Source: Candidatus Dormiibacterota bacterium (GTDB lineage Bacteria > Acidobacteriota > Polarisedimenticolia > Gp22-AA2). From it: a stretch of DNA of 64,000 nucleotides. Position 1 is the stretch's first letter. Each line of letters opens with the position of its first letter. The stretch is from the NCBI GenBank assembly GCA_035635555.1, contig DASQAT010000001.1, positions 1 through 64,000 on the forward strand, given 5' to 3'. Under the pieces are notes generated by a model. The model searched no databases, was not told where the DNA came from, and saw nothing but the letters and a program-made list of their open reading frames with translations. Positions 1 through 64,000 of this stretch are shown one piece after another. Made by a program: the position numbers and the translations under genes.

Positions 1-137
1 CGCGCCTCGCCAACCCGGGCCAGGCCGACCGCGACCACGACGGCCGCGGCGACGCCTGCGACAACTGCCCCGACGCCCCCAACCCCGGCCAGGAAGACAC
101 CGACGGCAACGGCACAGGCGACGCCTGCGGGCCGTAG
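1..137 (+). CDS. C-terminal end of a thrombospondin type 3 repeat protein (partial)
   Basis: Reading from base 3 gives 44 residues ending at TAG 135-137. The start lies outside the window. The residues are Asp-, Asn- and Gly-rich with paired cysteines ([14 protein letters not shown], then [13 protein letters not shown]), which is the calcium-binding thrombospondin type 3 repeat pattern. Such repeats usually form the stalk or tail of secreted or surface proteins in Gram-negative bacteria. What the rest of the protein does cannot be seen. It converges on the leftward membrane-protein gene 15 bases downstream. Confidence 0.75.
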
Positions 138-151
138 GATCAGCAGCCGGC

Positions 152-1726
152 TCAGGATCCCTCGGATAGCCCGCGCCGGCGGAACACGGTCGATGTCTCG
201 TCGGCGCGCTGGCGGACCCAATCCGGGTGGCCCTCCATCGCCTCGACGAGCGGCGCATCGCGCGGCAGGATCGCCAGGGTCACTCCCATCGAGACGAGCG
301 CGTCCGACCAGCCGGGGCGCGCCATATAGATGTCGGCGTAACGCTTGAAGAACTCGTCGCCGTACATGTCCCACCGGCCGTCCACGAAGACGCGCGCCTG
401 CGGCCATTCCAGTATCAGGTAGCCGCCCCAGACGTCCGGCGTGAACACCGGGCCCGCGGGGACCGTCCCGTCCCGCTTGAGCGCGGCGACCGCGCCGACG
501 GGGAATTGTCCGGGGTCGAAGCCGGCGCGCGGCAGGAGACCCAGGATCGCCAGGATCCAGACGATGACGATCGCGGCGACGGCGTAGGCGCCGCCGCTGC
601 GCTCTTCGCGCAGACGCAGCGCCGCGAGCTGATCACGCGTCGGTCCATCCAACCGGGCCCGCAGGAGCGACGAAACACCGCCCGAGATCACCAGCGCACC
701 GAAGAGGGTCATCAGCTCGACGTGGCGGATCGACGCGAAGGCCATCGCGGTCGTCAGGGCGAGAGCCAGGAGCGTGCCCGGATGGAACGGGCCGGTCGGA
801 CCGCGCCGCGGGCGCTCCGCTCCGCGCAGCCCGCCCACCACACCCGCGATGCACAGACCGGTGAAGACGAACAGCGCCAGACCGGCCCGGTCGTCGGCCG
901 CGGCCGGGGCGAACTCGGTCGTGGCCTTCAGGGCGGGGCCGTGAATCGTGAAGAACGAGATGAGATGCGCGGGCAGCCGCCAGCCCCACGGGTTGAGGAG
1001 CGTGCAGGCCGCCGCGACGACACCCGCCGCGACCAGGGGCCGGACCAGGGATCGGCTTCCGGGGGCGCCGGCTCTTTCCGGCGACGGCGCGGCCTGGACC
1101 GCGACGACCTCTCCGAGCCCGTAGCAGAGCAGGACACCGAACGCGACGAGGAAACCACCGTGCAGATTGGCCCAGAGGAGAGCCAGCGGCGGGAGCCAGA
1201 GGAGGAGACGGCTCCCCGACCGTCGGGCGACGACCGATTCGAGAGTCACGGTCCAGAGGACGAGACACACGACGGTCAGGAGGTGCGGCCGCGCCAGCCA
1301 GTGCGAGGACGCGGTCGCCGCTGCGGCCACGACGGCTCCGAACGCCGCCAGGACATCGTCGCCGCGGCGCACCAGGAAACGGAACAAAACGACATGCGGG
1401 AGGGCGATGAGCAGGGCCACCGCCGCGACCAGGCCGTTCCACCCACAGGCCCTGTACAGGAGGGCGGAGCCGAGATCGGCCAGCCATTCGTGCGCGAACC
1501 ATTCGGCGCCGGCGTGGGTGCCGGAGAAGGGGTCCACCCTTGGAATCTGCCGGTGATCCAGGATCCAGGACCCGGTCGCCACGTGCGTCGCCGCGTCGGC
1601 GTCGCCGAACAGCCGGCCTCCTCCGATCGAAGCCACGAGGATCACCAGGAAGACGACCAGAAGATCGGCGAAGCCCGGGCGCAGCCACGCGTGGGAGAAC
1701 GCGGCCCGTCGCGGGGCGACGCTCAT
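152..1726 (-). CDS. Polytopic membrane protein, GT-C-like architecture
   Basis: A 524-residue protein with about ten to twelve hydrophobic segments and a soluble C-terminal part. The first membrane helix is at about residues 19-36 (LLVVFLVILVASIGGG). The C-terminal part carries GGYLILEWPQARVFVDGRWD followed by MYGDEFFKRY. This arrangement occurs in uncharacterised bacterial integral membrane proteins related in shape to lipid-linked-sugar (GT-C) glycosyltransferases. The substrate is unknown and enzymatic activity is inference. The ATG at 1724-1726 overlaps the TGA of the upstream PilZ gene (ATGA), so the two are probably translationally coupled. An in-frame extension to 1843 would run into the PilZ gene and was not used. 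Confidence 0.7.
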   Translation of the reverse strand: MSVAPRRAAFSHAWLRPGFADLLVVFLVILVASIGGGRLFGDADAATHVATGSWILDHRQIPRVDPFSGTHAGAEWFAHEWLADLGSALLYRACGWNGLVAAVALLIALPHVVLFRFLVRRGDDVLAAFGAVVAAAATASSHWLARPHLLTVVCLVLWTVTLESVVARRSGSRLLLWLPPLALLWANLHGGFLVAFGVLLCYGLGEVVAVQAAPSPERAGAPGSRSLVRPLVAAGVVAAACTLLNPWGWRLPAHLISFFTIHGPALKATTEFAPAAADDRAGLALFVFTGLCIAGVVGGLRGAERPRRGPTGPFHPGTLLALALTTAMAFASIRHVELMTLFGALVISGGVSSLLRARLDGPTRDQLAALRLREERSGGAYAVAAIVIVWILAILGLLPRAGFDPGQFPVGAVAALKRDGTVPAGPVFTPDVWGGYLILEWPQARVFVDGRWDMYGDEFFKRYADIYMARPGWSDALVSMGVTLAILPRDAPLVEAMEGHPDWVRQRADETSTVFRRRGLSEGS

Positions 1727-2052
1727 CGCGGAGCGCCGGCCCGTTCCAGGTACCCCAGGAATTCCGCGGAGGGCTGCAGAAAGTTGATGCCCATGCCCAC
1801 GCGGCCGGTGGACAGGAACTGCACCGGCCCCTCGCGCGCCCACACGACCTCGCCGCGCACCTGAAACGTGCCGTCGGGGAACTTGAGCTCGAGGTTGAGG
1901 ACGGTCCCCGGCGCGAACACGCGGATCGCGCGCACCATGATCCCGCTGCGGGAGACGTTTCCGGAATATCCGATGAACTGCGGCTGGTCCGGGCCGTAGC
2001 GCACTTCGACGCGGCGGCGCGCGCGCTTGCTCGACTGCTTTCCCTTCGTCAT
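1723..2052 (-). CDS. PilZ domain protein (cyclic-di-GMP receptor)
   Basis: A 109-residue protein that is essentially one PilZ domain. It shows an N-terminal arginine cluster (KRARRRVEV, containing RxxxR) and, about 25 residues later, NVSRSGIMV, matching the (D/N)xSxxG half of the c-di-GMP site. The rest is beta-rich (LNLELKFPDGTFQVRGEVVW). The chosen ATG at 2050-2052 is preceded by AGGAG about 12 bases upstream. An alternative ATG at 2091 would add 13 residues. The stop overlaps the start of the following membrane protein, suggesting PilZ may control that protein's activity. A diguanylate cyclase/phosphodiesterase is encoded at 36.3 kb. Confidence 0.85.
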   Translation of the reverse strand: MTKGKQSSKRARRRVEVRYGPDQPQFIGYSGNVSRSGIMVRAIRVFAPGTVLNLELKFPDGTFQVRGEVVWAREGPVQFLSTGRVGMGINFLQPSAEFLGYLERAGAPR

Positions 2053-2150
2053 GGTCCGGACACGCTCCTGGCGCGCGCGCGATCCTACCATCACACGGGG
2101 ACTCGCATTCGGGAGCCCGGCGTGAGGGGATTCGCCGAGCCCCGGTGGCC

Positions 2151-2834
2151 TCAGGACCCGCCCGTGTCGAAGAACCCCGGACCCACGCGCATGAAATGCG
2201 TGATCTCCGGCGGCAGGAAGTGGTAGAGCACCGTCGACGCGAGCGTGTGCGCCAGGGCGAGGGCGAAGAGGTTCGGGCAGCGGCGGAACAGGGCGCAGAA
2301 GCAATAGGCCGCGCCGAAGGTCACGACCGTCAGGAACGGGTTCGGCAAATGCAGCGCCCCGAAGATGGCCGCGCAGGTCAGGTCGTGGGCGACCTCACCG
2401 CGCACGACACCGGACAGGCGCCGGCCGATGACGCACTGCAGGCCGTATTGCTGGAACAGCGCCCACGGGTAGCCCCACAGGAACGCCAGGGCCGTTCGCA
2501 GCGGATCCAGCGCGACCCCGCCGCCGAGGCGCACCCCGAGGGCCGCGGTCAGGATCAACGCCGGCACGATCACGAAAAACGCCTCCCGCAGCGCCCGCCC
2601 GAAGGTGTCGAGACGGATCCCCAGGTCGGCGGCCGTGTCGTTGTGCCGCACGTGCAGGAGGAACGCGAAGGCGAAGAACAGGACGAAGCCGGGCGCCGCG
2701 TAGGCCCTCGATCGCGGCTCGATGATCCAGATAAAAACCAGAAGATAGACGACGACGAGGACCACCTCGAGGGCCGTGACGAAATCCTCCCGATCCAGGG
2801 GGAGCGCCGCTTCCCGCGCCTGCGCGTCGCTCAT
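2151..2834 (-). CDS. CPBP-family membrane protein with altered active-site motif
   Basis: A 227-residue protein with about six to seven membrane segments, related to the CPBP/Rce1 (Abi) intramembrane protease family. Motifs 2 and 3 are present as FGALHLPNP and LALAHTLAS, which carry the conserved histidines. Motif 1, normally EExxxR with a catalytic glutamate, reads QQYGLQ. The catalytic Glu pair is therefore Gln-Gln and the Arg is Gln. It may be an inactive or altered paralogue of the intact family member just upstream. Only one base separates its ATG from that gene's TGA (TGA-G-ATG), indicating tight coupling. The substrate is unknown. Confidence 0.75.
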   Translation of the reverse strand: MSDAQAREAALPLDREDFVTALEVVLVVVYLLVFIWIIEPRSRAYAAPGFVLFFAFAFLLHVRHNDTAADLGIRLDTFGRALREAFFVIVPALILTAALGVRLGGGVALDPLRTALAFLWGYPWALFQQYGLQCVIGRRLSGVVRGEVAHDLTCAAIFGALHLPNPFLTVVTFGAAYCFCALFRRCPNLFALALAHTLASTVLYHFLPPEITHFMRVGPGFFDTGGS

Positions 2835-2835
2835 C

Positions 2836-3855
2836 TCATCCCTTGAAGAACAAGGACCAGGTCACGTCGACGAGCGTGTGCGCGATCGCCGGAGCCAGGA
2901 TGCGGCGGGTGCGCAGGTAGACCCAGCCGTAGGCGAGACCCGCGAGCGTCGCCAGGATTCCGTAACGCCAGTCGGGCGCGTGCGGTCCGTTGTCGAGGTG
3001 CGCGGCGCCGAAGACGAGCGACGCCACGACGAGCCCCACGAGCGGCCTGCCGGTGCAGCGCACGAGCGTCGTCTGGATGAACCCCCGGAACAGCACCTCC
3101 TCCGGAAGTCCCGTGAAGATCAGGATGACCAGGCCCCCCGCCAGCCCGAACAGGGGTGCGCCGTCATGCACGCCGAAGATCAGGAATCCGGTCCGCAGAC
3201 CGATCGGGACCCCCACGGCGGCGAACGCGGCGAACGAACCGGTGGCGGAGGCCACGTCGCGGGCCCCCACGCGCAGCGTCAGTCCCGCGGGGTCGAAGCC
3301 CCGCGCCACGAGCATGAGGTAGAGCAGGAGATCGAGGCCGAGCGGACTCATCAGGAAGGAACCGGTGCTCCCGTGCGGCCATGGGAAGGATGTGACCAGG
3401 AGACGGAGCTCGACCGGCAGCCAGATGCACAGGACCACGAGCGTGTCCCCGACGAGCCGCAGCCTGCCGCGCGGCAGGACGACCGCCAGCACGGACGGAA
3501 CGCCGATGTACAGGACGAGGCGCAGGATGCCGGCCAGCGTCGCGACGCCCGGGATCGACCAGTAAACCAGGCACGGCGCGAGCAGGACCGCGGGCAGCGC
3601 CGCCGCGCGCAGCGGCCGGCCGTCGACCCAGACCTTCAGGCTCTTCACGCCTCGACCCGACAGGAGCACGGGGAGCGGCAGAAGCAGGAGCCCCAGCGCG
3701 AAGAGGGACAGGACGAGCCCGACGATCTCCCGCGGCTCCATCCCCGCGCGCCGCGAGACCAGATAGACGGCGCCGACCGCCAGAGCCACCGCGAGGACGG
3801 CCCGCGCGACGCGCCGTGGGCTGAGGAAACCGCTCGACGCACTGGAAGGAGTCAT
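2836..3855 (-). CDS. CPBP family intramembrane glutamic/metalloprotease
   Basis: A 339-residue polytopic membrane protein with all CPBP (PF02517-type) motifs near the C-terminus: PEEVLFRG (EExxxR), FGAAHLDNG and AIAHTLVDV. Family members cleave prenylated or other membrane substrates, or act in bacteriocin immunity and protein sorting; the role here is unknown. The N-terminal half (about residues 15-200) adds several helices before the catalytic core. The ATG at 3853-3855 is preferred over a TTG at 3891 that would add 12 residues and crowd the upstream stop. It pairs with the Gln-Gln variant downstream, so the two could work as an active/inactive couple. Confidence 0.85.
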   Translation of the reverse strand: MTPSSASSGFLSPRRVARAVLAVALAVGAVYLVSRRAGMEPREIVGLVLSLFALGLLLLPLPVLLSGRGVKSLKVWVDGRPLRAAALPAVLLAPCLVYWSIPGVATLAGILRLVLYIGVPSVLAVVLPRGRLRLVGDTLVVLCIWLPVELRLLVTSFPWPHGSTGSFLMSPLGLDLLLYLMLVARGFDPAGLTLRVGARDVASATGSFAAFAAVGVPIGLRTGFLIFGVHDGAPLFGLAGGLVILIFTGLPEEVLFRGFIQTTLVRCTGRPLVGLVVASLVFGAAHLDNGPHAPDWRYGILATLAGLAYGWVYLRTRRILAPAIAHTLVDVTWSLFFKG

Positions 3856-3894
3856 CGCTATAGAGATACCCCCGGCGGGGCGCCGGGGCAAGGT

Positions 3895-4887
3895 TCAAAG
3901 GACGTCCTTGAGGCGTTCGCGCGAGATGTTGGCGCCGCACAGGACGATCACGATCGTGTGATCGGCGCGTCTATCCTTATCTTTAATGCAGCCGGCGACG
4001 GCGACGCCCGCCGCCCCCTCGATGAGCGTGTGGTGGCTGTCGATCACCAGCCGCATCGCGTCCCGGATCTCATCCTCCGTGACGAGGATCGAACGATCGA
4101 CGTATCTCCGGCACGACTCGAGAGTGATCGCCCCGTCCTCGACCGCGCCCGCGGTGCCGTCGGAGAGCGTCGGCTTCGACTCCATCGCGAGGATCCGGCC
4201 CGCCCGCAGAGAGTGGTGCATCACGGCGGAGTTCCCGGGCGAGCAGGCGACCACCTCGATCCGCCGGCCGATCTCCTTGAGGTAGCCGCCGATCCCGGAG
4301 ATGAGACCTCCGCCGCCGAGGGCGACGTACAGTGCGTCGATCGAATCGAGCTGACGGGACAGCTCCAGACCGATCGTCCCCTGGCCCGCGACGACGGCGG
4401 GGTCGTTGTACGGAGAGACATACACCTGCCCGTTGTCCGTGGCGTAGCGCCGCGCGAAGATCTCGGTCAGACCCGAGTCGATCGCGTGCGTGCGAACCTC
4501 CGCCCCGTACGACCGGATGTTCGCGATCTTCGCGGGCGAAGCGTTCTCGGGGACGTAGATGATGCCCGGAATCCCCAGCTCCCTGAGGCCATAGGCGACC
4601 GCCGCGCCGTGATTGCCCGACGACGCCGTGACGATCCCCCGGGCGCGCTGCTCCGGCGTGAGCGACAGCAGCCTGTTCATCGCCCCGCGCAGCTTGAACG
4701 AGCCGGTGATCTGGAGGTTCTCCATCTTGAAGAACACGCGCGCGCTCCCCGTGAGGCCGATCCCCCGCGACGCATCGACGGGCGTTTCGCGCACGTGCGG
4801 ACGGATGCGCTTCTCGGCTGCGGCGACCTCGGCCTTCAGATCCACGGTCGGGCGGACCTCCACGGGGACAGGTCGACACGCTACCAT
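3895..4887 (-). CDS. PLP-dependent threonine dehydratase / serine racemase-like enzyme
   Basis: A 330-residue fold-type II PLP enzyme. The PLP-binding lysine is K65 in QITGSFKLRGA. SSGNHGAAVA follows at about 89-98, and the glycine-rich phosphate loop is GGGGLISGIGG. The length is that of catabolic threonine dehydratase, serine racemase or the related hydroxyectoine-utilisation dehydratase (no ACT regulatory domain). It should deaminate threonine or serine to the 2-oxo acid plus ammonia, or act on a related beta-hydroxy amino acid. The exact substrate cannot be read from the sequence. The ATG at 4885-4887 has no strong ribosome site. It is first in a leftward run, 39 bases before the CPBP gene. 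Confidence 0.85.
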   Translation of the reverse strand: MVACRPVPVEVRPTVDLKAEVAAAEKRIRPHVRETPVDASRGIGLTGSARVFFKMENLQITGSFKLRGAMNRLLSLTPEQRARGIVTASSGNHGAAVAYGLRELGIPGIIYVPENASPAKIANIRSYGAEVRTHAIDSGLTEIFARRYATDNGQVYVSPYNDPAVVAGQGTIGLELSRQLDSIDALYVALGGGGLISGIGGYLKEIGRRIEVVACSPGNSAVMHHSLRAGRILAMESKPTLSDGTAGAVEDGAITLESCRRYVDRSILVTEDEIRDAMRLVIDSHHTLIEGAAGVAVAGCIKDKDRRADHTIVIVLCGANISRERLKDVL

Positions 4888-5239
4888 GAAACGGAGAGGG
4901 GGCGGGGGGCCAGCACGGTGACAAGCAGGCCGGTGATAGTCTACAAGGTGGTGCCGAGAGTGTTGCGGCCGGGGAACGAGCCGCGCATCCGTCCGGCGTA
5001 CGGCGCTCCCCGGGCCACGCCACGCGAACGGTCAAGCGGAGGCCAGGTGCTCCCCACTCGAATTCGACGAGTCCGTGCTCCTGGAAGCGCGATCTGTCCG
5101 GCTCCCGACCGGCCCGCCGGACGCGCGCATTTCCAGGCACGTGTCGCGGCCCACGACAATCCAGTGTCCGCCGGCGGACATCAGCCGGGTGTGCCCTCGA
5201 ATCGTCGCGCGCAACACTCTCCGCGCCACGTTGGGTCGC
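4888..5239. other. Divergent intergenic region (352 bases), no gene seen
   Basis: This separates the leftward dehydratase gene and the rightward acyl-activating fusion, so it should hold both promoters. Frames stay open across it, but their composition (Arg/Pro/Ala-rich, no motif) looks like GC-driven noise, and none has a convincing ribosome site. I see no clear hairpin terminator, repeat or operator. Confidence 0.5.
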
Positions 5240-7909
5240 ATGGGATCTGACGCCCCGCCTCCCCATCGCCGGAATCTCCTGTCGTACGTCGAGCACCTGT
5301 CGCGCTTCGGCCCGCGCGACGCCTACCTGTGGAGGGAGGGGGTCCGGTGGCGCCGCCGCACGTATGCCGACCTGCATCGTCGCATCCTCGCGTGCGCGGC
5401 GATCCTGCGGGACGCGGGGCTGCGGCCGGGCGACCCCGTGCTCATGCAGGGGCCGGACGGCGCCGACTGGGTCGAGTCGCTCCTCGGGACGTTCTGGGCC
5501 GGCGGCGTCGCGGTCCCGCTCGAGACGGGCACGCCGGACGATCTGCGCGCCCTCATCGCCTCGAGGTGCGGCGCGCGCCTTCTCCTGGCGCCGGCGGGCG
5601 CGTCCCCCCCGGAGGGTGTGCGGCGCATCGACTTCGGATCGTGGGGAGAGATCGCGGCCGCGGCCCCGTCCGCCGGCGCCGACCCGGGACCGGAGGAGCG
5701 GGCGGAGATCATCTTCACGTCGGGGACGACGGGCGACCCGAAGGGGGTCGTGCTCACGCACGGCAACCTGATCTCCGACTTCGCGTCGATCGAGCGCGGC
5801 TACTTCAGGCGCGAGGCCCTCGTCCGCCGTTTCGGGGAGGTGCGCTTTCTCTCCACGCTGCCCCTGTCGCACATGTTCGGGCAGGCCCTCGACGTCTTCC
5901 TGCCGCTCACGATGGGACTGACGATCGTGTTCGTGCCGGCGCGCCCGGCCGACGTCATGGAGGCGGCGCGGCGCATGCGCGCCTGGGGGCTGTTCAGCGT
6001 GCCGCGGCTGCTCGATCTTCTGGGTGCGGAGGTCCGGCGGGCGCTCGCCTCGGAGGGAAGGCTCGAGGATCTCCTGCGACGCCAGGAGCGGCACGCGGGC
6101 CGGCCGTTCTACCTGCAGGCCCCCCTCTTCTGGCGCGTGCAGCGGATGTTCGGCTGGCGCTTCCGCCTGATCGTGTCCGGCGGGGCCGCGCTGCCGGAGT
6201 CCGTGGACCTGTTCTGGAGGCGCAGCGGCTACCTCGTCGTGCAGGGTTACGGCCTCACCGAAACGGCGCCGATCGTCTCGGTCTCCAATCCGTTCGACCG
6301 CAGGGCCGGAAGCGTGGGACGGCCTCTCGCGTCCCAGGAGGTCACTCTGGGGCCCGGCAACGAGATTCTGGTTCGCGGTCCGAACGTGATGTCCGGCTAC
6401 CTGGGGACGGAGCCGTGCACCACGCCGGAAGGCTGGTTCAAGACCGGCGATGTCGGCGAGTTCGACGACCGGGGCCGGCTGCGGATTCGCGGGCGCCTGA
6501 AGGAGGTCCTCGTCACTTCGGAGGGGGAGAACGTCTATCCCGCGGACGTGGAGTCGGCGTTCCAGGGTCTCCCCGGCGTGCGGGACGCCGCCGTCGTGGG
6601 CCTGCCGCTGGAGCGCGGCGATCGCGTGCATGCCGTCCTGCTGCTCGCCCCGGGTACCGATGCGATGGACTCGGTCCGCCGCGCCAACGAACGCCTCCTG
6701 CCGAAGCAGAGGGTGCGCGGCCACACCGTCTGGCCGGAGGACGATTTCCCCCGGACCCACGGCGGCAAGGTGCGCCGGGGTCTGCTGCGCGAGCGCGTCC
6801 TTGCCGTGGAGCGCGGCGCGTCGGGCGACTCCGCCTCCCGCACGATCGAGAGAGCCGCGTCCGCGGGCGGAGTGCGCCGGCTGATCGCGAGCCTGGCGCG
6901 CGTCCCGCCGGAGAGTCTTCAGGAGACCACCCGCCTCGCGGAGGGGCTCGGCTTCGCGAGCCTCGACCTGGTCGAGCTGGCGGCGTCGTTCCAGGATGAG
7001 TACGGTCTCCGTCTTCCCGAGGATCGTCTGGGCTCCGCGACGGTCGGAGACCTCGAGCGGCTGGCTGCAGCCGCCGCGGCCGGCGAAGCGCGGGGGACCG
7101 GGGGGCTTCCGTCCGGCGTGGTCGATGGGTCCGCGGGCGCCGAGCCGGCGCGGACGACCCGCGGCGCGGGGCCGGCGTCCGCCGCCGGCGGGCAGGCCAC
7201 GCGCGGCGGTCTGAGGATGCCGCGCTGGACGCGATTCCCGCCCGTCCGCCTGGCGCGGAGGTGCATCGAGGAGATTGTTCTCGTCCCGTTCGTGCGCTTC
7301 TACGCGCGACCGGAGGTCGAGGGGCTGGAGCATCTGAAGGGAACGCGGCCACCGTACCTGTTCGTGCCGAACCACCGCAGTTTCATGGACACCGGTCTCA
7401 TCAAGGCGATGCTGCCGCGTCCTCTGCGGGGGCGTGTGGCCCCCGCGATGACCACCCGCTACCACCGCGTCTTCTTCGGCGAGGCTCCGGGCGGTCGGGC
7501 CCGGTATCTCAAGGAGCGGCTCCAGGTCCTCCTGCTGGAGCTCCTCTTCAACGTCTGGCCCCTCCCCGAGACCGCGGGTCTACGCGCCAGCCTGTTGTAC
7601 GCCGGGGAGCTCATGGATGAAGGGTTCTCGATTCTCGTCTTTCCGGAGGGCCGGCACGTTCGGCCTCCCGGCATCGATCCGTTCAGGAAAGGGATCGGGA
7701 TCTTCGCGCGCGATCTGCGGGCGCCGGTCGTCCCCGTGTACATCGAGGGAACGGACGAGGTCCTCCCGGAGCGGCGGTATTGGCCGCGCCGCCGCCGGAC
7801 GCGCCTGGTCATCGGCCCGCCCGTCGGCATCGGTCCCGACGTCGATGCCTCGGAGGCTGCGGCCCTGATCGAGGCGGCCGTCAGACGTCTGCAGACGACA
7901 CGGGGCTGA
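5240..7909 (+). CDS. Acyl-CoA/ACP synthetase - acyl carrier protein - PlsC acyltransferase fusion
   Basis: An 889-residue three-part protein. Residues about 10-540 are an AMP-binding acyl-activating domain: P-loop-like TSGTTGDPKG at about 160, GYGLTETAPI at about 335, then FKTGDVGEF and GRLKEVLVTSEGENVYPADV. Residues about 545-610 are a carrier domain, with Ser574 in GFASLDLVEL as the likely phosphopantetheine site. After a Gly/Ala-rich linker, residues about 690-885 form a PlsC-type 1-acylglycerol-phosphate acyltransferase with NHRSFMD (N711-D717) and FPEGRH. The probable job is to activate a fatty acid, load it on the built-in carrier, and transfer it to a lysophospholipid or other acceptor. 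It resembles Aas-type enzymes, with domain order reversed and an ACP added. The ATG at 5240 was chosen because the AMP-binding region begins immediately after it. Confidence 0.85.
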   Translation: MGSDAPPPHRRNLLSYVEHLSRFGPRDAYLWREGVRWRRRTYADLHRRILACAAILRDAGLRPGDPVLMQGPDGADWVESLLGTFWAGGVAVPLETGTPDDLRALIASRCGARLLLAPAGASPPEGVRRIDFGSWGEIAAAAPSAGADPGPEERAEIIFTSGTTGDPKGVVLTHGNLISDFASIERGYFRREALVRRFGEVRFLSTLPLSHMFGQALDVFLPLTMGLTIVFVPARPADVMEAARRMRAWGLFSVPRLLDLLGAEVRRALASEGRLEDLLRRQERHAGRPFYLQAPLFWRVQRMFGWRFRLIVSGGAALPESVDLFWRRSGYLVVQGYGLTETAPIVSVSNPFDRRAGSVGRPLASQEVTLGPGNEILVRGPNVMSGYLGTEPCTTPEGWFKTGDVGEFDDRGRLRIRGRLKEVLVTSEGENVYPADVESAFQGLPGVRDAAVVGLPLERGDRVHAVLLLAPGTDAMDSVRRANERLLPKQRVRGHTVWPEDDFPRTHGGKVRRGLLRERVLAVERGASGDSASRTIERAASAGGVRRLIASLARVPPESLQETTRLAEGLGFASLDLVELAASFQDEYGLRLPEDRLGSATVGDLERLAAAAAAGEARGTGGLPSGVVDGSAGAEPARTTRGAGPASAAGGQATRGGLRMPRWTRFPPVRLARRCIEEIVLVPFVRFYARPEVEGLEHLKGTRPPYLFVPNHRSFMDTGLIKAMLPRPLRGRVAPAMTTRYHRVFFGEAPGGRARYLKERLQVLLLELLFNVWPLPETAGLRASLLYAGELMDEGFSILVFPEGRHVRPPGIDPFRKGIGIFARDLRAPVVPVYIEGTDEVLPERRYWPRRRRTRLVIGPPVGIGPDVDASEAAALIEAAVRRLQTTRG

Positions 7910-8234
7910 CCTGTCCCAAGGCCGGCCGGGCCGCGCGTCCTGTCCTCCGCAAAGGACCGGACGCGTCCCCTCGGGACGACACGTGTCATGCCGGTGTCCG
8001 CCCGCGGGCGCCTCGAGTCATCACGACACGCCTCGATCTTCTTCTCGAGAAATTTTCCGCTGCACCGGCGAAGCATATTGGAGGTCAACGACTTGCGCCG
8101 TCGTCGCCGGCCGGGTCCCGGCCCGGGCGGGCGGCCGTCGGGAGCGATTCCAGGGGCGGCGGCACGCTCCCTGCTAGGACCGCTCTAATGTCACTCGACC
8201 ATTCAATTGAATGTCTTGGTTCAACGGAGGCACC
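7910..8234. other. Intergenic region (325 bases) upstream of the coiled-coil lipoprotein
   Basis: No coding sequence is supported. Near its 3' end there is a small AT-richer island (about 8185-8225) with a perfect 14-base palindrome, listed separately, followed by a good ribosome site (GGAGGCACC before ATG 8235). The rest is GC-rich and carries no feature I can name. It probably contains the promoter of the lipoprotein gene. Confidence 0.5.
8200..8213. promoter_or_regulatory. Perfect 14-base palindrome, candidate operator
   Basis: CATTCAATTGAATG is identical to its reverse complement. It lies 22 bases before the ATG of the lipoprotein gene, in unusually AT-rich sequence for this window. A symmetric site so near a start could be an operator for a dimeric repressor. 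No binding protein can be assigned. Confidence 0.4.
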
Positions 8235-9440
8235 ATGGACTCAAGAAGATCCGCGCCGGTCGCCGGATGGGGGGCGTGCATCGCGCTCCTGTCGTCGGCG
8301 ATTGTCTTCGTCGTCTTGTCGAGCGGTTGCGCCCAGGGGCCGAATCTGGGCTTCTCGAAATCGGTCCCGGCGACGCCGGAAGAGCTCCTCACCGAGCTCA
8401 AGGACCATCAGCAGAAGATCGACAAGGCGACGGAAGACATGCTGCAGCGCATCAACGAGTTCAATCAGACCAGGCAGGGCGGCCAGCGCACCATCCAGTT
8501 CAGCGAGATCTTCGGCCAGGACTTCACCGACCAGCAGAAGGACGTCCTGAACCAGATGATCACGCAGGAGAAGGACGTCTCCTACAAGTCCATCCTCCAG
8601 CAGATCGTCGCCGACCGCGACTCGATCCAGGGGCTGCAGGAGAAGGTGATGCATCTGGAGCAGTCGCTGCCGGACCAGTTCGTGGTCGCCAAGAAGGGGG
8701 ACAAACAGCACGATCTGGCGATGAACTACCTCGTCAGCGACGCGAAGCTCGATGAGGCGAAGGCCAAGACGCTCCTCAATCAGGTGGACCAGACCGACGA
8801 GCTGCTGGCCGGGAACAAGGTCTGGTTTTTCTACGACCAGGGGCGCGACACATTCCGCACCTATGTCACCCAGGGCGAGGCGGGCCAGACCCCCCTCGCC
8901 GTACGCCGCGCCATGAAGCGCCGTCTCATCAAGGAGAGGGACCAGGCGGTGGCCCAGAGGGACGAGGCGTCGGCCGCGAGGGACGAGGCGGTGCGCACGG
9001 TGAACGACCTGCAGCAGGTCAAGACGGGTCTCGAGGCGGACATCTCCGGTCTGCGGCAGAACAAGGCGGCCCTGGAGGCCAGCGTCGAGCGTCTCTCGGG
9101 CGATCTGGCCTTCCGTACGAACAGCCTCTTCTATCACGCCGCCAACGTGCGCGACTTGAAGGACAAGGGCGTCCTGACATCGGTCCTGAAGCGCGTCCAG
9201 GACGTGAAACCGGTCAATTACGACACGGCTCTCGATCTGCGCGATTCGAACACCATCACCCTGGCCCCGGCGGCGTTCGGGCTGGACCATATCGGAAGGG
9301 TCCGCGTGCTCCCGAACATCTTCCAGGAAGGACGTGATTTCAAGATCGAGACGTCGGAGGATTCCGGCGTCGCGAAGATCACCATCCTGGATCCGGAGCT
9401 GTTCAAGGGCAAGGAAGTCCTGCTCGCCGTCGGCGGGTAG
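8235..9440 (+). CDS. Coiled-coil lipoprotein of unknown function
   Basis: A 401-residue protein with a lipoprotein signal: a basic start (MDSRRSAP), a hydrophobic stretch, and lipobox LSSGC with the cysteine at about residue 32. The mature part is highly charged and mostly helical. The clearest coiled coil is about 235-300, with repeated RDQAVAQRDEASAARDEAV. The last 90 residues look beta-rich (LDLRDSNTITLAPAAFGLDHI, then VRVLPNIFQEGRDFKIET). The ATG at 8235 follows GGAGGCACC. I do not recognise the family. A membrane-anchored periplasmic scaffold or tether is a shape-based guess only. It is a single gene, with a hairpin just downstream. Confidence 0.75.
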   Translation: MDSRRSAPVAGWGACIALLSSAIVFVVLSSGCAQGPNLGFSKSVPATPEELLTELKDHQQKIDKATEDMLQRINEFNQTRQGGQRTIQFSEIFGQDFTDQQKDVLNQMITQEKDVSYKSILQQIVADRDSIQGLQEKVMHLEQSLPDQFVVAKKGDKQHDLAMNYLVSDAKLDEAKAKTLLNQVDQTDELLAGNKVWFFYDQGRDTFRTYVTQGEAGQTPLAVRRAMKRRLIKERDQAVAQRDEASAARDEAVRTVNDLQQVKTGLEADISGLRQNKAALEASVERLSGDLAFRTNSLFYHAANVRDLKDKGVLTSVLKRVQDVKPVNYDTALDLRDSNTITLAPAAFGLDHIGRVRVLPNIFQEGRDFKIETSEDSGVAKITILDPELFKGKEVLLAVGG

Positions 9441-9454
9441 GACCCGCGACTGTG

Positions 9455-9483
9455 CGCCCGCCCGGAAGGCCTCCGGGCGGGCG
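9455..9483 (+). terminator. Hairpin terminator after the lipoprotein gene
   Basis: A perfect 12-base stem, CGCCCGCCCGGA pairing with TCCGGGCGGGCG, and a five-base loop, starting 15 bases after the stop. No T-run follows (ACTTGTG), so it may be an imperfect intrinsic terminator or an RNA-stabilising hairpin. Confidence 0.6.
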
Positions 9484-9707
9484 ACTTGTGCCCCGGGCGG
9501 TGCGCGAGCACCCCACCCAGACCCCCGCTCCCCCGCCCGGGGATCCCTTCCTCTCCCGACCCGCCGCAGTGATCTCCCGGCCGCATTGATCCCACGCGAG
9601 ACCTGGAAAGCCGAGAGCCCTCAAGTCGGCCCCCCGCGCAACGCCCGGGGGAGCTGCGCGGGGAGAATCCCCTTCGGGGTTATCATGGGCGGCTTTCCGA
9701 GGGAGCG

Positions 9708-11108
9708 ATGACACGTCAGGAGGACAATCCGACCGTGCATCCGGACGAGACGTCCGGAGCGATCGGTCCGGTCACCCCGCCGGAGCGCATCGCGTCCGTC
9801 GACGTGCTGCGTGGGTTCGCGCTGTTCGGGATCCTCCTCCTGAACATCACAGCATTCGGACTGCCGAACGCGGCCTTCTCCGATCCCACGGTGGCCGGCG
9901 GCGCCTCGGGAGTCAACTTCGCGTGGTGGTTCGCCAGCCAGGTCCTGTTCGAAGGGAAGATGCGGACCATCTTCTCGATGCTCTTCGGGGCGGGAGTGGT
10001 GCTCCTCACCGGACGAGCCGAGAATCACGGCGGCGGCGCGCGCGTCGCCGACATCTACTACCGCCGGACGATGTGGCTCATCGTGTTCGGTCTCCTGCAC
10101 GCCTACCTCATCTGGTCGGGCGACATTCTCTACGGCTATGGCGTCGCGGGCCTGTTTCTCTTCCCGTTCCGCCGTCAGTCCGCGAGGTTCCTTCTCGCGG
10201 CGGGTCTCATCGTCCTGGCGCTCGGAGTGCCCAAGTCGGTCCTGGAGGGTCGCCGTCTCGATTCGCTGCGCGTCCGGGCGGGTCAGGCGGACGCGGCCGC
10301 CGCCGGCGGCAGGGGGCTAACCGAGGAGCAGATCGAGGCGCGAAGCGAGTGGCGCGACACGCTCAAGGGGATGAAGCCGACCGCCGCCCAGGTCCGGGAG
10401 GAGGTCGAAGCGCACCGCGGGGCCTACGTCGCGCTGTTCCTGAGGCGGATGGACGAGGTGTCGGAGGGGGAATCGACCGGGTTCTACCGGTTCGGCTTCA
10501 TCGACGTGGCGGGGATGATGCTCCTCGGAATGGGATTGCTGAAGCTCGGCGTCTTTTCCGCCGCGCGCTCCTCCCGATTCTACGCGGGCCTCGCGCTGTG
10601 CGGATACGGCGCCGGCGTTCCGATCACCTGGTACATCACGCAGCGGGACGCCGCCTACGATTTCGAGCCGGCGCAGATGTTCTTCGGCTGGAGCGGGTAC
10701 GACCTCGGCCGGCTCGCCGTGGCCCTCGGGCACATCGCCGTCGTCGTGCTGGTCTTCAAGAGCGGCATGATGCCCGGCCTCACGCGCCGGCTGGCCGCAG
10801 TCGGACGGATGGCCCTGACCAACTATCTGGCGACGTCGATTATCTGCACGACCCTGTTCGAGGGATACGGCCTCGGTCTGTTCGCTCGGCTGCAGAGGGC
10901 CGAGCTGCTCCTCGTCGTCCTGCCGATCTGGATGGCCCAGCTTCTCGGGAGCCCTCTGTGGCTGCGCCGTTTCCGGTTCGGGCCGATGGAATGGGTGTGG
11001 CGCTCCCTCGTCTACTGGCGCCCGCAGCCGATGCGGCTGGCGGCGGCCCTGCCGCCGGCACCGCTCCCCGCCGCCGCGGCGCCGCGCGTCCCGTCGTCCG
11101 GTCGATGA
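9708..11108 (+). CDS. DUF418 (YeiB-type) membrane protein
   Basis: A 466-residue protein with about ten membrane segments. The N-terminal signature is ERIASVDVLRGFALFGILLLN, which is typical of the heparan-alpha-glucosaminide acetyltransferase/DUF418 group. FEGKMRTIFSMLFGAG and WSGDILYGYGV follow. The C-terminal DUF418 core contains RMALTNYLATSIICT and FGPMEWVWRSLVY. Function is unknown; a membrane acyl-transfer role is suggested by distant relatives. A charged loop at about 190-255 interrupts the helices. The ATG at 9708 has GAGGGAG upstream. Its TGA overlaps the ATG of the YihY-family gene (ATGA), so the two are probably an operon. Confidence 0.85.
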   Translation: MTRQEDNPTVHPDETSGAIGPVTPPERIASVDVLRGFALFGILLLNITAFGLPNAAFSDPTVAGGASGVNFAWWFASQVLFEGKMRTIFSMLFGAGVVLLTGRAENHGGGARVADIYYRRTMWLIVFGLLHAYLIWSGDILYGYGVAGLFLFPFRRQSARFLLAAGLIVLALGVPKSVLEGRRLDSLRVRAGQADAAAAGGRGLTEEQIEARSEWRDTLKGMKPTAAQVREEVEAHRGAYVALFLRRMDEVSEGESTGFYRFGFIDVAGMMLLGMGLLKLGVFSAARSSRFYAGLALCGYGAGVPITWYITQRDAAYDFEPAQMFFGWSGYDLGRLAVALGHIAVVVLVFKSGMMPGLTRRLAAVGRMALTNYLATSIICTTLFEGYGLGLFARLQRAELLLVVLPIWMAQLLGSPLWLRRFRFGPMEWVWRSLVYWRPQPMRLAAALPPAPLPAAAAPRVPSSGR

Positions 11109-11950
11109 CACGGGACGGGACGCTCGGATTTTTCCGGGCGCTGCGGCGCAAGTATCGCGAGGATCACGTCTCGATCCTGGTCAGCAGCCTCGCCTACTAC
11201 ATCTTCTTCTCGTTCTTTCCGATGCTGCTCCTGCTCGCGTCGATCATCGGGTTCGTGTACGGCATGGGCGAGGAGTACGCGCGCCTGCCGCGGCAGCTCC
11301 TCGGTCTTCTGCCGTTCAGCTCCGAGTACATGACGAACGCCCTCGAAAAGATCATCCGCGCGCGGCGCAGCCTGGGTCTCCTCGGGTCGGTCCTCCTGAT
11401 CTGGAGCGCCACGGCCGCCTTCGACAACATGCAGCAGATCCTGAACCGCATCCACCGCGCTCCGACCATGCGTCCGTTGTGGCGAAGGCGTCTGCTCGGT
11501 CTCCTCCTCGGGCTCATCGTGATGCTGTTCATCCCCCTGTCCGTCGGTATTTCCGCCCTGCGCCCCGTGATCGCAAGCGCCCTGACGGAGCGGACGCTTC
11601 CCGGCCGGTGGGAGTCGGCCCTCCTGACGCTGTGCATGGCGGCGCTCGGGATCGCCTTCAACTTCATCCTCCTCCTGACCCTCTACCTGTTCGGCCCCTC
11701 GGTCCGCCGGCACTTTCCGCAGACGTGGGCCGGCGCCCTCGCCGGGGCGGTCCTGTGGGAGGCGACCAAGGCGGTCTTCGGCCTCTACGTGCGCTCCCTG
11801 TCCTCCTACAAGATGCTCTACGGTTCGATCGGCTCCGTCATCGCCGTCCTCCTCTGGTTGTACGTGTCGGGGACCATTTTCGCCATCGGCGCGGAGGTCA
11901 ATTTCGTCCTGGCGGCGAGGCGCTCCAGGCACGCGCCGGCGGGGCGCTGA
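11105..11950 (+). CDS. YihY/BrkB family inner-membrane protein
   Basis: A 281-residue protein with about six membrane helices. Family features are SSLAYYIFFSFFPMLLLLAS near residue 27, a central AFDNMQQILNRIH, and the C-terminal YKMLYGSIGSVIAVLLWLYV followed by IFAIGAEVNFVL. The family was once called ribonuclease BN by mistake. It is now treated as a membrane protein of unknown, possibly transport-related function. The ATG at 11105 overlaps the stop of the DUF418 gene. It ends 82 bases before the convergent acyltransferase gene. Confidence 0.88.
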   Translation: MTRDGTLGFFRALRRKYREDHVSILVSSLAYYIFFSFFPMLLLLASIIGFVYGMGEEYARLPRQLLGLLPFSSEYMTNALEKIIRARRSLGLLGSVLLIWSATAAFDNMQQILNRIHRAPTMRPLWRRRLLGLLLGLIVMLFIPLSVGISALRPVIASALTERTLPGRWESALLTLCMAALGIAFNFILLLTLYLFGPSVRRHFPQTWAGALAGAVLWEATKAVFGLYVRSLSSYKMLYGSIGSVIAVLLWLYVSGTIFAIGAEVNFVLAARRSRHAPAGR

Positions 11951-12031
11951 GGGAAGGCTCTCTAGAAAGCCCGCGACTCCCGATCCCGTCACGCCTTGTC
12001 CAAGGAGCGGCTGAGCGCCTGCGAGCATCGG

Positions 12032-13513
12032 TCATGGTCCCGGTGTCTCCCGGCCCTCGAGGCCGCGGGACCCGGGGGCGGCCTCGTGCTCGGCGAGGAG
12101 CGCGCGCAGGGCCCGGGCGATCCGCCGGCGATCGGCCTGCAGCCGCAGCGCGCCGCGCGCGTTGCGCAGGAATCGGAGGGCCTCCCGCGTCCGGCCGAGA
12201 TGTCTTTGAAACAGGTCGCGGCGCTCCACGTATATCCGCCACGAGGGGATCAGGGTCAGCGCGTAGATCGCGGCCACGACCGCCCCGGTCGTCCGGCCCC
12301 GGCCCGCGGAGATCCACAGGAAGACGATGAGGATCTGAGCGGGCAGGGCGATCGCCGCCCCCAGCCACCCTCCGTACGTCGACCAGGCCACCTGCTGCAC
12401 GAGCGGCGAGCGGGTCCCGCCGTCGGCCTTCCGCGACTCTTCGATGCGGCGTGCGAGGCCGCCCAGGAGATACGAGCTCCAGCGCGGCAGGAGGCTGTTG
12501 ATCCAGCCGTACAGGTTCAGCAGGAGAAGGGTCCCGTGCGCCAGGAGGCCGCGGAGGCTTTGCCACAACGCCAGGGTCGGATGGCGCTGGCGGACCGCCT
12601 CGTCGGTCAGGCCGGTGTCGAGGAGGCGCCGGTCGTAACGCGCGAGCTCCGTCTCGAGATCGGCGACGCGCCGCGGTTCCGTGCGGTTGACCTGCTGCAG
12701 CGCCCGCGCCACGCGCTGCTGGCGCTCGACGCGCGACTCCATCGGCGCGTCCGGGCTTCCGAGCAGGTCGGCGGCGCGGTCGATGAGCCCCCCCAGCTCC
12801 TCCTTCTCGATGTTGACGACGAGGTCGCCGATCTCGCGCTGCAGCCTTTCCGTGCCTCGCTCGACGACCTCCGCCTCCCCCGCCGCGGGGTCGGGATGCA
12901 GGTCCCTCAGGCGGAGCGGCGCGCCGATGCGGATCAGTACGTCGCTCCGGAAGCGCTGCTTTGCGGAATAGCTGATCCCCACCGGGACCCAGGCCACGCC
13001 GAGACGGAAGCCGGCCGCCTGCTCCGCGGCGTAGCCGAAGCGCACCGCTCCCCTGCGGATCACGTGCAGGTGCCGGGCGTCGGTCGAGATCCCCTCTCCG
13101 AAGATCGCCATCACCTCGCCTGCCAGGAGTCTTGGAACACACGTCTCGACCGCCCGGCGGTTGCGTTCCCTGGCCAGCTCCTTGTCCCCCCCGTACTCCA
13201 TCGGGCGCGCCACGCCGACGACGCCGACCGACCGCGCCAGCCAACCGAGAACGGGCGCCCGCGTCAGCGTGTCCTTGGCGATGAAGTTGACCCGGCGTCC
13301 CGTGATCTGGGTCCCCACGAGACAGGCGTCCGCGACGGAGTTGGGATGGTTGGCGACCAGGATGACCGGATCGGCGGCCGGGACACGGTCGCGGCCGGTT
13401 ACTTCGATGCGGCCATAGTAGAGACGAATCGTCTGGTCGAAGAGGGTCCTCGCGAAGCGATACAGCCAGCCCCTCGGCACGAAGAGAGCATACCATCCGT
13501 GGAGACACGGCAC
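12032..13513 (-). CDS. PlsC-type 1-acylglycerol-3-phosphate acyltransferase with long C-terminal extension
   Basis: A 493-residue protein. The N-terminal 230 residues are an acyltransferase domain: VANHPNSVAD (NHxxxxD motif; the last residue is D) at about 53, and IFGEGISTD in place of the usual FPEGTRS. It should transfer an acyl chain to a lysophospholipid in the inner membrane. The second half is a charged helical region (about 230-310) followed by two to three hydrophobic segments (about 320-430) and a basic tail, much longer than PlsC itself. The start is GTG at 13511-13513. No strong ribosome site is visible, and a later GTG at about 13480 is possible. It is divergent from the peptidoglycan-binding/sortase pair. 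Confidence 0.8.
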   Translation of the reverse strand: MPCLHGWYALFVPRGWLYRFARTLFDQTIRLYYGRIEVTGRDRVPAADPVILVANHPNSVADACLVGTQITGRRVNFIAKDTLTRAPVLGWLARSVGVVGVARPMEYGGDKELARERNRRAVETCVPRLLAGEVMAIFGEGISTDARHLHVIRRGAVRFGYAAEQAAGFRLGVAWVPVGISYSAKQRFRSDVLIRIGAPLRLRDLHPDPAAGEAEVVERGTERLQREIGDLVVNIEKEELGGLIDRAADLLGSPDAPMESRVERQQRVARALQQVNRTEPRRVADLETELARYDRRLLDTGLTDEAVRQRHPTLALWQSLRGLLAHGTLLLLNLYGWINSLLPRWSSYLLGGLARRIEESRKADGGTRSPLVQQVAWSTYGGWLGAAIALPAQILIVFLWISAGRGRTTGAVVAAIYALTLIPSWRIYVERRDLFQRHLGRTREALRFLRNARGALRLQADRRRIARALRALLAEHEAAPGSRGLEGRETPGP

Positions 13514-13600
13514 CCCGTCAAACCGTTCCGGGAGGGTGTGCTAGTATCCACGGTCAGAGGCACCGGGCTCTACCGCTGCGGTACCATCAGGAGAACACAC

Positions 13601-14131
13601 ATGACGACGCGCGACGTACGCGGGAGGCGGCTGCCGTTTCCCGTTCTGCTGCTGCTTCCCTTGCTGGGTGCTCCCGTCTCCGCGATGACCCTCGATGACT
13701 ACGGCTCACCGTACACGTCCGCCGGGGAGGTCCAGGCGGCCCAGAAGATCCTGCTGGGCGATCACTACTTGAAAGCCGGCCGCTACGAGGCCGGACGCAT
13801 GGACCAGAACACAATCGACGCCGTCCGGGTGTTTCAAAGGAGACACTCGATCCCGGACAGCGGGATGCTCGATCGGGAGACCGTCGCGCAGCTCGTTGCC
13901 CACGGGTCCTCGCTCGGGGCCGAGTCCGCGACCGCAGCGGGTTCGGGAGCGCGGACGATCCAGGGATCGACGGTCGCGGCTCCGGCCGGCGCCCGGGGGG
14001 GCGAGGTCTCCGGGACGGCTCCGGGCGCTCGCTCGATGCCTGTGACGGCGGGCCCGGTCCCCTGGATGATCGCTCTCGGCGCGACGCTCCTGGGCGGAGG
14101 TCTTCTGCTGGCGCGGCGCCGGCGGGCCTGA
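13601..14131 (+). CDS. Secreted peptidoglycan-binding protein with sortase-type anchor
   Basis: A 176-residue protein. A signal peptide (residues 1-28, PFPVLLLLPLLGAPVSA) is followed by one PG_binding_1-type domain at about 43-100: AAQKILLGDHYLKAGRYEAG, then DAVRVFQRRHSIPDSGMLD. A Gly/Ala/Ser-rich linker (about 103-145) leads to a C-terminal cell-wall-sorting-like signal. That signal is MPVTAG (146-151), a hydrophobic helix (about 154-170) and RRRRA at the end. This resembles the LPxTG-helix-positive-tail layout of sortase substrates, and a sortase gene starts 28 bases later. AGGAG at 13589 precedes the ATG. That the protein is the sortase's substrate is inference from motif and adjacency. 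Confidence 0.8.
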   Translation: MTTRDVRGRRLPFPVLLLLPLLGAPVSAMTLDDYGSPYTSAGEVQAAQKILLGDHYLKAGRYEAGRMDQNTIDAVRVFQRRHSIPDSGMLDRETVAQLVAHGSSLGAESATAAGSGARTIQGSTVAAPAGARGGEVSGTAPGARSMPVTAGPVPWMIALGATLLGGGLLLARRRRA

Positions 14132-14159
14132 CGCCGGAGTGACTCTCTCGAGGGACGGA

Positions 14160-14765
14160 ATGCGCCGCACGGTCGGCCACGTTGCCCTGATCGCCGGGGC
14201 GTCGCTTCTCGTCTGCGCCGCTTCGATCACAGTCCGGGGATGGATCTGGCAGGGGCGGCACGCCGACCTGTTCGCGACCGCAGCGGAACCCGCCTCCGGT
14301 GCCACCCGATCCGTCGGCGCTCGCGTGGCGCCACGTCCGCCGCGACGCGGCGAGGCGCTCGCCCTGTTGCGCGCGCCGCGCCTGGGAATCGAGACGGTGG
14401 TCGTCGAGGGAACCGACCCGAGGAGCCTGTCGCTGGGACCGGGTCACCTGGAGGGGAGCGCCCTGCCCGGAGCCCCGGACAACTGCGTCATCGCCGGCCA
14501 CAGGGACGGACCGTTCGGCCGGCTGCGCGCGGCGGAACCCGGCGATATCCTGGAGCTCTCGGGTCGAGCCGGTGACGTGGCACGCTATCGGGTTCTGTCG
14601 GTCGAGGTCGTCGGCCAGGACGACACCCGGCCGCTGGAACCGTCAGGGGAGCCCCGCCTGACCCTCGTCACGTGCTATCCGTTCCACGTCCTCGGCCGCG
14701 CCGGCCGGCGCTTCGTCGTCCGGGCCGCACGCCTCGACGATCGCGGGGCGCAGGAACTGCTCTAG
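14160..14765 (+). CDS. Class D/E-like sortase (transpeptidase)
   Basis: A 201-residue protein with an N-terminal membrane anchor (about 8-25) and a sortase domain. The catalytic triad is visible: His114 in IAGHRD, Cys172 in LVTCYPF and Arg184 in GRRFVVRA. Sortases cleave the sorting motif of a secreted protein and join it to an amine acceptor. The acceptor in a two-membrane bacterium is not known. The ATG at 14160, preceded by GAGGGA, is preferred to a GTG at 14139. The likely partner is the peptidoglycan-binding protein just upstream. Its TAG shares CTAG with the stop of the convergent lipoprotein gene. Confidence 0.9.
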   Translation: MRRTVGHVALIAGASLLVCAASITVRGWIWQGRHADLFATAAEPASGATRSVGARVAPRPPRRGEALALLRAPRLGIETVVVEGTDPRSLSLGPGHLEGSALPGAPDNCVIAGHRDGPFGRLRAAEPGDILELSGRAGDVARYRVLSVEVVGQDDTRPLEPSGEPRLTLVTCYPFHVLGRAGRRFVVRAARLDDRGAQELL

Positions 14766-15922
14766 CGCCTGAAGCGTGCCAGGTCGAGATCCTTGGCGGC
14801 GAGGTACAGGAACATGGTCGCCATGGCGTCCTGGTCGACCCCCGACGTGTTGTCGTACACGCTGACCACCTCGTATTGGTGATCCTTGTAGAGCGGGATC
14901 CCCTCCGCGCTCGACAGGAACTCAACCTCCGCCAGGCCGACGCGATCCGGGACCTGCCGCGCGTGGCTCGTGTAGACGGTCGTGCCGCCGGTCAGATCGC
15001 GCAGCTCCACGGACTCTGCGAATGGGTGCAGGTGCGCGGCCACGTAATGCGGCGTCGTGTCGTAGGGCAGGGCCAGGAGCCTCGTCACCAGGGTGTGGTT
15101 CTCCTCGCGGCCCGGCTTGACGATCCAGTGTCCCGAGAAGGTGCGCCCCTGATCGTCCTTGAGGACGGCGGAGTACTGCGTGCCGGCGTCCACCCCCACC
15201 TGGCACCCCTCGCCGTGCAGCTTCGCGTCGATCTCTCCGGCGCGCAGGGCGAAGTACCCGTCGCTGCCGCCGATGAGCTTCATGCCGAACACGGCTCGCG
15301 GCATGAGCGGCGTGAGTGGACGCGCCAGATCGCGATCGCGCACGAACTCGATGCTGATCCGGTGGCGCACCTCGAACGCGTGATCGGCGATGTTGTGGTT
15401 GAGCACCTGGGCGGCGACCTGCACCGTCTGGTTCGACAGCACCGGCACACCGAACCCGGGCGGCAGGCGGATCGAGAGCTGTCCCTGCGCCAGCGAGAAC
15501 AGCCGGCCGCTCGACGGCTGCAGCGCCGTCGGGAACTCGTACAGGACACCGGGCCCGGGGCGGATGCTCAGGTTGGTGTGGCACATGAACTCCCGCGACA
15601 TCTCCGTCTCGCCGTCCGGGGCCGTCATGACCGCGTCGAATCCGGTGATCCACAGAAGCTCCGGGCCGGCTCCGGGATCGATCTCGAAACGCAGCGTCCC
15701 CATCGGCCCGGTCATCGACTTGTAGATCCTGTCGATTGTGTAGGTCTCGGTGAGGATCTCCTTGCTGTAGACAGCTGCGCCCTGCACCGACGCCGTGGCC
15801 CGGGGCGGCTTCACGATCGGCAGGCGGCTCGTGGCCCGATCCCCGAGCCCGTCGCCCGGGCCGCAGCCGGCAGCGGCGGCGGCCGCCAGGAGGACGGTGA
15901 CGACGAGTGTCGCGGATCGCAC
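14762..15922 (-). CDS. Lipoprotein resembling the copper monooxygenase (PHM) C-terminal fold
   Basis: A 386-residue protein with lipobox AAAAGC (Cys20). The second half resembles copper type II, ascorbate-dependent monooxygenases such as peptidylglycine alpha-hydroxylating monooxygenase. It has HLH (His297, His299) in AAHLHPFAESVELRD and, 71 residues after His299, Met370 in DAMATMFLYL. In PHM the CuM ligands are a His-x-His pair with a Met about 70 residues later. Candidate ligands for the other copper are His115 (EFMCHTNLS) and His176 (LNHN). It could be an outer-membrane or periplasmic copper oxygenase, or a copper-binding relative. The function is inferred from spacing only. Confidence 0.6.
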   Translation of the reverse strand: MRSATLVVTVLLAAAAAAGCGPGDGLGDRATSRLPIVKPPRATASVQGAAVYSKEILTETYTIDRIYKSMTGPMGTLRFEIDPGAGPELLWITGFDAVMTAPDGETEMSREFMCHTNLSIRPGPGVLYEFPTALQPSSGRLFSLAQGQLSIRLPPGFGVPVLSNQTVQVAAQVLNHNIADHAFEVRHRISIEFVRDRDLARPLTPLMPRAVFGMKLIGGSDGYFALRAGEIDAKLHGEGCQVGVDAGTQYSAVLKDDQGRTFSGHWIVKPGREENHTLVTRLLALPYDTTPHYVAAHLHPFAESVELRDLTGGTTVYTSHARQVPDRVGLAEVEFLSSAEGIPLYKDHQYEVVSVYDNTSGVDQDAMATMFLYLAAKDLDLARFRR

Positions 15923-15972
15923 GGCCTGCGGACCCTTGCGAGAGAACGTCGGCGTACGGGCGGGTCGTGTGT

Positions 15973-16668
15973 TCAGGGTCCCGGGCCTCCGGTCTCGTCG
16001 TCGACCGCCAGCCGCCCGCGCAGCCAGGCGCCCAGGTCGGCGATCTCGTCGGCGTTGACCTCGTGCTGCATCGGGTAGGCATTCCAGTTCACAGAGTGCC
16101 CGACCGCCTGCAGCCGGTCACGGGCCTGCTCCCCCAGCTCGGGCGGGATCATCGAATCGTACAGACCATGCGCCTGGAAGATCGGGATCCGCCGGTTCAT
16201 GTCGCTCCACTCCTTCTCGAGCGCCTCCGCTTCCGGCAGGTAGGTCGAGAGCGCCACGACACCCGCCACGCGTTCCGTGTAGCGCAGGGCGACGTGCAGC
16301 GCGACCACGCCCCCCTGGGAAAACCCGGCCAGGACGATTCTGGTGCTGTCGAGGCCGCGCTCGCGCTCCCGGTCGACCAGGTCCGTGACCTGGGCCACCG
16401 ACTCGCGGATCCCCTTCAGGTCCGGTTCACTCCCCACGCTGAGCCCCCGGATGTCGTACCAGGCCCGCATGACGAGCCCCATGTTGATGGTCACCGGACG
16501 GCGCGGGGCGTGCGGGAAGACGAAGCGCACGCCGAGCCGATCGAGCCCGAGATACGAAACGATCGACTCGAAGTCGTGACCGTCGGCGCCGAGGCCGTGC
16601 AGCCAGATCACGGCGCCACGCACCGGTTGGCCGGTCACCACCTCGACGCCAGGCAGGTAGTCCTTCAA
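15973..16668 (-). CDS. Alpha/beta-hydrolase, carboxylesterase/phospholipase family
   Basis: A 231-residue cytoplasmic hydrolase of the acyl-protein thioesterase/EstB type. The oxyanion region is IWLHGLGADGHDF, the nucleophile is Ser in AGFSQGGVVAL, the acid is Asp in HGLYDSMIPP and the base is His in YPMQHEVN. The family cleaves short-chain esters or lysophospholipids, or deacylates proteins. The natural substrate is unknown. The ATG at 16666-16668 overlaps the stop of the M24-like gene upstream (ATGA), so the two are co-transcribed. Confidence 0.9.
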   Translation of the reverse strand: MKDYLPGVEVVTGQPVRGAVIWLHGLGADGHDFESIVSYLGLDRLGVRFVFPHAPRRPVTINMGLVMRAWYDIRGLSVGSEPDLKGIRESVAQVTDLVDRERERGLDSTRIVLAGFSQGGVVALHVALRYTERVAGVVALSTYLPEAEALEKEWSDMNRRIPIFQAHGLYDSMIPPELGEQARDRLQAVGHSVNWNAYPMQHEVNADEIADLGAWLRGRLAVDDETGGPGP

Positions 16669-17834
16669 TCCAGCAGCCTTTCGCAGCGCTGATACGGCAC
16701 CAGGTCCTTGAAGCCTGATGCCCCGACGACCACCTGGTCGCCGAGCTTGACGCCGTCCCGCCCACCGACCTCTCCGCAGTACAGCTCCGCGACGAGGACC
16801 ATGTTCTCCTGCAGGACGCGCTCGCCGTTCGGCTGCGGATCGCCCGGGTAGGCGACGCTCGGGCTCTCCTCCTCCAGTCCGATGCCGTGGATCATGACTT
16901 CGTAGCGCTGTGGCATGAACTTCGCCGGCAGGCGCGGCGCCCGGTCCGCGAGGTCACGGCAGGTGATGCCCGGGCGGATCAGCGCCCGCAGAGCCGTGAG
17001 CCAGTCGTGCGCGATCCTGTACACCTCCCGCTGGGCGGGCGTCGGCCGGACGTCGCCGCACAGGAACGCGCGCGACACGCAGAAAAAATACCCTTCGATC
17101 CCCACAGCGTCGGTGTCGACGTAGACCAGGTCACCCGGTTCGAGGACGCGCGCGGTGGCCTCGGCGCGCCAGGGGTTGGTGTTCGGGCCCGAACAGACGG
17201 TGCTGGTGGCGAGGTGCTCTCCGCCGCGCCGCAGCAGGGTGTCGGCCAGGACGGCCAGAAGCTCCCGCTCGCGCACGCCCGGGGAGACGGCGCGCTCGAA
17301 GTCGGCGAGCATCTCCATCAGGATGGCGCCGTTCAGCTCGAGCAGCGCAATCTCTTCGGCCGTCTTGATTTCGCGTGCGGCGATCGTGACCGGCGCCGAG
17401 TCGACGATTGCGATCCCCTCCCGCTGCAGGGCCAGGTATCCGGGCGTCCCGAGCCGGTCGACGGCGAGGGGGCGCCCCCCGACACCGATCTCGCTGAGCG
17501 CCGCCGCGGTTTCGCGCGCGAAGGTCCGGGCGTGGGCCTCGGTGTCGTCGTAGAACTCCCAGGCGTGCATCGGGCGGACGTCGGACTCGAGGCCGCGGAA
17601 CAGGTGCATCGAATTCGGGTGCTCGTAGAGGATCGGCCGCCCCTCGGCCGGGACGAGAGCACAGCGGACGAAGGTCGTGTTGCTCCAGATCGGCATCGCG
17701 GAGGCGCCGGTCGCGTAGCGGACGTTCGGCTCGTTGAACAGCAGGCAGGCATCGATGTCCCGGGCGCGCAGCGCGGCCTGCAGCCGCGCGAGGCGTCCGG
17801 TCCTGAGGCGGGCGGCGTCGACTGGATCCGGCAT
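16665..17834 (-). CDS. M24 (aminopeptidase P/creatinase-like) homologue with altered metal site
   Basis: A 389-residue protein with the two-domain layout of the M24B/creatinase family: an N-terminal creatinase-like domain (about 10-150) and a pita-bread domain (about 155-389). The closest pattern is that of ectoine-hydrolase-like members (VYVDTDAVGIEGYFF, MIHGIGLEEES, GEVGGRDGVKL). Two of the five usual metal ligands look substituted: Cys252 in FFCVSR where an Asp is expected, and Gly in KLGDQ where a Glu is expected. The remaining sites keep the His and one Glu. It may hydrolyse a C-N bond without a dinuclear metal, as creatinase does, or may be inactive. The ATG at 17832-17834 was chosen; the upstream extension lacks family similarity. 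Confidence 0.75.
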   Translation of the reverse strand: MPDPVDAARLRTGRLARLQAALRARDIDACLLFNEPNVRYATGASAMPIWSNTTFVRCALVPAEGRPILYEHPNSMHLFRGLESDVRPMHAWEFYDDTEAHARTFARETAAALSEIGVGGRPLAVDRLGTPGYLALQREGIAIVDSAPVTIAAREIKTAEEIALLELNGAILMEMLADFERAVSPGVRERELLAVLADTLLRRGGEHLATSTVCSGPNTNPWRAEATARVLEPGDLVYVDTDAVGIEGYFFCVSRAFLCGDVRPTPAQREVYRIAHDWLTALRALIRPGITCRDLADRAPRLPAKFMPQRYEVMIHGIGLEEESPSVAYPGDPQPNGERVLQENMVLVAELYCGEVGGRDGVKLGDQVVVGASGFKDLVPYQRCERLLD

Positions 17835-17904
17835 CGGATACAGTATGCTCGGTTCCCGGGATTGTGCGCGCGACATTCCACGGAACGAAACGGGAGGTGA
17901 TTCG

Positions 17905-19920
17905 ATGAAACGCGCCGTGTCCCTGGGGGCTCTCCTCCTTCTGACGATGGTCGCGGCGGCCGGGGCCGGGACCCGCCCCCTGAAGCCCGCCGACATCTTC
18001 AACCTCAAGGAGGTCTCCGATCCCAAGGTCAGCCCCGACGGACGCTCCGTCGCCTACGAGGTCACGTCCCTGGACGCCGATCGGGACGAGAGCGACACCG
18101 ACATCTGGATGGCGCCCCTCGCGGGCGGGGAGGCGATCCGGCTGACGGCGAGCCCGTACTCGGAGACGAGCCCGCGCTTCAGCCCCGACGGGCGCTACCT
18201 CGCCTTCCTGTCGGACCGGGACGGGACCTGGACCCAGGTCTGGCTCATGGACCGGCGCGGCGGCGAGGCGGTCCGGCTCACGGATTACAAGGCCAACGTG
18301 TCGGCGCTCGCCTGGTCGCCGGACGGCGGCCGCCTGGCGCTCATCGTCAAGGATGTCGATCGCGACGATCCCGAGACGGCGGGCGACAAGGGTGGCGCGG
18401 CTCCCGGGGACAAGGAGAAGCCGCCCAAGCCGATCGTGATCCGTCGGCTGAAGTTCAAGAGGGACGGCGAGGGTTACCTGACGGACCTCCGCCACCACGT
18501 CCACGTCTTCGACGTCGCGACCAGGAAGAGCATCGCCGTCACCACCGGTCCCTACGACGACGGCGAGCCGGCGTGGTCTCCGGACGGCCGCTCGATCGCC
18601 TTCACCAGCAACCGGACCCCCGATCCGGACAGCAACGAGAACACCGACATCTTCCTGGTGGAGGCGAAGGCGGGCGCGGTCCCGCGCCGGCTGACGACGT
18701 CGCCGGGAACGGACGGCGCCCCGGTGTTCAGCCCGGACGGCCGCGCGATCGCTTTCGTGGCCGGCGGCGACCCGAAGGACATCTGGTACGGCACCCTCGA
18801 TCTGGGCCTGGTCCCCGTCGGCGGCGGCCCCGAGACGAACGTCACCCGCACGCTCGATCGCGTCGTCGCCGCGCCGCTCTTTTCTCCGGATGGAAGATCG
18901 ATCCTGTTCATGGTGGAGGAGGGAGGGAACAGCCATCTCGCCCGCGTTCCCGCGGGCGGCGGCCCCGTCGAGCGCGTCGTGGACGGCGAGCTGGACGTCC
19001 AGGCGTTCGACGTGGGAAAGGGAGGGGAGATCGCCGTCCTCTCGAGCCGGCCCGACCAGCCGTCCGAAGTCTCGGCCCTGGCAGGCGGCGCCCTGCGGCG
19101 GGTCAGTCACGTGAACGACGCCTTCCTGAAGGGGATTGCCCTCGGACCGGTGGAGCGCTTCAAGGCGAAGAGCCGCGACGGAACGATGGTCGACGGTTTC
19201 CTGGTGCGGCCGCCCGGCGCCCCGGCGCGGGCCAGGCTCCCCTCGGTCCTCCTCATCCACGGCGGGCCGAACGGCCAGTATTCCACCGCCTTCGACGAAG
19301 AGTGGCAGATGCTCGCGGCCCGGGGCTACGCCGTCGTCGGCGCGAACCCGCGCGGCTCGACCGGCTACGGGCGGGCGTTCAGCCGCGCCATCTTCGCCGA
19401 CTGGGGGAACAAGGACTACGACGACATCATGGCGGCGATCGATCACGTCGTGGCGACGGGCGCCGCCGACGCGGACCGGCTGGGGGTCGGCGGCTGGAGC
19501 TATGGCGGAATGCTCACCGACGTCGTGATCACGAAGACGACCCGCTTCAAGGCGGCGGTCGCCGGCGCCGGCGAGGCGAACGGCTTCGCGAACTACGGGG
19601 TCGACGAGTACGTGTACGCCTGGGAGATGGAGGCGGGTCTTCCGTGGAAGAACGTGCAGACCTGGATGCGTCTGTCTCCGTGGTTCCAGATCGACAAGGT
19701 GAAGACTCCCACTCTGTTCCTGGGAGGCAACGAGGACCACAACGTGCCGATCGTGAACTCGGAGCAGATGTACGAGTCGCTGCGGCGGCTCGGGGTCGAG
19801 ACCGAGCTGGTCGTCTATCCCGACGAGTTCCACGACATCACGCGGCCGAGCTTCCAGAAGGACGTCCTCGAGCGTTACATCGCCTGGTACGACAAGCATC
19901 TCAAGGGAGCCGCCCGATGA
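17905..19920 (+). CDS. S9 family serine peptidase (prolyl oligopeptidase/acylaminoacyl peptidase type)
   Basis: A 671-residue secreted peptidase. A signal peptide (about 1-22) is followed by a beta-propeller made of WD40-like PD40 repeats (KVSPDGRSVAYE, RFSPDGRYLAFLSD, AWSPDGGRLAL and others) to about residue 400. A C-terminal alpha/beta-hydrolase domain carries Ser532 in GGWSYGGM, Asp611 in GGNEDHNVP and His643 in EFHDI. It should release peptides from oligopeptides in the periplasm. GGGAGGTGA precedes the ATG at 17905. Its TGA overlaps the ATG of the M14 carboxypeptidase (ATGA), so the two form a peptide-degradation operon. Confidence 0.92.
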   Translation: MKRAVSLGALLLLTMVAAAGAGTRPLKPADIFNLKEVSDPKVSPDGRSVAYEVTSLDADRDESDTDIWMAPLAGGEAIRLTASPYSETSPRFSPDGRYLAFLSDRDGTWTQVWLMDRRGGEAVRLTDYKANVSALAWSPDGGRLALIVKDVDRDDPETAGDKGGAAPGDKEKPPKPIVIRRLKFKRDGEGYLTDLRHHVHVFDVATRKSIAVTTGPYDDGEPAWSPDGRSIAFTSNRTPDPDSNENTDIFLVEAKAGAVPRRLTTSPGTDGAPVFSPDGRAIAFVAGGDPKDIWYGTLDLGLVPVGGGPETNVTRTLDRVVAAPLFSPDGRSILFMVEEGGNSHLARVPAGGGPVERVVDGELDVQAFDVGKGGEIAVLSSRPDQPSEVSALAGGALRRVSHVNDAFLKGIALGPVERFKAKSRDGTMVDGFLVRPPGAPARARLPSVLLIHGGPNGQYSTAFDEEWQMLAARGYAVVGANPRGSTGYGRAFSRAIFADWGNKDYDDIMAAIDHVVATGAADADRLGVGGWSYGGMLTDVVITKTTRFKAAVAGAGEANGFANYGVDEYVYAWEMEAGLPWKNVQTWMRLSPWFQIDKVKTPTLFLGGNEDHNVPIVNSEQMYESLRRLGVETELVVYPDEFHDITRPSFQKDVLERYIAWYDKHLKGAAR

Positions 19921-22682
19921 ATCGCGCCGTTCGCCTTTCGATCCTCGCCCTGGCCCTCGCCTGCGCCGCCGCGGCGGCGCGAACCGCGGGCCCCTCCGAC
20001 CCGGACACCCCCGAGCCGGGCTCGGTGGAGGGGATCGCCCGCTTCACGACGGAGCCGCGCTTCCTGAGCCCGTGGGTGGCGTACGTGCCCGCGTCGGACA
20101 CCGTCCCGTCCCCCACGAAGCGGCTCGGCCACCTGGTCGGCGCCCCCGGGGAGCTGACGCACGCCGGGGCGATCCAGGCGTACGTGCGGGCGCTGGCGGC
20201 GGCGTCCCCCCGCGTGCATGTCGAGACGATCGGCCGGACGGAGGAGGGACGCGACATCGTCCTGGTCGCGATCGCGGACGAGGCCGGTATCCGCGATCTG
20301 GCGCGGCTCAAGGGGGCGACGGCCGCCCTCGCCGACCCGCGCCGCACCAGCCCCGAGCAGGCCGAGACGATCATCGCCACGGCGCGGCCGATCTACTACT
20401 TCAACTGCGGCCTGCACGCCGACGAGACCGGCAGCGGCGAGATGTGCATGGAGCTCGCCTACCGGCTCGCCGTCTCGGAGCAGCCGATGATCCGCGGCAT
20501 TCGCGAGCGGGTGCTGGTGCTCATCAACCCGATCGCCGAGCCGGACGGCCGCGACAAGGTCGCCGACTGGTTCTACCGTTACCTCAAGGGAAAGACGGAT
20601 TTCGACGCGCTGCCGCGCATGTCCCCGCCGTACTGGAACCGCTACGTGTACGTGGACATCAACCGCGACGCGCACCAGAAGGCATTCGCGGTGACGCGCG
20701 CCGTGCACGACATGTTCTTCGACTACCACCCGACGGTGGTGCACGACCTGCACGAGTCGATAGCACTGCTGCAGACCTGGAACGGCACCGGCCCGTACAA
20801 CCCGCACCTCGATCCGATCGTCACCAGCCAGTTCATGGAGATGAGCCTGCACGAGGTCACGGCGCTGACGGCGATGGGGATGCCCGGAGTGTGGACCTGG
20901 AACTTCGGCGAGAACTTCGGCCTGCACTATCTCGACTCCGTGGCCATGAACCACAACAGCATCGGGCGAGGCTACGAGACCTTCGGGAACACCACGCCCG
21001 AGACGACGTCACGCAGCATCGCGGGGGGCGGCGGCGAGCAGGAGGACTACCTGAGCGTCGAGTGGTACCGGCCGGTGCCCCCGCCGCAGAGCTTCCGCTG
21101 GTCGATGCGCGACAACGTGAACTACCAGGAGACCGGCGCCCTGACGATCCTCGACTGGAGCGCCCGCCACGCCGAGGAGATGCTGAGGAACTTCTACCGC
21201 ACCGGCTACAACTCCTGGCACAAGGGGGTCGCCGAGAAACCCTGCGCCTTCGTCATCCCCGAGGACCAGGCCGACCGGCTGCGCGTGGCCGCGATGATCA
21301 ACCGTCTCCGGGACCAGCACATCGAGGTGGGCCGCCTGACGTCCGATCTGAGCGTGGCCGAGGGGACCTTCCCGCGGGGGTCGTTCATCGTGAGGCTCGA
21401 CCAGCCGTATCGCAACTACGCGGTCGATCTCCTCGAGCCGCAGCGCTTCCCCGCGGAGGCCGAGAACATCCCGTACGACGACGTGTCCTGGGCCTTCCCC
21501 GTCGGGTTCGGGGTGACGACGGCGCGCATCGACGACGAGCGCGCGCGGACCGCGCCCCTGGAGCCGCTGCGATCCGACGTCGTGCCGGGCGGCCGGGTCG
21601 CCGGCGACGGGACCGTCTTCCTGCTGCGCGACACCGGGCAGGAGGCGCTCCTGGCGGCGCGCGCGCGGCTCGCGTCGTTCAAGGTCGAGATCGCCGAGAA
21701 GGCGTTCCGCAGCGGCGGTCAGGACTACCCGGCCGGCTCGTGGATCGTGCCGCGCCGGGACGGTCTGCGCGCGGCGCTCGACGCCGCGAGCCGCGACCTG
21801 GCGCTCGATTTCCGCGGCGCGCCGGGCCTCCCCGACGTCCCCCGCCACGAGACGACGCTGCCGCGGCTGGGCCTGTGGGTGCCGTGGGCCGACACCGACT
21901 ACATGGGATGGATCAGGCTCACGCTCGATCGCGAGAAGATCCCCTACGCCTACCTGCGCGACGAGGACGTGCGGGCCGGCGGGCTCAAGGACAAAGTCGA
22001 CGTGATCGTCTACGGCCCCTTCTGCCGCCTCGAGCTGCAAGGTCAGATCCACGGTATCGCGCCGACCGCGGGGCCGATGCCGTTCAGCAAGACGCCCGAA
22101 TACCCGAGCCTCGGTCTGCCGGTCTCCTCGGAGGACATCACCGGCGGGCCCGGATACGTCGGGCTGGAGTCGATCCGGCGCTTCGTGGAGGAAGGGGGCA
22201 TCCTCCTGACTCTGGGGAGCGGCTCGGCTCTCGCCCTCGAGGGGGGTCTCGTCCGCGGCGTGCGGCGCGCCCCGGAGGGAAGAGTGTTCACCCCGGGGAG
22301 CGAGCTGCGCCTCAGTTTCGACCGGCCCGATCACCCGATCTCATACGGCTACGGCGGCGAGACCACGGTCTTCCGCAACGACGAGCACGTCTACAACCTG
22401 CCGCTGCGCTGGGACACCATGGCCTACTGCACGTCCTGCCTGGAGGGGCCGGTCGACCGGCGCCCGGTGGTCGCGACCTGGGGGGGCGCCGGCCCGATGG
22501 TCGTCAGCGGCGGCATGCGCGGCGAGTCCGATCTGAAGGGACGACCCGCGGTGCTCGACCTGCCGATCGGCCGCGGTCACGTCGTCGCCTACAATTTCAG
22601 CCCGATCCACCGCGACATGAACCGCTCGGATTACCGTCTGCTCTGGAACGCCGTCCTCAACTGGAGCGCGTTGCCCCGCTGA
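19917..22682 (+). CDS. M14 family zinc carboxypeptidase, secreted
   Basis: A 921-residue protein with a signal peptide (about 1-22). The M14 domain runs from about 60 to 350. Zinc ligands are His167 and Glu170 in LHADETGSGE, plus a later His in VHDLHES (276 or 279). The stretches NPIAEPDGRDKVADW and VYVDINRDAHQ are typical of large M14 members of environmental bacteria. The long C-terminal half (about 400-921) has mixed alpha/beta composition, including a segment near 735-860 resembling a glutamine-amidotransferase-like fold, and no function I can assign. It is translationally coupled to the S9 peptidase. It ends at the first inverted-repeat element. Confidence 0.88.
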   Translation: MNRAVRLSILALALACAAAAARTAGPSDPDTPEPGSVEGIARFTTEPRFLSPWVAYVPASDTVPSPTKRLGHLVGAPGELTHAGAIQAYVRALAAASPRVHVETIGRTEEGRDIVLVAIADEAGIRDLARLKGATAALADPRRTSPEQAETIIATARPIYYFNCGLHADETGSGEMCMELAYRLAVSEQPMIRGIRERVLVLINPIAEPDGRDKVADWFYRYLKGKTDFDALPRMSPPYWNRYVYVDINRDAHQKAFAVTRAVHDMFFDYHPTVVHDLHESIALLQTWNGTGPYNPHLDPIVTSQFMEMSLHEVTALTAMGMPGVWTWNFGENFGLHYLDSVAMNHNSIGRGYETFGNTTPETTSRSIAGGGGEQEDYLSVEWYRPVPPPQSFRWSMRDNVNYQETGALTILDWSARHAEEMLRNFYRTGYNSWHKGVAEKPCAFVIPEDQADRLRVAAMINRLRDQHIEVGRLTSDLSVAEGTFPRGSFIVRLDQPYRNYAVDLLEPQRFPAEAENIPYDDVSWAFPVGFGVTTARIDDERARTAPLEPLRSDVVPGGRVAGDGTVFLLRDTGQEALLAARARLASFKVEIAEKAFRSGGQDYPAGSWIVPRRDGLRAALDAASRDLALDFRGAPGLPDVPRHETTLPRLGLWVPWADTDYMGWIRLTLDREKIPYAYLRDEDVRAGGLKDKVDVIVYGPFCRLELQGQIHGIAPTAGPMPFSKTPEYPSLGLPVSSEDITGGPGYVGLESIRRFVEEGGILLTLGSGSALALEGGLVRGVRRAPEGRVFTPGSELRLSFDRPDHPISYGYGGETTVFRNDEHVYNLPLRWDTMAYCTSCLEGPVDRRPVVATWGGAGPMVVSGGMRGESDLKGRPAVLDLPIGRGHVVAYNFSPIHRDMNRSDYRLLWNAVLNWSALPR

Positions 22683-22687
22683 GGGGA

Positions 22688-22852
22688 GGCGGGCGGGGGC
22701 AGGCCAGGGGGGCGGGGCACGGGTCCGGCCTCGCTGATCGCGAGGCCTCCCCTCTCTTCGGCCTTCGCCGCCCACCGCGCTGTGAAACGCGCGGCGGGGC
22801 CCCGGCTCAGGCTCTCAGAAGGCCCCGCCCCCCTGGCCTGCCCCCGCCCGCC
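22688..22852. repeat. Foldback element copy 1 (multi-branched hairpin)
   Basis: A 165-base element bounded by perfect 31-base inverted arms (22688-22718 and 22822-22852). The 103-base core holds hairpin GGCCTCGC/GCGAGGCC (22727-22747). It also holds a second stem, 22761-22770 with 22803-22812 (seven pairs around a three-base internal loop). It begins six bases after the M14 gene's stop. The core reappears in opposite orientation in copy 2. Confidence 0.8.
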
Positions 22853-22966
22853 CCGCACCACGGCGAGTGCTTGAAACTAAAAAACAAATGTGTTCTGCCG
22901 TCTTCGAGGACGCGGGACGGCATCGGTGATGACGGGGTCTCGTGGTCGGCGTCGTCTCCGCGGTGC

Positions 22967-23127
22967 GGGGCGGGCCCGCAAGGGGGGCGCGGGGCCTTCT
23001 GAGACCTCGCGACGGGGCCCCGCCGCGCGCTTCACAGCGCGGTGGGCGTCGCGAGGCGAAGAGAGGGGAGGCCTCGCGAACAGCGAGGCCGGACCCGTGC
23101 CCCGCGCCCCCCTTGCGGGTCCGCCCC
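22967..23127. repeat. Foldback element copy 2, inverted core
   Basis: About 160 bases, with inverted arms of about 28 bases and one mismatch (22967-22995 with 23099-23127). The 103-base core (22996-23098) is the reverse complement of the copy 1 core with scattered changes. Hairpin GGCCTCGC/GCGAGGCC recurs at 23070-23090. The second stem is a perfect ten-base pair, 23005-23014 with 23047-23056. The arm sequence differs from copy 1 yet is still self-complementary. Confidence 0.75.
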
Positions 23128-23135
23128 CGGCGGCC

Positions 23136-26100
23136 TCAGCGCGTGGCCGTAGCCTCCGGGACGACGATGTCGCCGAGGTTCAGCTCGCGCCCCTTCCGCC
23201 CGAGCGCCGCGAGGTCGCCTGCGACCAGCGCCTTCCATTCGGCCTCCAGGCCGTCCAGCTCGCGCACCTGGTCGGTGAAGACGTCGCGCTCTCCCTTCGT
23301 CGGCGCGCCCGTGCCGTCGACGGCGAAGCTGAGCAGCGGGCTCAGGCGCGCGTACAGTCTCGCGCCCTTCGCCAGGATGTCGTACTCCACCTCGGCCTTC
23401 GGCTGGTGGATCTTCTCCTCGAGGGCGTCGCACTTCGACACCAGGTCCTTGGCGGCCTTCGTCCAGTCCGCGGCGCGCGCGCTCCCCTCCAGGGCCTCGC
23501 CGCGCAGCGCCACCTGCTCGCGCACGGAACGGATCTGCGCGACCAGCAGCGCAAGTCTCGTGACCTGCGCCTGGACCTTCTTCGCGAAGGCCACCTGCTC
23601 GTCGATGTCGGGCTTGGGAACGCTGAGCCGGGGATCGTTGCGCACCTCGAGCGGGGCGGTGACCGTCTTCCCGTCGACGGTGAGCCGCACGGTGTAGGTC
23701 CCCGGAACGGCGCGCGGGGCGGCTTTCGGGTTCCCCTCGGTCTTCGCCTTCTTGATCACCGTGGCGCTGTCGTACTCGAGGTTCCACACGGCGCGCTGCA
23801 CGCCGGCGTCGGTCGACAGGGCCGCCTTCTCCGGGGGATGGCCGGGACCGTCGGGGTCGTCCTCCTCGAAATCGGGCGGTTCCTTCTTGCTCGACAGCTT
23901 GCGCACGACGGCGCCGCCCGCGTCGACGATCTCCATCGTGACCTCCCCGTCGATCTTCTTCTTGAGGAAGTAGCTGATTGCGGCGCCGTGCGGGGGGTTC
24001 TCGCCGGGCCCCTCGCCGTGGAACGACGAGCGGTACTCCCAGCGGACCGCGGGCCGCGGCGGGAAGAGGTGCACGGCGCTTCCCGCGATCTGGCTGGACC
24101 ATTCGCGGATCGGCGTCAGGTCGTCGAGAATCCACATCGACCTGCCGTGCGTCGCGAGGACGAGATCGTCCTCCTTGACGACGAGATCGTGCACCGCGAC
24201 CGTCGGCAGGTTCAGGCCGAGGACCTGCCAGGTGGCCCCGTCGTCCCGCGAGAACGAGACGCCCCTCTCCGTGCCGACGTACAGGAGCCCCTTGCGCTTC
24301 GGGTCCTCGCGCACCGCGTGCAGGTAGACGTCCTGAGGGAGCTTCGCCGCCAGGCTCTTCCAGGTCCTGCCGTAGTCGGTCGTCTTCCAGATGTACGGAT
24401 GCGTGTCGTCCATCCGGTGCGCATCCACCGTGACGTAGGCGGTGGCGGCGTCGAAGGGGGACGGCTCGATGGAGCTCACCGTGCCCCAATCCGGAATCCC
24501 TTTGATGTTCGCCGTCAGGTTCGTCCAGTCGACGCCGCCGTTGCGGGTGACGTGCACCAGGCCGTCGTCGCTGCCGACCCAGATGAGCCCCTTCTCCTTC
24601 TGCGACTCGGCGACCGCGAAGATCGTGTCGTACCACTCGACCCCCGTGTTGTCCCCGGTGATCGGCCCGCCCGACCACTTCTGCTTCGTCTTGTCGTTGC
24701 GCGTCAGGTCGGGGCTGATGGCCTTCCAGGTCTGGCCTCCGTCCTCCGTCCGGAACAGCACGTTGGCGGCGTGGTAGACGACCTTCGAATCGTGCGGCGA
24801 GACGTGGATGGGGGCGGTCCACTGGAAGCGATAGCGATTGTCCTCGGCGCCGTGGCCCGACCAGTTCTCGGGATAGGCCGAGACGTTGCGCGCCGTGCCG
24901 GTGCGGTGGTCGTAGCGCGTGATGATGCCGAAGTACTCCCCCGCCCAAACGACGTTCGGATCGGACGGATCGGGCGCCGTGAACCCGGCCTCACCGCCGC
25001 CGACGTCGTAGCAATCGGCGTTGGCGATGCCGTCCGACGACAGGCTGTCGCTCGGACAGGAGGCGGTTCCGAGGTCCTGCATCGCCCCCGACACGCGGTA
25101 CGGCACGGAGGTGTCCGCGGCCACGTGGTAGAACTGCCCGAGAGGCAGGGCGGGCGCCGTCCAGGTCTCCCCGCGGTCCCAGGACAGGTCCACGCCGCCG
25201 TCGTTCCCGCCGATGATCCGCTTGGGGTCCTTCGGATCGATCCAGAGGTCGTGGTGGTCGCCATGGTGCGCCCCCTTCACCTTCTTGATCGTCTTGCCGC
25301 CGTCGAGCGTGCGGAGCATCGGCACCTGCGGGAACCAGACCACGTCCGCGTTCGCGGGATCGACGGTGAGCGTCGTGTAGTACCAGGCGCGCTGCCTCAG
25401 GGCGTGGTGCCCGCTCACGAGGTCCCAGGACCCGCCGCCGTCGTCGGAGCGGAACAGCCCCCCCTTCTCCGCCTCGATCAAGGCGTACACGCGGCGACCG
25501 TCGGAGGGGGCGACCGCGCAGCCGACCTTCCCCCAGATCCCTTCCGGCAGGCCGTGCCCGGTGAGCTGCTTCCAGCTGTCGCCGCCGTCGCGCGACACGT
25601 ACAGACCGCTGCCCGGGCCGCCGCTGGTCATCTGCCACGGGCGCCGGCGCGCCTGCCACAGGCCGGCGAACAGGACGTTCGGGTTCGAGGGGTCGAGACA
25701 GACGCTCGAGGCCCCCGTGTCCGCGTCCTTCTTGAGCACCTGCTGCCAGGTCTTTCCTCCGTCCCGAGTGCGGTACACGCCCCGCTCGGGATTGGGACCG
25801 AAGGCGTGGCCAAGGACCGCCGCGAAGGCGACGTCCGGGTCCTGCGGGTGGACGACCATCGTGCCGATCTGCCCCTCCTGTTTCCAGACGTGCGACCAGG
25901 TCTTCCCCCCGTCGGTCGACTTGTAGATGCCGTGTCCTGCGGCGACGTTGCCGCGGATGTTCGCCTCCCCCGCGCCGACATAAAGGACGGCGGGGTTCGA
26001 GGCCGCCACGGCGATCGAGCCGATGGAGGCGTCGTCCTGGTCGTCGAAGACCGACTTCCACTCGAGTCCGCCGTCGTCCGACTTCCAGACTCCTCCCGAG

Positions 26101-26318
26101 GCGGACGCCGCGTAGTAGACGAGGGGGTTGCCGGCGACCCCCGCGACCCGCGCCACCCGGCCGCCTGCCGCGGGGCCGACGAGCCTGAATTTCAGGCCCT
26201 TGAGCTCCTCCGGTCCTTTCGAGGGCTTGTCGGGCTCGTCGGCTGCGAAGGCGAGGGGGGCCGCGACGAGCAGGGTACAGAGCAGGGTGACGCCGACGCG
26301 AATCGGATGACGGGGCAT
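23136..26318 (-). CDS. Secreted sortilin/VPS10-type BNR-repeat beta-propeller protein
   Basis: A 1060-residue protein with a signal peptide (about 1-25, LLCTLLVAAPLAFA). Residues about 35-720 are a double propeller with many BNR/Asp-box motifs (SDDGGLEWKSVF, STDGGKTWSHVW, TRDGGKTWQQVL, SRDGGDSWKQL), like VPS10/sortilin and exo-sialidase-type families. The C-terminal part has a beta-sandwich (about 790-910) and a coiled-coil-like helical segment (about 920-1040). Such proteins are multi-copy in Acidobacteria-like genomes and are often annotated as glycosyl hydrolases, without proof. No catalytic residues can be assigned. GAGAGGAGAG precedes the ATG at 26316-26318. Confidence 0.85.
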   Translation of the reverse strand: MPRHPIRVGVTLLCTLLVAAPLAFAADEPDKPSKGPEELKGLKFRLVGPAAGGRVARVAGVAGNPLVYYAASASGGVWKSDDGGLEWKSVFDDQDDASIGSIAVAASNPAVLYVGAGEANIRGNVAAGHGIYKSTDGGKTWSHVWKQEGQIGTMVVHPQDPDVAFAAVLGHAFGPNPERGVYRTRDGGKTWQQVLKKDADTGASSVCLDPSNPNVLFAGLWQARRRPWQMTSGGPGSGLYVSRDGGDSWKQLTGHGLPEGIWGKVGCAVAPSDGRRVYALIEAEKGGLFRSDDGGGSWDLVSGHHALRQRAWYYTTLTVDPANADVVWFPQVPMLRTLDGGKTIKKVKGAHHGDHHDLWIDPKDPKRIIGGNDGGVDLSWDRGETWTAPALPLGQFYHVAADTSVPYRVSGAMQDLGTASCPSDSLSSDGIANADCYDVGGGEAGFTAPDPSDPNVVWAGEYFGIITRYDHRTGTARNVSAYPENWSGHGAEDNRYRFQWTAPIHVSPHDSKVVYHAANVLFRTEDGGQTWKAISPDLTRNDKTKQKWSGGPITGDNTGVEWYDTIFAVAESQKEKGLIWVGSDDGLVHVTRNGGVDWTNLTANIKGIPDWGTVSSIEPSPFDAATAYVTVDAHRMDDTHPYIWKTTDYGRTWKSLAAKLPQDVYLHAVREDPKRKGLLYVGTERGVSFSRDDGATWQVLGLNLPTVAVHDLVVKEDDLVLATHGRSMWILDDLTPIREWSSQIAGSAVHLFPPRPAVRWEYRSSFHGEGPGENPPHGAAISYFLKKKIDGEVTMEIVDAGGAVVRKLSSKKEPPDFEEDDPDGPGHPPEKAALSTDAGVQRAVWNLEYDSATVIKKAKTEGNPKAAPRAVPGTYTVRLTVDGKTVTAPLEVRNDPRLSVPKPDIDEQVAFAKKVQAQVTRLALLVAQIRSVREQVALRGEALEGSARAADWTKAAKDLVSKCDALEEKIHQPKAEVEYDILAKGARLYARLSPLLSFAVDGTGAPTKGERDVFTDQVRELDGLEAEWKALVAGDLAALGRKGRELNLGDIVVPEATATR

Positions 26319-26443
26319 GGTCTCTCCTCTCACCAGCGGATGAAAGGCTCGCTCCTCCCGGACACTCAGCAGGGGGAGCGGGATTCTACCCCATTCTCGC
26401 GGCGCGGATGAGATCGGGGATGGGCGAGGGCCCGGACCTGCTC

Positions 26444-27424
26444 CTAGTCGAGACGGCGGACCGCCATGAGCGTGATGTCGTCGGCCTGGGCGGCCCCCGA
26501 GCGGAAGGCCCTCAAGTCGTGCAGGAGCGCCCCGACCATGTCCGGCGCCGCCTGCGCGACGTTTTTCGCAAGGTGGCCGGTGAGGCGGTCGATGCCGTAC
26601 TCCTCCCCCGAGTTGTTGCGCGCCTCGTTGACGCCGTCGGTATAGAGAAGGATGGTGTCCCCCGGCGACAGCCGCAGACGGGTCGAGGTGAAGCGCGCGT
26701 CGCAGAACATCCCGATCGGAATCCCGGTGGGGGCGACCCGCTCGATGTCCCGGCCGCGGACGATCAACGGCGGGACATGCCCGGCGTTGCTGATCTCCAC
26801 CTCGCCGCCGCGGAGGGCGCGCCCCAGGACGAGTGTCGCGAAGTGGCTGGGGAGCGCGCTCTCGCAGAACAGGCCGCTGGCGCGCGTGACCAGCTGGTCG
26901 AGCGGCAGGTTCAGGGGCACCAGGGCGCGCAGGGTGGCGTGCAGGTGCGCCATCAGCATCGACGCCGCGACCCCCTTTCCGGAGACGTCGCCGATGGCGA
27001 AGTAGAGGCTGCCGTCCTGGGCGCCGACCGCGTCGCAGTAGTCCCCCGAGACCGGGCCCGCCCCTTCGTAATGACGGGCCACCTCGTAGCCGGGGAACCT
27101 CTGGCTGGGGGGAGGCAGCAGACCGCGCAGGACCTGCGCCGCGAGATCGAGGTCGCGCTCCAGGGCCTGCCGCTGGGTTCGCGTCAGGTGATCGAGGCAA
27201 TACTCCATCAACGGGTCGGCCACCAGTCGATCGGCCTCGATCGTGTCGTGGCAGGACTCGCAGATGCCGAACGTCCCCTTGTCCATGCGATTGAGCGCAG
27301 CGTCCACCTCGCGCAGCAGACGCCGGACCTGCTCGTCGCCGGGGATGAGATCGGCGGCGTCCTCGAGCTTCTGGCGCCTTTCGGTGAGTTGATCGCGCAG
27401 AAGGGCTTCGACCGGGCTGGCCAT
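26444..27424 (-). CDS. PP2C/SpoIIE-type phosphatase with N-terminal DksA-like zinc finger
   Basis: A 326-residue protein. Residues about 1-100 resemble the DksA/TraR family: a helical hairpin, then ICESCHDTIEADRLVADP and EYCLDHL, giving a Cys55-Cys58-Cys76-His79 finger. Residues about 110-326 are a SpoIIE/RsbU PP2C domain with the metal aspartates in GPVSGDYCDA, IGDVSGKGVAAS, LLYTDGVNEA and QADDITLMAV. RsbU-type phosphatases dephosphorylate anti-sigma antagonists and so release sigma factors or switch partners. No partner kinase or STAS gene is adjacent. GAGAGGTGA lies before the ATG at 27422-27424. Confidence 0.88.
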   Translation of the reverse strand: MASPVEALLRDQLTERRQKLEDAADLIPGDEQVRRLLREVDAALNRMDKGTFGICESCHDTIEADRLVADPLMEYCLDHLTRTQRQALERDLDLAAQVLRGLLPPPSQRFPGYEVARHYEGAGPVSGDYCDAVGAQDGSLYFAIGDVSGKGVAASMLMAHLHATLRALVPLNLPLDQLVTRASGLFCESALPSHFATLVLGRALRGGEVEISNAGHVPPLIVRGRDIERVAPTGIPIGMFCDARFTSTRLRLSPGDTILLYTDGVNEARNNSGEEYGIDRLTGHLAKNVAQAAPDMVGALLHDLRAFRSGAAQADDITLMAVRRLD

Positions 27425-27700
27425 GATTCACCTCTCGCACTGGGCTTACGCGCCGGGCGGGTGATTCGGGTGCAACATACATCAGATGAGCGGCGGCGGG
27501 GGGAGGTTTCGGCGGAGCTCGGCTTGCCGCAGGCGGGCCCGCGCCTTCCGCAGGACCAGGCGCACGCGGCTGCTGATCCAGCCGCGCTCGACCGGGCCCG
27601 GCACCGCTTGCGCCCTGTCCCCCGCTCGGGCAGAATGACGGCACGCGGGGCCGCGGAGGCGCCCGCGCACCGGATCGAAAGAGCCGTGGGAGGAGAGATG

Positions 27701-29443
27701 ATGCGATGGGTCGTCCTTGTCGCCGCCGGCGCGCTCGTCGGGGGAGTCTCCGTCGCGCGGGGAGCCGTCCCGTCGGGAACCCCCGAGACGTTGCACACGT
27801 TGGCCTCCGAGTACTTCCACTGGCGCGATCAGAGCTACCCGGTGGCGAGCAGCTCGCAGGGGCTGCACACGTGGGACGACCGGCTGACCGATTATTCCGG
27901 CACGGCGGTCGCGGCGCGGCGAAAACACATCGCCGAGATCCAGGCCCGGGTCCGTTCGATGCCGGGGAACGGCTGGGCCAAGGACGATCGGATCGACTGG
28001 CTCCTGTTCCGCTCGCAGATCGACACGATCGAGTTCTTCAACCGGGTCCTGGATCCCGAGGCGACCGATCCCCAGGTCTACGTGGACGAGTGCAGCAACG
28101 CCATCTTCTCTCTCCTGAAGAAAGAGTACGCCCCTCCGCGGACACGGGCCCTCGCGGCGGCGGCGCGGCTGAAGGGGATGCCGGCCCTGCTGGATCAGGG
28201 GAGGGCGAACCTGACGCGTCCGGTCGGTCTCTACGCCAGGCTCGCCATCGACGCGGCCCGCGCCATCGACCCGCTGTTCAAGGACAGCCTGATGACCCTT
28301 GCCTCCGACCTGAAGCCGGCCGAGCGCGACGATCTCGCCAAGACGGCCGACGCCGCGGTCGCCGCCGTGCACGGATTCGCCGACTGGCTGCAGAAGCGCC
28401 TGCCGCAGATGGCCGAGTGGAAGCCGATGGGCGAGGCCCATTACAACGAGCTGCTGCGGCGCTCCTATCTCCTGCCGCTCGACGCGGGTCAGGTGGAGAT
28501 GCTCGGCCGGGCGGAGCTGGCGCGCTACCGGGCGCTGGAGGCGCTCCTCCCCGACCCCTCGATGGCCGACCCGAACCCCGCGCGCAGCCCCTCCGTGCCG
28601 AAGGACCAGGAGGAGTTCCTGAAGGCTTACGAGAGCCGTGAGGACGAGATGATCCGCTTCCTGAAGGAGAAGAACCTGGTGACGCTGCCGCCCGATCTCG
28701 GTCACTTCTCCATCCGGCAGCTCCCCGCGGCGTTCAAGCCGACGAGCCCCGGAGGGTTCATGAACCCCCCGGGGATCTACGACAGCGATCCGGGCGGCTT
28801 CTACTTCATCCCGACCTACGACCCGAAGAGCGCCAACTTCTACATCCGCGCCGCCATCGAGGACCCGCGTCCGATCCTGGGTCACGAGGGGATCCCCGGC
28901 CACTTCATGCAGCTGTCGATCGCCAATCACCTGAAAGACGAGATCCGTCGCCAGCACGGCGACGGCGTGTTCATCGAAGGATGGGCCCTCTACACCGAGG
29001 AGATGCTGACGCGCACCGGCCTCTACCCCGAGGGATCGGCGGCGCAGGGGCAGGTGCTCCGTCTGTCGCGCTACCGCGCCGCCCGCATCGGCGTCGACGT
29101 CAACCTGCACACCGGTCGCTTCACGTTCGAGCAGGCGGTGAAATATTTCATGGAGGCGGGGGGCCTCGACCGCGAGGCGGCCGAGGGGGAGGCGGCCGGG
29201 GCCGCCTCCTCGCCCACGCAGAAGATCACCTACATGGTCGGCAAGTGGCAGATCATGCGGCTGCTCGGTCTCTACCGCGACCGCAAGGGGAAGGAGTTCC
29301 GCCTCGGCGCCTTCCATGATGAACTTCTGAAAAGCGGGAGCCTGCCGCTGTCGATCGTCGAGTGGATCCTGCTCGACGATCCCGGTACGCTCGAGGGAGT
29401 GCTGAAGCCGGACGCAGCGCCGAGGGCCAACTCAGCTCGATAG
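27701..29443 (+). CDS. DUF885 family secreted metallopeptidase-like protein
   Basis: A 580-residue protein with a signal peptide (about 1-22). The C-terminal half carries the DUF885 hallmarks: LGHEGIPGHFMQL (HExxPGH, resembling a zinc site) at about 393-405, then FIEGWALYTEEML, and a later SSPTQKITYMVGKWQ. The family is thought to be secreted peptidases related to gluzincins, but its substrate is not established. Of two adjacent ATG codons (27698 and 27701), the second is better placed after GGAGGAG. Its last 12 bases overlap the end of the convergent FAD-oxidoreductase gene. Confidence 0.88.
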   Translation: MRWVVLVAAGALVGGVSVARGAVPSGTPETLHTLASEYFHWRDQSYPVASSSQGLHTWDDRLTDYSGTAVAARRKHIAEIQARVRSMPGNGWAKDDRIDWLLFRSQIDTIEFFNRVLDPEATDPQVYVDECSNAIFSLLKKEYAPPRTRALAAAARLKGMPALLDQGRANLTRPVGLYARLAIDAARAIDPLFKDSLMTLASDLKPAERDDLAKTADAAVAAVHGFADWLQKRLPQMAEWKPMGEAHYNELLRRSYLLPLDAGQVEMLGRAELARYRALEALLPDPSMADPNPARSPSVPKDQEEFLKAYESREDEMIRFLKEKNLVTLPPDLGHFSIRQLPAAFKPTSPGGFMNPPGIYDSDPGGFYFIPTYDPKSANFYIRAAIEDPRPILGHEGIPGHFMQLSIANHLKDEIRRQHGDGVFIEGWALYTEEMLTRTGLYPEGSAAQGQVLRLSRYRAARIGVDVNLHTGRFTFEQAVKYFMEAGGLDREAAEGEAAGAASSPTQKITYMVGKWQIMRLLGLYRDRKGKEFRLGAFHDELLKSGSLPLSIVEWILLDDPGTLEGVLKPDAAPRANSAR

Positions 29444-30961
29444 CCCGATTCCGAGAAGGTCGAGGACTCGCAGCAGAAGTCCCGGCCGCCCGCCGGCATC
29501 CACTCGGCGCAGGGCCCGTGTGACCACCCGCACCGAGGCGGATCGCAGCGGCTCGGGCGGGTAAGGGAACGGCTTCCTGCGCACCAGGGAGAGATCGAGC
29601 AGCGGGCTCGGGCGCCCCAGCGTCAGGTGCGCCAGGATCTGTCCCGCCATGTGCGTGTTGGCGATGCCGTGCCCCGTATAGCCCAGACCGTAGACGACTC
29701 TCCCGTCCTCCGCCGAACCGAAGAAGGGCGTGAAGCGCGTCGTGGAGCAGATCGGTCCGCCCCAGGCGTACGGGAACTGCAGATCGGCGAGCGCCGGGAA
29801 GTGCCTGCGGAAGCTGTCGCGCAGCTCGGCGTAGTGCCGCTCGGAGTGATCGCAGCTCGCATCGACGCGGTTGCCGGGGTAATACGCCGCCTCGCTCGTT
29901 CCCCACAGCACACGGTTGTCGCGTGTGAGCCGGTAGTACTTGAAGAAGGCGCGCACGTCGGTCACGCCCTGGCGCCCCCGCCAGCCGAGGGGCTCCATCC
30001 GCTCCGCCGTGAGCGGCTCGCTCACCAGGATGTAGTCATAGAGCGGTATGAACCGGCTCAGAAGGCGCGGGAAGATCAGGTGCGTGTAGGCATTGGTCGC
30101 CAGGACGACGCGGCGCGCCAGGAGTTCGCCCTCGGCCCCCGCCGGGACGGAAGCCTGGACGCGCGCCGCCGCGGCCTGCAGGCGCAGCGCGGCGGCCTGC
30201 AGACGGGTCGCCGCCGCGCCGGTCGCCTCCATGTGCGACGAGGTCCCCGGGATTCCCGGGACATGGGCCGTGCGCAGCCGCACGCCGTCATGAGTGCGCT
30301 CGACGTCCGTCACGCGGGTCCTCTCGTGGAAGACGACCCCCGCGCGGACCGCCTCACGCTTCAGTCCCTCCACGAGCTTGACCGGGTTGACGAGACAGCC
30401 GCGAGGATTGAAAAGGGCCCCCTCGTAGCGCTCGCAGTGCACCTCGGCCCGCGTCTCGGCGCGATCGAGGAGCCGATAGTGCGTCATCCCGAGCGTCCGG
30501 GCGACCTCGAAGTCCTCGCGCAGATCGTCGACCTGCGACGGGAGGAGGGCGACATGCAGCTGTCCCGTACGCTCCAGATCGCAATCGATGCGGTTCTCCT
30601 CCAGGAAGCGCAGCATGCCCTCGAGGTTCTCGACCCCCAGGCGGGCCAGGCGGGCCGCCTCGGCGCGCCCGAAGTGGGCGATCGCCAGCCCGTGCGAATG
30701 GTCGATGCTCTCGCCCACCATTCCGGCGTTGCGGCCGCTGGCCCCGTACGCGGCGATCCCCTGCTCCAGGACGACGACCTCCAGTTTCGGGTCGAGGCGT
30801 TTGAGGAAGATCGCCGTCCACAGCCCGGTGAACCCCGCGCCGATGACGGCGACGCCCGCCTCGCGCCGCCCGACGAGCGGCGGATCCGACTCCCTCCGCC
30901 TCTCGGCGAGCCAGAAGCAGGCCTGCTCGATCGGCCGTCCATTCCCGGAAAACCCGGTCAT
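29432..30961 (-). CDS. FAD-dependent amine/amino-acid oxidoreductase (DAO family)
   Basis: A 509-residue DadA/PuuB-like flavoprotein. The FAD-binding motif is VAVIGAGFTGLWTAIFLKRL (about 37-56), followed by GASGRNAGMV. The C-terminal GRVVYGLGYTGHGIANTHMA is the typical second FAD-contact region. Probable substrates are D-amino acids, N-methyl amino acids or gamma-glutamyl polyamines. An alanine-rich insertion with repeated RLQAAA units (about 248-272) interrupts the middle of the protein. GGGGAGGAG lies upstream of the ATG at 30959-30961. It may share a leftward transcript with the SDR gene 83 bases upstream. Confidence 0.85.
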   Translation of the reverse strand: MTGFSGNGRPIEQACFWLAERRRESDPPLVGRREAGVAVIGAGFTGLWTAIFLKRLDPKLEVVVLEQGIAAYGASGRNAGMVGESIDHSHGLAIAHFGRAEAARLARLGVENLEGMLRFLEENRIDCDLERTGQLHVALLPSQVDDLREDFEVARTLGMTHYRLLDRAETRAEVHCERYEGALFNPRGCLVNPVKLVEGLKREAVRAGVVFHERTRVTDVERTHDGVRLRTAHVPGIPGTSSHMEATGAAATRLQAAALRLQAAAARVQASVPAGAEGELLARRVVLATNAYTHLIFPRLLSRFIPLYDYILVSEPLTAERMEPLGWRGRQGVTDVRAFFKYYRLTRDNRVLWGTSEAAYYPGNRVDASCDHSERHYAELRDSFRRHFPALADLQFPYAWGGPICSTTRFTPFFGSAEDGRVVYGLGYTGHGIANTHMAGQILAHLTLGRPSPLLDLSLVRRKPFPYPPEPLRSASVRVVTRALRRVDAGGRPGLLLRVLDLLGIGLSS

Positions 30962-31044
30962 CGAGGAACGCTCCTCCCCTCGGGCGACTTGCGCCGCGAT
31001 TTTATCACGCGAAAAAAGCGGCCATCGGAACCGCGTCGCCCGCG

Positions 31045-31812
31045 TCAGGCGGCCGTGTAGCCGCCGTCGACCGGCAGCAGGACGCCGGTGAGGAAGCTCG
31101 CCTCGTCGCTGGCGAGAAACACGACCGCGTCGGCCGCCTCGCGCGGCCGGCCGATGCGGCCGATCGGGTGCGCCTCCCCGAGACGCGCGCGGAACGCCTC
31201 GACCGTGAGGCCCAGCTGCCCCGCCTCCTTCACGAACAGCGGCGTGTCGATCTCGCCGCAGCAGATGGCGTTCACGCGTATCCCGCGCCGCGCGTAATCC
31301 AGGGCCATCGCCCGGGTGAGCTGGGCGACCGCCCCCTTGGTCGCGCAGTACGCCGCCGACCCGTGGTCGCCGACCAGACCGGCGACCGAGCAGTTGTTCA
31401 CGATGACGCCCCTGCCCTGCGCCAGCATGCGCGGCACGACGTGCTTCGAGACCAGGTAGACCGACGTGAGGTTGACCGCCAGGATCCCCGCCCATTCCTC
31501 TTCGGGGATCTCGTGCACTTCATGCGGCACGAACACGCCGGCGTTGTTGAACAGGATATCGATGCGGCCGTGGGCGGCCAGCACCTCCTCGACCAGGCGC
31601 TCGACCTGGTCGCCGCGCGACACGTCGCAGGCGATGGCGGACACCCGGGCGTGCCCCCCGTCCTTGAGCCCGGCCGCGGCGGCTTCGCCCCGCTCGCGCG
31701 CGATGTCGGCAATGACGACCCGCGCCCCCTCCTCGAGGAAGCGCTCCGCGGTCGCCAGCCCGATGCCCGACGCGCCGCCCGTGATCAGCGCGATGCGATC
31801 CGTGAGTCTCAT
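31045..31812 (-). CDS. Short-chain dehydrogenase/reductase (SDR)
   Basis: A 255-residue classical SDR. It has a TGGASGIGLA cofactor loop near the start, NNAG at about 89, the catalytic Ser in NNCSVAGLVG, and YCATK as the YxxxK pair. The C-terminal FLTGVLLPVDGGYTAA is also standard. It oxidises or reduces an alcohol or ketone with NAD(P). An Asp at the end of beta-2 (VVIADI) favours NAD. The substrate is unknown; neighbours suggest amine or amino-acid breakdown. The ATG at 31810-31812 follows GAGGAC. It is divergent from the PYROXD2-like gene. Confidence 0.92.
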   Translation of the reverse strand: MRLTDRIALITGGASGIGLATAERFLEEGARVVIADIARERGEAAAAGLKDGGHARVSAIACDVSRGDQVERLVEEVLAAHGRIDILFNNAGVFVPHEVHEIPEEEWAGILAVNLTSVYLVSKHVVPRMLAQGRGVIVNNCSVAGLVGDHGSAAYCATKGAVAQLTRAMALDYARRGIRVNAICCGEIDTPLFVKEAGQLGLTVEAFRARLGEAHPIGRIGRPREAADAVVFLASDEASFLTGVLLPVDGGYTAA

Positions 31813-31979
31813 GCAGTCCTCAGTTGTTACCACATCCGACGCCGACGGGTCCATTGATTCCTGCCCGCGAGCGGGACGATAATCCACGCCGTCCAGCACA
31901 GGGCCCAGGGGCCTGGTCTCACGACGTGATACGCGGTGCTCGCGCGCGTAAGGCGGCGCCGCACCGGGAGGGGGAAGGC

Positions 31980-33602
31980 ATGGCGAGCAGGGGGTACGAC
32001 GTCATCGTCATCGGCGGGGGGCACAACGGGCTCGTGAGCGGCGCCTATTTCGCGCGCTCCGGCGCCCGCACCCTGGTCCTGGAGGCCCGCCACAAGGTCG
32101 GCGGCGCGGCGGACACCAGCGCCCCGTTCCCGAACCATCCCGAGATCAGGGTCACGACGTACTCGTACGTGATGTCGCTGATGCCGCCGACGATCATCCG
32201 CGAGCTGAAGCTGAAGGACTTCGGCTACAAGGTCACGCCGTTCGGCCCCTACTACCAGGCCTATCCCGACGGCCGCGCCATCAAGGTGTTCGCCAGCGAT
32301 CACGCCCGGAGCCATGCCTCGATCGCCCAGTTCTCGAAGAAGGACGCCGAGACGCTGCCGAAGTGGGAGGAGTGGCTGAAGGGGGTGGCCGACGTCCTCG
32401 GACCGCTGCTGCTGCGCGTGCCACCCAAGCTCGGCTCGATGGCCCCGGGGGATCTGCTGGCGCAGGCCCGCACCGGGTGGAAAGTGCGCGGCCTCGGGGT
32501 GCGCGGGGTCGCGGACGTGACCCGGCTTTTCTCCATGAGCGTCACCGACCTCCTCGACGACTGGTTCGAATCGGACGCCATCAAGGGGATGCTCGCGATC
32601 AACGGAGTCATCGGCACCTGGGCCGGACCCGACGAGCCCGGGACGGCGTACGTCATGCTGCACCACTCGATCGGCGACGTCGGGGACGGGCACCTCGGCT
32701 CGTGGGGCTTCCAGGAAGGGGGCATGGGGGGGGTCTCCGACTCCATCCGCCGCTCGGCCGAGAGCTTCGGGTGCGAGGTCAGGACGAAGGCCCCCGTGGG
32801 GAAGATTCTCGCGCGCGACGGCCGGGTCACGGGTGTCGCCCTGAAGAGCGGTGAGGAGATCCTCGCCCCGGTGGTGGTGACCACCATCCACCCCAAGATC
32901 GCCTTCCTGCAGTGCCTCGACAGGAAGGATCTCCCCTCCGACTTCGTGACCGACATCGAGCGCTGGAAGACGCGCTCCGGCGTCGTGAAGATCAACGTCG
33001 CGCTGTCCGAGCTGCCGAGCTTCCGGGCGGACCCCGGCACGAATCTGCAGGAGCACCACACCGGGTCCGTCGAGCTGTGCTTCTCCCCGCGCTACGCCGA
33101 GCGGGCCTTCCAGGACGCGCACATCGATCGCAAGGCGGCCACGGCACCGTTCGTCGACGGGACGATCCCGACCTCGCTCGACCCGACGCTGACCCCCAAG
33201 GGCGTCCACGTCTTCTCGATGTTCACGCAGTGGGTGCCGGACGACTGGAGCAAGGAGCCACACCGCGAGGAGCTGGAGGCCTACGCCGACCGGATCATCG
33301 ACCTGTACACGGAGCTGGCGCCGAACTTCAAGCGCGCCGTCATCGACCGGCAGGTGATCGGCCCCTACGACATGGAGAAGGAGCTCGGGCTCATCGGCGG
33401 GAACATCTTCCACGGCGAGCTGTCGGTCGACCAGCTGTTCCACATGCGGCCGGCCCCCGGCTACGCCGATTACCGCACGCCGATCAAGGGGCTGTACCAC
33501 GGCTCCTGCGCCACGCACGCCGGCGGCGGCGTCAACGGAATCCCGGGCTGGCAGGCGTTCCGCCAGGCGAAGGCGGACGGAGCGATCAGGAGAACGGCAT
33601 GA
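31980..33602 (+). CDS. PYROXD2/phytoene-desaturase-like FAD oxidoreductase
   Basis: A 540-residue flavoprotein. The N-terminal dinucleotide motif is DVIVIGGGHNGLVSGAYFAR, followed by EARHKVGGAADT. The C-terminal GLYHGSCATHAGGGVNGIPG is characteristic of PYROXD2-like members rather than true carotenoid desaturases, and no carotenoid gene is nearby. The reaction is unknown. GGGAGGGGGAAGG precedes the ATG at 31980. Its TGA overlaps the ATG of the class III aminotransferase (ATGA), so the two proteins probably act in the same pathway. Confidence 0.85.
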   Translation: MASRGYDVIVIGGGHNGLVSGAYFARSGARTLVLEARHKVGGAADTSAPFPNHPEIRVTTYSYVMSLMPPTIIRELKLKDFGYKVTPFGPYYQAYPDGRAIKVFASDHARSHASIAQFSKKDAETLPKWEEWLKGVADVLGPLLLRVPPKLGSMAPGDLLAQARTGWKVRGLGVRGVADVTRLFSMSVTDLLDDWFESDAIKGMLAINGVIGTWAGPDEPGTAYVMLHHSIGDVGDGHLGSWGFQEGGMGGVSDSIRRSAESFGCEVRTKAPVGKILARDGRVTGVALKSGEEILAPVVVTTIHPKIAFLQCLDRKDLPSDFVTDIERWKTRSGVVKINVALSELPSFRADPGTNLQEHHTGSVELCFSPRYAERAFQDAHIDRKAATAPFVDGTIPTSLDPTLTPKGVHVFSMFTQWVPDDWSKEPHREELEAYADRIIDLYTELAPNFKRAVIDRQVIGPYDMEKELGLIGGNIFHGELSVDQLFHMRPAPGYADYRTPIKGLYHGSCATHAGGGVNGIPGWQAFRQAKADGAIRRTA

Positions 33603-34885
33603 ACACCGTCGAGAAGTACCGCCTCTACGTCAACACGCACTTCCTGAAGAAGGTCCAGCCGATCGTGGTCGATCGCGCGCAGGGGGCGAAGCTCTGGGAC
33701 GAGGCGGGGCGGGAGTACATCGATCTCTTCTCGGGGATCTCGGTCGTCAACGCCGGGCACGTCCGATCCGAGATCGTCGAGGCTGCGGCGGCGCAGATGC
33801 GCCGACTCGTTCACTGCAACTCCTACCTCTACCACAACCGGCCGACGGCCGACTTCGCCGAGGCGCTGGCGTCGATCATGCCCTCCCGGGACCTCCGGGT
33901 CTCCTTCTTCGGCAACAGCGGCGCCGAGGCGATCGAGGGGGCGATGCGGCTCGCCAAGCAGTTCACCGGGAAGAGCGAGTTCGTCGCCCTCGAGTTGTCG
34001 TTCCACGGACGCACCGTCGGCACCCTGAGCGTCACCGGAAACTGGAACCGCAAGAAGAAGGGTGGGCCCTATCTGCCCGGGGTGGCCTTCGCCGCCGCCC
34101 CCTATCCGTACCGCAGCCCCTACGGCACGGACCCGGCGATCGTGGCACGCGAATGCGCGCGCGATCTCGAGCGGGCGATCGACCTGCGCACCTCCGGGGA
34201 CGTGGCGGCCTTCATCGCCGAGCCGGTCCTGGGGGAGGGCGGCATCATCGTGCCGCCCCCCGACTATTTCAAGCGGGTCAAGGAGATTCTCGACCGGCGC
34301 GGCATCCTGTTCATCTGCGACGAGGTCCAGTCGGGCTTCGGACGCACCGGTCGCATGCTGGCGATCGAGCACTCCGGCGTCGTGCCGGACATCGTGGTCA
34401 CGGCCAAGGGAATCGCCGACGGATTCCCCCTGTCGGCGTTCACCACGCGGGAGGAAATCGCCAAGGCATTCACACCCGGAGACCATCTCTCGACTTTCGG
34501 CGGCAACCCGGTCTGCTGCGCGGCCGCGCTCGCCAATCTCGAAGTGTTCCGCAAGGAGAGGCTCGTGGAGCGCTCGGCCTCAGCGGGAGCGAGGCTTCTC
34601 GCGCGGCTCCAGGAGCTGGCCGCTCGCCACCGGCTCATCGGCGAGGTGCGTGGTTGCGGACTGATGGCCGGCGTCGAGCTGGTGGAGGACCGGGACACGA
34701 AGACGCCGGCCGCCGATGCGGCCGGCGACGTCCAGGCGCGCATGCTCGAGGATGGCTTCCTGATCGGCGTCGGCGGCTACCACGGCAATGTCCTGCGGCT
34801 CCAGCCGCCGCTCGTGATCGACGACGCCGACCTGGACCGCTCCGTCGCCGCCCTCGACAAGGCGCTCGCCGGGGCCGCCCGCTGA
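33599..34885 (+). CDS. Class III PLP-dependent aminotransferase (AGXT2/4-aminobutyrate-type)
   Basis: A 428-residue fold-type I aminotransferase. PLP contacts are FFGNSGAEAIEGAMRLAKQF near 100-120, SFHGRT near 137, FICDEVQSGFGRTG (with the Asp that binds the pyridine N), and Lys270 in VTAKGIADGFPLS. The length and motifs fit 4-aminobutyrate, beta-alanine or alanine-glyoxylate (AGXT2) transaminases. The amino donor cannot be told. It is translationally coupled to the PYROXD2-like oxidoreductase upstream and convergent with the saccharopine-dehydrogenase-like gene. Confidence 0.9.
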   Translation: MNTVEKYRLYVNTHFLKKVQPIVVDRAQGAKLWDEAGREYIDLFSGISVVNAGHVRSEIVEAAAAQMRRLVHCNSYLYHNRPTADFAEALASIMPSRDLRVSFFGNSGAEAIEGAMRLAKQFTGKSEFVALELSFHGRTVGTLSVTGNWNRKKKGGPYLPGVAFAAAPYPYRSPYGTDPAIVARECARDLERAIDLRTSGDVAAFIAEPVLGEGGIIVPPPDYFKRVKEILDRRGILFICDEVQSGFGRTGRMLAIEHSGVVPDIVVTAKGIADGFPLSAFTTREEIAKAFTPGDHLSTFGGNPVCCAAALANLEVFRKERLVERSASAGARLLARLQELAARHRLIGEVRGCGLMAGVELVEDRDTKTPAADAAGDVQARMLEDGFLIGVGGYHGNVLRLQPPLVIDDADLDRSVAALDKALAGAAR

Positions 34886-34898
34886 GGTTCGCGGCTCC

Positions 34899-36137
34899 CT
34901 AGGAAGCGTCCGCGTCGAACCGTCTGCGCACCCGGATCCCGTACTCTCCGATCCCGCGGTAGAACGTCGAGCGCTCCTCCGGCCCGAGTGTTTCCGGCAG
35001 GACCACGCCGGTCCGGCCGATCTGCCCGCGCAGCAGCATCAGCGCGAGGGTCGCCGCGGGCACGGAGGTGACGAGCGACACGTCGCTCGTGCCCCGCACC
35101 AGAGCACTCGCGGTCCGGAGATCCGGCGACTCCGACCACAGCGTGACGCGCATCCGGCGGCCGTCCTTCCGGCCGCTCACCTCGCACACCACCATCGATT
35201 GGCTGTTCAGCCGGCCGCCCTCGACCAGATCCAGAAGTCTCCGAGGGGCGATCGTCCTGGGGAGCTTCTTCATCAGGACGTCGCGGGAACTCACGCGGAT
35301 CCCGCCGACCGCCACCGGCTCCTCGTCGAGCAGACCGAGCCCCTGGACCAGAAGCCGCCAGGCATCGATATCGGGCTCGCCGATCTTGTAGTCGCAGAAG
35401 CGCACGGGCTTTCCGACAAACAGCGGCAGGGTCACTGGCTCCTCGTGGGCGTGCAGATACACCTTGCCGCGGCGTCCGATCGGCGGCGGGAAGTCGTACA
35501 TCTCCTCGCCGCTGAAGATGGGCACCCTCTTCGGCGTTCCGTCCTCCCAGATCAGCGGCTCGGTCGCGCAGTCGAGCAGGAAGACCGGCAGCGACCAGAG
35601 CGCCACGAACACGTCGCACGTCGTGACGGAGTAGTCCCGGATGCGGATGGCGTCGACATCGTCGAGACGGTCCGCCCCCTCCCGCGCCATGACATTCGTC
35701 AGCCCCGGCGCGCTCCCGCCGTTGACGAGGGCGGTCCTGCCGGACGCCTGCCATTCCTCCGCATGCTCGAGCTGCTCGATCGGCAGGCCCCGCCGCTCAT
35801 AGAAGCGGGTCGAGGACAGGTCGAGATAGTGACAACCGGCCCGCAGGGCGGCCAGCATGACGCGCGGGATGAATTCCGGCAGGGCGGTGTTGACGACGAG
35901 GTCGAAGTCTCCCGACTTCAGGAAGAGGATCGTTCCCTCGAGGTCGCCCGCGTCGACCCGCCCCGTCCGAATCTTGGCGCTGCCGAGGTTGGCGGCCGTT
36001 TCTGCCGCCCTGTCCGGGTCGATGTCGGCGAGGACGAGCGTGCCGACGTCGTCCGCCCTCGACAGGACGTCCGCGACGACGTTCCCCTGCGCCCCCGCGC
36101 CGAGGACGAGGACGCGCCGGGTCTGTCCCTGCCGCAT
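34899..36137 (-). CDS. Saccharopine dehydrogenase-like NAD(P) oxidoreductase
   Basis: A 412-residue protein with an N-terminal Rossmann domain (RVLVLGAGAQGNVVADVLSR, then LVLADIDPDRA). The central and C-terminal domains have the saccharopine dehydrogenase layout (YLDLSSTRFYERR, NGGSAPGLTNVMAREGAD). Members handle lysine breakdown or carboxynorspermidine metabolism, or are uncharacterised dehydrogenases. Its position beside an aminotransferase and an amine oxidoreductase fits amino-acid catabolism. The ATG is at 36135-36137. Its 5' side faces the GGDEF/EAL gene across a 146-base divergent gap. Confidence 0.8.
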   Translation of the reverse strand: MRQGQTRRVLVLGAGAQGNVVADVLSRADDVGTLVLADIDPDRAAETAANLGSAKIRTGRVDAGDLEGTILFLKSGDFDLVVNTALPEFIPRVMLAALRAGCHYLDLSSTRFYERRGLPIEQLEHAEEWQASGRTALVNGGSAPGLTNVMAREGADRLDDVDAIRIRDYSVTTCDVFVALWSLPVFLLDCATEPLIWEDGTPKRVPIFSGEEMYDFPPPIGRRGKVYLHAHEEPVTLPLFVGKPVRFCDYKIGEPDIDAWRLLVQGLGLLDEEPVAVGGIRVSSRDVLMKKLPRTIAPRRLLDLVEGGRLNSQSMVVCEVSGRKDGRRMRVTLWSESPDLRTASALVRGTSDVSLVTSVPAATLALMLLRGQIGRTGVVLPETLGPEERSTFYRGIGEYGIRVRRRFDADAS

Positions 36138-36283
36138 GGAGAGATTCTACATGCGGGCGGCAGGGGGGGGAACCGGGTTACGTTGCTGTACCCGGGCCCC
36201 GGGGACGGTGCGCGCTTGATTCAGCCGGGCCTGAGAATTAAGTTTCCGGGGCAGGGAGGAGACTGGCCGGAAGAACCTCATTC

Positions 36284-38440
36284 ATGAGCAACATCGAGAC
36301 CCAATCCGGCGGCTCTCTCATCCTCATCGCGGACGACGACCCGACGATGCGGGGATTCCTGCGCGAATCCCTCGAGGCCGAGGCGTTCAAGGTCATCGAG
36401 GCGGTGGACGGCGCGCAGGCCGTGTCGCTGTTCACGAGCCAGAAGCCGGACCTGATTCTCCTCGACGTCAGCATGCCCGGGATGGACGGATTCGAGGCCT
36501 GCGCGGCGATCCGCCGGCTGCCGGGCGGGGACGTGACGCCGATCCTGATGCTCACCGGCCTCGACGACTACGAGTCGGTCAGCAAGGCCTACGAGGCGGG
36601 CGCGACCGACTTCAGCGTGAAGCCGATCAATGTCCTCGTCCTCATCCACCGGGTCCGCTACATGCTCCGGGCCAGCCGGACGCTCGCCAAGATGCTGCAG
36701 AGCGAGGAGCGGCTCGCCAAGGCGCAGCGCCTCGCCCGTCTCGGCAACTGGGAATGGGACCTGAACTCGGGCGAGCTGCACTGGTCGGAGGAGATGTACC
36801 ACCTGTTCGGGATCGACCCGGGAAACTGGGCACCTACGCGCGACAAGCAGCTCGAGCGCGTGCACCCCTCCGACAAGGACACGGTGTCGCGCGCCCTGGT
36901 GGAGGCCCTGCGCAACGTGCGTCCGTACAGCCTCGACTTCCGCATCGTCCTCCCGGACGGAACGGAGCGCTCCGTCCATGAAGAGGCCGAGGTGATTTTC
37001 GACAAGAACCGCACCGCCGTGCGCATGCTCGGGGCGACGCAGGACATCTCGGATCGCAAGGAGGTCGAGGGGCAAATCCGTCTCCTGGCCTACTACGACG
37101 GTCTGACGCTCCTGCCGAACCGGCGTCTGTTCATGGAGAAGCTCGACCTGGCGCTGGAGAACGCCCGGCGCAGGGAAGGCAGCCTCGCGGTCCTCTTCCT
37201 CGATCTCGATCGGTTCAAGCAGATCAACGACACGCTCGGGCACAGCGCGGGCGACCGGCTTCTGCAGGGAGTGGCGGAGCGTCTCCGGAAGTGCCTGCGC
37301 AGCAGCGACGCCGTGGCGCGGGGCGAGGCGATGAACCTGACCGACGACGTGGCGCGGCTGGGAGGGGACGAGTTCATCGTCTCGATCACGAACATCGCGC
37401 GGGGGGAGGACGCCGCGCGGGTCGCGCGGCGCGTGCAGGAGGCGCTGGAGCCACCGTTCAAGCTGGACGAGAACGAGGTCTTCGTGACCGCCAGCATCGG
37501 CATCAGCCTGTTCCCGCAGGACGGGGACGACCTCGAATCGCTTCTCAAGAACGCCGACTCGGCGATGTACCACGCCAAGGACGCGGGGCGCAGCAACTAC
37601 CAGTTCTACAGCAAGTCGATGAATGCCGCCGCACTCCAGAAACTTACGCTCGAGAACAAGCTCCGCCGCGCCCTGGAGCGCGAAGAGTTCCAGCTCTATT
37701 TCCAGCCCCAGATCGACGTGCGCTCCTGGTCGATCATCGGCGCGGAGGCGCTCATCCGCTGGCGCCATCCCGATCTCGGCCTCGTTCCCCCGGCGGAATT
37801 CATCGGGCTCGCCGAGGAGACGGGGCTCATCCTGCCGATCGGGGAATGGGTCCTGCACACCGCCTGCGCCCAGGCGAAGGCCTGGCAGGACGCCGGACAC
37901 GGACCCCTGGTGATGGCCGTCAACATCTCGGGACGCCAGTTCCGCGGCAAGAACCTGGCGCAGACGATCGGCCAGACGATCGGCGCCTGCGCGCTCGATC
38001 CGCGTCGCATCGAGCTCGAGATCACCGAGAGCGTCCTGATGCACAGCGTGGACGAGACGGTCAACACCCTGAAGACTCTCAGGGCGATGGGTCCGCGGAT
38101 CGCGGTCGACGATTTCGGGACCGGCTACTCGTCGCTCAGCTACCTCAGGCGTTTCCCGATCGACACGCTGAAGCTCGACCAGTCGTTCATCCAGGACTCG
38201 GTCAAGGACCGGGGCACCGCCGCGATCGTGGCGGGCGTGATCGACATGGCGCACGGCCTCGGGCTGGAGGTGATCGCCGAGGGGGTCGAGACGGCGGAGC
38301 AGCGCACGCTCCTGTTCCAGGACGGCTGTCACATCATGCAGGGATATCTGTTCGGCCGGCCCGTCCCCGCCCCGGAATTCGAGCAGCTTCTCGTCACCAA
38401 GAGCAAGGGGCAGTCGCTTCCGGCCCAGACCGGGACCTAG
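36284..38440 (+). CDS. Response regulator with PAS, GGDEF and EAL domains (cyclic-di-GMP turnover)
   Basis: A 718-residue four-domain protein. The receiver is about 12-130, with acidic residues ADDD and phospho-acceptor Asp61 in LLDVSMPG. A PAS domain is about 150-260. The GGDEF domain is about 265-435, with intact GGDEF at 360-364. The EAL domain is about 450-705, with EAL at 488-490, DDFGTGYSSL and EGVETAEQ. Both catalytic motifs look intact, so it could make and break c-di-GMP, or use one activity, under control of a partner kinase. The kinases at 39.8-43.4 kb are candidates. A PilZ receptor is encoded at 1.7 kb. The ATG at 36284 has only a weak ribosome site. Confidence 0.92.
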   Translation: MSNIETQSGGSLILIADDDPTMRGFLRESLEAEAFKVIEAVDGAQAVSLFTSQKPDLILLDVSMPGMDGFEACAAIRRLPGGDVTPILMLTGLDDYESVSKAYEAGATDFSVKPINVLVLIHRVRYMLRASRTLAKMLQSEERLAKAQRLARLGNWEWDLNSGELHWSEEMYHLFGIDPGNWAPTRDKQLERVHPSDKDTVSRALVEALRNVRPYSLDFRIVLPDGTERSVHEEAEVIFDKNRTAVRMLGATQDISDRKEVEGQIRLLAYYDGLTLLPNRRLFMEKLDLALENARRREGSLAVLFLDLDRFKQINDTLGHSAGDRLLQGVAERLRKCLRSSDAVARGEAMNLTDDVARLGGDEFIVSITNIARGEDAARVARRVQEALEPPFKLDENEVFVTASIGISLFPQDGDDLESLLKNADSAMYHAKDAGRSNYQFYSKSMNAAALQKLTLENKLRRALEREEFQLYFQPQIDVRSWSIIGAEALIRWRHPDLGLVPPAEFIGLAEETGLILPIGEWVLHTACAQAKAWQDAGHGPLVMAVNISGRQFRGKNLAQTIGQTIGACALDPRRIELEITESVLMHSVDETVNTLKTLRAMGPRIAVDDFGTGYSSLSYLRRFPIDTLKLDQSFIQDSVKDRGTAAIVAGVIDMAHGLGLEVIAEGVETAEQRTLLFQDGCHIMQGYLFGRPVPAPEFEQLLVTKSKGQSLPAQTGT

Positions 38441-38452
38441 GCGTCCCCCTTG

Positions 38453-38469
38453 CCCCGCCCCGGGCGGGG
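38453..38469. terminator. Bidirectional hairpin between convergent genes
   Basis: CCCCGCC pairs with GGCGGGG around a three-base loop, in the 31-base gap between the GGDEF/EAL gene and the permease gene. TGTC follows on the plus strand, so there is no T-run. Confidence 0.5.
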
Positions 38470-38471
38470 TG

Positions 38472-39776
38472 TCAAGCGGCGGCGCGCGCCCTGCGGCCCC
38501 GCGTCGCGAGGAACAGGAGCGCGGCCACGGCGATCACGGCACCCGCCACGGCCCACTCGCGCCCCGTGACGCTCGTCAGCATCCAGAGGATCACGGCGCA
38601 GGCCGCCCAGGGGATCGCCCGCTGGGCGCGCGCCCGGAGGGAGGCCCGGGTCGAGACCTCCCGGCGCCGCAGCTCCCGGGCGGCGAGGCAGCACGCGCCG
38701 TAGAGGATCAGGGTCGCCAGGTTCGCGAGGATCGCCAGCGTCTCGAATCCGTTCGTGATCGCCAGAAGACAGACGAGCCCGCTCTGGAGGAGGATGGCGA
38801 CGTACGGAGTGTGGAAGCGCGGATGGACCGCGGCGACCTGCCGGGGGAGAAACCCGTCTCGCGCGAAGGCGTAGAGGGCGCGCGGGACGGCCAGGGTCAT
38901 GCCGCTCACGTAGCCGAACATCGACACGATCGCCCCGGTCAGCATCAGCGTCCGCCCCCAGGGACCAAAGACGCCCGCCGCCGTCTCCGCCAGAGGCGCC
39001 CGCTGCGTCGCCAGGCCGGCCCCCAGCACCCCCTGCGCCACCATCTGGAGCGCGAGGTAGAGAAGCGTGATCACCGACATGGCCACGAGGATGGCCCGCG
39101 GCACCGTCTTCCGGACGTCCTGGATCTCGCCGCTCGGGACGAGGGCGCTCTCGACGCCGCTGAAGGCGAAGATCAGGAGGATCGAGGCGCGCGCCACGGC
39201 GGCCGGCGCCGGCCGGAGCGTCCAGACGAGGTTCGACGGCCGGATCGCCAGCACGCCGGCGACGACGAGGAGGAGAAGCGGCAGGAGCTTGGCCAGGGTG
39301 GCGACCGCGTTCACGAGGGTCCCCTGGCGCACCCCGAGGACGTTGACGCCGGCGAGCAGGAGGAAGATCCCGACCAGGATGAACCCCCGCGAAACGGGCC
39401 CGTCGAGGGGCGGGACCAGTGCGCCGATCGAATCGATGAAGATCGTCGAGACCGCCGCGACCGCCAGCGTGCCGAGCAGCCAGACCAGGACGCCGGCGAG
39501 GAATCCCACGAACGGTCCGAAGGCTACTTCGACGTAGGCGTACGGCCCCCCCGTCATGGACACGCGGCTGCCCGCCTCCGCGAAGCAGAGCGCGATCAGC
39601 CCCATCGCGGCCGCGCACACGAGGTAGGCGATCGGCGCGGCCGCGCCGAGCGACGCCGCGGCCGCCGCCGGCAGGCGGAAGATCCCGCCCCCGACGGTGA
39701 CGTTGACGATGCTGGCGGCGAGCCCCCAGGCCCCGACGACCCGGAGGAGCGAGGCTTCGGCGGCAGGTTTTCGCAT
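38472..39776 (-). CDS. APC superfamily amino-acid permease
   Basis: A 434-residue protein with about 12 membrane helices. It begins with the APC signature around helix 1 (ASIVNVTVGGGIFRLPAAAA). GSRVSMTGGPYAYVEVAFGP at helix 2/3 and FSGVESALVPSGEI at helix 6 also match. It imports or exchanges an amino acid or polyamine, driven by ions or antiport. The substrate is not identifiable, but the catabolic cluster at 29-36 kb would need such an importer. The ATG is at 39774-39776. It is not coupled to the kinase operon on its left. Confidence 0.9.
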   Translation of the reverse strand: MRKPAAEASLLRVVGAWGLAASIVNVTVGGGIFRLPAAAAASLGAAAPIAYLVCAAAMGLIALCFAEAGSRVSMTGGPYAYVEVAFGPFVGFLAGVLVWLLGTLAVAAVSTIFIDSIGALVPPLDGPVSRGFILVGIFLLLAGVNVLGVRQGTLVNAVATLAKLLPLLLLVVAGVLAIRPSNLVWTLRPAPAAVARASILLIFAFSGVESALVPSGEIQDVRKTVPRAILVAMSVITLLYLALQMVAQGVLGAGLATQRAPLAETAAGVFGPWGRTLMLTGAIVSMFGYVSGMTLAVPRALYAFARDGFLPRQVAAVHPRFHTPYVAILLQSGLVCLLAITNGFETLAILANLATLILYGACCLAARELRRREVSTRASLRARAQRAIPWAACAVILWMLTSVTGREWAVAGAVIAVAALLFLATRGRRARAAA

Positions 39777-39828
39777 GGCGGGCAGAATTGTAGGTCAGCG
39801 CGCCGCGAAGCGGCGTGACGATCGCGGA

Positions 39829-41442
39829 TTATCCGAGTCGGGAGCGGCGGACCGGGCTCGCCTGGACCGGTTCCTGTCCCTGGTCCAGGACCTCCCTCAC
39901 CTTGCGCGCCAGGCCGTCGGGAGTGAACGGCTTCTGCAGGAAGGCGGTCCCGGGGTCGAGGATGCCGTGGTGCACGATGGCGTTGCTGGTGTAGCCGGAC
40001 ATGTACAGGACCTTCATGTCCGGCCGGAGGGTCGCGAGACGCTGGGCCAGCTCGCGGCCGCCCATCTGGGGCATCACGACGTCGCTGAGCATCAGATGGA
40101 TTGCGCCCGTGTGCTGCTTGCAGATCTCGAGAGCCTCGAGCCCCTCGCCGGCCGCGACCACCGTGTAGCCGTTCATCTCGAGCATCTGGCGGACGAGCTC
40201 CCTGAGCTCCTTCTGGTCCTCGACCAGCAGGATGGTCTCGGAGCCTCTTGGGATGTCCGAAGGCCGGCCGTCGCGCGTCAGCCTGTCGACGACCCCCTCG
40301 GCCTGCGGCAGGTAGATCTTGAAGGTCGTGCCGCGTCCCGGCTCGCTGTAGGCCCAGACGTTGCCGCCGCTCTGCTTGACGATTCCGTAGACGGTCGATA
40401 GCCCCAGCCCCGTCCCCTTGCCGGGGCCCTTGGTGGTGAAGAACGGCTCGAAGATGTGGGCCATCGCCTCCCGATCCATCCCGCACCCCGTGTCGCTCAC
40501 CGCGAGCAGGATGTAGGCGCCCGCGCGGACGCCGACGTGCCTGGCGGCGTAGGTGTCGTCCAGATCGACGTTCGCCGTCTCGAGCGTCAGCTTGCCCCCC
40601 TGGGGCATCGCATCCCGCGCGTTCACCACGAGATTCATGATCACCTGCTCGATCTGTCCGGGGTCCGCCTTGGTGCGGCGCAGGTCGGCGGCGGGGGAGA
40701 TGATCAGCTCGACGTCCTCGCCGATCAGACGTCTCAGCATTTTCTCGAGGTCCACGACGATGGTATTCAGGTCCAGGACCTTCGGCTCGAGGATCTGCTT
40801 CCGGCTGAACGCCAGGAGCTGCCGCGTGAGAGAGGCGGCACGCATCCCGGCCTTCCGGATTTCGTTGATGTCCCGGCTCATCCGATCCTCGGCCGGGATG
40901 CGCCCCAGCAGGAGCTCGGTGTAGCCGTTGATGATCGTCAGGAGGTTGTTGAAGTCGTGCGCGATGCCCCCCGCCAGCCGTCCGATCGCCTCGACCTTCT
41001 GGGACTGCCGCAGCTGCTCCTCGCTGCGGCGCAGCGCCTCTTCCGCCTTCTTGTGCTCCCGGCGCTCCTCCGCGTCCCGGAGCTCGCGCTCGACCGCGGC
41101 CCCCAGGCGGGTCAGCTTCCCTTTGGTCAGGAAATCGTGCGCGCCGCTCTTCATGGCGATGGCGGCGGTCTCCTCCCCGATCGTGCCGGACACGATGATG
41201 AACGGCAGGTCCATGCTCCGTCGCTTGATGATCTCGAGGGCGTGCATCGCCGTGAACTGCGGCATGGCGTAGTCGGAGATGATGAGGGACCAGGGCTCGC
41301 GGTCCAGGGCCTCGTTCATGGCCGCCTCGCTGTCGACGCGATGATAGACGGGCTCGTAGTTCTGGCGTCTGAGCTCGCGAAGCAGGAGCTCGGCGTCGTT
41401 CTCGTTATCTTCGAGGATCAGGACGCGCAGCGGTCGTGTCAT
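39829..41442 (-). CDS. Hybrid kinase: receiver - histidine kinase - receiver
   Basis: A 537-residue soluble protein. The first receiver is about 5-120, with Asp57 in IISDYAMPQ. A coiled linker (about 120-150) leads to a HisKA domain with His162 in GIAHDFNNLL. The HATPase has NARDAM, VSDTGCGMD and GKGTGLGLS. The second receiver is about 403-520, with Asp454 in MLSDVVMP. With no membrane segment, it likely takes input through the first receiver from the kinase upstream. It is the last gene of the TonB-YfiR-kinase operon, seven bases after the single-domain regulator. Confidence 0.92.
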   Translation of the reverse strand: MTRPLRVLILEDNENDAELLLRELRRQNYEPVYHRVDSEAAMNEALDREPWSLIISDYAMPQFTAMHALEIIKRRSMDLPFIIVSGTIGEETAAIAMKSGAHDFLTKGKLTRLGAAVERELRDAEERREHKKAEEALRRSEEQLRQSQKVEAIGRLAGGIAHDFNNLLTIINGYTELLLGRIPAEDRMSRDINEIRKAGMRAASLTRQLLAFSRKQILEPKVLDLNTIVVDLEKMLRRLIGEDVELIISPAADLRRTKADPGQIEQVIMNLVVNARDAMPQGGKLTLETANVDLDDTYAARHVGVRAGAYILLAVSDTGCGMDREAMAHIFEPFFTTKGPGKGTGLGLSTVYGIVKQSGGNVWAYSEPGRGTTFKIYLPQAEGVVDRLTRDGRPSDIPRGSETILLVEDQKELRELVRQMLEMNGYTVVAAGEGLEALEICKQHTGAIHLMLSDVVMPQMGGRELAQRLATLRPDMKVLYMSGYTSNAIVHHGILDPGTAFLQKPFTPDGLARKVREVLDQGQEPVQASPVRRSRLG

Positions 41443-41449
41443 CGTCCCA

Positions 41450-41896
41450 TCAGGCCGGCATGGGCGGCGAAGCGTTGGTGACCAGCCAGTAGAGGCCGAG
41501 GTGCCCCGCAGCCTTCACGAACTCCGCGAACTCCACCGGCTTCTGGACGTAGCTGTTGGCGCCCGAATCGTACGCCCCGACCAGATCCTTCTCCTCCTTC
41601 GAGGACGTCAGGATGACGATCGGCAGCAGCTTGGTCCGCGGGTCGGCCCGCAGGCGGCGCAGGACCTCCAGACCGTTCACCTTCGGCAGCTTCAGGTCCA
41701 GGAGGACCACGGCGAGCTGGTCCAGCCGGATCCGGGGCGGTTTCCCGGAGGACCCCAAAAGATAGTCCAGCGCCTCGCTGCCGTCGCGCGCCACGACCAC
41801 CTCATTGAGGATGTTGTTCTTCTTCAGCGCCCGCAGGGTCAGCGCCTCGTCGTCCGGGTTGTCCTCCACCAGCAGCACGATCCTCTTGTCCTCCAT
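41450..41896 (-). CDS. Single-domain response regulator (Rcp1-like)
   Basis: A 148-residue receiver without an output domain. It has the acidic pocket LLVEDNPDD near the start, the phospho-acceptor Asp in VVLLDLKLPKVNG, the switch Thr/Ser in VILTSSKEE, and Lys in YVQKPVEF. It would relay phosphate from the CHASE8-like kinase to another protein, possibly the hybrid kinase downstream. AAAGGGAGGA precedes the ATG at 41894-41896. Its start lies 95 bases inside the end of the kinase gene, an unusually long overlap. Confidence 0.92.
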   Translation of the reverse strand: MEDKRIVLLVEDNPDDEALTLRALKKNNILNEVVVARDGSEALDYLLGSSGKPPRIRLDQLAVVLLDLKLPKVNGLEVLRRLRADPRTKLLPIVILTSSKEEKDLVGAYDSGANSYVQKPVEFAEFVKAAGHLGLYWLVTNASPPMPA

Positions 41897-43355
41897 TCGT
41901 TCCTCCCTTTCCGAGCGTGAAATAGACCGTCGCCCCCTTGTCGGGAGCGGCGATGGCCCAGACGCGACCGCCGTGCCGGTTCACGATCCGCTGGACGGTG
42001 GCCAGACCGATCCCGATGCCCGGGAACTCGTTCTGGCCGTGCAGACGCTGGAACGCGCCGAACAGCTTGTCGACGAAGGCCATGTCGAAGCCGGCGCCGT
42101 TGTCCTGGACGAAGTACCTGGTCTCACCCGAACCGCCGTCGATGCCGAACTCGATCCGGGCCGGGGTCCGCTTGCGGGTGAACTTCCAGGCGTTCCCGAT
42201 CAGGTTCTGCAGGACGGCGCGCAGGAGCGCCTGGTCCCCCTCCGCGACGGCCCCTTCGGCGACCACGCACTCGACCTGACGCCCGTCCTCGCTCTGTAGC
42301 AGATCAGCGACGATCTCCCGCGCCAGCGAGCTGAGGTCGACGCTCCCACCCTTCACTTCGGTGCGGGTGACGCGGGAGAGGTTCAGGAGGCCGTCGATGA
42401 GCTGGCCCATCTTGACGGAGGACGCGACGATCCGCTGGAGCGAGTCCCGGCCCGCCTCGTTGAGGGAATCGGCGCAGTCCTCCATCAGGGCGTGGCTGAA
42501 CCCCTCGATGCTCCGAAGGGGCGCTCGCAGGTCGTGCGACACGGAGTACGAGAAGGCCTCGAGCTCCTTGTTGGCGATCTCGAGCTGGGCGGTGCGCTCG
42601 GCCACACGTTGCTCCAGGCGATCGCGGGCGGTCCGGAGCTCGGCCTCCTGTTGCCGGATCTCCTCGAGCATCTCGTTGAAGGCCCCGACGAGCGAACCGA
42701 TCTCGTCCCGGCTGCCGCCCGTGGCGCGGACGGAGTAGTCCTTCTCCAGCGTAACCTTTCTCGCGGTCTCGGCGAGCCCGAGGATCGGCTGCGCGATGTC
42801 CCGCTGCAGCCGCGTCGATATGACGAGAGAGATGAGCAGCGAAAGGAGCAGCACGCTGGCGAAGATCACGACGTCCCGCGCCATCGTGCCTGTGATCTCG
42901 CTGAGGTCCGATGCGATGACGACGGTGCCGATCGTCTTCCCGTCGAAAAGGATCCTCCTCGACAGGAGGAGCCGATCCTCGAGCATCCGGGCGCCCGGGC
43001 CGGTGTCGAGGGCGCTCTCGACCGGCAGGGTCGTCCCGGCGGACGCGTCGCGGACGTACGTCGCGAACAGCCGGTGGTCCGCCGTGTACAGTCCGGCGGC
43101 GCGGACGCGCGGATCGGCCTTCAGCGCCGAGAGCGTCGTTTCGGCGGACTTCGGATCGCTGAACAGCAGGGCGGAGAGGCAGTTCGCCCCCACGATGTCG
43201 GTCTGGACCGACAATCTCCGCACCAGTTTCTCGCGCAGCTCCATGAGGTCGAAGCTGATGATCACCGCGCCGACGATGAGCAGGGCTATGGTCTTGCTGA
43301 CGATGCTGGCGAGGACCAGCTTCCTCTTGATCGAACCGCCGCCGAACAGTGCCAT
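41802..43355 (-). CDS. Membrane sensor histidine kinase with CHASE8-like periplasmic domain
   Basis: A 517-residue kinase. Transmembrane helices are at about 13-35 and 160-180, enclosing a periplasmic domain with GANCLSALLFSDPKSAETTL and LKADPRVRAAGLYTADHRLF. These match the CHASE8 sensor found in YfiN/TpbB-type proteins. HAMP is about 180-235. A coiled coil leads to a HisKA domain with His274 in SVSHDLRAPL. HATPase motifs follow (NLIGNAWKF, QDNGAGFD, GIGIGLATV). The last 35 or so residues run inside the next gene and match no family. It likely receives a signal through the YfiR-like protein encoded just upstream, six bases away. Confidence 0.92.
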   Translation of the reverse strand: MALFGGGSIKRKLVLASIVSKTIALLIVGAVIISFDLMELREKLVRRLSVQTDIVGANCLSALLFSDPKSAETTLSALKADPRVRAAGLYTADHRLFATYVRDASAGTTLPVESALDTGPGARMLEDRLLLSRRILFDGKTIGTVVIASDLSEITGTMARDVVIFASVLLLSLLISLVISTRLQRDIAQPILGLAETARKVTLEKDYSVRATGGSRDEIGSLVGAFNEMLEEIRQQEAELRTARDRLEQRVAERTAQLEIANKELEAFSYSVSHDLRAPLRSIEGFSHALMEDCADSLNEAGRDSLQRIVASSVKMGQLIDGLLNLSRVTRTEVKGGSVDLSSLAREIVADLLQSEDGRQVECVVAEGAVAEGDQALLRAVLQNLIGNAWKFTRKRTPARIEFGIDGGSGETRYFVQDNGAGFDMAFVDKLFGAFQRLHGQNEFPGIGIGLATVQRIVNRHGGRVWAIAAPDKGATVYFTLGKGGTNGGQEDRAAGGGQPGRRGADPAGAEEEQHPQ

Positions 43356-43360
43356 GCGTC

Positions 43361-43942
43361 CTAGACCCCCTCACGTCCGGATCCGTCGACGATCCGTCCG
43401 AGTTTCATGAGCTGGGCGCTGATCTTGAGATGGGCGCGCTGCACGGCGGCGACGTTGATGTCGAAGCGCACCTTCTTGTCCTCCGTCCGGAACGCGATCT
43501 GGCCGCCTCGCGAGGCGAACCGATCCAGGTCGCCGACGGTCAGGACGGACGCGCCTTCCAGGGCCTTGAGGATGGAGGGAAGGCGGTCCCGTTCCGAGTT
43601 GCTGATGAAAAGAACGTGGCTGTCACGGGCGTCCTTGATGTTCGCGAACCTCTTGACCACGAGCCTCCTGCTGTTCACGCTCTTGCCGCGGAAGGTCTCG
43701 TCGAGGATGGCGCCGAACGGATCCTCCCCGAGCACACCGACGACGACCGTCTCGGCGGTGCGGGAGTACGTCTCGGAGGGCCAGTCCACGAAGGTCGTGA
43801 AGTAGTAGAGGTAGGCGGCCTTGATCTGGTACTCGGAGAGCACGCCCTTGGCCGTCTCGTCTCCGCGCGCTCCGCCGCCCGCCGCCAGGAGCATTCCCCC
43901 CAGGCACAGGACCAGGAGTCGGTGCCGGGACGCCGCTACCAT
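43361..43942 (-). CDS. YfiR-family (DUF4154) periplasmic protein
   Basis: A 193-residue exported protein with a signal peptide (about 1-27) and the YfiR fold: EYQIKAAYLYYFTTFVDWPS, VVGVLGEDPFG, RDSHVLFIS and RGGQIAFRTEDKKVRFDIN. In Pseudomonas, YfiR binds the periplasmic part of the cyclase YfiN and holds it off; disulphides tune it. Here no cysteine remains in the mature part, so redox control by disulphides is unlikely. It overlaps the TonB receptor gene by seven bases and precedes the CHASE8-like kinase. The kinase is therefore the probable partner. Confidence 0.9.
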   Translation of the reverse strand: MVAASRHRLLVLCLGGMLLAAGGGARGDETAKGVLSEYQIKAAYLYYFTTFVDWPSETYSRTAETVVVGVLGEDPFGAILDETFRGKSVNSRRLVVKRFANIKDARDSHVLFISNSERDRLPSILKALEGASVLTVGDLDRFASRGGQIAFRTEDKKVRFDINVAAVQRAHLKISAQLMKLGRIVDGSGREGV

Positions 43943-45999
43943 CGTCGCGCGATCCGGCCGTACACACTGCGCTCGACCTCGACCCTCGCGACGCTTCCCC
44001 CGGCGAACTCCGCGTGACGGGAGTCGAGGAGGTTTTGCCCGGCCACGGCGAGCTCGAAGCCGGCGCCGAGACGCCGGCTGAACAGCACGTCCATCTCCGT
44101 GTAGGCGTCGACCGACTGGCTCGGCAGCCGCCCGACGTACCTCAGGGTCACGTCCAGCCCGAAATTCCGCGGCAGGTCCAGCGACGACCTCAAGTTAGCC
44201 ATGCGGCGCGGGCTCGATCCTTCCGTGGAGTTCTCCGTGGTCGTATCGAGGCTGTCCGACGACGGGAGCAGATCGATCTCGAGAAAGGAGCACGAGCCGG
44301 CGAGACGCCAGCGGCCGGCGGGGTGCCAGTCCAGCGAGAGCTCCGCGCCTCGCGCGTCCGCCGTCATCCCGTTCCCGAAGCCGAGCGGAAGGACTGTATG
44401 GCTCGGCGGTGGGGAGGTCTCCGTGAAGGGGACGCCGGGCTCCAGGCTCAGCAGACGCGCGTAGTCGTTCTGGAACAGCGCCAGGTCGACGAACAGACGC
44501 TCCATCGCCTGGAGCCGGTAGCCCAGCTCGTACGCCGTGAGCCGCTCCGGCTTGAAGTCCTTCGATCCGATCAGACGCGCGAATGTCGGCGTCGTGGGCT
44601 CGACGAACGCGGTCAGCGACAGATCGGTCTCGATCCGCGACGGCACGCGCAGCGCCCGCGAGGCCGCGGACCAGAAGACCTGCTTCGATGACGGGCTGAA
44701 CACGACGCGCAGGTTCGGCTGCGAATTGAACCCGCTGTAGTCGTTGTGCTCGAACTTCGAGCCCACCGTCAGGGTCCATTTCGAGGGCACGATCCGGAAC
44801 TCGTCCTGCACGAACCCGCTCAGCACGTCGTCGGTCCGATCATGGGGGACGATCTGAAGCGTCGGCACGGATTCGGTGACCCCGGAGGTCAGACGGTAGC
44901 CGGCGCCCCACAGAAGGTCGTGGCGCGAGGCGATACGAAGACTGTGCCGGAACTCGACGTCGTAGGTGTCCCGATCCTCCGTGAACACGGCCAGGTCCCG
45001 GTGCGTTCGGTCGCAATAGAACTGCAGCGTCGTATCCGAGCCCTCCTTCAGGCGGTGCTTCCACAGGCCGAGCAGGTGGCCCCCGGAGAGGTCGGCATCC
45101 TTCTCCACGAGCTGGATGAACGGCGACGTGTAGGTCGTGATGGCTTCGCGCTGGCCCGCCTTCCCGGAGTAGAGGTCGCCCTGGAGCGTCAGGTGATTCT
45201 GTTCGCCCCGATCGGCGTCGGCGCGGAACCCCGCCAGCCCCAGGTGCCAGGCGTCGAAGTCGTCCCCGTTCTGATGGAACTCCGCGTCCCGATCGGAGTA
45301 CTTGGCGTACGTGCGGATCGCCACGTCGCTCTTGGTCCTCCATCCGAACCGGCCGGTCGCCACGGCCCGGTCTTCGTTGCCGCCGCGCAAAGAAGCGTAC
45401 GAACCCTGGGTGGCCTGGGCGCTCTTGGTGATGATGTTGATGACCCCGTTGACCGCGTTCGCGCCCCACAGCGTCGCGCCCGGGCCGCGGATCACCTCGA
45501 TCCGATCGATATCGTTCAGGATGACGTCCTGCACGTCCCAGTAGACTCCGGCGAACAGCGGGGAATAGACGCTGCGCCCGTCGATCAGGACGAGCAGCGA
45601 CCGGGAGAGCGTGCTGGTGAAGCCGCGCACGCCGACCGCCCAGGTGCTCGAATTCGCCCGGGCGACCTGCACCCCGGGCACCAGGCGGAGGAGGTCCGGG
45701 AGGGTCGTGGCCCCCGAGCGCCGGATGTCCTCCGACGTAATCACCTGCACCGCCGCGGCCGCGTCCATCAGCCGCTCCGGCTTCTTCGAGACCGACGTGA
45801 CCTCCAGGTTCATGACGGCCTCGAGGCCGATGGTCGTGAGATCTGCGGGGGGCTCCTCGCAGCGCGCCGCGTCCCCCGAAGCGGCGGCCGCGGCCAGGAG
45901 CGTCGCCGCCAGGAACGCTCCGAGACGCTGTGCGCTGGACTGCACGCGGAGGTGTGGGACAACCGCGAGGGGCACGGTGCCGGCGAGTCGTCGAGCCAC
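43936..45999 (-). CDS. TonB-dependent outer-membrane receptor
   Basis: A protein of about 687 residues with a signal region (RLGAFLAATLLAAAAAS). The plug domain (about 45-165) has ITSEDIRRSGATTLPDLLRL, IDGRSVYSPLFAGV and VIRGPGATLWGANAVNGVIN. A 22-strand-type barrel ends in an aromatic residue (RIARRW). It takes up a bound ligand using TonB energy, or may act as a surface sensor. The ligand is unknown. The start is uncertain. A GTG at 45999 with CGGAGG six bases before it is favoured over a GTG at 46014. It heads the YfiR/kinase operon, and no TonB or ExbBD gene is nearby. Confidence 0.9.
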   Translation of the reverse strand: MARRLAGTVPLAVVPHLRVQSSAQRLGAFLAATLLAAAAASGDAARCEEPPADLTTIGLEAVMNLEVTSVSKKPERLMDAAAAVQVITSEDIRRSGATTLPDLLRLVPGVQVARANSSTWAVGVRGFTSTLSRSLLVLIDGRSVYSPLFAGVYWDVQDVILNDIDRIEVIRGPGATLWGANAVNGVINIITKSAQATQGSYASLRGGNEDRAVATGRFGWRTKSDVAIRTYAKYSDRDAEFHQNGDDFDAWHLGLAGFRADADRGEQNHLTLQGDLYSGKAGQREAITTYTSPFIQLVEKDADLSGGHLLGLWKHRLKEGSDTTLQFYCDRTHRDLAVFTEDRDTYDVEFRHSLRIASRHDLLWGAGYRLTSGVTESVPTLQIVPHDRTDDVLSGFVQDEFRIVPSKWTLTVGSKFEHNDYSGFNSQPNLRVVFSPSSKQVFWSAASRALRVPSRIETDLSLTAFVEPTTPTFARLIGSKDFKPERLTAYELGYRLQAMERLFVDLALFQNDYARLLSLEPGVPFTETSPPPSHTVLPLGFGNGMTADARGAELSLDWHPAGRWRLAGSCSFLEIDLLPSSDSLDTTTENSTEGSSPRRMANLRSSLDLPRNFGLDVTLRYVGRLPSQSVDAYTEMDVLFSRRLGAGFELAVAGQNLLDSRHAEFAGGSVARVEVERSVYGRIARRW

Positions 46000-46211
46000 G
46001 AGACGCCTCCGCACAAGGATCGTCCATCGAAAACTGCGTACTTCTACGCAGCCGGGAACACCCTCAACGCCAGTCCGTGATTCAAGTTAGGGCGCGCGAC
46101 GTCCAAGTCAAGGACACGCGCCGATCGATCGCCGATTCCACGGAGCGAGGGAAAGACCGAGGACGGATTTGTAATGCGGACCCCGTGCGTCCGGGCCCGG
46201 AGCGCCGAAGC

Positions 46212-47603
46212 CTACCCCGCGCCGGCGGACTGTTCCTCGGGAAGGGCGGCCGCCGAGGGGGCCGGCGCGAAGGTCAGCCTGCGGCGGAACTCGACCTGGA
46301 GCAGCGCCAGGACCAGCACCGCCTGGATCGCCGTCGAGACCACGGAGAGATACCATACCGCGCGGATCTCGAAGCCGGCGCGCCTCGAGAGCAGGAAGGC
46401 CGGAAGCGCGAACAGAAGAAGACGCAGGGAGGAGCAGGCCAGAGGCGGCAGGGTGTGCCCCATCCCCTGAAACATGCTGGAGCTCGTGAAGATCAGCCCC
46501 ATCGCCAGGAAGTTGTAGGAGATCACGCGCAGGTATTCGCCCCCGAAGGCGACGACGTCCTGATCGTTCGAGAACGCGCCGATCAGGGCCTCGGGCGCGA
46601 TGTGGCTCAGGATCGTGAACAGGACCATGAAGGCGGAGACCAGGATGGAGGCCGACCTGAACGTCTCCCGCACGCGCTCGGCGCGGCGCGCGCCGAAGTT
46701 CTGCCCGGCGAGCGGGGCGGCGGCGAAGCTGATCGCCACGACCGGCAGGAACATCGACTGCATCACACGGGCTCCGATGCCGAATCCGGCCTGCGCCGCC
46801 GCGCCGAAGCCGCGGATGATCGAGTACACCAGCACCATGTAGACCGACATCAGCGCGAACTCGCCCCCGGCCGGCAGGCCGACCCGTGTCATGCCCCACC
46901 AGATCGGGCCCTGCGGCTTCCAGCGCGCGATCGAGACTTTCAGATAGTTGCCCGGACGCAGAAAGTAGATCCAGAACATCACGGTCCCCACGACCATGGC
47001 GATGAACGTCGCCAGGGCCGCTCCCGCCACGCCCAGCGGGTGCCCCGTGCCCCAGCCGAGGATCAGGACAGGCGCCAGAAGGATGTTGAGAACCACGGTC
47101 AGGATCTGGATGCCGACGGTCGGCTTGATGACACCGCTGCCGCGCAGCGCCGATCCCATGGCGACGATCACGAACTGCAGCAGCATCGCGGGGATGAACC
47201 AGTTCAGATACTGGATTCCCAGCCGCGCGGTCGCTTCGTCGGCCCCCAGCCATCGGCAGTAGGGCCCGCGCAGAACGAGCCCGAGGACCGCCACCACGAA
47301 CCCCACGACCAGCGACAGCACGAACGCCTGGTTGAACACCAGGCCGGCGTGGTCGTGGTCCTTCTGCCCCACCGCGTGCGAAACGAGCGTTGTCGTCCCG
47401 ACCCCCAGGGTCTGCGTGATCGCCAGGACCACGATCATGAGATTACCCGCCAGCCCGACGGCGGCGATGGCGTCCTTCCCCAGCCGCCCGACGAAATAGA
47501 GATCGGCCAGGTAATAAAGGGTCTGGAACAGCATGCTCACAGCCATGAAGGAGGAGAGCGCTATCAGGTGCCTGTTGACGGATCCCTGGGTGAGGTCGTG
47601 CAT
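46212..47603 (-). CDS. MATE family multidrug/sodium antiporter
   Basis: A 463-residue, 12-helix protein with internal two-fold similarity. Helix 1 begins HLIALSSFMAVSMLFQTLYY, followed by ADLYFVGRLGKDAIAAVGLA, the usual MATE N-terminal pattern. The second half has AQAGFGIGARVMQSMFLPVV. It exports drugs or metabolites by Na+ or H+ exchange, and the substrate is unknown. It is a lone gene, divergent from the protease pair across 114 bases. The 197 bases between it and the TonB operon hold that operon's promoter. Confidence 0.92.
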   Translation of the reverse strand: MHDLTQGSVNRHLIALSSFMAVSMLFQTLYYLADLYFVGRLGKDAIAAVGLAGNLMIVVLAITQTLGVGTTTLVSHAVGQKDHDHAGLVFNQAFVLSLVVGFVVAVLGLVLRGPYCRWLGADEATARLGIQYLNWFIPAMLLQFVIVAMGSALRGSGVIKPTVGIQILTVVLNILLAPVLILGWGTGHPLGVAGAALATFIAMVVGTVMFWIYFLRPGNYLKVSIARWKPQGPIWWGMTRVGLPAGGEFALMSVYMVLVYSIIRGFGAAAQAGFGIGARVMQSMFLPVVAISFAAAPLAGQNFGARRAERVRETFRSASILVSAFMVLFTILSHIAPEALIGAFSNDQDVVAFGGEYLRVISYNFLAMGLIFTSSSMFQGMGHTLPPLACSSLRLLLFALPAFLLSRRAGFEIRAVWYLSVVSTAIQAVLVLALLQVEFRRRLTFAPAPSAAALPEEQSAGAG

Positions 47604-47717
47604 GGCGCCGGATCATACCACCGGCCGGAGCGCCGGCGTCCTCGACGGCCCACGGCTTGCGCGACCGGCCGACGTGGTGGACAATACCGGCCCTTCGATG
47701 CACAAAGGAGACGGACG

Positions 47718-49181
47718 GTGAGAGGACAGTCGGCGTTGTTCGTCGCAATTCTGGCGTGCCCGGTCACGATCGCCCCGCTCGTCGCGGCCCCCGCGATCGA
47801 GAAATCGGTCGTCCGCATCGTCAACCACGCGCAGCGCCCCAGCTGGTACACGCCGTGGGGGACCGGGGCGATGCAGTGGGCGACGGGAAGCGGCTTCGTC
47901 ATCGAGGGCGGGCTCATCATGACGAACGCGCACGTCGTCAGCGATTCCCGCTTCCTCGCGCTGTTCCTCTACGGCGACCCGAACCCGCACGAGGGGCGGG
48001 TCGTGGTGGAGGGGCACGACTGCGACCTGGCGCTGATCCGGCCGGTCGAGCCGAAGATTCTCGAGGGCGTGCCGGCCCTCCCGATCGGCGGCCTCCCCTC
48101 CCTGCGCTCCATGGTCGAGACTTATGGATATCCGAGCGGCGGGGATCAGATTTCGTCGACGCAGGGTGTCGTGTCGCGGATCGATCGCCAGCTCTACGCC
48201 CACTCCGCCGCCGACGGGCACCTGGCGGTGCAGACCGACGCCGCCATCAACCCGGGCAACAGCGGCGGTCCCGTCGTCCAGGAAGGGAAGATCGTCGGCG
48301 TGGCGTTCCAGAACAACAAGGCGATGGAGAGCGTCGGGTTCTTCATACCGACCGAGGTGATCCGTCACTTTCTCGCCGACGCCAAGGACGGAACGTACGC
48401 CGGCTACCCGGACCTCGCGGTGCGGACCGCCTCGCTGGAGAACCCGGCCGCCCGCCGACTGGCGGGCATGCAGGAGGGGGAGTCGGGCGTGCGTGTGGAC
48501 TGGATCGCGCCGGACAGCAGCGCCGACGGATGGCTGCGGACCGGCGACATCCTCCTGCGCATCGAGGGAGAGACGATCGCGAACGACGGCAGCGTCGCGT
48601 CCGGCGAGCTGCGGCTGCCGTTCGGGCTCCTCGTCGACCGGCGTCAGATCGGCGAGACGCTCCCCGTCCGGATCCTGCGCGAGGGAGCCCGGAAGGACCT
48701 GGGCATCCCGCTGAAGGGATACCCGGAAAACCTGCGCTACTCGAACCAGTACGACCGCCGGCCGCGCTACTACGTCTACGCGGGCCTGGTGTTCGTGCCG
48801 CTCGACCGCGAGATGGTCAAGACCTTCGGCGACGACTGGATGTCGGACGCCAGCTCCGAGCTGGTCTACGAGCTCTTGTTCCGCCCGCAGGGCGAGCCCG
48901 CTCTGCTCAAGAAAGAGCGCGTCGTCCTGCTCCGGCGTCTGGATTCTCCCGTGAACGCGAACATCCCTTTCTTCAAGAACATCCTCGTCGACAAGGTCAA
49001 CGACAAGACGATCGATTCTCTCGAAGACCTGGTCCGGGCCATCGAGGAGAACAAGGCGCCCTACCACGTGTTCGAGTTCGGCTACTTCGGCCGTGTGGCG
49101 GTTCTCGATCGCGCGGAGGCGGACAAGGCGAACGCGCAGATCCTGAAGGATTACGGCGTCGCGAAGGACCGGAACCTGTGA
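47718..49181 (+). CDS. Secreted trypsin-like (S1C/HtrA-related) serine protease with PDZ domain
   Basis: A 487-residue protein with a signal peptide (about 1-24). The trypsin-fold domain has His72 in TNAHVV, Asp103 in DCDLALI and Ser182 in PGNSGGPV, all intact. A PDZ-type segment (about 250-330, SGVRVDWIAPDSSADGWLRT) follows. The C-terminal part contains a second possible PDZ (about 400-470). It resembles the plant/bacterial Deg9-like group, longer than DegP. AAAGGAG stands before the GTG at 47718. Its TGA overlaps the GTG of the next gene (GTGA), which encodes a degenerate paralogue. Confidence 0.88.
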   Translation: MRGQSALFVAILACPVTIAPLVAAPAIEKSVVRIVNHAQRPSWYTPWGTGAMQWATGSGFVIEGGLIMTNAHVVSDSRFLALFLYGDPNPHEGRVVVEGHDCDLALIRPVEPKILEGVPALPIGGLPSLRSMVETYGYPSGGDQISSTQGVVSRIDRQLYAHSAADGHLAVQTDAAINPGNSGGPVVQEGKIVGVAFQNNKAMESVGFFIPTEVIRHFLADAKDGTYAGYPDLAVRTASLENPAARRLAGMQEGESGVRVDWIAPDSSADGWLRTGDILLRIEGETIANDGSVASGELRLPFGLLVDRRQIGETLPVRILREGARKDLGIPLKGYPENLRYSNQYDRRPRYYVYAGLVFVPLDREMVKTFGDDWMSDASSELVYELLFRPQGEPALLKKERVVLLRRLDSPVNANIPFFKNILVDKVNDKTIDSLEDLVRAIEENKAPYHVFEFGYFGRVAVLDRAEADKANAQILKDYGVAKDRNL

Positions 49182-50704
49182 GGACGATCACCTGCATCCT
49201 CCTGTCCGCCCTGGCCACCCTGACGCTCGCCGCCCAGACGACGCGCGTCTCCTTCGAGTCCCAGGTCGTGGTCCTCGTGGTCACGACGCAGGACTACGAC
49301 GAGTGGCGGCCATGGGAGAAGAAGACCCCCGAGACCCGGACGGTGCAGGCCGTGGTCCTGGACGGGTCCCTGATCGCCACGACCGCGGACCTCGTCGAGA
49401 ACGCGACGGTGATCTTCGTCGAGAAGCACGGGCGCCCCCTGCGGGAGCCGGCGCGGATCGTCCACGTCGACGCCGACGCCAACCTTGCGCTCCTCACCGT
49501 CGACAAGCCCGGCTTCTTCGCGGATCTCACGCCCGCAGCGCTCGCGCCGTCCATGCCCACGGAGGGACAGGTGAGCACGGTCCGCTGGCGATCGGGGCAG
49601 CTGGAGATCTCGGCGAGCCGCATCTCGCGGATCGAGGTCGGGACCAGCTACCTCGGCGCCCTCGAGCACGCTTCCCTGATGGTGGAGACCGATCTGTCCG
49701 GCGGGGGCTGGTCGGAGCCGCTGTTCGCGGAAGGCCGCCTCATCGGACTGACCTTCGCCCAGGACGAGAAGAGCGCGACCGTGACGCCGGTGGACATCCT
49801 GCGCGCCTCCCTCGAATCGGCGCGAACGCCGGCCGGGTATCGCGAGTTCGCGAACCTCGAGCTGTCCTGGGAGGTCAACCGGGATCCGGCGCTGACCCGG
49901 TATCTCGGCCTCGAGGGGGAGCCCCGGGGGATCCTCGTCACGCAGGTGCCCTGGGGCAGCTCGGCCTGCGGCGCCCTGTACCCGCGCGACATCCTCCTCG
50001 GTCTCGACGGCCACGCCATCGACGCGGCCGGCAACTACCAGCACCGGCGCTACGGTCAGCTGAAATTCACGCAGATCGTCGTGGACGGGCACCATGCGGG
50101 CGACGTCATCCCCGGAGAGGTGCTGCGCGACGGGAAGAAGGTCCCCGTCCGGCTCACCCTCCGGCCGGCCAGGAGCGCCAACGACCTCGTGCCGGTGCGC
50201 ACGGGCGGCGCGGCCCCTCCGTACGTCATCGAGGGGGGTCTGGTGTTCCGCGAGCTCGACGGGGAATTCCTGCGGACCTGGGGAAAGGACTGGGAGAAGA
50301 AGGCTCCGCCGTTCCTGATGACGGGCTACGACCTGTTCCGTACGACCCAGACACCCGGCCGGCGCCGCGTCATCCTCCTCGCCTACGTGCTTCCGTCCGC
50401 CTACAACCTGGGATACGGCAACCTGGAGACCCTGCCCGTGGCTCGCATCAACGGTCGCGACGTCGATTCGATCGCCGATGTGGACGAGGCGTTCCGGCAC
50501 CCCGAGGGAGAGTTCCACAGGATCGTCTTCCAGCCGAACCCGGTGCGCGCCGAGCTCGTGCTCGATGCCGCCACACTCGACAAGGCCACACAGGAGATCC
50601 TGGACGAGTACCAGATCCCGGAGCGGCGCCGTCTGCGCAAGACTCCGCTCCCCGATCTCGGGGGCGCCTGTCCTGACCGCCCCGCAACGCATGGCGCGCC
50701 CTGA
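49178..50704 (+). CDS. Catalytically dead paralogue of the upstream PDZ protease
   Basis: A 508-residue exported protein (signal about 1-19). It follows the upstream protease along its length (for example KTWGKDW-type and SLEDLVRAIEE-type segments in the C-terminal half) but lacks the triad. His is replaced by Asp71 in ATTADLV, Asp by Asn in ADANLALL, and NSGGP by SGGGW. It retains a PDZ-like region (GILVTQVPWGSSACGALYPR). A scaffold or regulatory subunit binding the active protease or its substrates is a reasonable inference. It is translationally coupled through GTGA. Confidence 0.8.
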   Translation: MRTITCILLSALATLTLAAQTTRVSFESQVVVLVVTTQDYDEWRPWEKKTPETRTVQAVVLDGSLIATTADLVENATVIFVEKHGRPLREPARIVHVDADANLALLTVDKPGFFADLTPAALAPSMPTEGQVSTVRWRSGQLEISASRISRIEVGTSYLGALEHASLMVETDLSGGGWSEPLFAEGRLIGLTFAQDEKSATVTPVDILRASLESARTPAGYREFANLELSWEVNRDPALTRYLGLEGEPRGILVTQVPWGSSACGALYPRDILLGLDGHAIDAAGNYQHRRYGQLKFTQIVVDGHHAGDVIPGEVLRDGKKVPVRLTLRPARSANDLVPVRTGGAAPPYVIEGGLVFRELDGEFLRTWGKDWEKKAPPFLMTGYDLFRTTQTPGRRRVILLAYVLPSAYNLGYGNLETLPVARINGRDVDSIADVDEAFRHPEGEFHRIVFQPNPVRAELVLDAATLDKATQEILDEYQIPERRRLRKTPLPDLGGACPDRPATHGAP

Positions 50705-50819
50705 CCGTCAACAGGAACATTCCGTCTCACGTGTAACCGCCGGAGGATCCCGGTCGTCTGCTGTTGGGGGCGCCGCGCAGTCTTCTTCCGTCTGCCACGC
50801 GCTGCGGGAGGACTCGGTC

Positions 50820-51689
50820 GTGCGAAGAATCGACACACAGTGGACCGGTCGGGCGCAGACGTGGCGCCTGTTGACCCGGCCGGCGTGCCTGCTCATGGTG
50901 GTGCTCCTGGTGCTCTCCTGCGGCGGGGCGAGTCTGGAGAGCAAGGCGCTCGATCGTCCGATCACGGTCGATGGCAAGGCCGAGGACTGGCGCGACTCTC
51001 TGACCTATTTCAAGGATGCGGGGATCGCCGTCGGCGCCTTCAATGACCAGAAGGACCTCTATGTCTGCGTCACGTCGTGGAACCAGGAGATCAGCCTGGA
51101 GGCGATGAACCAGGGCCTCACAGTCTGGTTCAGCCCCGGCGGAGCGGCCGAGAAGCGGTTCGGGATCGAGTACCCGCTCCTGCAGGACAGGCTCGGGCAC
51201 GACCGGCAGGGGGCGAAGGAGCAGGGGGATCCGCTGTTCGCGGAACAGGGAACCGTCAGCCACGTCGCGCTGCGCGGACCGGGCGTGAACGATCGTCGCA
51301 TCCTCGCCGTCCCGGATGTCCCCGGACTCGAAGTGACGGCCGCCGCCGTGAACGGCTCTCTTGTCTACGAGCTCAAGGTGCCCCTTGTGAAAAGCGACCA
51401 GCATCCGTATGCCGTCGGCGCACCCGCCGGCGGGGCCGTGGACGTCCTGTTCGAGACCACGAGCATCCAGGTCCTGCCGGTGCCCCCTGGAGACGAGGGG
51501 AGGGCGAGGGGCGGAGGCATGGGAGGCCGCGGCGCAGGAGGCTCGCGCCGGGGGATGGGGGGTGGCCGGGGCCGCGGCATGGGGCGTGGCGCCGTGGGGA
51601 GCGGGTCGAGCGATGCCGAAACCGGCTCGAGCCTGCCGAGGATCCCCAAGCCGATGCAGTTCACGCTGAAGCTTCGGCTCGCGCCGTAG
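50820..51689 (+). CDS. Lipoprotein with CBM9/DOMON-like domain and RG-rich stretch
   Basis: A 289-residue protein with lipobox LVLSCGG (Cys at about 37). Residues about 45-230 resemble the carbohydrate-binding-module-9/DOMON-like fold, beginning ITVDGKAEDWRDSL and then DLYVCVTSWNQE. The fold binds sugars, haem or other small ligands in relatives. At about 224-258 there is a strongly Gly/Arg-rich segment (GGGMGGRGAGGSRRGMGGG). It ends with a short beta tail. The start is GTG at 50820 after GGGAGGAC. The ligand and partner are unknown. Confidence 0.7.
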   Translation: MRRIDTQWTGRAQTWRLLTRPACLLMVVLLVLSCGGASLESKALDRPITVDGKAEDWRDSLTYFKDAGIAVGAFNDQKDLYVCVTSWNQEISLEAMNQGLTVWFSPGGAAEKRFGIEYPLLQDRLGHDRQGAKEQGDPLFAEQGTVSHVALRGPGVNDRRILAVPDVPGLEVTAAAVNGSLVYELKVPLVKSDQHPYAVGAPAGGAVDVLFETTSIQVLPVPPGDEGRARGGGMGGRGAGGSRRGMGGGRGRGMGRGAVGSGSSDAETGSSLPRIPKPMQFTLKLRLAP

Positions 51690-51775
51690 TGTTGAGGCGT
51701 AACCGGCCGACCCTCGGCCGCGTCTTGATTGAGTGAACGGGGCGCCGAGCGCCCCATCTCGTGAGGGAGGACTCC

Positions 51776-52264
51776 ATGAATGCAGGAACGAAGGTTTCGA
51801 CGGCCGCCATCGGTCTGGCCCTTGCCGGCCTGTTGACGGCGGGCTTCACCCATGCGGGAACGCCGCCGATGGGTCGCGGTCACGGCGGGCACGGCGAGCC
51901 GATGATGCATCTTCTCTCGCAACTCAACCTCAACGACACGCAGAAGACTCAGGTCCATGCCATCCTCGAGGACGAGCACCCCAGGCTGGCGCCGCTTTTC
52001 GAGGCGAGCATGAAGGCGCACCAAGCCCTCCAGCAGGCGATCCACGCGCGGAATTTCGATGAGAGCGCCATCCGCGCCGCCGCGGCTCAGGCCGGGATCG
52101 TGGAAGGGGACCTCGCCGTCGAGAAGGGGCGCATGGCATCCAGGATCCGTGCGGTGCTGACCCCGGACCAGCAGAAGCAGATGGACGCTCTGCACGAGCA
52201 GGCCGCCCGGCACCACGGGGCGTGGGGCGACGCTCCGGCGGAGGACCCGGCCGACCCGGAGTAG
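51776..52264 (+). CDS. Spy/CpxP-like periplasmic protein
   Basis: A 162-residue protein with a signal peptide (about 1-27), then a His/Gly/Met-rich stretch (MGRGHGGHGEPMMH), then a helical domain. It carries the repeated family signature around NLNDTQKTQVHAI and LTPDQQKQMD (LTxxQ). Spy/CpxP-type proteins act as periplasmic chaperones or metal-responsive modulators of envelope stress. The His/Met cluster could bind metal. GGGAGG stands five bases before the ATG at 51776. It is not obviously coupled to its neighbours. Confidence 0.82.
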   Translation: MNAGTKVSTAAIGLALAGLLTAGFTHAGTPPMGRGHGGHGEPMMHLLSQLNLNDTQKTQVHAILEDEHPRLAPLFEASMKAHQALQQAIHARNFDESAIRAAAAQAGIVEGDLAVEKGRMASRIRAVLTPDQQKQMDALHEQAARHHGAWGDAPAEDPADPE

Positions 52265-52339
52265 CACCGGGACCGGCGGCGCGAAGGGCGCGGACTTGGA
52301 CGGATGGCGAGTGCTACAATGCGCCAGCTAGGGGACCCG

Positions 52340-53014
52340 ATGAACACGACCGATCGCGGAAGACTCCTTCGCACCTACCCCGTGCTGAAGGAGCTGCCGC
52401 CGGAACTGCTCAGGAGGGTCGAAGAGACGGCGAAGCCGATCCAGGCGCACGCGGGCCAGCGGCTGTTCGGCGACGGCAGCCCCTGCACCCATTACCCGCT
52501 TCTCCTCGAAGGCACCATCCGGGCCTCGAAGTCCAGCCCCGATGGTCACGAGATCCTCCTCTACCGTCTCAACCCCGGGGAGAGCTGTGTCATCACCGTC
52601 GTGGCTCTCCTGGGCGAGACGACCTATCCTGCGATCGGAACGGCCGAGTCCAGGCTCTCTTTGTTCGGCGTCCCCCGGAGTGTCTTCGTGGAGCTGGTCC
52701 TGCAGTCCCCCGCCTTCCGGGTCTTCGTCTTCGACTCTCTCTCGCAGAGGATGGCGCACCTGATGGCCCTCATCGACGACGTGGCGTTCCGCCGCGTCGA
52801 TCAGCGGCTCGCCCTGCGGCTGCTCCATCACCGGCAGCCGATCACCGCCACGCATCAGATGCTCGCCGATGAGCTGGGGACGACCCGCGAGGTCGTGAGC
52901 CGGACCCTGGAGGCCTTCCAGGAATCGGGGATGCTCAGGCTCGGGCGAAAGAGGATCGAAATCCTGGACCGGAACGCGCTGGATCGGGTCCATCGGATCG
53001 AGGCCGGCTCATGA
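52340..53014 (+). CDS. Crp/Fnr family transcriptional regulator
   Basis: A 224-residue protein. The cyclic-nucleotide-type beta-barrel is about 15-125 (FGDGSPCTHYPLLLEGTIRA, NPGESCVITV), with two cysteines, Cys49 and Cys83. The dimer helix is about 125-150. A C-terminal winged helix has a recognition helix in LADELGTTREVVSRTLEAF. The cAMP pocket arginine/glutamate motif is not evident, so the effector may differ. Cys49 and Cys83 sit where related redox or NO-responsive regulators have conserved cysteines. The ATG at 52340 follows AGGGGAC. Confidence 0.9.
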   Translation: MNTTDRGRLLRTYPVLKELPPELLRRVEETAKPIQAHAGQRLFGDGSPCTHYPLLLEGTIRASKSSPDGHEILLYRLNPGESCVITVVALLGETTYPAIGTAESRLSLFGVPRSVFVELVLQSPAFRVFVFDSLSQRMAHLMALIDDVAFRRVDQRLALRLLHHRQPITATHQMLADELGTTREVVSRTLEAFQESGMLRLGRKRIEILDRNALDRVHRIEAGS

Positions 53015-53093
53015 GAGGGAGCCCACCCTCCGGTCCCGAGTCGACGATCAGCTCGTTCAACGTCTTCCCAGGACCGGAGGGGAACGCTCCCTC
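53015..53093. terminator. Long interrupted hairpin after the Crp/Fnr gene
   Basis: GAGGGAGC (53015-53022) pairs with GCTCCCTC (53086-53093). Inside it, an 11-base perfect stem (53026-53036 with 53071-53081) closes a 34-base loop. It begins right after the stop, in the gap before the convergent membrane-glycosyltransferase gene. It may end both transcripts. Confidence 0.5.
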
Positions 53094-53212
53094 AGGGTGA
53101 TGGAGGGTGTGGGCAGTGGTTGCAGCGAGGCTATGCCCGCCCCGGTCCCCCTTCTGTGACTCTGGTCACGCTCGGATCAATTTTACAAACTCGGAGAGGG
53201 GGGCCGCCGCTC

Positions 53213-54829
53213 CTACCGGACAATCTCCAGCCTGGCGAAGGTCCGCCTGAAGTCCTGCTCGGGGAGGAAGGTGCTGAAGAGGAGCTCGTGCCCTCCGGCT
53301 GCCACCACCCGGACGGGCAGGAGGCGATCGTCGTGACGCATCGCGTCCGGGAACCCCTGACTTTCCCCCCGCTCGTGGACAATCCCATTGAAGACGTCGA
53401 ACATCACGACCCTGCGGTCGCGCAGGTACTCGTAGGGGGCATCGTGCTCGTGCCCGACGACACCGCGCTCCTTGAGCGGAAGCCGCGCGATCGTGGCGTC
53501 GTTGATACCGCGGCGGTCCACGGTCGGCCAGTCCGTGTAGTAGGGCACGGCCCCCGCGCCGCCCACGCACAGGACCAGGTCGGGAGGAAGTGAGCCGTCG
53601 TCGATGAGGCCGCGCAGGAACCGCCCTTCCGCGGCGCGTCTCTCCGCATAGGCCTTGATGTCCCGGAGACTGGCGACTCCGCTGTGCTCCCGCCCCGGAT
53701 CGGGGGCCTGGGCCGCCAGGTAGGTGGTGCCCAGGAGCGCCACGGCGGCGGCACCGGCCAGCGCGCCTCGCACGAGACGCGGTCCCGGGATCCATCGCAG
53801 GCCATCCCCGACGAGCAGGTAGAAGAAGGGCATCACGACGACGAGAAAGCGGTATTCGAACCGGTCGCCGCCGATGAAGGCCAGGTACGCGAGATAGCCG
53901 CCCAGCATGAAGAGATAAAGCGCCGGGGCGAAGCGCTCCCTGCGCAGGAGCGGCAGAAAGAGGAGCGGCAGGAACCACACGATCCGGTAGTCCTCCGCGA
54001 ACAGGCGGATATAGCGCAGCCCCTGCTCCCACCACGCCCCGGCGACCTTCGCGTAGAAGGTGTTGGGCAGCCATGCGCCGTAGTAGGTGTAGCGCCAGAC
54101 CACGTGCGCCGCGACCACGTCGACATAAGGGAAGGCCCAGATGAGTGCGGAGCGCACGCTGCGCCTGCGCGCGAGAAGATCGCCCAGGAAGAACAGCCCC
54201 GCGATGCCGGCGAACAGGGCACCCTCCGGACGAGTCAGAGTGGCCAGGGCGAACAGGATCGAGGAGAGGATGGGGAGGGAGGACCCCGTCTCGCGTTCGC
54301 GCACGAACGCGACGCTCGCCGCGAACACGAGCAGCGTGAACAGCATCGTCTCCAGTCCCCCCGTGCACCACGCCGTGAAGCTGCGGCCGGCGGCCAGGGC
54401 CAGGGGAGCCAGCCAGACGAACGGGCTGCGCCAGCCGATCCTGCGGGCGGTGTCGAACACGAGCGCCGCCAGGAGCACAGCACCGCTCGCGATCCCGAGC
54501 AGGTTCGAGAAGACCTCGGGCTTCCCTCCCAGCCGCAGGACGCCCGCCATCAGGATCACCCAGAGGAAGTTGGTGTACCCCTCGACACGCTCACCGGGGT
54601 TCCAGACCAGACCCTGGCCCGCCGCCAGATGCCTGGCGTAGCGGAAGCTGATGAAACAGTCGTCGCCGAGGAAGAAATGATGACCAACGTTGTAGCAGAA
54701 GAGGACGGCTGTCAGGAGAAAGAACGGGAGGACGATTGCCAGAGCGCCGCCGCGCGGCAGGAGGATGCGACCCCGCTGCGGCCCGGGCTCCCCTGGTGGA
54801 TCGGCGGTGGCGTCCGCGCTCCTGTCCAT
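53213..54829 (-). CDS. GT-C type membrane glycosyltransferase (AftB-like)
   Basis: A 538-residue protein with about ten membrane helices and a soluble C-terminal part. After helix 1 comes the GT-C acidic loop FLGDDCFISFRYARHLAAG, then PGERVEGYTNFLWVILMAG. This is close to the pattern in AftB-like arabinofuranosyltransferases and related bacterial proteins. Such enzymes use polyprenyl-phosphate sugars at the outer face of the inner membrane to modify envelope polymers. The sugar and acceptor are unknown. The ATG at 54827-54829 is used; a TTG at 54844 would add five residues. Confidence 0.8.
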   Translation of the reverse strand: MDRSADATADPPGEPGPQRGRILLPRGGALAIVLPFFLLTAVLFCYNVGHHFFLGDDCFISFRYARHLAAGQGLVWNPGERVEGYTNFLWVILMAGVLRLGGKPEVFSNLLGIASGAVLLAALVFDTARRIGWRSPFVWLAPLALAAGRSFTAWCTGGLETMLFTLLVFAASVAFVRERETGSSLPILSSILFALATLTRPEGALFAGIAGLFFLGDLLARRRSVRSALIWAFPYVDVVAAHVVWRYTYYGAWLPNTFYAKVAGAWWEQGLRYIRLFAEDYRIVWFLPLLFLPLLRRERFAPALYLFMLGGYLAYLAFIGGDRFEYRFLVVVMPFFYLLVGDGLRWIPGPRLVRGALAGAAAVALLGTTYLAAQAPDPGREHSGVASLRDIKAYAERRAAEGRFLRGLIDDGSLPPDLVLCVGGAGAVPYYTDWPTVDRRGINDATIARLPLKERGVVGHEHDAPYEYLRDRRVVMFDVFNGIVHERGESQGFPDAMRHDDRLLPVRVVAAGGHELLFSTFLPEQDFRRTFARLEIVR

Positions 54830-54936
54830 CGGCAAGCATTGCAAATTCTAGCGCACCCTTGGCTCCCTCTGGAAGCGTGATGAGGAATTCGAGGGCGCCC
54901 TGATCGCGAGCGGCGCTTCGCCCCCCCCAATCATGT

Positions 54937-56028
54937 TCAGGGACGGCGCGCGATCCAGGCGAGGGTCAGCGACACGCCGATGTCGGGTGTGTTTTCGAAG
55001 TTCGCCACGTTCTCGGTGACGGCGAAGCCATAGACCAGCTGCCCGCGGACGGTGCGCAGGCCGAGGCTCGCCTGGAACTTGTCGGCCTTGAGCTGGTCGA
55101 GGGTCGTGTCGCGGACCGTGCTCTCGCTGGCGTAGAGTTGGACGATCGCGTTCGTGTGGGGCGTCACACCGACCTCCCAGGCCGCGGTCAGCGTCGGAAT
55201 CACCACCTGCCTCAGCGCCACGCCGAACACCTGGCCGTCCGTGCGCACGACGCTCGCGCCGAAATAGACCGCCTGGCGCGAGAACTTCCCCTGCAGCGAG
55301 GCCTGCAGGCCGTAGTCGTTGCTTCCCGTCGACAGGAACAGGCGCTCGCCGCGCCAGGCGATCTTCATGGCCCCGTCGAGAACGAGCCCCCACCGCGAGC
55401 CCGAGAGCGGCCAGGAGTGGCGCAGCCCGATCACCGGGTCCCCCAGGCCCCCCTCGATCGGCGGAGACAGGAAGGACGTCTTGATCCCTTCGACCGAAAG
55501 GACTCCCTGGAAGCGGTTGCGGGCCACGAGGTCACGCCCCTCGGTGTCGAGGCCGAACGTCTTGTGGAACCCCTCGATCGTCCCGTCGAGAAATCCGCCG
55601 GTGAAGTCGTACGCCGAGAGCGTGAGATAGGCGGACGAGTGGCGCGTGAGGCCGTAGTGGAACGTCAGGTCCAGGAGACCGAACTCGCCGTCCACGAAAT
55701 AGGCGTCCTGGCCGAGATTCAGGATCGCGTCCGCGTCGGCCTGCGTGAGCGGGCGGCGCTCACCGCGCGCCTCGAGGTAGGACTTCACGTTGTCGCTCAT
55801 CACGAAGGTGTTGCTGTACGACACGTCGGCCTCGATCGCCCAGGACCCGGGGCCGGCCGAGACCGCGTGGGCCGGGAGCATGTCGAGACGCAGGAGATTG
55901 AACGGAGTCATGTCGCGGATCCTGAGCGGCCCGAGGAGCTCGGTCTCGCCGCGCACGGGTGTCGCGGCCAGCCCCAGCAGGACCACGACAAGACCCGCCG
56001 GAACGCGCCATCCGGCCCGGGTGATCAT
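54937..56028 (-). CDS. DUF3187 family outer-membrane protein
   Basis: A 363-residue exported protein (signal about 1-27, GLVVVLLGLAATPVRG). It opens with GPLRIRDMTPFNLLRLDMLP, the DUF3187 start. The rest is amphipathic beta-strands (FGLLDLTFHYGLTRHSSAYL and RWGLVLDGAMKIAW), consistent with an outer-membrane barrel. Function is unknown. It is the last gene of the efflux operon, nine bases after the outer-membrane factor gene, and its ribosome site GAGGTGA overlaps that gene's end. Participation in the efflux pathway is inference from this spacing. Confidence 0.8.
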   Translation of the reverse strand: MITRAGWRVPAGLVVVLLGLAATPVRGETELLGPLRIRDMTPFNLLRLDMLPAHAVSAGPGSWAIEADVSYSNTFVMSDNVKSYLEARGERRPLTQADADAILNLGQDAYFVDGEFGLLDLTFHYGLTRHSSAYLTLSAYDFTGGFLDGTIEGFHKTFGLDTEGRDLVARNRFQGVLSVEGIKTSFLSPPIEGGLGDPVIGLRHSWPLSGSRWGLVLDGAMKIAWRGERLFLSTGSNDYGLQASLQGKFSRQAVYFGASVVRTDGQVFGVALRQVVIPTLTAAWEVGVTPHTNAIVQLYASESTVRDTTLDQLKADKFQASLGLRTVRGQLVYGFAVTENVANFENTPDIGVSLTLAWIARRP

Positions 56029-56037
56029 CGCGCCCCA

Positions 56038-57513
56038 TCACCTCGTGCTCTTCGGCGCCGCGGTGCCCGACGGAGCGGGCGTCGAGGCCGCCGTGAGCTC
56101 CGGCGCCCGCCACCCCGCCGGATCGGAGAGCTTCCAGCCGCCGCCGAGGGCCTTGTAGAGCTGGACGAGGGTCGCGAGACGCTCGAAGCGGATCCGCGCC
56201 AGGGCGTTCTCGGCCGGGAAGAGCTGCTGCTGCGCCTGGAGCACCTCCAGATAGTCCGACAGGCCGCCGACGTAGCGCGAGTTCGAGAGATCGACCGCCT
56301 GGCGAAAGGAGGCCACGGCGCCCGCCTGCTCCTTCTCGGCTGCGGCGAGCTTCTGGTACGCAACCAAAGCAGTCGCCACTTCCTCGAACGCGCCGGTGAC
56401 GCTGCGCTCGTACTGAACCTTCGCCTCCTCCCACCGGGCCAGGGCCGCGCGGTGCTCGTTCTTGAGACGCCGCCCCTGGAAGACGGGACTGAGGAAGCCG
56501 CCTCCGACCGACCAGGTCCGCCCGTCGCCGAACAGATCCGACACCTGGCGCGACACGCCGCCGAAGGCGCCGGTCAGGCTGAGGGCGGGGAAGAAGTCGG
56601 CCACCGCGACGCCGACCTCGGCGTTGGCCGCCACGAGCCGCTGCTCCGCCCCGCGCAGATCGGGGCGGCGCTCCAGCAGGTCCGACGGCAGACCCGCCGG
56701 AATCTCCGCGGGCAGGAGCTGATCGTTGAGGAGAGTCCCGCGCGGGATCGACTCCGGGGGCCGCCCCAGGAGGAGGGCGATCCGGTTCTCCTGGGCCGCG
56801 ATCTGCCGCTCGAGGTCCGGGATGCTCGCCGATGTCGAGGACAAAGACGCCTGGGCGCTGGATGTCTCGAGCGCGGACGCCGCCCCCGCCTGCAGGCGCC
56901 GGTCGAACAGGTCGTAGGTCTCCTTGAACGCCCCCGCGGTCCGCCGGGCGATGTCGAGCTGCAGATCGAGCTGGCGCAGCTCGAAGTAGCTGGTGGCGAC
57001 ATCGGAGACGAGCGACAGCAGGACGCCCCGGCGCGCCTCCTCGGTGGCCATGTACTCCGCCAGCGCCGCCTGGTTCAGACGGCGGATGCGCCCCCAGAGA
57101 TCGATCTCCCAGGTGAGGCCGAGATTGACGTCATAGAGGTTCACCGGTGCTGTGCCGAGCGTCGAGCCGAGCGACTGCCGGCTGCGCGACCAGCCGCCGT
57201 CCGCCTGGATCGCGGGGTCGAATCCGGAGCGGACGATCCCGGCGCTCGCCCGCGCCTCTTCCACACGCCAGGCCGCGAGACGCACGTCGTAGCCGTTCTG
57301 GAGCGCCTCGTCGATCAATCCCTTCAAGGCGTCGTCCTGGAAGATCTCCCACCAGGCCCGGTCGGCCAGGGAGGCGGCCGCGGTCGCGGCTTCGTCCCCC
57401 CGGATCTGATCGGGTGTGGTGACGGGAGGTCTGGTGTATTCCGGCCCCACGGCGCAACCGGTGACGAGAGCACCCGTGAGTGTCACAGCCGCGATCGCAA
57501 CGAGGCGTCTCAT
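56038..57513 (-). CDS. RND outer-membrane factor (OprM/NodT family lipoprotein)
   Basis: A 491-residue lipoprotein (lipobox LVTGC, Cys20). It has two repeats of the TolC-like alpha-barrel fold, the family opening VGPEYTRPPV, and DADA-like segments such as AWWEIFQDDALKGLIDEAL. LLERRPDLRGAEQRLVAANA is also typical. It forms the trimeric exit channel for the RND pump encoded upstream. The ATG at 57511-57513 overlaps the stop of the 72-residue membrane protein gene (ATGA). The C-terminal tail is Ser/Ala/Pro-rich. Confidence 0.92.
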   Translation of the reverse strand: MRRLVAIAAVTLTGALVTGCAVGPEYTRPPVTTPDQIRGDEAATAAASLADRAWWEIFQDDALKGLIDEALQNGYDVRLAAWRVEEARASAGIVRSGFDPAIQADGGWSRSRQSLGSTLGTAPVNLYDVNLGLTWEIDLWGRIRRLNQAALAEYMATEEARRGVLLSLVSDVATSYFELRQLDLQLDIARRTAGAFKETYDLFDRRLQAGAASALETSSAQASLSSTSASIPDLERQIAAQENRIALLLGRPPESIPRGTLLNDQLLPAEIPAGLPSDLLERRPDLRGAEQRLVAANAEVGVAVADFFPALSLTGAFGGVSRQVSDLFGDGRTWSVGGGFLSPVFQGRRLKNEHRAALARWEEAKVQYERSVTGAFEEVATALVAYQKLAAAEKEQAGAVASFRQAVDLSNSRYVGGLSDYLEVLQAQQQLFPAENALARIRFERLATLVQLYKALGGGWKLSDPAGWRAPELTAASTPAPSGTAAPKSTR

Positions 57514-57728
57514 GTCCGCTCCCCTCCTTCCGGGCCCGCGGGCGTGCCCGCCGGAAGCGACTGCAGCATCGACGTCGTCCCCGCCTCGGCCCTTCGCTGC
57601 GACAATCGGCCGACCATCACGAAGAGAGCGAGGGCCGCAACGATGACGAGCGCGGTCGCCGCCAGCGCCCCCGCGATCGCGATCTCGCTCCTCAAGTTTC
57701 GGACGCGCGACATCAGCAGTCTGATCAT
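57510..57728 (-). CDS. Small single-span membrane protein in the RND operon
   Basis: A 72-residue protein: a short basic N-terminus (MIRLLMSRVRNLRSE), one transmembrane helix (about 17-39, IAGALAATALVIVAALALFV) and a polar tail. Its ATG overlaps the pump gene's stop, and its TGA overlaps the outer-membrane-factor ATG (ATGA at both ends). That placement makes translation likely. I recognise no family. By analogy with small pump-associated proteins such as AcrZ, it may bind or stabilise the permease. Confidence 0.75.
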   Translation of the reverse strand: MIRLLMSRVRNLRSEIAIAGALAATALVIVAALALFVMVGRLSQRRAEAGTTSMLQSLPAGTPAGPEGGERT

Positions 57729-60700
57729 TCCCCCACCTCCTGCCGGACCGGCTCGGCGCCGGGGAGCCACGCCTGCCCGGCGCGCAGGAACGACACGCGG
57801 TCGAGCACGCTCTCCTGGAACCGCTCGAGGTACAGATAGATGACCGGAGTGACGTACAGCGTGATAAACTGGGACACGACGAGCCCGCCGACGATCACGA
57901 GCCCGAGCGGCCGGCGCGAGGCGCCGTCGGCCCCGTAGCCGAGCGCAATCGGGAGGGCCCCGATGACCGCGGCCAGCGTCGTCATGAGGATCGGCCGGAA
58001 GCGGTCCATGCTGGCGTCGTGGATGGCGCGCTCGGCCGTCTCCCCCGCCGCCACCCGCTGCCGGGCGAAGTCGACGATCATGATTCCGTTCTTCTTGACG
58101 ATCCCCATCAGCATGAACATGCCGACGAACGCGTACAGCGAGGCCTGCTCCCCGAACAGGTAGAGCGTCAGGAGGCCGCCGACGAGCGCCGTGGGGAGGG
58201 TCGACAGCACCGTGAGCGGATGGACGTAGCTCTCGTAGAGGATCGCCAGGATGACGTACATGACGAACACGGCGAGCGCCATCAGGAGGGTCAGGCTCTT
58301 CACTGTGTCCTGGAAGGTCAGCGCCTCCCCCTGCAGACCGGCGCGCAGGGTCTGCGGCACCAGCGGCGCGGCGGCGGAGCGGATGAAGTCGGTGGCGTCG
58401 CCGATGGCGACGCCGGGCTTCAGGTTGAAGAAGATCGTGACGCTCGTGAACTGGTTCAGGTGGTTCACGGCCTGCGGGCCGAGCGTGGTGTTCCAGGTGA
58501 CCAGCTCGCGCAGCGGCACGAGGTTCTTCCCGTCGTCCGACTTGATGTAGAGGAGCGACAGGTCCTCGGGCCTGGCGCGCGCGGCGTCCTCGACCTCCAG
58601 GATGACCTGGTACTGGTCCTCCGGTTTCTTGATGAGATAGAGGTAGTTCTGCGAGTAGGCGTTGCGCAGGAGGGCCAGGATGCGCGTCTCCGACACACCG
58701 TAGGTCTTCGCCTGGTCCCGCCTGATGTCGATGTCCAGGTTGGGGGTGTTGTTGAAGTAGTCGGACGAGAGCGTCAGGAAGCCCGGGAACTCCCGGAGCT
58801 TGCCGAGAAGCTTCGACGCCACGTCGTACACCTCGTCCGAGTCGACGCCCGACACCGTGTAGGCGTACTGCCCCTGGTTCTGGTTGGTCGCCCCGGTGCT
58901 GATCTCGAGGACAGGATAGGGACGCAGAAATGGAAAGACGCCCGGGATGCCCCCGAGTCTTCCCATCAGCTGCGCCGCCGCCACGGCGATCGGCCCGCGC
59001 GCCGCCGCCGGCTTCAGGAAGGTGAAGGTGATCCCCTGGTTCGAGGCGACGAAGTTGCTGTTCCCCGTCATCGTGAAGTCCATCAGGACGTTCGGGTCCT
59101 GATGCAGCGCGTCGTCGACCCGGTCCTGGATGGCGTGCATCTGCTCCGGCGAGGAGCCTTCCTTGCCGATGAACACGCCGAAGACGACGCTGCTGTCCCC
59201 GGGGGGCAGGAAGGCCTTGGGGATGGCCGTGAACAGCAGGAACGTGCCGGCGAGACAGGCGGCCCAGACGATCGCCGAGACCCAGCGATGCCGCAGGAAC
59301 CACCAGAGCGACGCCCCGTAGCCGGCGAGCACCCGCTTCTCGGCCCCGCCGATGACCCGCTCCATCCAGGTCTTCTTCGATCCCTCGCCGCGCTCCTTCA
59401 GCATCCTGGCGCACATCAGGGGCGTCAGGGTCAGCGACACCAGCCCGGAGGCGAAGATCGCCACCACGATCGTGACGGCGAACTCGCGGAAGATCCGCCC
59501 GACGAGGCCGGTCATGAAGACCAGCGGGATGAACACGGCCGCCAGCGAGATCGTCATCGACAGGATCGTGAAGCTGATCTCCCGGGCCCCGTTGAGGGTC
59601 GCGTCGAGGACCGTCTCGCCGCGCTCCAGACGCCGCACCGTGTTCTCCAGGAACACGATGGCGTCGTCCACCAGGAAGCCGATGGCGAGCGTGAGGGCCA
59701 TCAGCGACAGGTTGTCGAGGCTGTACCCCAGGAGCCGCATCGCGATGAAGGTGAGCAGGAGCGACAGCGGCAGCGCCACGGCCGGGATCAGCGTGTCGGT
59801 GGCGCGCCCCAGGAACAGGAAGATCACCAGCACGACCAGGACGAAGGCGATCAGGAGCGTCGCCTGGACGTCGCCGACCGAGTGGACGATCGACTGCGAG
59901 CGGTCGTAGATCGGCGTGACCCGCACCGAGCCCGGGAGCTCGGCGGAGATCACCGGCAGCTCCTGCCTGATGCTCCGGGCCACCTCCACCGCGTTCGCCC
60001 CGGCCTGGCGGTTGACCGCCACGACGACGGTCGCCGACGGGACCGGGTAGCCGCGCACCCAGAACCTCATGTTGATCCGCTCGTCCTGGACGGAGTCCTC
60101 GGCCCGCGCGACATCGCGCAGGTACACCGGGTCGCCCCCCTGCCCCCCGACGATCAGGTTCTCGTAGGCTCCGGCCCCCTCCAGCTGCCCGCGCGGCCGC
60201 AGGAGCGCCGTGCCGGCCGCCCCGTCGAGCTGTCCCGCACCGGCGTAGGAGGTGCCGTTCTTGATGGCGGCGGCCAGGTCGTCGACCGAGATCCCCCTGG
60301 CCCACATCGCCGACGGGTCGGCCTTGATACGCACCGCCGACTTGGTGCCGAAGACGTTCACGCGCGACACACCCGGCAGGATGCTGATCCTCTGGCCGAC
60401 CTGCGTGCTGCCGTAGTCGTACAGCTGTCCCGCGGTGACCGAGTCGCTCGTGAGGGCGATGTACATGATCGGCTGATCGTTCGGGTTGGTCTTCGAGAAC
60501 GTCGGCGGCGACGGCAGGTCCACGGGAAGACTGCCCGTGGCCTGCGTGATCGCCGTCTGCACGTCGGTGGCGGCCGCGTCGATGCTCTTGCTCAGGGCGA
60601 ACTGCAGCGTCATGCTGGTGTGCCCCTGCGTGCTCTTGGAGGTGACCAGCTCCAACCCGTTGATCTGCATGAACTGCCGCTCCAGGGGCGTGGCGATGTT

Positions 60701-60883
60701 GTTCGCGATCGTCTCCGGGCTCGCGCCCGGGTAATCGGCCTGCACCTGGATGACCGGATAATCCACCGCCGGCAGATCGTTCACCGGAAGCGCGCGATAG
60801 CTCAGGACACCGAAGAGGATGACCGAGACGGTCAGGACCGCGGTCATGACCGGACGTCGGATGAAGGGCTCGGAGAGGTTCAT
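57725..60883 (-). CDS. RND efflux permease (HAE-1/MdtB-MdtC-like)
   Basis: A 1052-residue inner-membrane pump with 12 helices and two large periplasmic loops. It opens NLSEPFIRRPVMTAVLTVSV and FGVLSYRALPVNDLPAVDYP, the pattern of MdtB/MdtC/MuxB-type transporters. The proton-relay helix 4 has LTLAIGFLVDDAIVFLENTV. The C-terminal half repeats with FVGMFMLMGIVKKNGIMIVD. It exports drugs, bile salts or metabolites using protons. Both flanking starts overlap (ATGA with the adaptor stop and with the small protein). There is a single permease gene, so it probably works as a homotrimer. Confidence 0.95.
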   Translation of the reverse strand: MNLSEPFIRRPVMTAVLTVSVILFGVLSYRALPVNDLPAVDYPVIQVQADYPGASPETIANNIATPLERQFMQINGLELVTSKSTQGHTSMTLQFALSKSIDAAATDVQTAITQATGSLPVDLPSPPTFSKTNPNDQPIMYIALTSDSVTAGQLYDYGSTQVGQRISILPGVSRVNVFGTKSAVRIKADPSAMWARGISVDDLAAAIKNGTSYAGAGQLDGAAGTALLRPRGQLEGAGAYENLIVGGQGGDPVYLRDVARAEDSVQDERINMRFWVRGYPVPSATVVVAVNRQAGANAVEVARSIRQELPVISAELPGSVRVTPIYDRSQSIVHSVGDVQATLLIAFVLVVLVIFLFLGRATDTLIPAVALPLSLLLTFIAMRLLGYSLDNLSLMALTLAIGFLVDDAIVFLENTVRRLERGETVLDATLNGAREISFTILSMTISLAAVFIPLVFMTGLVGRIFREFAVTIVVAIFASGLVSLTLTPLMCARMLKERGEGSKKTWMERVIGGAEKRVLAGYGASLWWFLRHRWVSAIVWAACLAGTFLLFTAIPKAFLPPGDSSVVFGVFIGKEGSSPEQMHAIQDRVDDALHQDPNVLMDFTMTGNSNFVASNQGITFTFLKPAAARGPIAVAAAQLMGRLGGIPGVFPFLRPYPVLEISTGATNQNQGQYAYTVSGVDSDEVYDVASKLLGKLREFPGFLTLSSDYFNNTPNLDIDIRRDQAKTYGVSETRILALLRNAYSQNYLYLIKKPEDQYQVILEVEDAARARPEDLSLLYIKSDDGKNLVPLRELVTWNTTLGPQAVNHLNQFTSVTIFFNLKPGVAIGDATDFIRSAAAPLVPQTLRAGLQGEALTFQDTVKSLTLLMALAVFVMYVILAILYESYVHPLTVLSTLPTALVGGLLTLYLFGEQASLYAFVGMFMLMGIVKKNGIMIVDFARQRVAAGETAERAIHDASMDRFRPILMTTLAAVIGALPIALGYGADGASRRPLGLVIVGGLVVSQFITLYVTPVIYLYLERFQESVLDRVSFLRAGQAWLPGAEPVRQEVGE

Positions 60884-62025
60884 GACTCACCTCGCGCGCC
60901 CGCGGGCGTGGGGTCTTGTCTGGCCGTGGCGCTCGGTTCTTCCCGTACCTTCCCTCCGGGGGTCACGCCGAGCTGGCCGTTGACGACCACCCGTTCGCCG
61001 GAGCCCAGGCCCTGGTCGATTACCACGAGCTCGCCCTGGCGCTGGCCGGTCTTCACCGGCCGCAGCTCGGCGGTGTCGTCCGGCTTCACGACATAGACGA
61101 ACTGGCCACGGGCCGACATCTGCGGCGCCGTCGCGGGCACCAGCACGGCCCCCGGGAGCGTCGACAGGACCAGGCGGACCTTGACGAAGCGCCCCGGCCA
61201 GAGGCGGTGATCGGCGTTCGGGATGGTGGCGCGGAGGGTGACGTTGCCCGTCCCGGCCTGGACGGCGTTGTCGAGGAACGTCAGCGCCCCGTGAAGGGGG
61301 CTGTCGGGCTCATCAGGGAGCCGCACTTCGACGTCGAGCGTCCCCCTCCGCATATTTCCCTGCACCGCCGACAGATCGTTCTCCGTGACGGTGAAGTCGG
61401 CGTAGATCGGGTCGAGACGCTGGATGGTCAGCAACGAGCCGCTGTTGGCCGTCACGACGTTACCGATGTCCACGAGCCGCCGACCGGCGCGCCCGTCGAT
61501 GGGAGAGCGGATGGAGCAGTACTGGTGATTGAGACCGGCGTTCTCCACGGCCGCCTTCCCCTGCTGCACCTGCGCCACGGCGACGTCCACCGCGTTCTTC
61601 CGTGTGTCGTACTCCTGCTGCGAAATCGCCTTCGTCTCGACGAGCTGCTCGCCGCGCGCCAGCTGGATACGCGCGAAGTCGAGCGCCGCCCCCGCCTGCG
61701 CGAGGTTGCCGGCCGCGGAGTCGAGCTGGGCCTGGTACGGCCGTGGATCGATGGTGAACAGCGCGTCCCCCTTCTTCAGATTGGCGCCGTCCGTGAAATG
61801 GATCTCCGTGATGCGCCCCGAAACCTGCGGCTGGATGGAGACCATCTCGCGCGCCACGACCTTGCCGATCCCGTCGAGATAGACCGGCACGTCCCGCGTC
61901 ACCGCCGCGGCCACCGAGACGGCCGCGGGCGGCCGCTGAAACGCGGAGACCGCGGCCTTTTCACAACCGACGAGTGCCAGGACCCAGAAAACGACGGCGC
62001 TTGCCTTGACGAGTATCGAATTCAC
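60880..62025 (-). CDS. RND periplasmic adaptor subunit (membrane fusion lipoprotein)
   Basis: A 381-residue lipoprotein (signal ending VLALVGCEKA). It has the standard adaptor order: N-terminal beta-barrel (AVTRDVPVYLDGIGKVVARE), lipoyl half (VSGRITEIHFTDGANLKKGD), alpha-hairpin (about 85-155), second lipoyl half (IRSPIDGRAGRRLVDIGNVV) and membrane-proximal domain. It links the permease to the outer-membrane factor. The GTG at 62023-62025, preceded by GAGGAGGAA, is preferred to the upstream in-frame start at 62088. That GTG overlaps the TGA of the 83-residue protein gene (GTGA). Confidence 0.93.
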   Translation of the reverse strand: MNSILVKASAVVFWVLALVGCEKAAVSAFQRPPAAVSVAAAVTRDVPVYLDGIGKVVAREMVSIQPQVSGRITEIHFTDGANLKKGDALFTIDPRPYQAQLDSAAGNLAQAGAALDFARIQLARGEQLVETKAISQQEYDTRKNAVDVAVAQVQQGKAAVENAGLNHQYCSIRSPIDGRAGRRLVDIGNVVTANSGSLLTIQRLDPIYADFTVTENDLSAVQGNMRRGTLDVEVRLPDEPDSPLHGALTFLDNAVQAGTGNVTLRATIPNADHRLWPGRFVKVRLVLSTLPGAVLVPATAPQMSARGQFVYVVKPDDTAELRPVKTGQRQGELVVIDQGLGSGERVVVNGQLGVTPGGKVREEPSATARQDPTPAGARGES

Positions 62026-62273
62026 TTGGTGTTCCTCCTCGGGATGAACTTCTTGAAGCTGATCTTCTGGAGCCGGGGATCGAGGCATCTGGCGAATCGC
62101 CTGCAGGCGGAGAAGTTCAGGTCACGGAGCGCCTTGAGCTCCACGGGAGTCAGCTCGGTTCCCGAGCCGATCAGCTCCTGGAGCGCCGCCTCACGCTCCG
62201 TCTCGAACCGGCGCCGGAAATCCTCGTCGGTCGCCAGCCGGCCTATCACCTGCTCCACGTTTCGCTGCGACAT
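62022..62273 (-). CDS. Small protein resembling Os1348/Franean1_4349-type (NHLP-clan) peptides
   Basis: An 83-residue protein. The first 50 residues (MSQRNVEQVIGRLATDEDFR, RRFETEREAALQELIG, then ELTPVELKALRDL) look like small proteins annotated as putative RiPP precursors of the nitrile-hydratase-leader-peptide clan. The C-terminal part has Cys at about 59 and 65 and a basic tail (FKKFIPRRNTK). No RiPP-modifying enzyme is adjacent, so a regulatory or structural role is equally possible. It is the first gene of the efflux operon and overlaps the adaptor start by four bases (GTGA). Confidence 0.65.
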   Translation of the reverse strand: MSQRNVEQVIGRLATDEDFRRRFETEREAALQELIGSGTELTPVELKALRDLNFSACRRFARCLDPRLQKISFKKFIPRRNTK

Positions 62274-62477
62274 CGTCCTCACCTCCAGCGCCTGTTCGTA
62301 CTTCACGACTCGTGCCAACTCTGCGGAGCACTGAGATCGGGCCGGCAAGAGGCTGTCGGAGCGGCACTTGCGCCGCCGCCCCGAATCGGCCGTGCGCGAA
62401 CGGGGACTGCTTGAAATCAGACAGGTGCGGGAAAACCGTCGGCGAAGCGGGCGCACGGCACCCCCCGAACGTTAGAA

Positions 62478-62504
62478 ACCCCGGGCCGTCGAGCGGCCCG
62501 GGGT
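62478..62504 (-). terminator. Intrinsic terminator of the small membrane protein gene
   Basis: CCCCGGGCCG pairs perfectly with CGGCCCGGGG around loop TCGAG, extended by an A-T pair. On the minus strand the stem is followed by TTTCTAAC. It lies 22 bases after the stop of the gene at 62526-63014 and upstream of the efflux operon, so it insulates the two. Confidence 0.75.
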
Positions 62505-62525
62505 CCCTTGCGGAGGGAACTGGCT

Positions 62526-63014
62526 TCAGTGGCGGGAACTTCTGAGGAGGAGAATGAACGTCACGTAGTGCGTCACCAGGAGCCCGGGCACCCAGAACGC
62601 CGGGATCCAGTAGGCCGGGCCCATCGAGACGGGAGCCCCGTAGATGGTCGCCAGCGCGATCGCGACGACCAGGTCGAGCGTCCCGACGATGTTGAAGACC
62701 CACACCAGCCGCCGTCCGGCGTTCCAGTCCTTGAGCACCGCGGGAATGGACGCGAAGGCGAGAAGGGCGGTCAAGAGGTCTCCCAGCGCGGCCGGATACG
62801 CGAACTGCGGAGGCATGCCCGGGTACACGGCCCCGCGGGTCAGGAACATGAGCCCTAGGTGCCGGAGCGAGTGCACCAGCAGAATCGGGACCATCACGGC
62901 GCGCGGAGCGAGGTCTCCGAGGCGCGGCAGCAGGTAGATCCGGGCCGCGACGTAGAACACCAGCGTCGTGCCGATCAGGTTGAGCGTCAGGATCCGGTCG
63001 AGAATGGTCTGCAT
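62526..63014 (-). CDS. Small polytopic membrane protein of unknown function
   Basis: A 162-residue protein with four to five helices (about 10-28, 40-60, 75-95, 105-125, 135-158). Segments include LLVHSLRHLGLMFL and GDLLTALLAFASIP. I do not recognise a named family. Similar short hydrophobic proteins occur in proteobacteria and acidobacteria. AAGAGGAG stands close before the ATG at 63012-63014. It is followed by a terminator. The 209 bases upstream hold no gene I can support and probably contain its promoter. Confidence 0.75.
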   Translation of the reverse strand: MQTILDRILTLNLIGTTLVFYVAARIYLLPRLGDLAPRAVMVPILLVHSLRHLGLMFLTRGAVYPGMPPQFAYPAALGDLLTALLAFASIPAVLKDWNAGRRLVWVFNIVGTLDLVVAIALATIYGAPVSMGPAYWIPAFWVPGLLVTHYVTFILLLRSSRH

Positions 63015-63223
63015 GGCTCCTCTTCCTATTTCACACCGCGTGCCAAGCCGCCCGAAATCGAGCGTGAGCGAGACAACGGACTCACATTGCAGAGGTTACG
63101 ATTGGTGCCCGGCAACGGAACGGGCCGGGATGGATTGCGGGGAATCAGACAGGTGCGCGGAACCGGTCAGCGCCAAGATCGGCCAGCCTCTCCGGCGGGT
63201 GCGACCCGGACGGTGATTGGAAC

Positions 63224-63826
63224 TCAGTTTCCGGCGAGCAGCAGCCAGGCCAGCAGGGCGGCGGATTTCTGATCCGCGCCCCAGGGAGCGCCCAGCGGCT
63301 GTCCAAGCGCCCGGACCGCCGTGGCCAGCTGCGCCGGAGTTTTTCGCAGCTTCGAAGCCGCACGGTCGACCAGATCGCGCTGGCGAATCCGGACGACGGC
63401 GAGATTGCATCGCCGGCATCCCTCCGCCAGCGCGTCGCGGAAGTGATTTCCGTCCGCGGTGTGGATCAGGGCGTGCGAAGCGAGAACGGCGGCGAGACTG
63501 TCCCCCTTCCGGCCCGAGGAATCGAGAATCCCCGCCGCCCGGGGCGCGGGCCAGCGCTTGACGGTCTCGTCGATCAAGGCGCGGATCGCCTCGTGCGCCA
63601 TCGACCCGGCGCTGCTGCGGAGGCGCGCCAGACGCTCCTCGGCCTTGTCCACAGGAAGCTCCTCGACCTCGTGATAGGGCTGCTTCGATCCGGGCAGGCG
63701 GGGGTCCGCCATCTCGACGCGGTTGCGTGTCAGGACCAGCGGATTATCGGTGTCCCCGGCGACGATCACGACGGCGGCCCACCCGGAATGCGGTGCGAAT
63801 CCCAGAACGGGCCGAGGATCAGCCAC
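63224..63826 (-). CDS. Uncharacterised 200-residue soluble protein
   Basis: A basic, soluble protein that begins with a beta-rich stretch (VLGFAPHSGWAAVVIVAGD, LTRNRVEMAD), then a helical part. A Cys-x-x-Cys occurs in EGCRRCNLAVVRI, and a C-terminal hydrophobic helix-like run is present (SAALLAWLLLAG). The opening alternation of Asp/Gly and Val/Ile is reminiscent of RNase-H-like folds, but no catalytic acid triad is evident. The start is GTG at 63824-63826, overlapping the end of the sigma-54 activator gene by eight bases, so it is probably co-transcribed. No function is assigned. Confidence 0.65.
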   Translation of the reverse strand: MADPRPVLGFAPHSGWAAVVIVAGDTDNPLVLTRNRVEMADPRLPGSKQPYHEVEELPVDKAEERLARLRSSAGSMAHEAIRALIDETVKRWPAPRAAGILDSSGRKGDSLAAVLASHALIHTADGNHFRDALAEGCRRCNLAVVRIRQRDLVDRAASKLRKTPAQLATAVRALGQPLGAPWGADQKSAALLAWLLLAGN

Positions 63827-64000
63827 GGGGCCCGGCGGAGCCTTCCCCCAGGCCGTGCTTCTGCATCCGGGAGTAGAGCTGCGAGCGGGTGATGCCCAGA
63901 AGGCGCGCGGCGCGCGAGCGGTTGTTCTTCGACTCCTGCAGCGCCTTGGTGATCAGATCGCGCTCGACACCGTCCAGGCTCACGCCGCCGGACGGGAAGG
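63819..64000 (-). CDS. C-terminal end of a sigma-54-dependent (NtrC-type) regulator (partial)
   Basis: The last 59 or so residues are visible; the 5' part lies beyond the window. The sequence DGVERDLITKALQESKNNRS, then RAARLLGITRSQLYSRMQKH, is a Fis-type helix-turn-helix, the DNA-binding tail of sigma-54 enhancer-binding proteins. The stop TGA is at 63819-63821. It binds enhancer sites and activates promoters with sigma-54 RNA polymerase. The AAA+ and sensor parts cannot be seen. Confidence 0.85.
   Translation of the reverse strand, partial: FPSGGVSLDGVERDLITKALQESKNNRSRAARLLGITRSQLYSRMQKHGLGEGSAGPRG

What the first reader, a model, noticed from the sequence alone, without database searches (positions are those of the whole stretch)
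22688..23127. Pair of foldback elements whose stems covary: a possible undescribed structured element
Two elements of about 165 and 160 bases lie in opposite orientation between convergent genes. Their 103-base cores are clearly homologous. In both, the same core positions pair but with different bases: in copy 1, 22761-22770 with 22803-22812; in copy 2, 23005-23014 with 23047-23056. The outer arms also differ in sequence (31 and 28 bases) but stay self-complementary. A first hairpin, GGCCTCGC/GCGAGGCC, is kept in both. Such compensatory change argues that the multi-branched fold itself is maintained, in RNA or single-stranded DNA. Candidates are a MITE/REP-like mobile foldback, a transcription barrier, or a structured RNA.
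Basis: seen in the sequence. Interest (0 to 1): 0.75.

Follow-up and report, generated by a model that had tools for sequence, protein, structure and literature searches.

The report
Paired foldback ends of mini-transposons
The two hairpins are the ends of a degenerate, gene-less mini-transposon from a family found only in one group of soil and groundwater Acidobacteria; better-preserved relatives of it insert at a fixed distance, 12 bases upstream of the -35 box of gene promoters, a target choice I found no report of.

Summary
The two elements (22688-22852 +, 22967-23127 -) are homologous, GC-rich, branched foldbacks with compensatory changes. They belong to a repeat family ('E') with 93 matches in 7 of 8 genomes of the window's family (Acidobacteriota gp22), 16 in its own genome, and none convincing outside it. 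Relatives carry clean empty sites, so E inserts. In well-preserved relatives E lies just inside the terminal inverted repeat CTGAG(N)TATCCCCAGT of 129-540 bp gene-less elements bounded by 9-bp target duplications. That is a MITE of IS4/IS10 type: the IS10 end is CTGAGAGATCCCC. A second foldback (F) can form the other end, and ends almost always face inward, as in the window. Pairing is strand-symmetric (A.C as common as G.T), so it is kept at the DNA level, probably by template switching, not as an RNA. No RAYT or matching transposase was found; these are orphans. Unexpected: 17 of 60 intact termini lie exactly 12 nt upstream of the -35 hexamer of a sigma70-like promoter (intergenic control 0.07%); 5 of 20 further ends do too. 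The window copy is degenerate: no promoter and no recognisable 9-bp duplication.

The parts
22688..22852 (+). Foldback unit E, copy 1 (outer arms 22688-22718 and 22822-22852, core 22719-22821)
   Evidence: covariance-model hit 22711-22829, 103 bits
22967..23127 (-). Foldback unit E, copy 2 (outer arms 22967-22995 and 23099-23127, core 22996-23098)
   Evidence: covariance-model hit 22988-23106, 112 bits
22853..22966 (.). Spacer between the two inward-facing units; no ORF assigned; its first and last ~14 nt (GCCCGCCCCGCACC / GGTGCGGGGCGGGC) are an inverted repeat shared by the copies
   Evidence: (pair I6)
22679..23139 (.). Probable whole composite element: outer ends read CTGAGG... and ...CCTCAG and overlap the stop codons of both neighbouring genes; the rest of the terminal repeat and the 9-bp target duplication are not recognisable here (2 of 9 bases)
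   Evidence: sequence compared with the intact ends
22680..22682 (+). Stop codon TGA of the M14 peptidase gene, inside the left terminus
23136..23138 (-). Stop codon TGA of the Sortilin/Vps10-like gene, inside the right terminus

Best explanation
The pair is the two ends of one degenerate, non-autonomous transposon (a MITE) of IS4/IS10 type. Each end is a ~165-nt branched foldback lying just inside a short terminal inverted repeat (intact form CTGAG N TATCCCCAGT). The two ends face inward around a spacer with no assigned gene, and an element of this kind is cut and pasted in trans, leaving 9-bp target duplications. SHOWN in relatives: copies, empty sites, terminal repeats, 9-bp duplications, inward pairing, interchangeable ends (E or F), insertion 12 nt upstream of -35 boxes. 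INFERRED: that the window pair, whose own terminal repeats have decayed, was such an element; that the mover was an IS4-family DDE transposase; that the perfect outer arms are produced and repaired by template switching in the hairpin during DNA replication rather than by selection for an RNA.
For: Copies: 93 matches in 7 of 8 family genomes, essentially none in 52 more distant relatives; an 84,980-species scan hits only Acidobacteria gp22 and NC_groundwater Acidobacteria MAGs. Empty sites: orthologous gaps of 7-31, 7-33, 118-132 and 80-90 bp where G000 has 241, 274, 413 and 326 bp with E. Orientation: 16 of 18 adjacent E-E neighbours are + then -, F-F pairs nearly all inward too, E..F likewise. 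Terminal repeat: 69 hits against 6 of the reversed control pattern. Target duplications: 7-9 of 9 bases match in 11 well-bounded elements, and the excess is largest at length 9. IS10 end CTGAGAGATCCCC confirmed in IS4-family (ISVsa5) records. DNA-level pairing: arms have A.C 74 and G.T 58 of 2135 pairs, against G.T 6 and A.C 0 of 131 in tRNAs from the held loci. Arms unlike inheritance by point mutation: cores 99% identical while arms are 64% identical (shuffled 58%), yet each is 22/22 complementary. Orthologous copy L146/L137: the G003 5' arm keeps the family-like CCTGCGCC while the G000 5' arm has a cluster of changes matching its 3' arm.
Against: The window pair itself lacks a recognisable terminal repeat beyond CTGAGG and lacks a 9-bp duplication, and so do most G000 copies; their link to the transposon rests on homology to relatives. 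No DDE_Tnp_1 transposase was found in six of the eight genomes including G000, and the two found (G004, G006) have no matching ends nearby. MAGs can miss insertion sequences. Selection on a DNA hairpin (for example for transposition) is not separated from template-switch repair.
Confidence: 0.82

Rival explanations
1. A structured RNA (3'-UTR element, terminator or regulatory RNA) whose fold is kept by selection.
For: Strong, significant covariation; copies beside stop codons in the window and elsewhere.
Against: No Rfam match. A.C mispairs equal or exceed G.T, the reverse of tRNAs from the held loci. 62 of 87 copies with an upstream gene call have that gene reading away, many directly upstream of outward sigma70 promoters, where neighbouring genes would not transcribe them. 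Orthologous sites lack the element.
Confidence: 0.07
2. A REP/REPIN-like element moved by a Y1 (RAYT) transposase.
For: Inward pairs of palindromes in intergenic DNA resemble BIMEs/REPINs.
Against: No Y1 transposase in 8 genomes while controls ring; 9-bp target duplications and CTGAG... terminal repeats are DDE features.
Confidence: 0.03
3. A domesticated DNA element, for example a promoter insulator or bidirectional terminator kept by selection at gene borders, that only originated as a transposon.
For: Fixed placement next to promoters and near-perfect arms in G000 copies without intact terminal repeats.
Against: Low positional conservation: only a handful of flanking genes recur between species with E and empty sites are common. 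Target duplications show that the placement arises at insertion.
Confidence: 0.1

Closest known systems
Tn10/IS10 (IS4 family, DDE transposase)
   Same: Terminal repeat CTGAG.(G/T)ATCCCC (nearly all informative bases); 9-bp target duplication (the IS10 value is my knowledge; 9 bp here)
   Different: No transposase gene inside; ends are 165-nt branched foldbacks; insertion 12 nt upstream of -35 boxes rather than at the IS10 hotspot (NGCTNAGCN, from my knowledge)
Prokaryotic MITEs (Correia elements, MITEAba12 and others; review PMC10969869)
   Same: Short, gene-less, TIR-bounded, intergenic, target duplications, multi-copy
   Different: Interchangeable foldback ends with rapidly changing yet perfectly paired arms; fixed distance to host promoters, whereas known MITEs are reported to carry promoters themselves
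REP/BIME/REPIN palindromes (PMC3733652)
   Same: Inward pairs of palindromic units in intergenic DNA
   Different: Units about five times longer; no RAYT; TIR and 9-bp duplication present
Template-switch hairpin evolution (Monttinen and Loytynoja, PMC8794818)
   Same: Perfect stems and clustered compensatory changes without G-U intermediates
   Different: Described for RNA genes; here in mobile DNA

Membership tests
MITE (non-autonomous IS derivative) | Terminal inverted repeats at both ends | tested here: met
   Relatives G002, G003, G007; window copies keep only CTGAGG/CCTCAG
MITE (non-autonomous IS derivative) | Target-site duplication of fixed length | tested here: met
   9 bp, 7-9 of 9 bases matching in 11 well-bounded elements of relatives; not met for the window pair (2 of 9)
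MITE (non-autonomous IS derivative) | Many copies, absent from orthologous sites | tested here: met
MITE (non-autonomous IS derivative) | No transposase gene inside | tested here: met
   Bounded elements are 82-540 bp
IS4/IS10 group | Terminal sequence CTGAGNNATCCCC and 9-bp duplication | tested here: met
   (in relatives, not in the window copy)
IS4/IS10 group | DDE_Tnp_1 transposase acting on these ends | tested here: inconclusive
   None in six genomes; two transposases without matching ends in G004 and G006
REP/REPIN | RAYT (Y1) transposase in the genome | tested here: not met
Known structured RNA (Rfam 15) | Match to a covariance model | tested here: not met
   No hit at gathering thresholds; only group II introns in the looser search of ten loci
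Selected RNA stem | G-U tolerated, A-C not (on the transcribed strand) | tested here: not met
   (the tRNA control is small: 6 tRNAs)

The most novel reading that the evidence does not exclude
A promoter-guided transposon family: insertion is directed to a fixed position, one end 12 nt upstream of the -35 hexamer (9-bp duplication plus 3 nt), by recognition of the bound sigma70 holoenzyme or of the -35 element, so that elements land beside active genes without breaking them. The foldback ends are regenerated by template switching, so the arms differ at each site.
Probability: 0.45. Interest if true: 0.75.

Novelty: new variant of a known kind. Interest (0 to 1): 0.58.

Why it matters
Fixed-distance insertion next to host promoters is known to me for eukaryotic elements beside Pol III genes (for example Ty3, my own knowledge), but I know of no bacterial insertion sequence locked to a single base position relative to the -35 box, and my full-text searches found none (the library is partial). 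It would show a bacterial transposon using the transcription machinery to find safe sites and is directly testable. The arms also give a clear natural case in which strong covariation does not mean a selected RNA.

Tried and rejected
Rfam: no match. RAYT/REPIN: no Y1 transposase. Reverse-transcriptase or retron-like origin: the only RT near an E copy belongs to a group II intron inserted into that copy; no RT in G003 or G005, which hold many copies. 3'-UTR/terminator in sense orientation: gene context shows the opposite orientation for most copies. Inverted duplication of the target as the source of unique arms: one good hint (the stop codon inside a perfect 29-bp arm at C31:5390, with native sequence matching its outer part) but relatives are too diverged for a general test. 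Pre-existing REP-like hairpins as targets: only two stand-alone GGGAGCGG hairpins in the genome. Viral contigs: no exact match to one E variant.

Full report
OBSERVATION. Copy 1 (22688-22852, +) has perfect 31-nt arms, copy 2 (22967-23127, -) 29-nt arms at 97%; the copies are inverted relative to each other and 89% alike over 127 nt. One detail differs: the named core stem is 10/10 in copy 2 but 8/10 in copy 1 (sequence). They lie between convergent genes for an M14 peptidase and a Sortilin/Vps10-like protein, and the outermost CTGAGG/CCTCAG overlap both stop codons.

A REPEAT FAMILY. A DNA search of the window's genome (4.28 Mb, 99% complete MAG) finds 13 copies; a covariance model built from them finds 16 there and 93 in 7 of 8 genomes of the same family, 39 in one. 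Fifty-two more distant relatives give only two marginal hits. A scan of 84,980 species finds only Acidobacteria gp22 and groundwater Acidobacteria MAGs. Neighbouring copies are almost always + then - (16 of 18), as in the window.

IT INSERTS. For at least seven G000 copies the orthologous gene pair in G001-G004 has no element. Convergent gene ends lie 7-31 bp (C31) or 7-33 bp (C41) apart where G000 has 241 or 274 bp; divergent starts 118-132 and 80-90 bp where G000 has 413 and 326 bp. One copy (C48:49067) is shared at an orthologous site with G003.

WHAT IS INSERTED. The conserved 5' boundary of E is sharp while the 3' side continues into a body. A second foldback, F (model R2), occurs in genus g1 only (the listed matches include low-scoring opposite-strand duplicates) and serves as the other end: E..F and F..F are also inward pairs. 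The outer ends of E and F carry the same sequence, CTGAG(G/C)TATCCCCAGT. That pattern occurs 69 times in these genomes against 6 for the reversed control. Elements bounded by it are 82-540 bp long. In 11 of the well-bounded elements the 9-bp flanks match at 7-9 positions, and a length scan shows its largest excess at 9 (0.41 against 0.32). Two bounded elements do not show it (L139, 4 of 9; L259, 2 of 9). The IS10 outside end begins CTGAGAGATCCCC (verified in IS4-family records), and 9-bp duplications are usual for that group (my knowledge). So these are MITEs of IS4/IS10 type. No partner transposase was found: PF01609 is absent from six genomes, and the two present have no such ends; Y1 transposases are absent.

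THE COVARIATION. It is real (alignment fitted to the structure), but its character is that of DNA. Double changes number 278 cells, single-sided G-U types only about two dozen; in the arms A.C (74) is as frequent as G.T (58) among 2135 pairs, while 6 tRNAs from the held loci have 6 G.T and no A.C in 131 pairs. Copies with 99%-identical cores have 64%-identical arms (shuffled 58%) that are each perfectly complementary, which point mutation cannot give. In the shared copy, G003 keeps the family-like inner 5' arm while G000 shows a run of changes that copy the opposite arm. Template switching within hairpins is known to do this (PMC8794818). I infer that mechanism; selection on the DNA hairpin is not excluded.

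THE UNEXPECTED PART. The 5' flank of E is enriched for sigma70-like promoters reading outward (score 10 or more of 12 in 21%, none in shuffles or in the 3' flank). Aligned on intact termini, 17 of 60 have such a promoter with the -35 hexamer starting exactly 12 nt outside; no other offset below 40 has more than one; the intergenic control for that offset is 0.07%. Of 11 elements with a good 9-bp duplication, 9 have exactly one end placed this way at a score of 8 or more. Twenty further termini fetched afterwards as a test gave 5 at 12, two at 13 and one at 14. The G005 copies, whose terminal repeats are worn, agree: -35 at 49-50 nt from the model start, that is 37 + 12. The duplication therefore occupies nt 4-12 upstream of the -35 box. 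I take this as a property of insertion rather than of later selection, because the position is exact to the base. Whether the transposase reads TTGACA or the bound polymerase is open. No such rule was found in the papers searched.

LIMITS. The window pair itself is a worn member: no promoter beside it, no 9-bp duplication, terminal repeat reduced to CTGAGG. Its identity rests on homology to intact relatives. All genomes are MAGs or draft assemblies; gene calls come from a simple codon-usage caller; promoters are consensus matches, not mapped starts.

Noticed in passing
L144 (G000 C15:7000-12500), about 518-2450: A complete group II intron (462-aa IEP, D1-D4 and D5 found by Rfam) is inserted into the foldback copy at C15:9449; the exons on either side (..CCGCGCGG|CACGGGTCC..) together read as an intact E with about 26 bp of perfect arm.
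   Followed up: partly
L149 (G000 C41), about 2607-2649: Next to the E insertion lies an inverted, diverged copy (about 43-55 bp) of the end of the neighbouring gene.
   Followed up: partly
L235 355-387 (G003) and L296 about 1500-1527 (G000 C4:77912): Small stand-alone GGGGAGCGG hairpins resembling E outer arms with the core missing: possible hairpin-mediated deletion scars or pre-insertion sites.
   Followed up: partly
window 36116-36203 (-): A weak third E-like match in the window (20.6 bits, E 0.06), possibly a remnant.
   Followed up: no
L128, L158, L162 (upstream of rplU-rpmA): E copies lie upstream of what look like the ribosomal L21/L27 genes in three genera, a possible recurrent or old insertion.
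   Followed up: no
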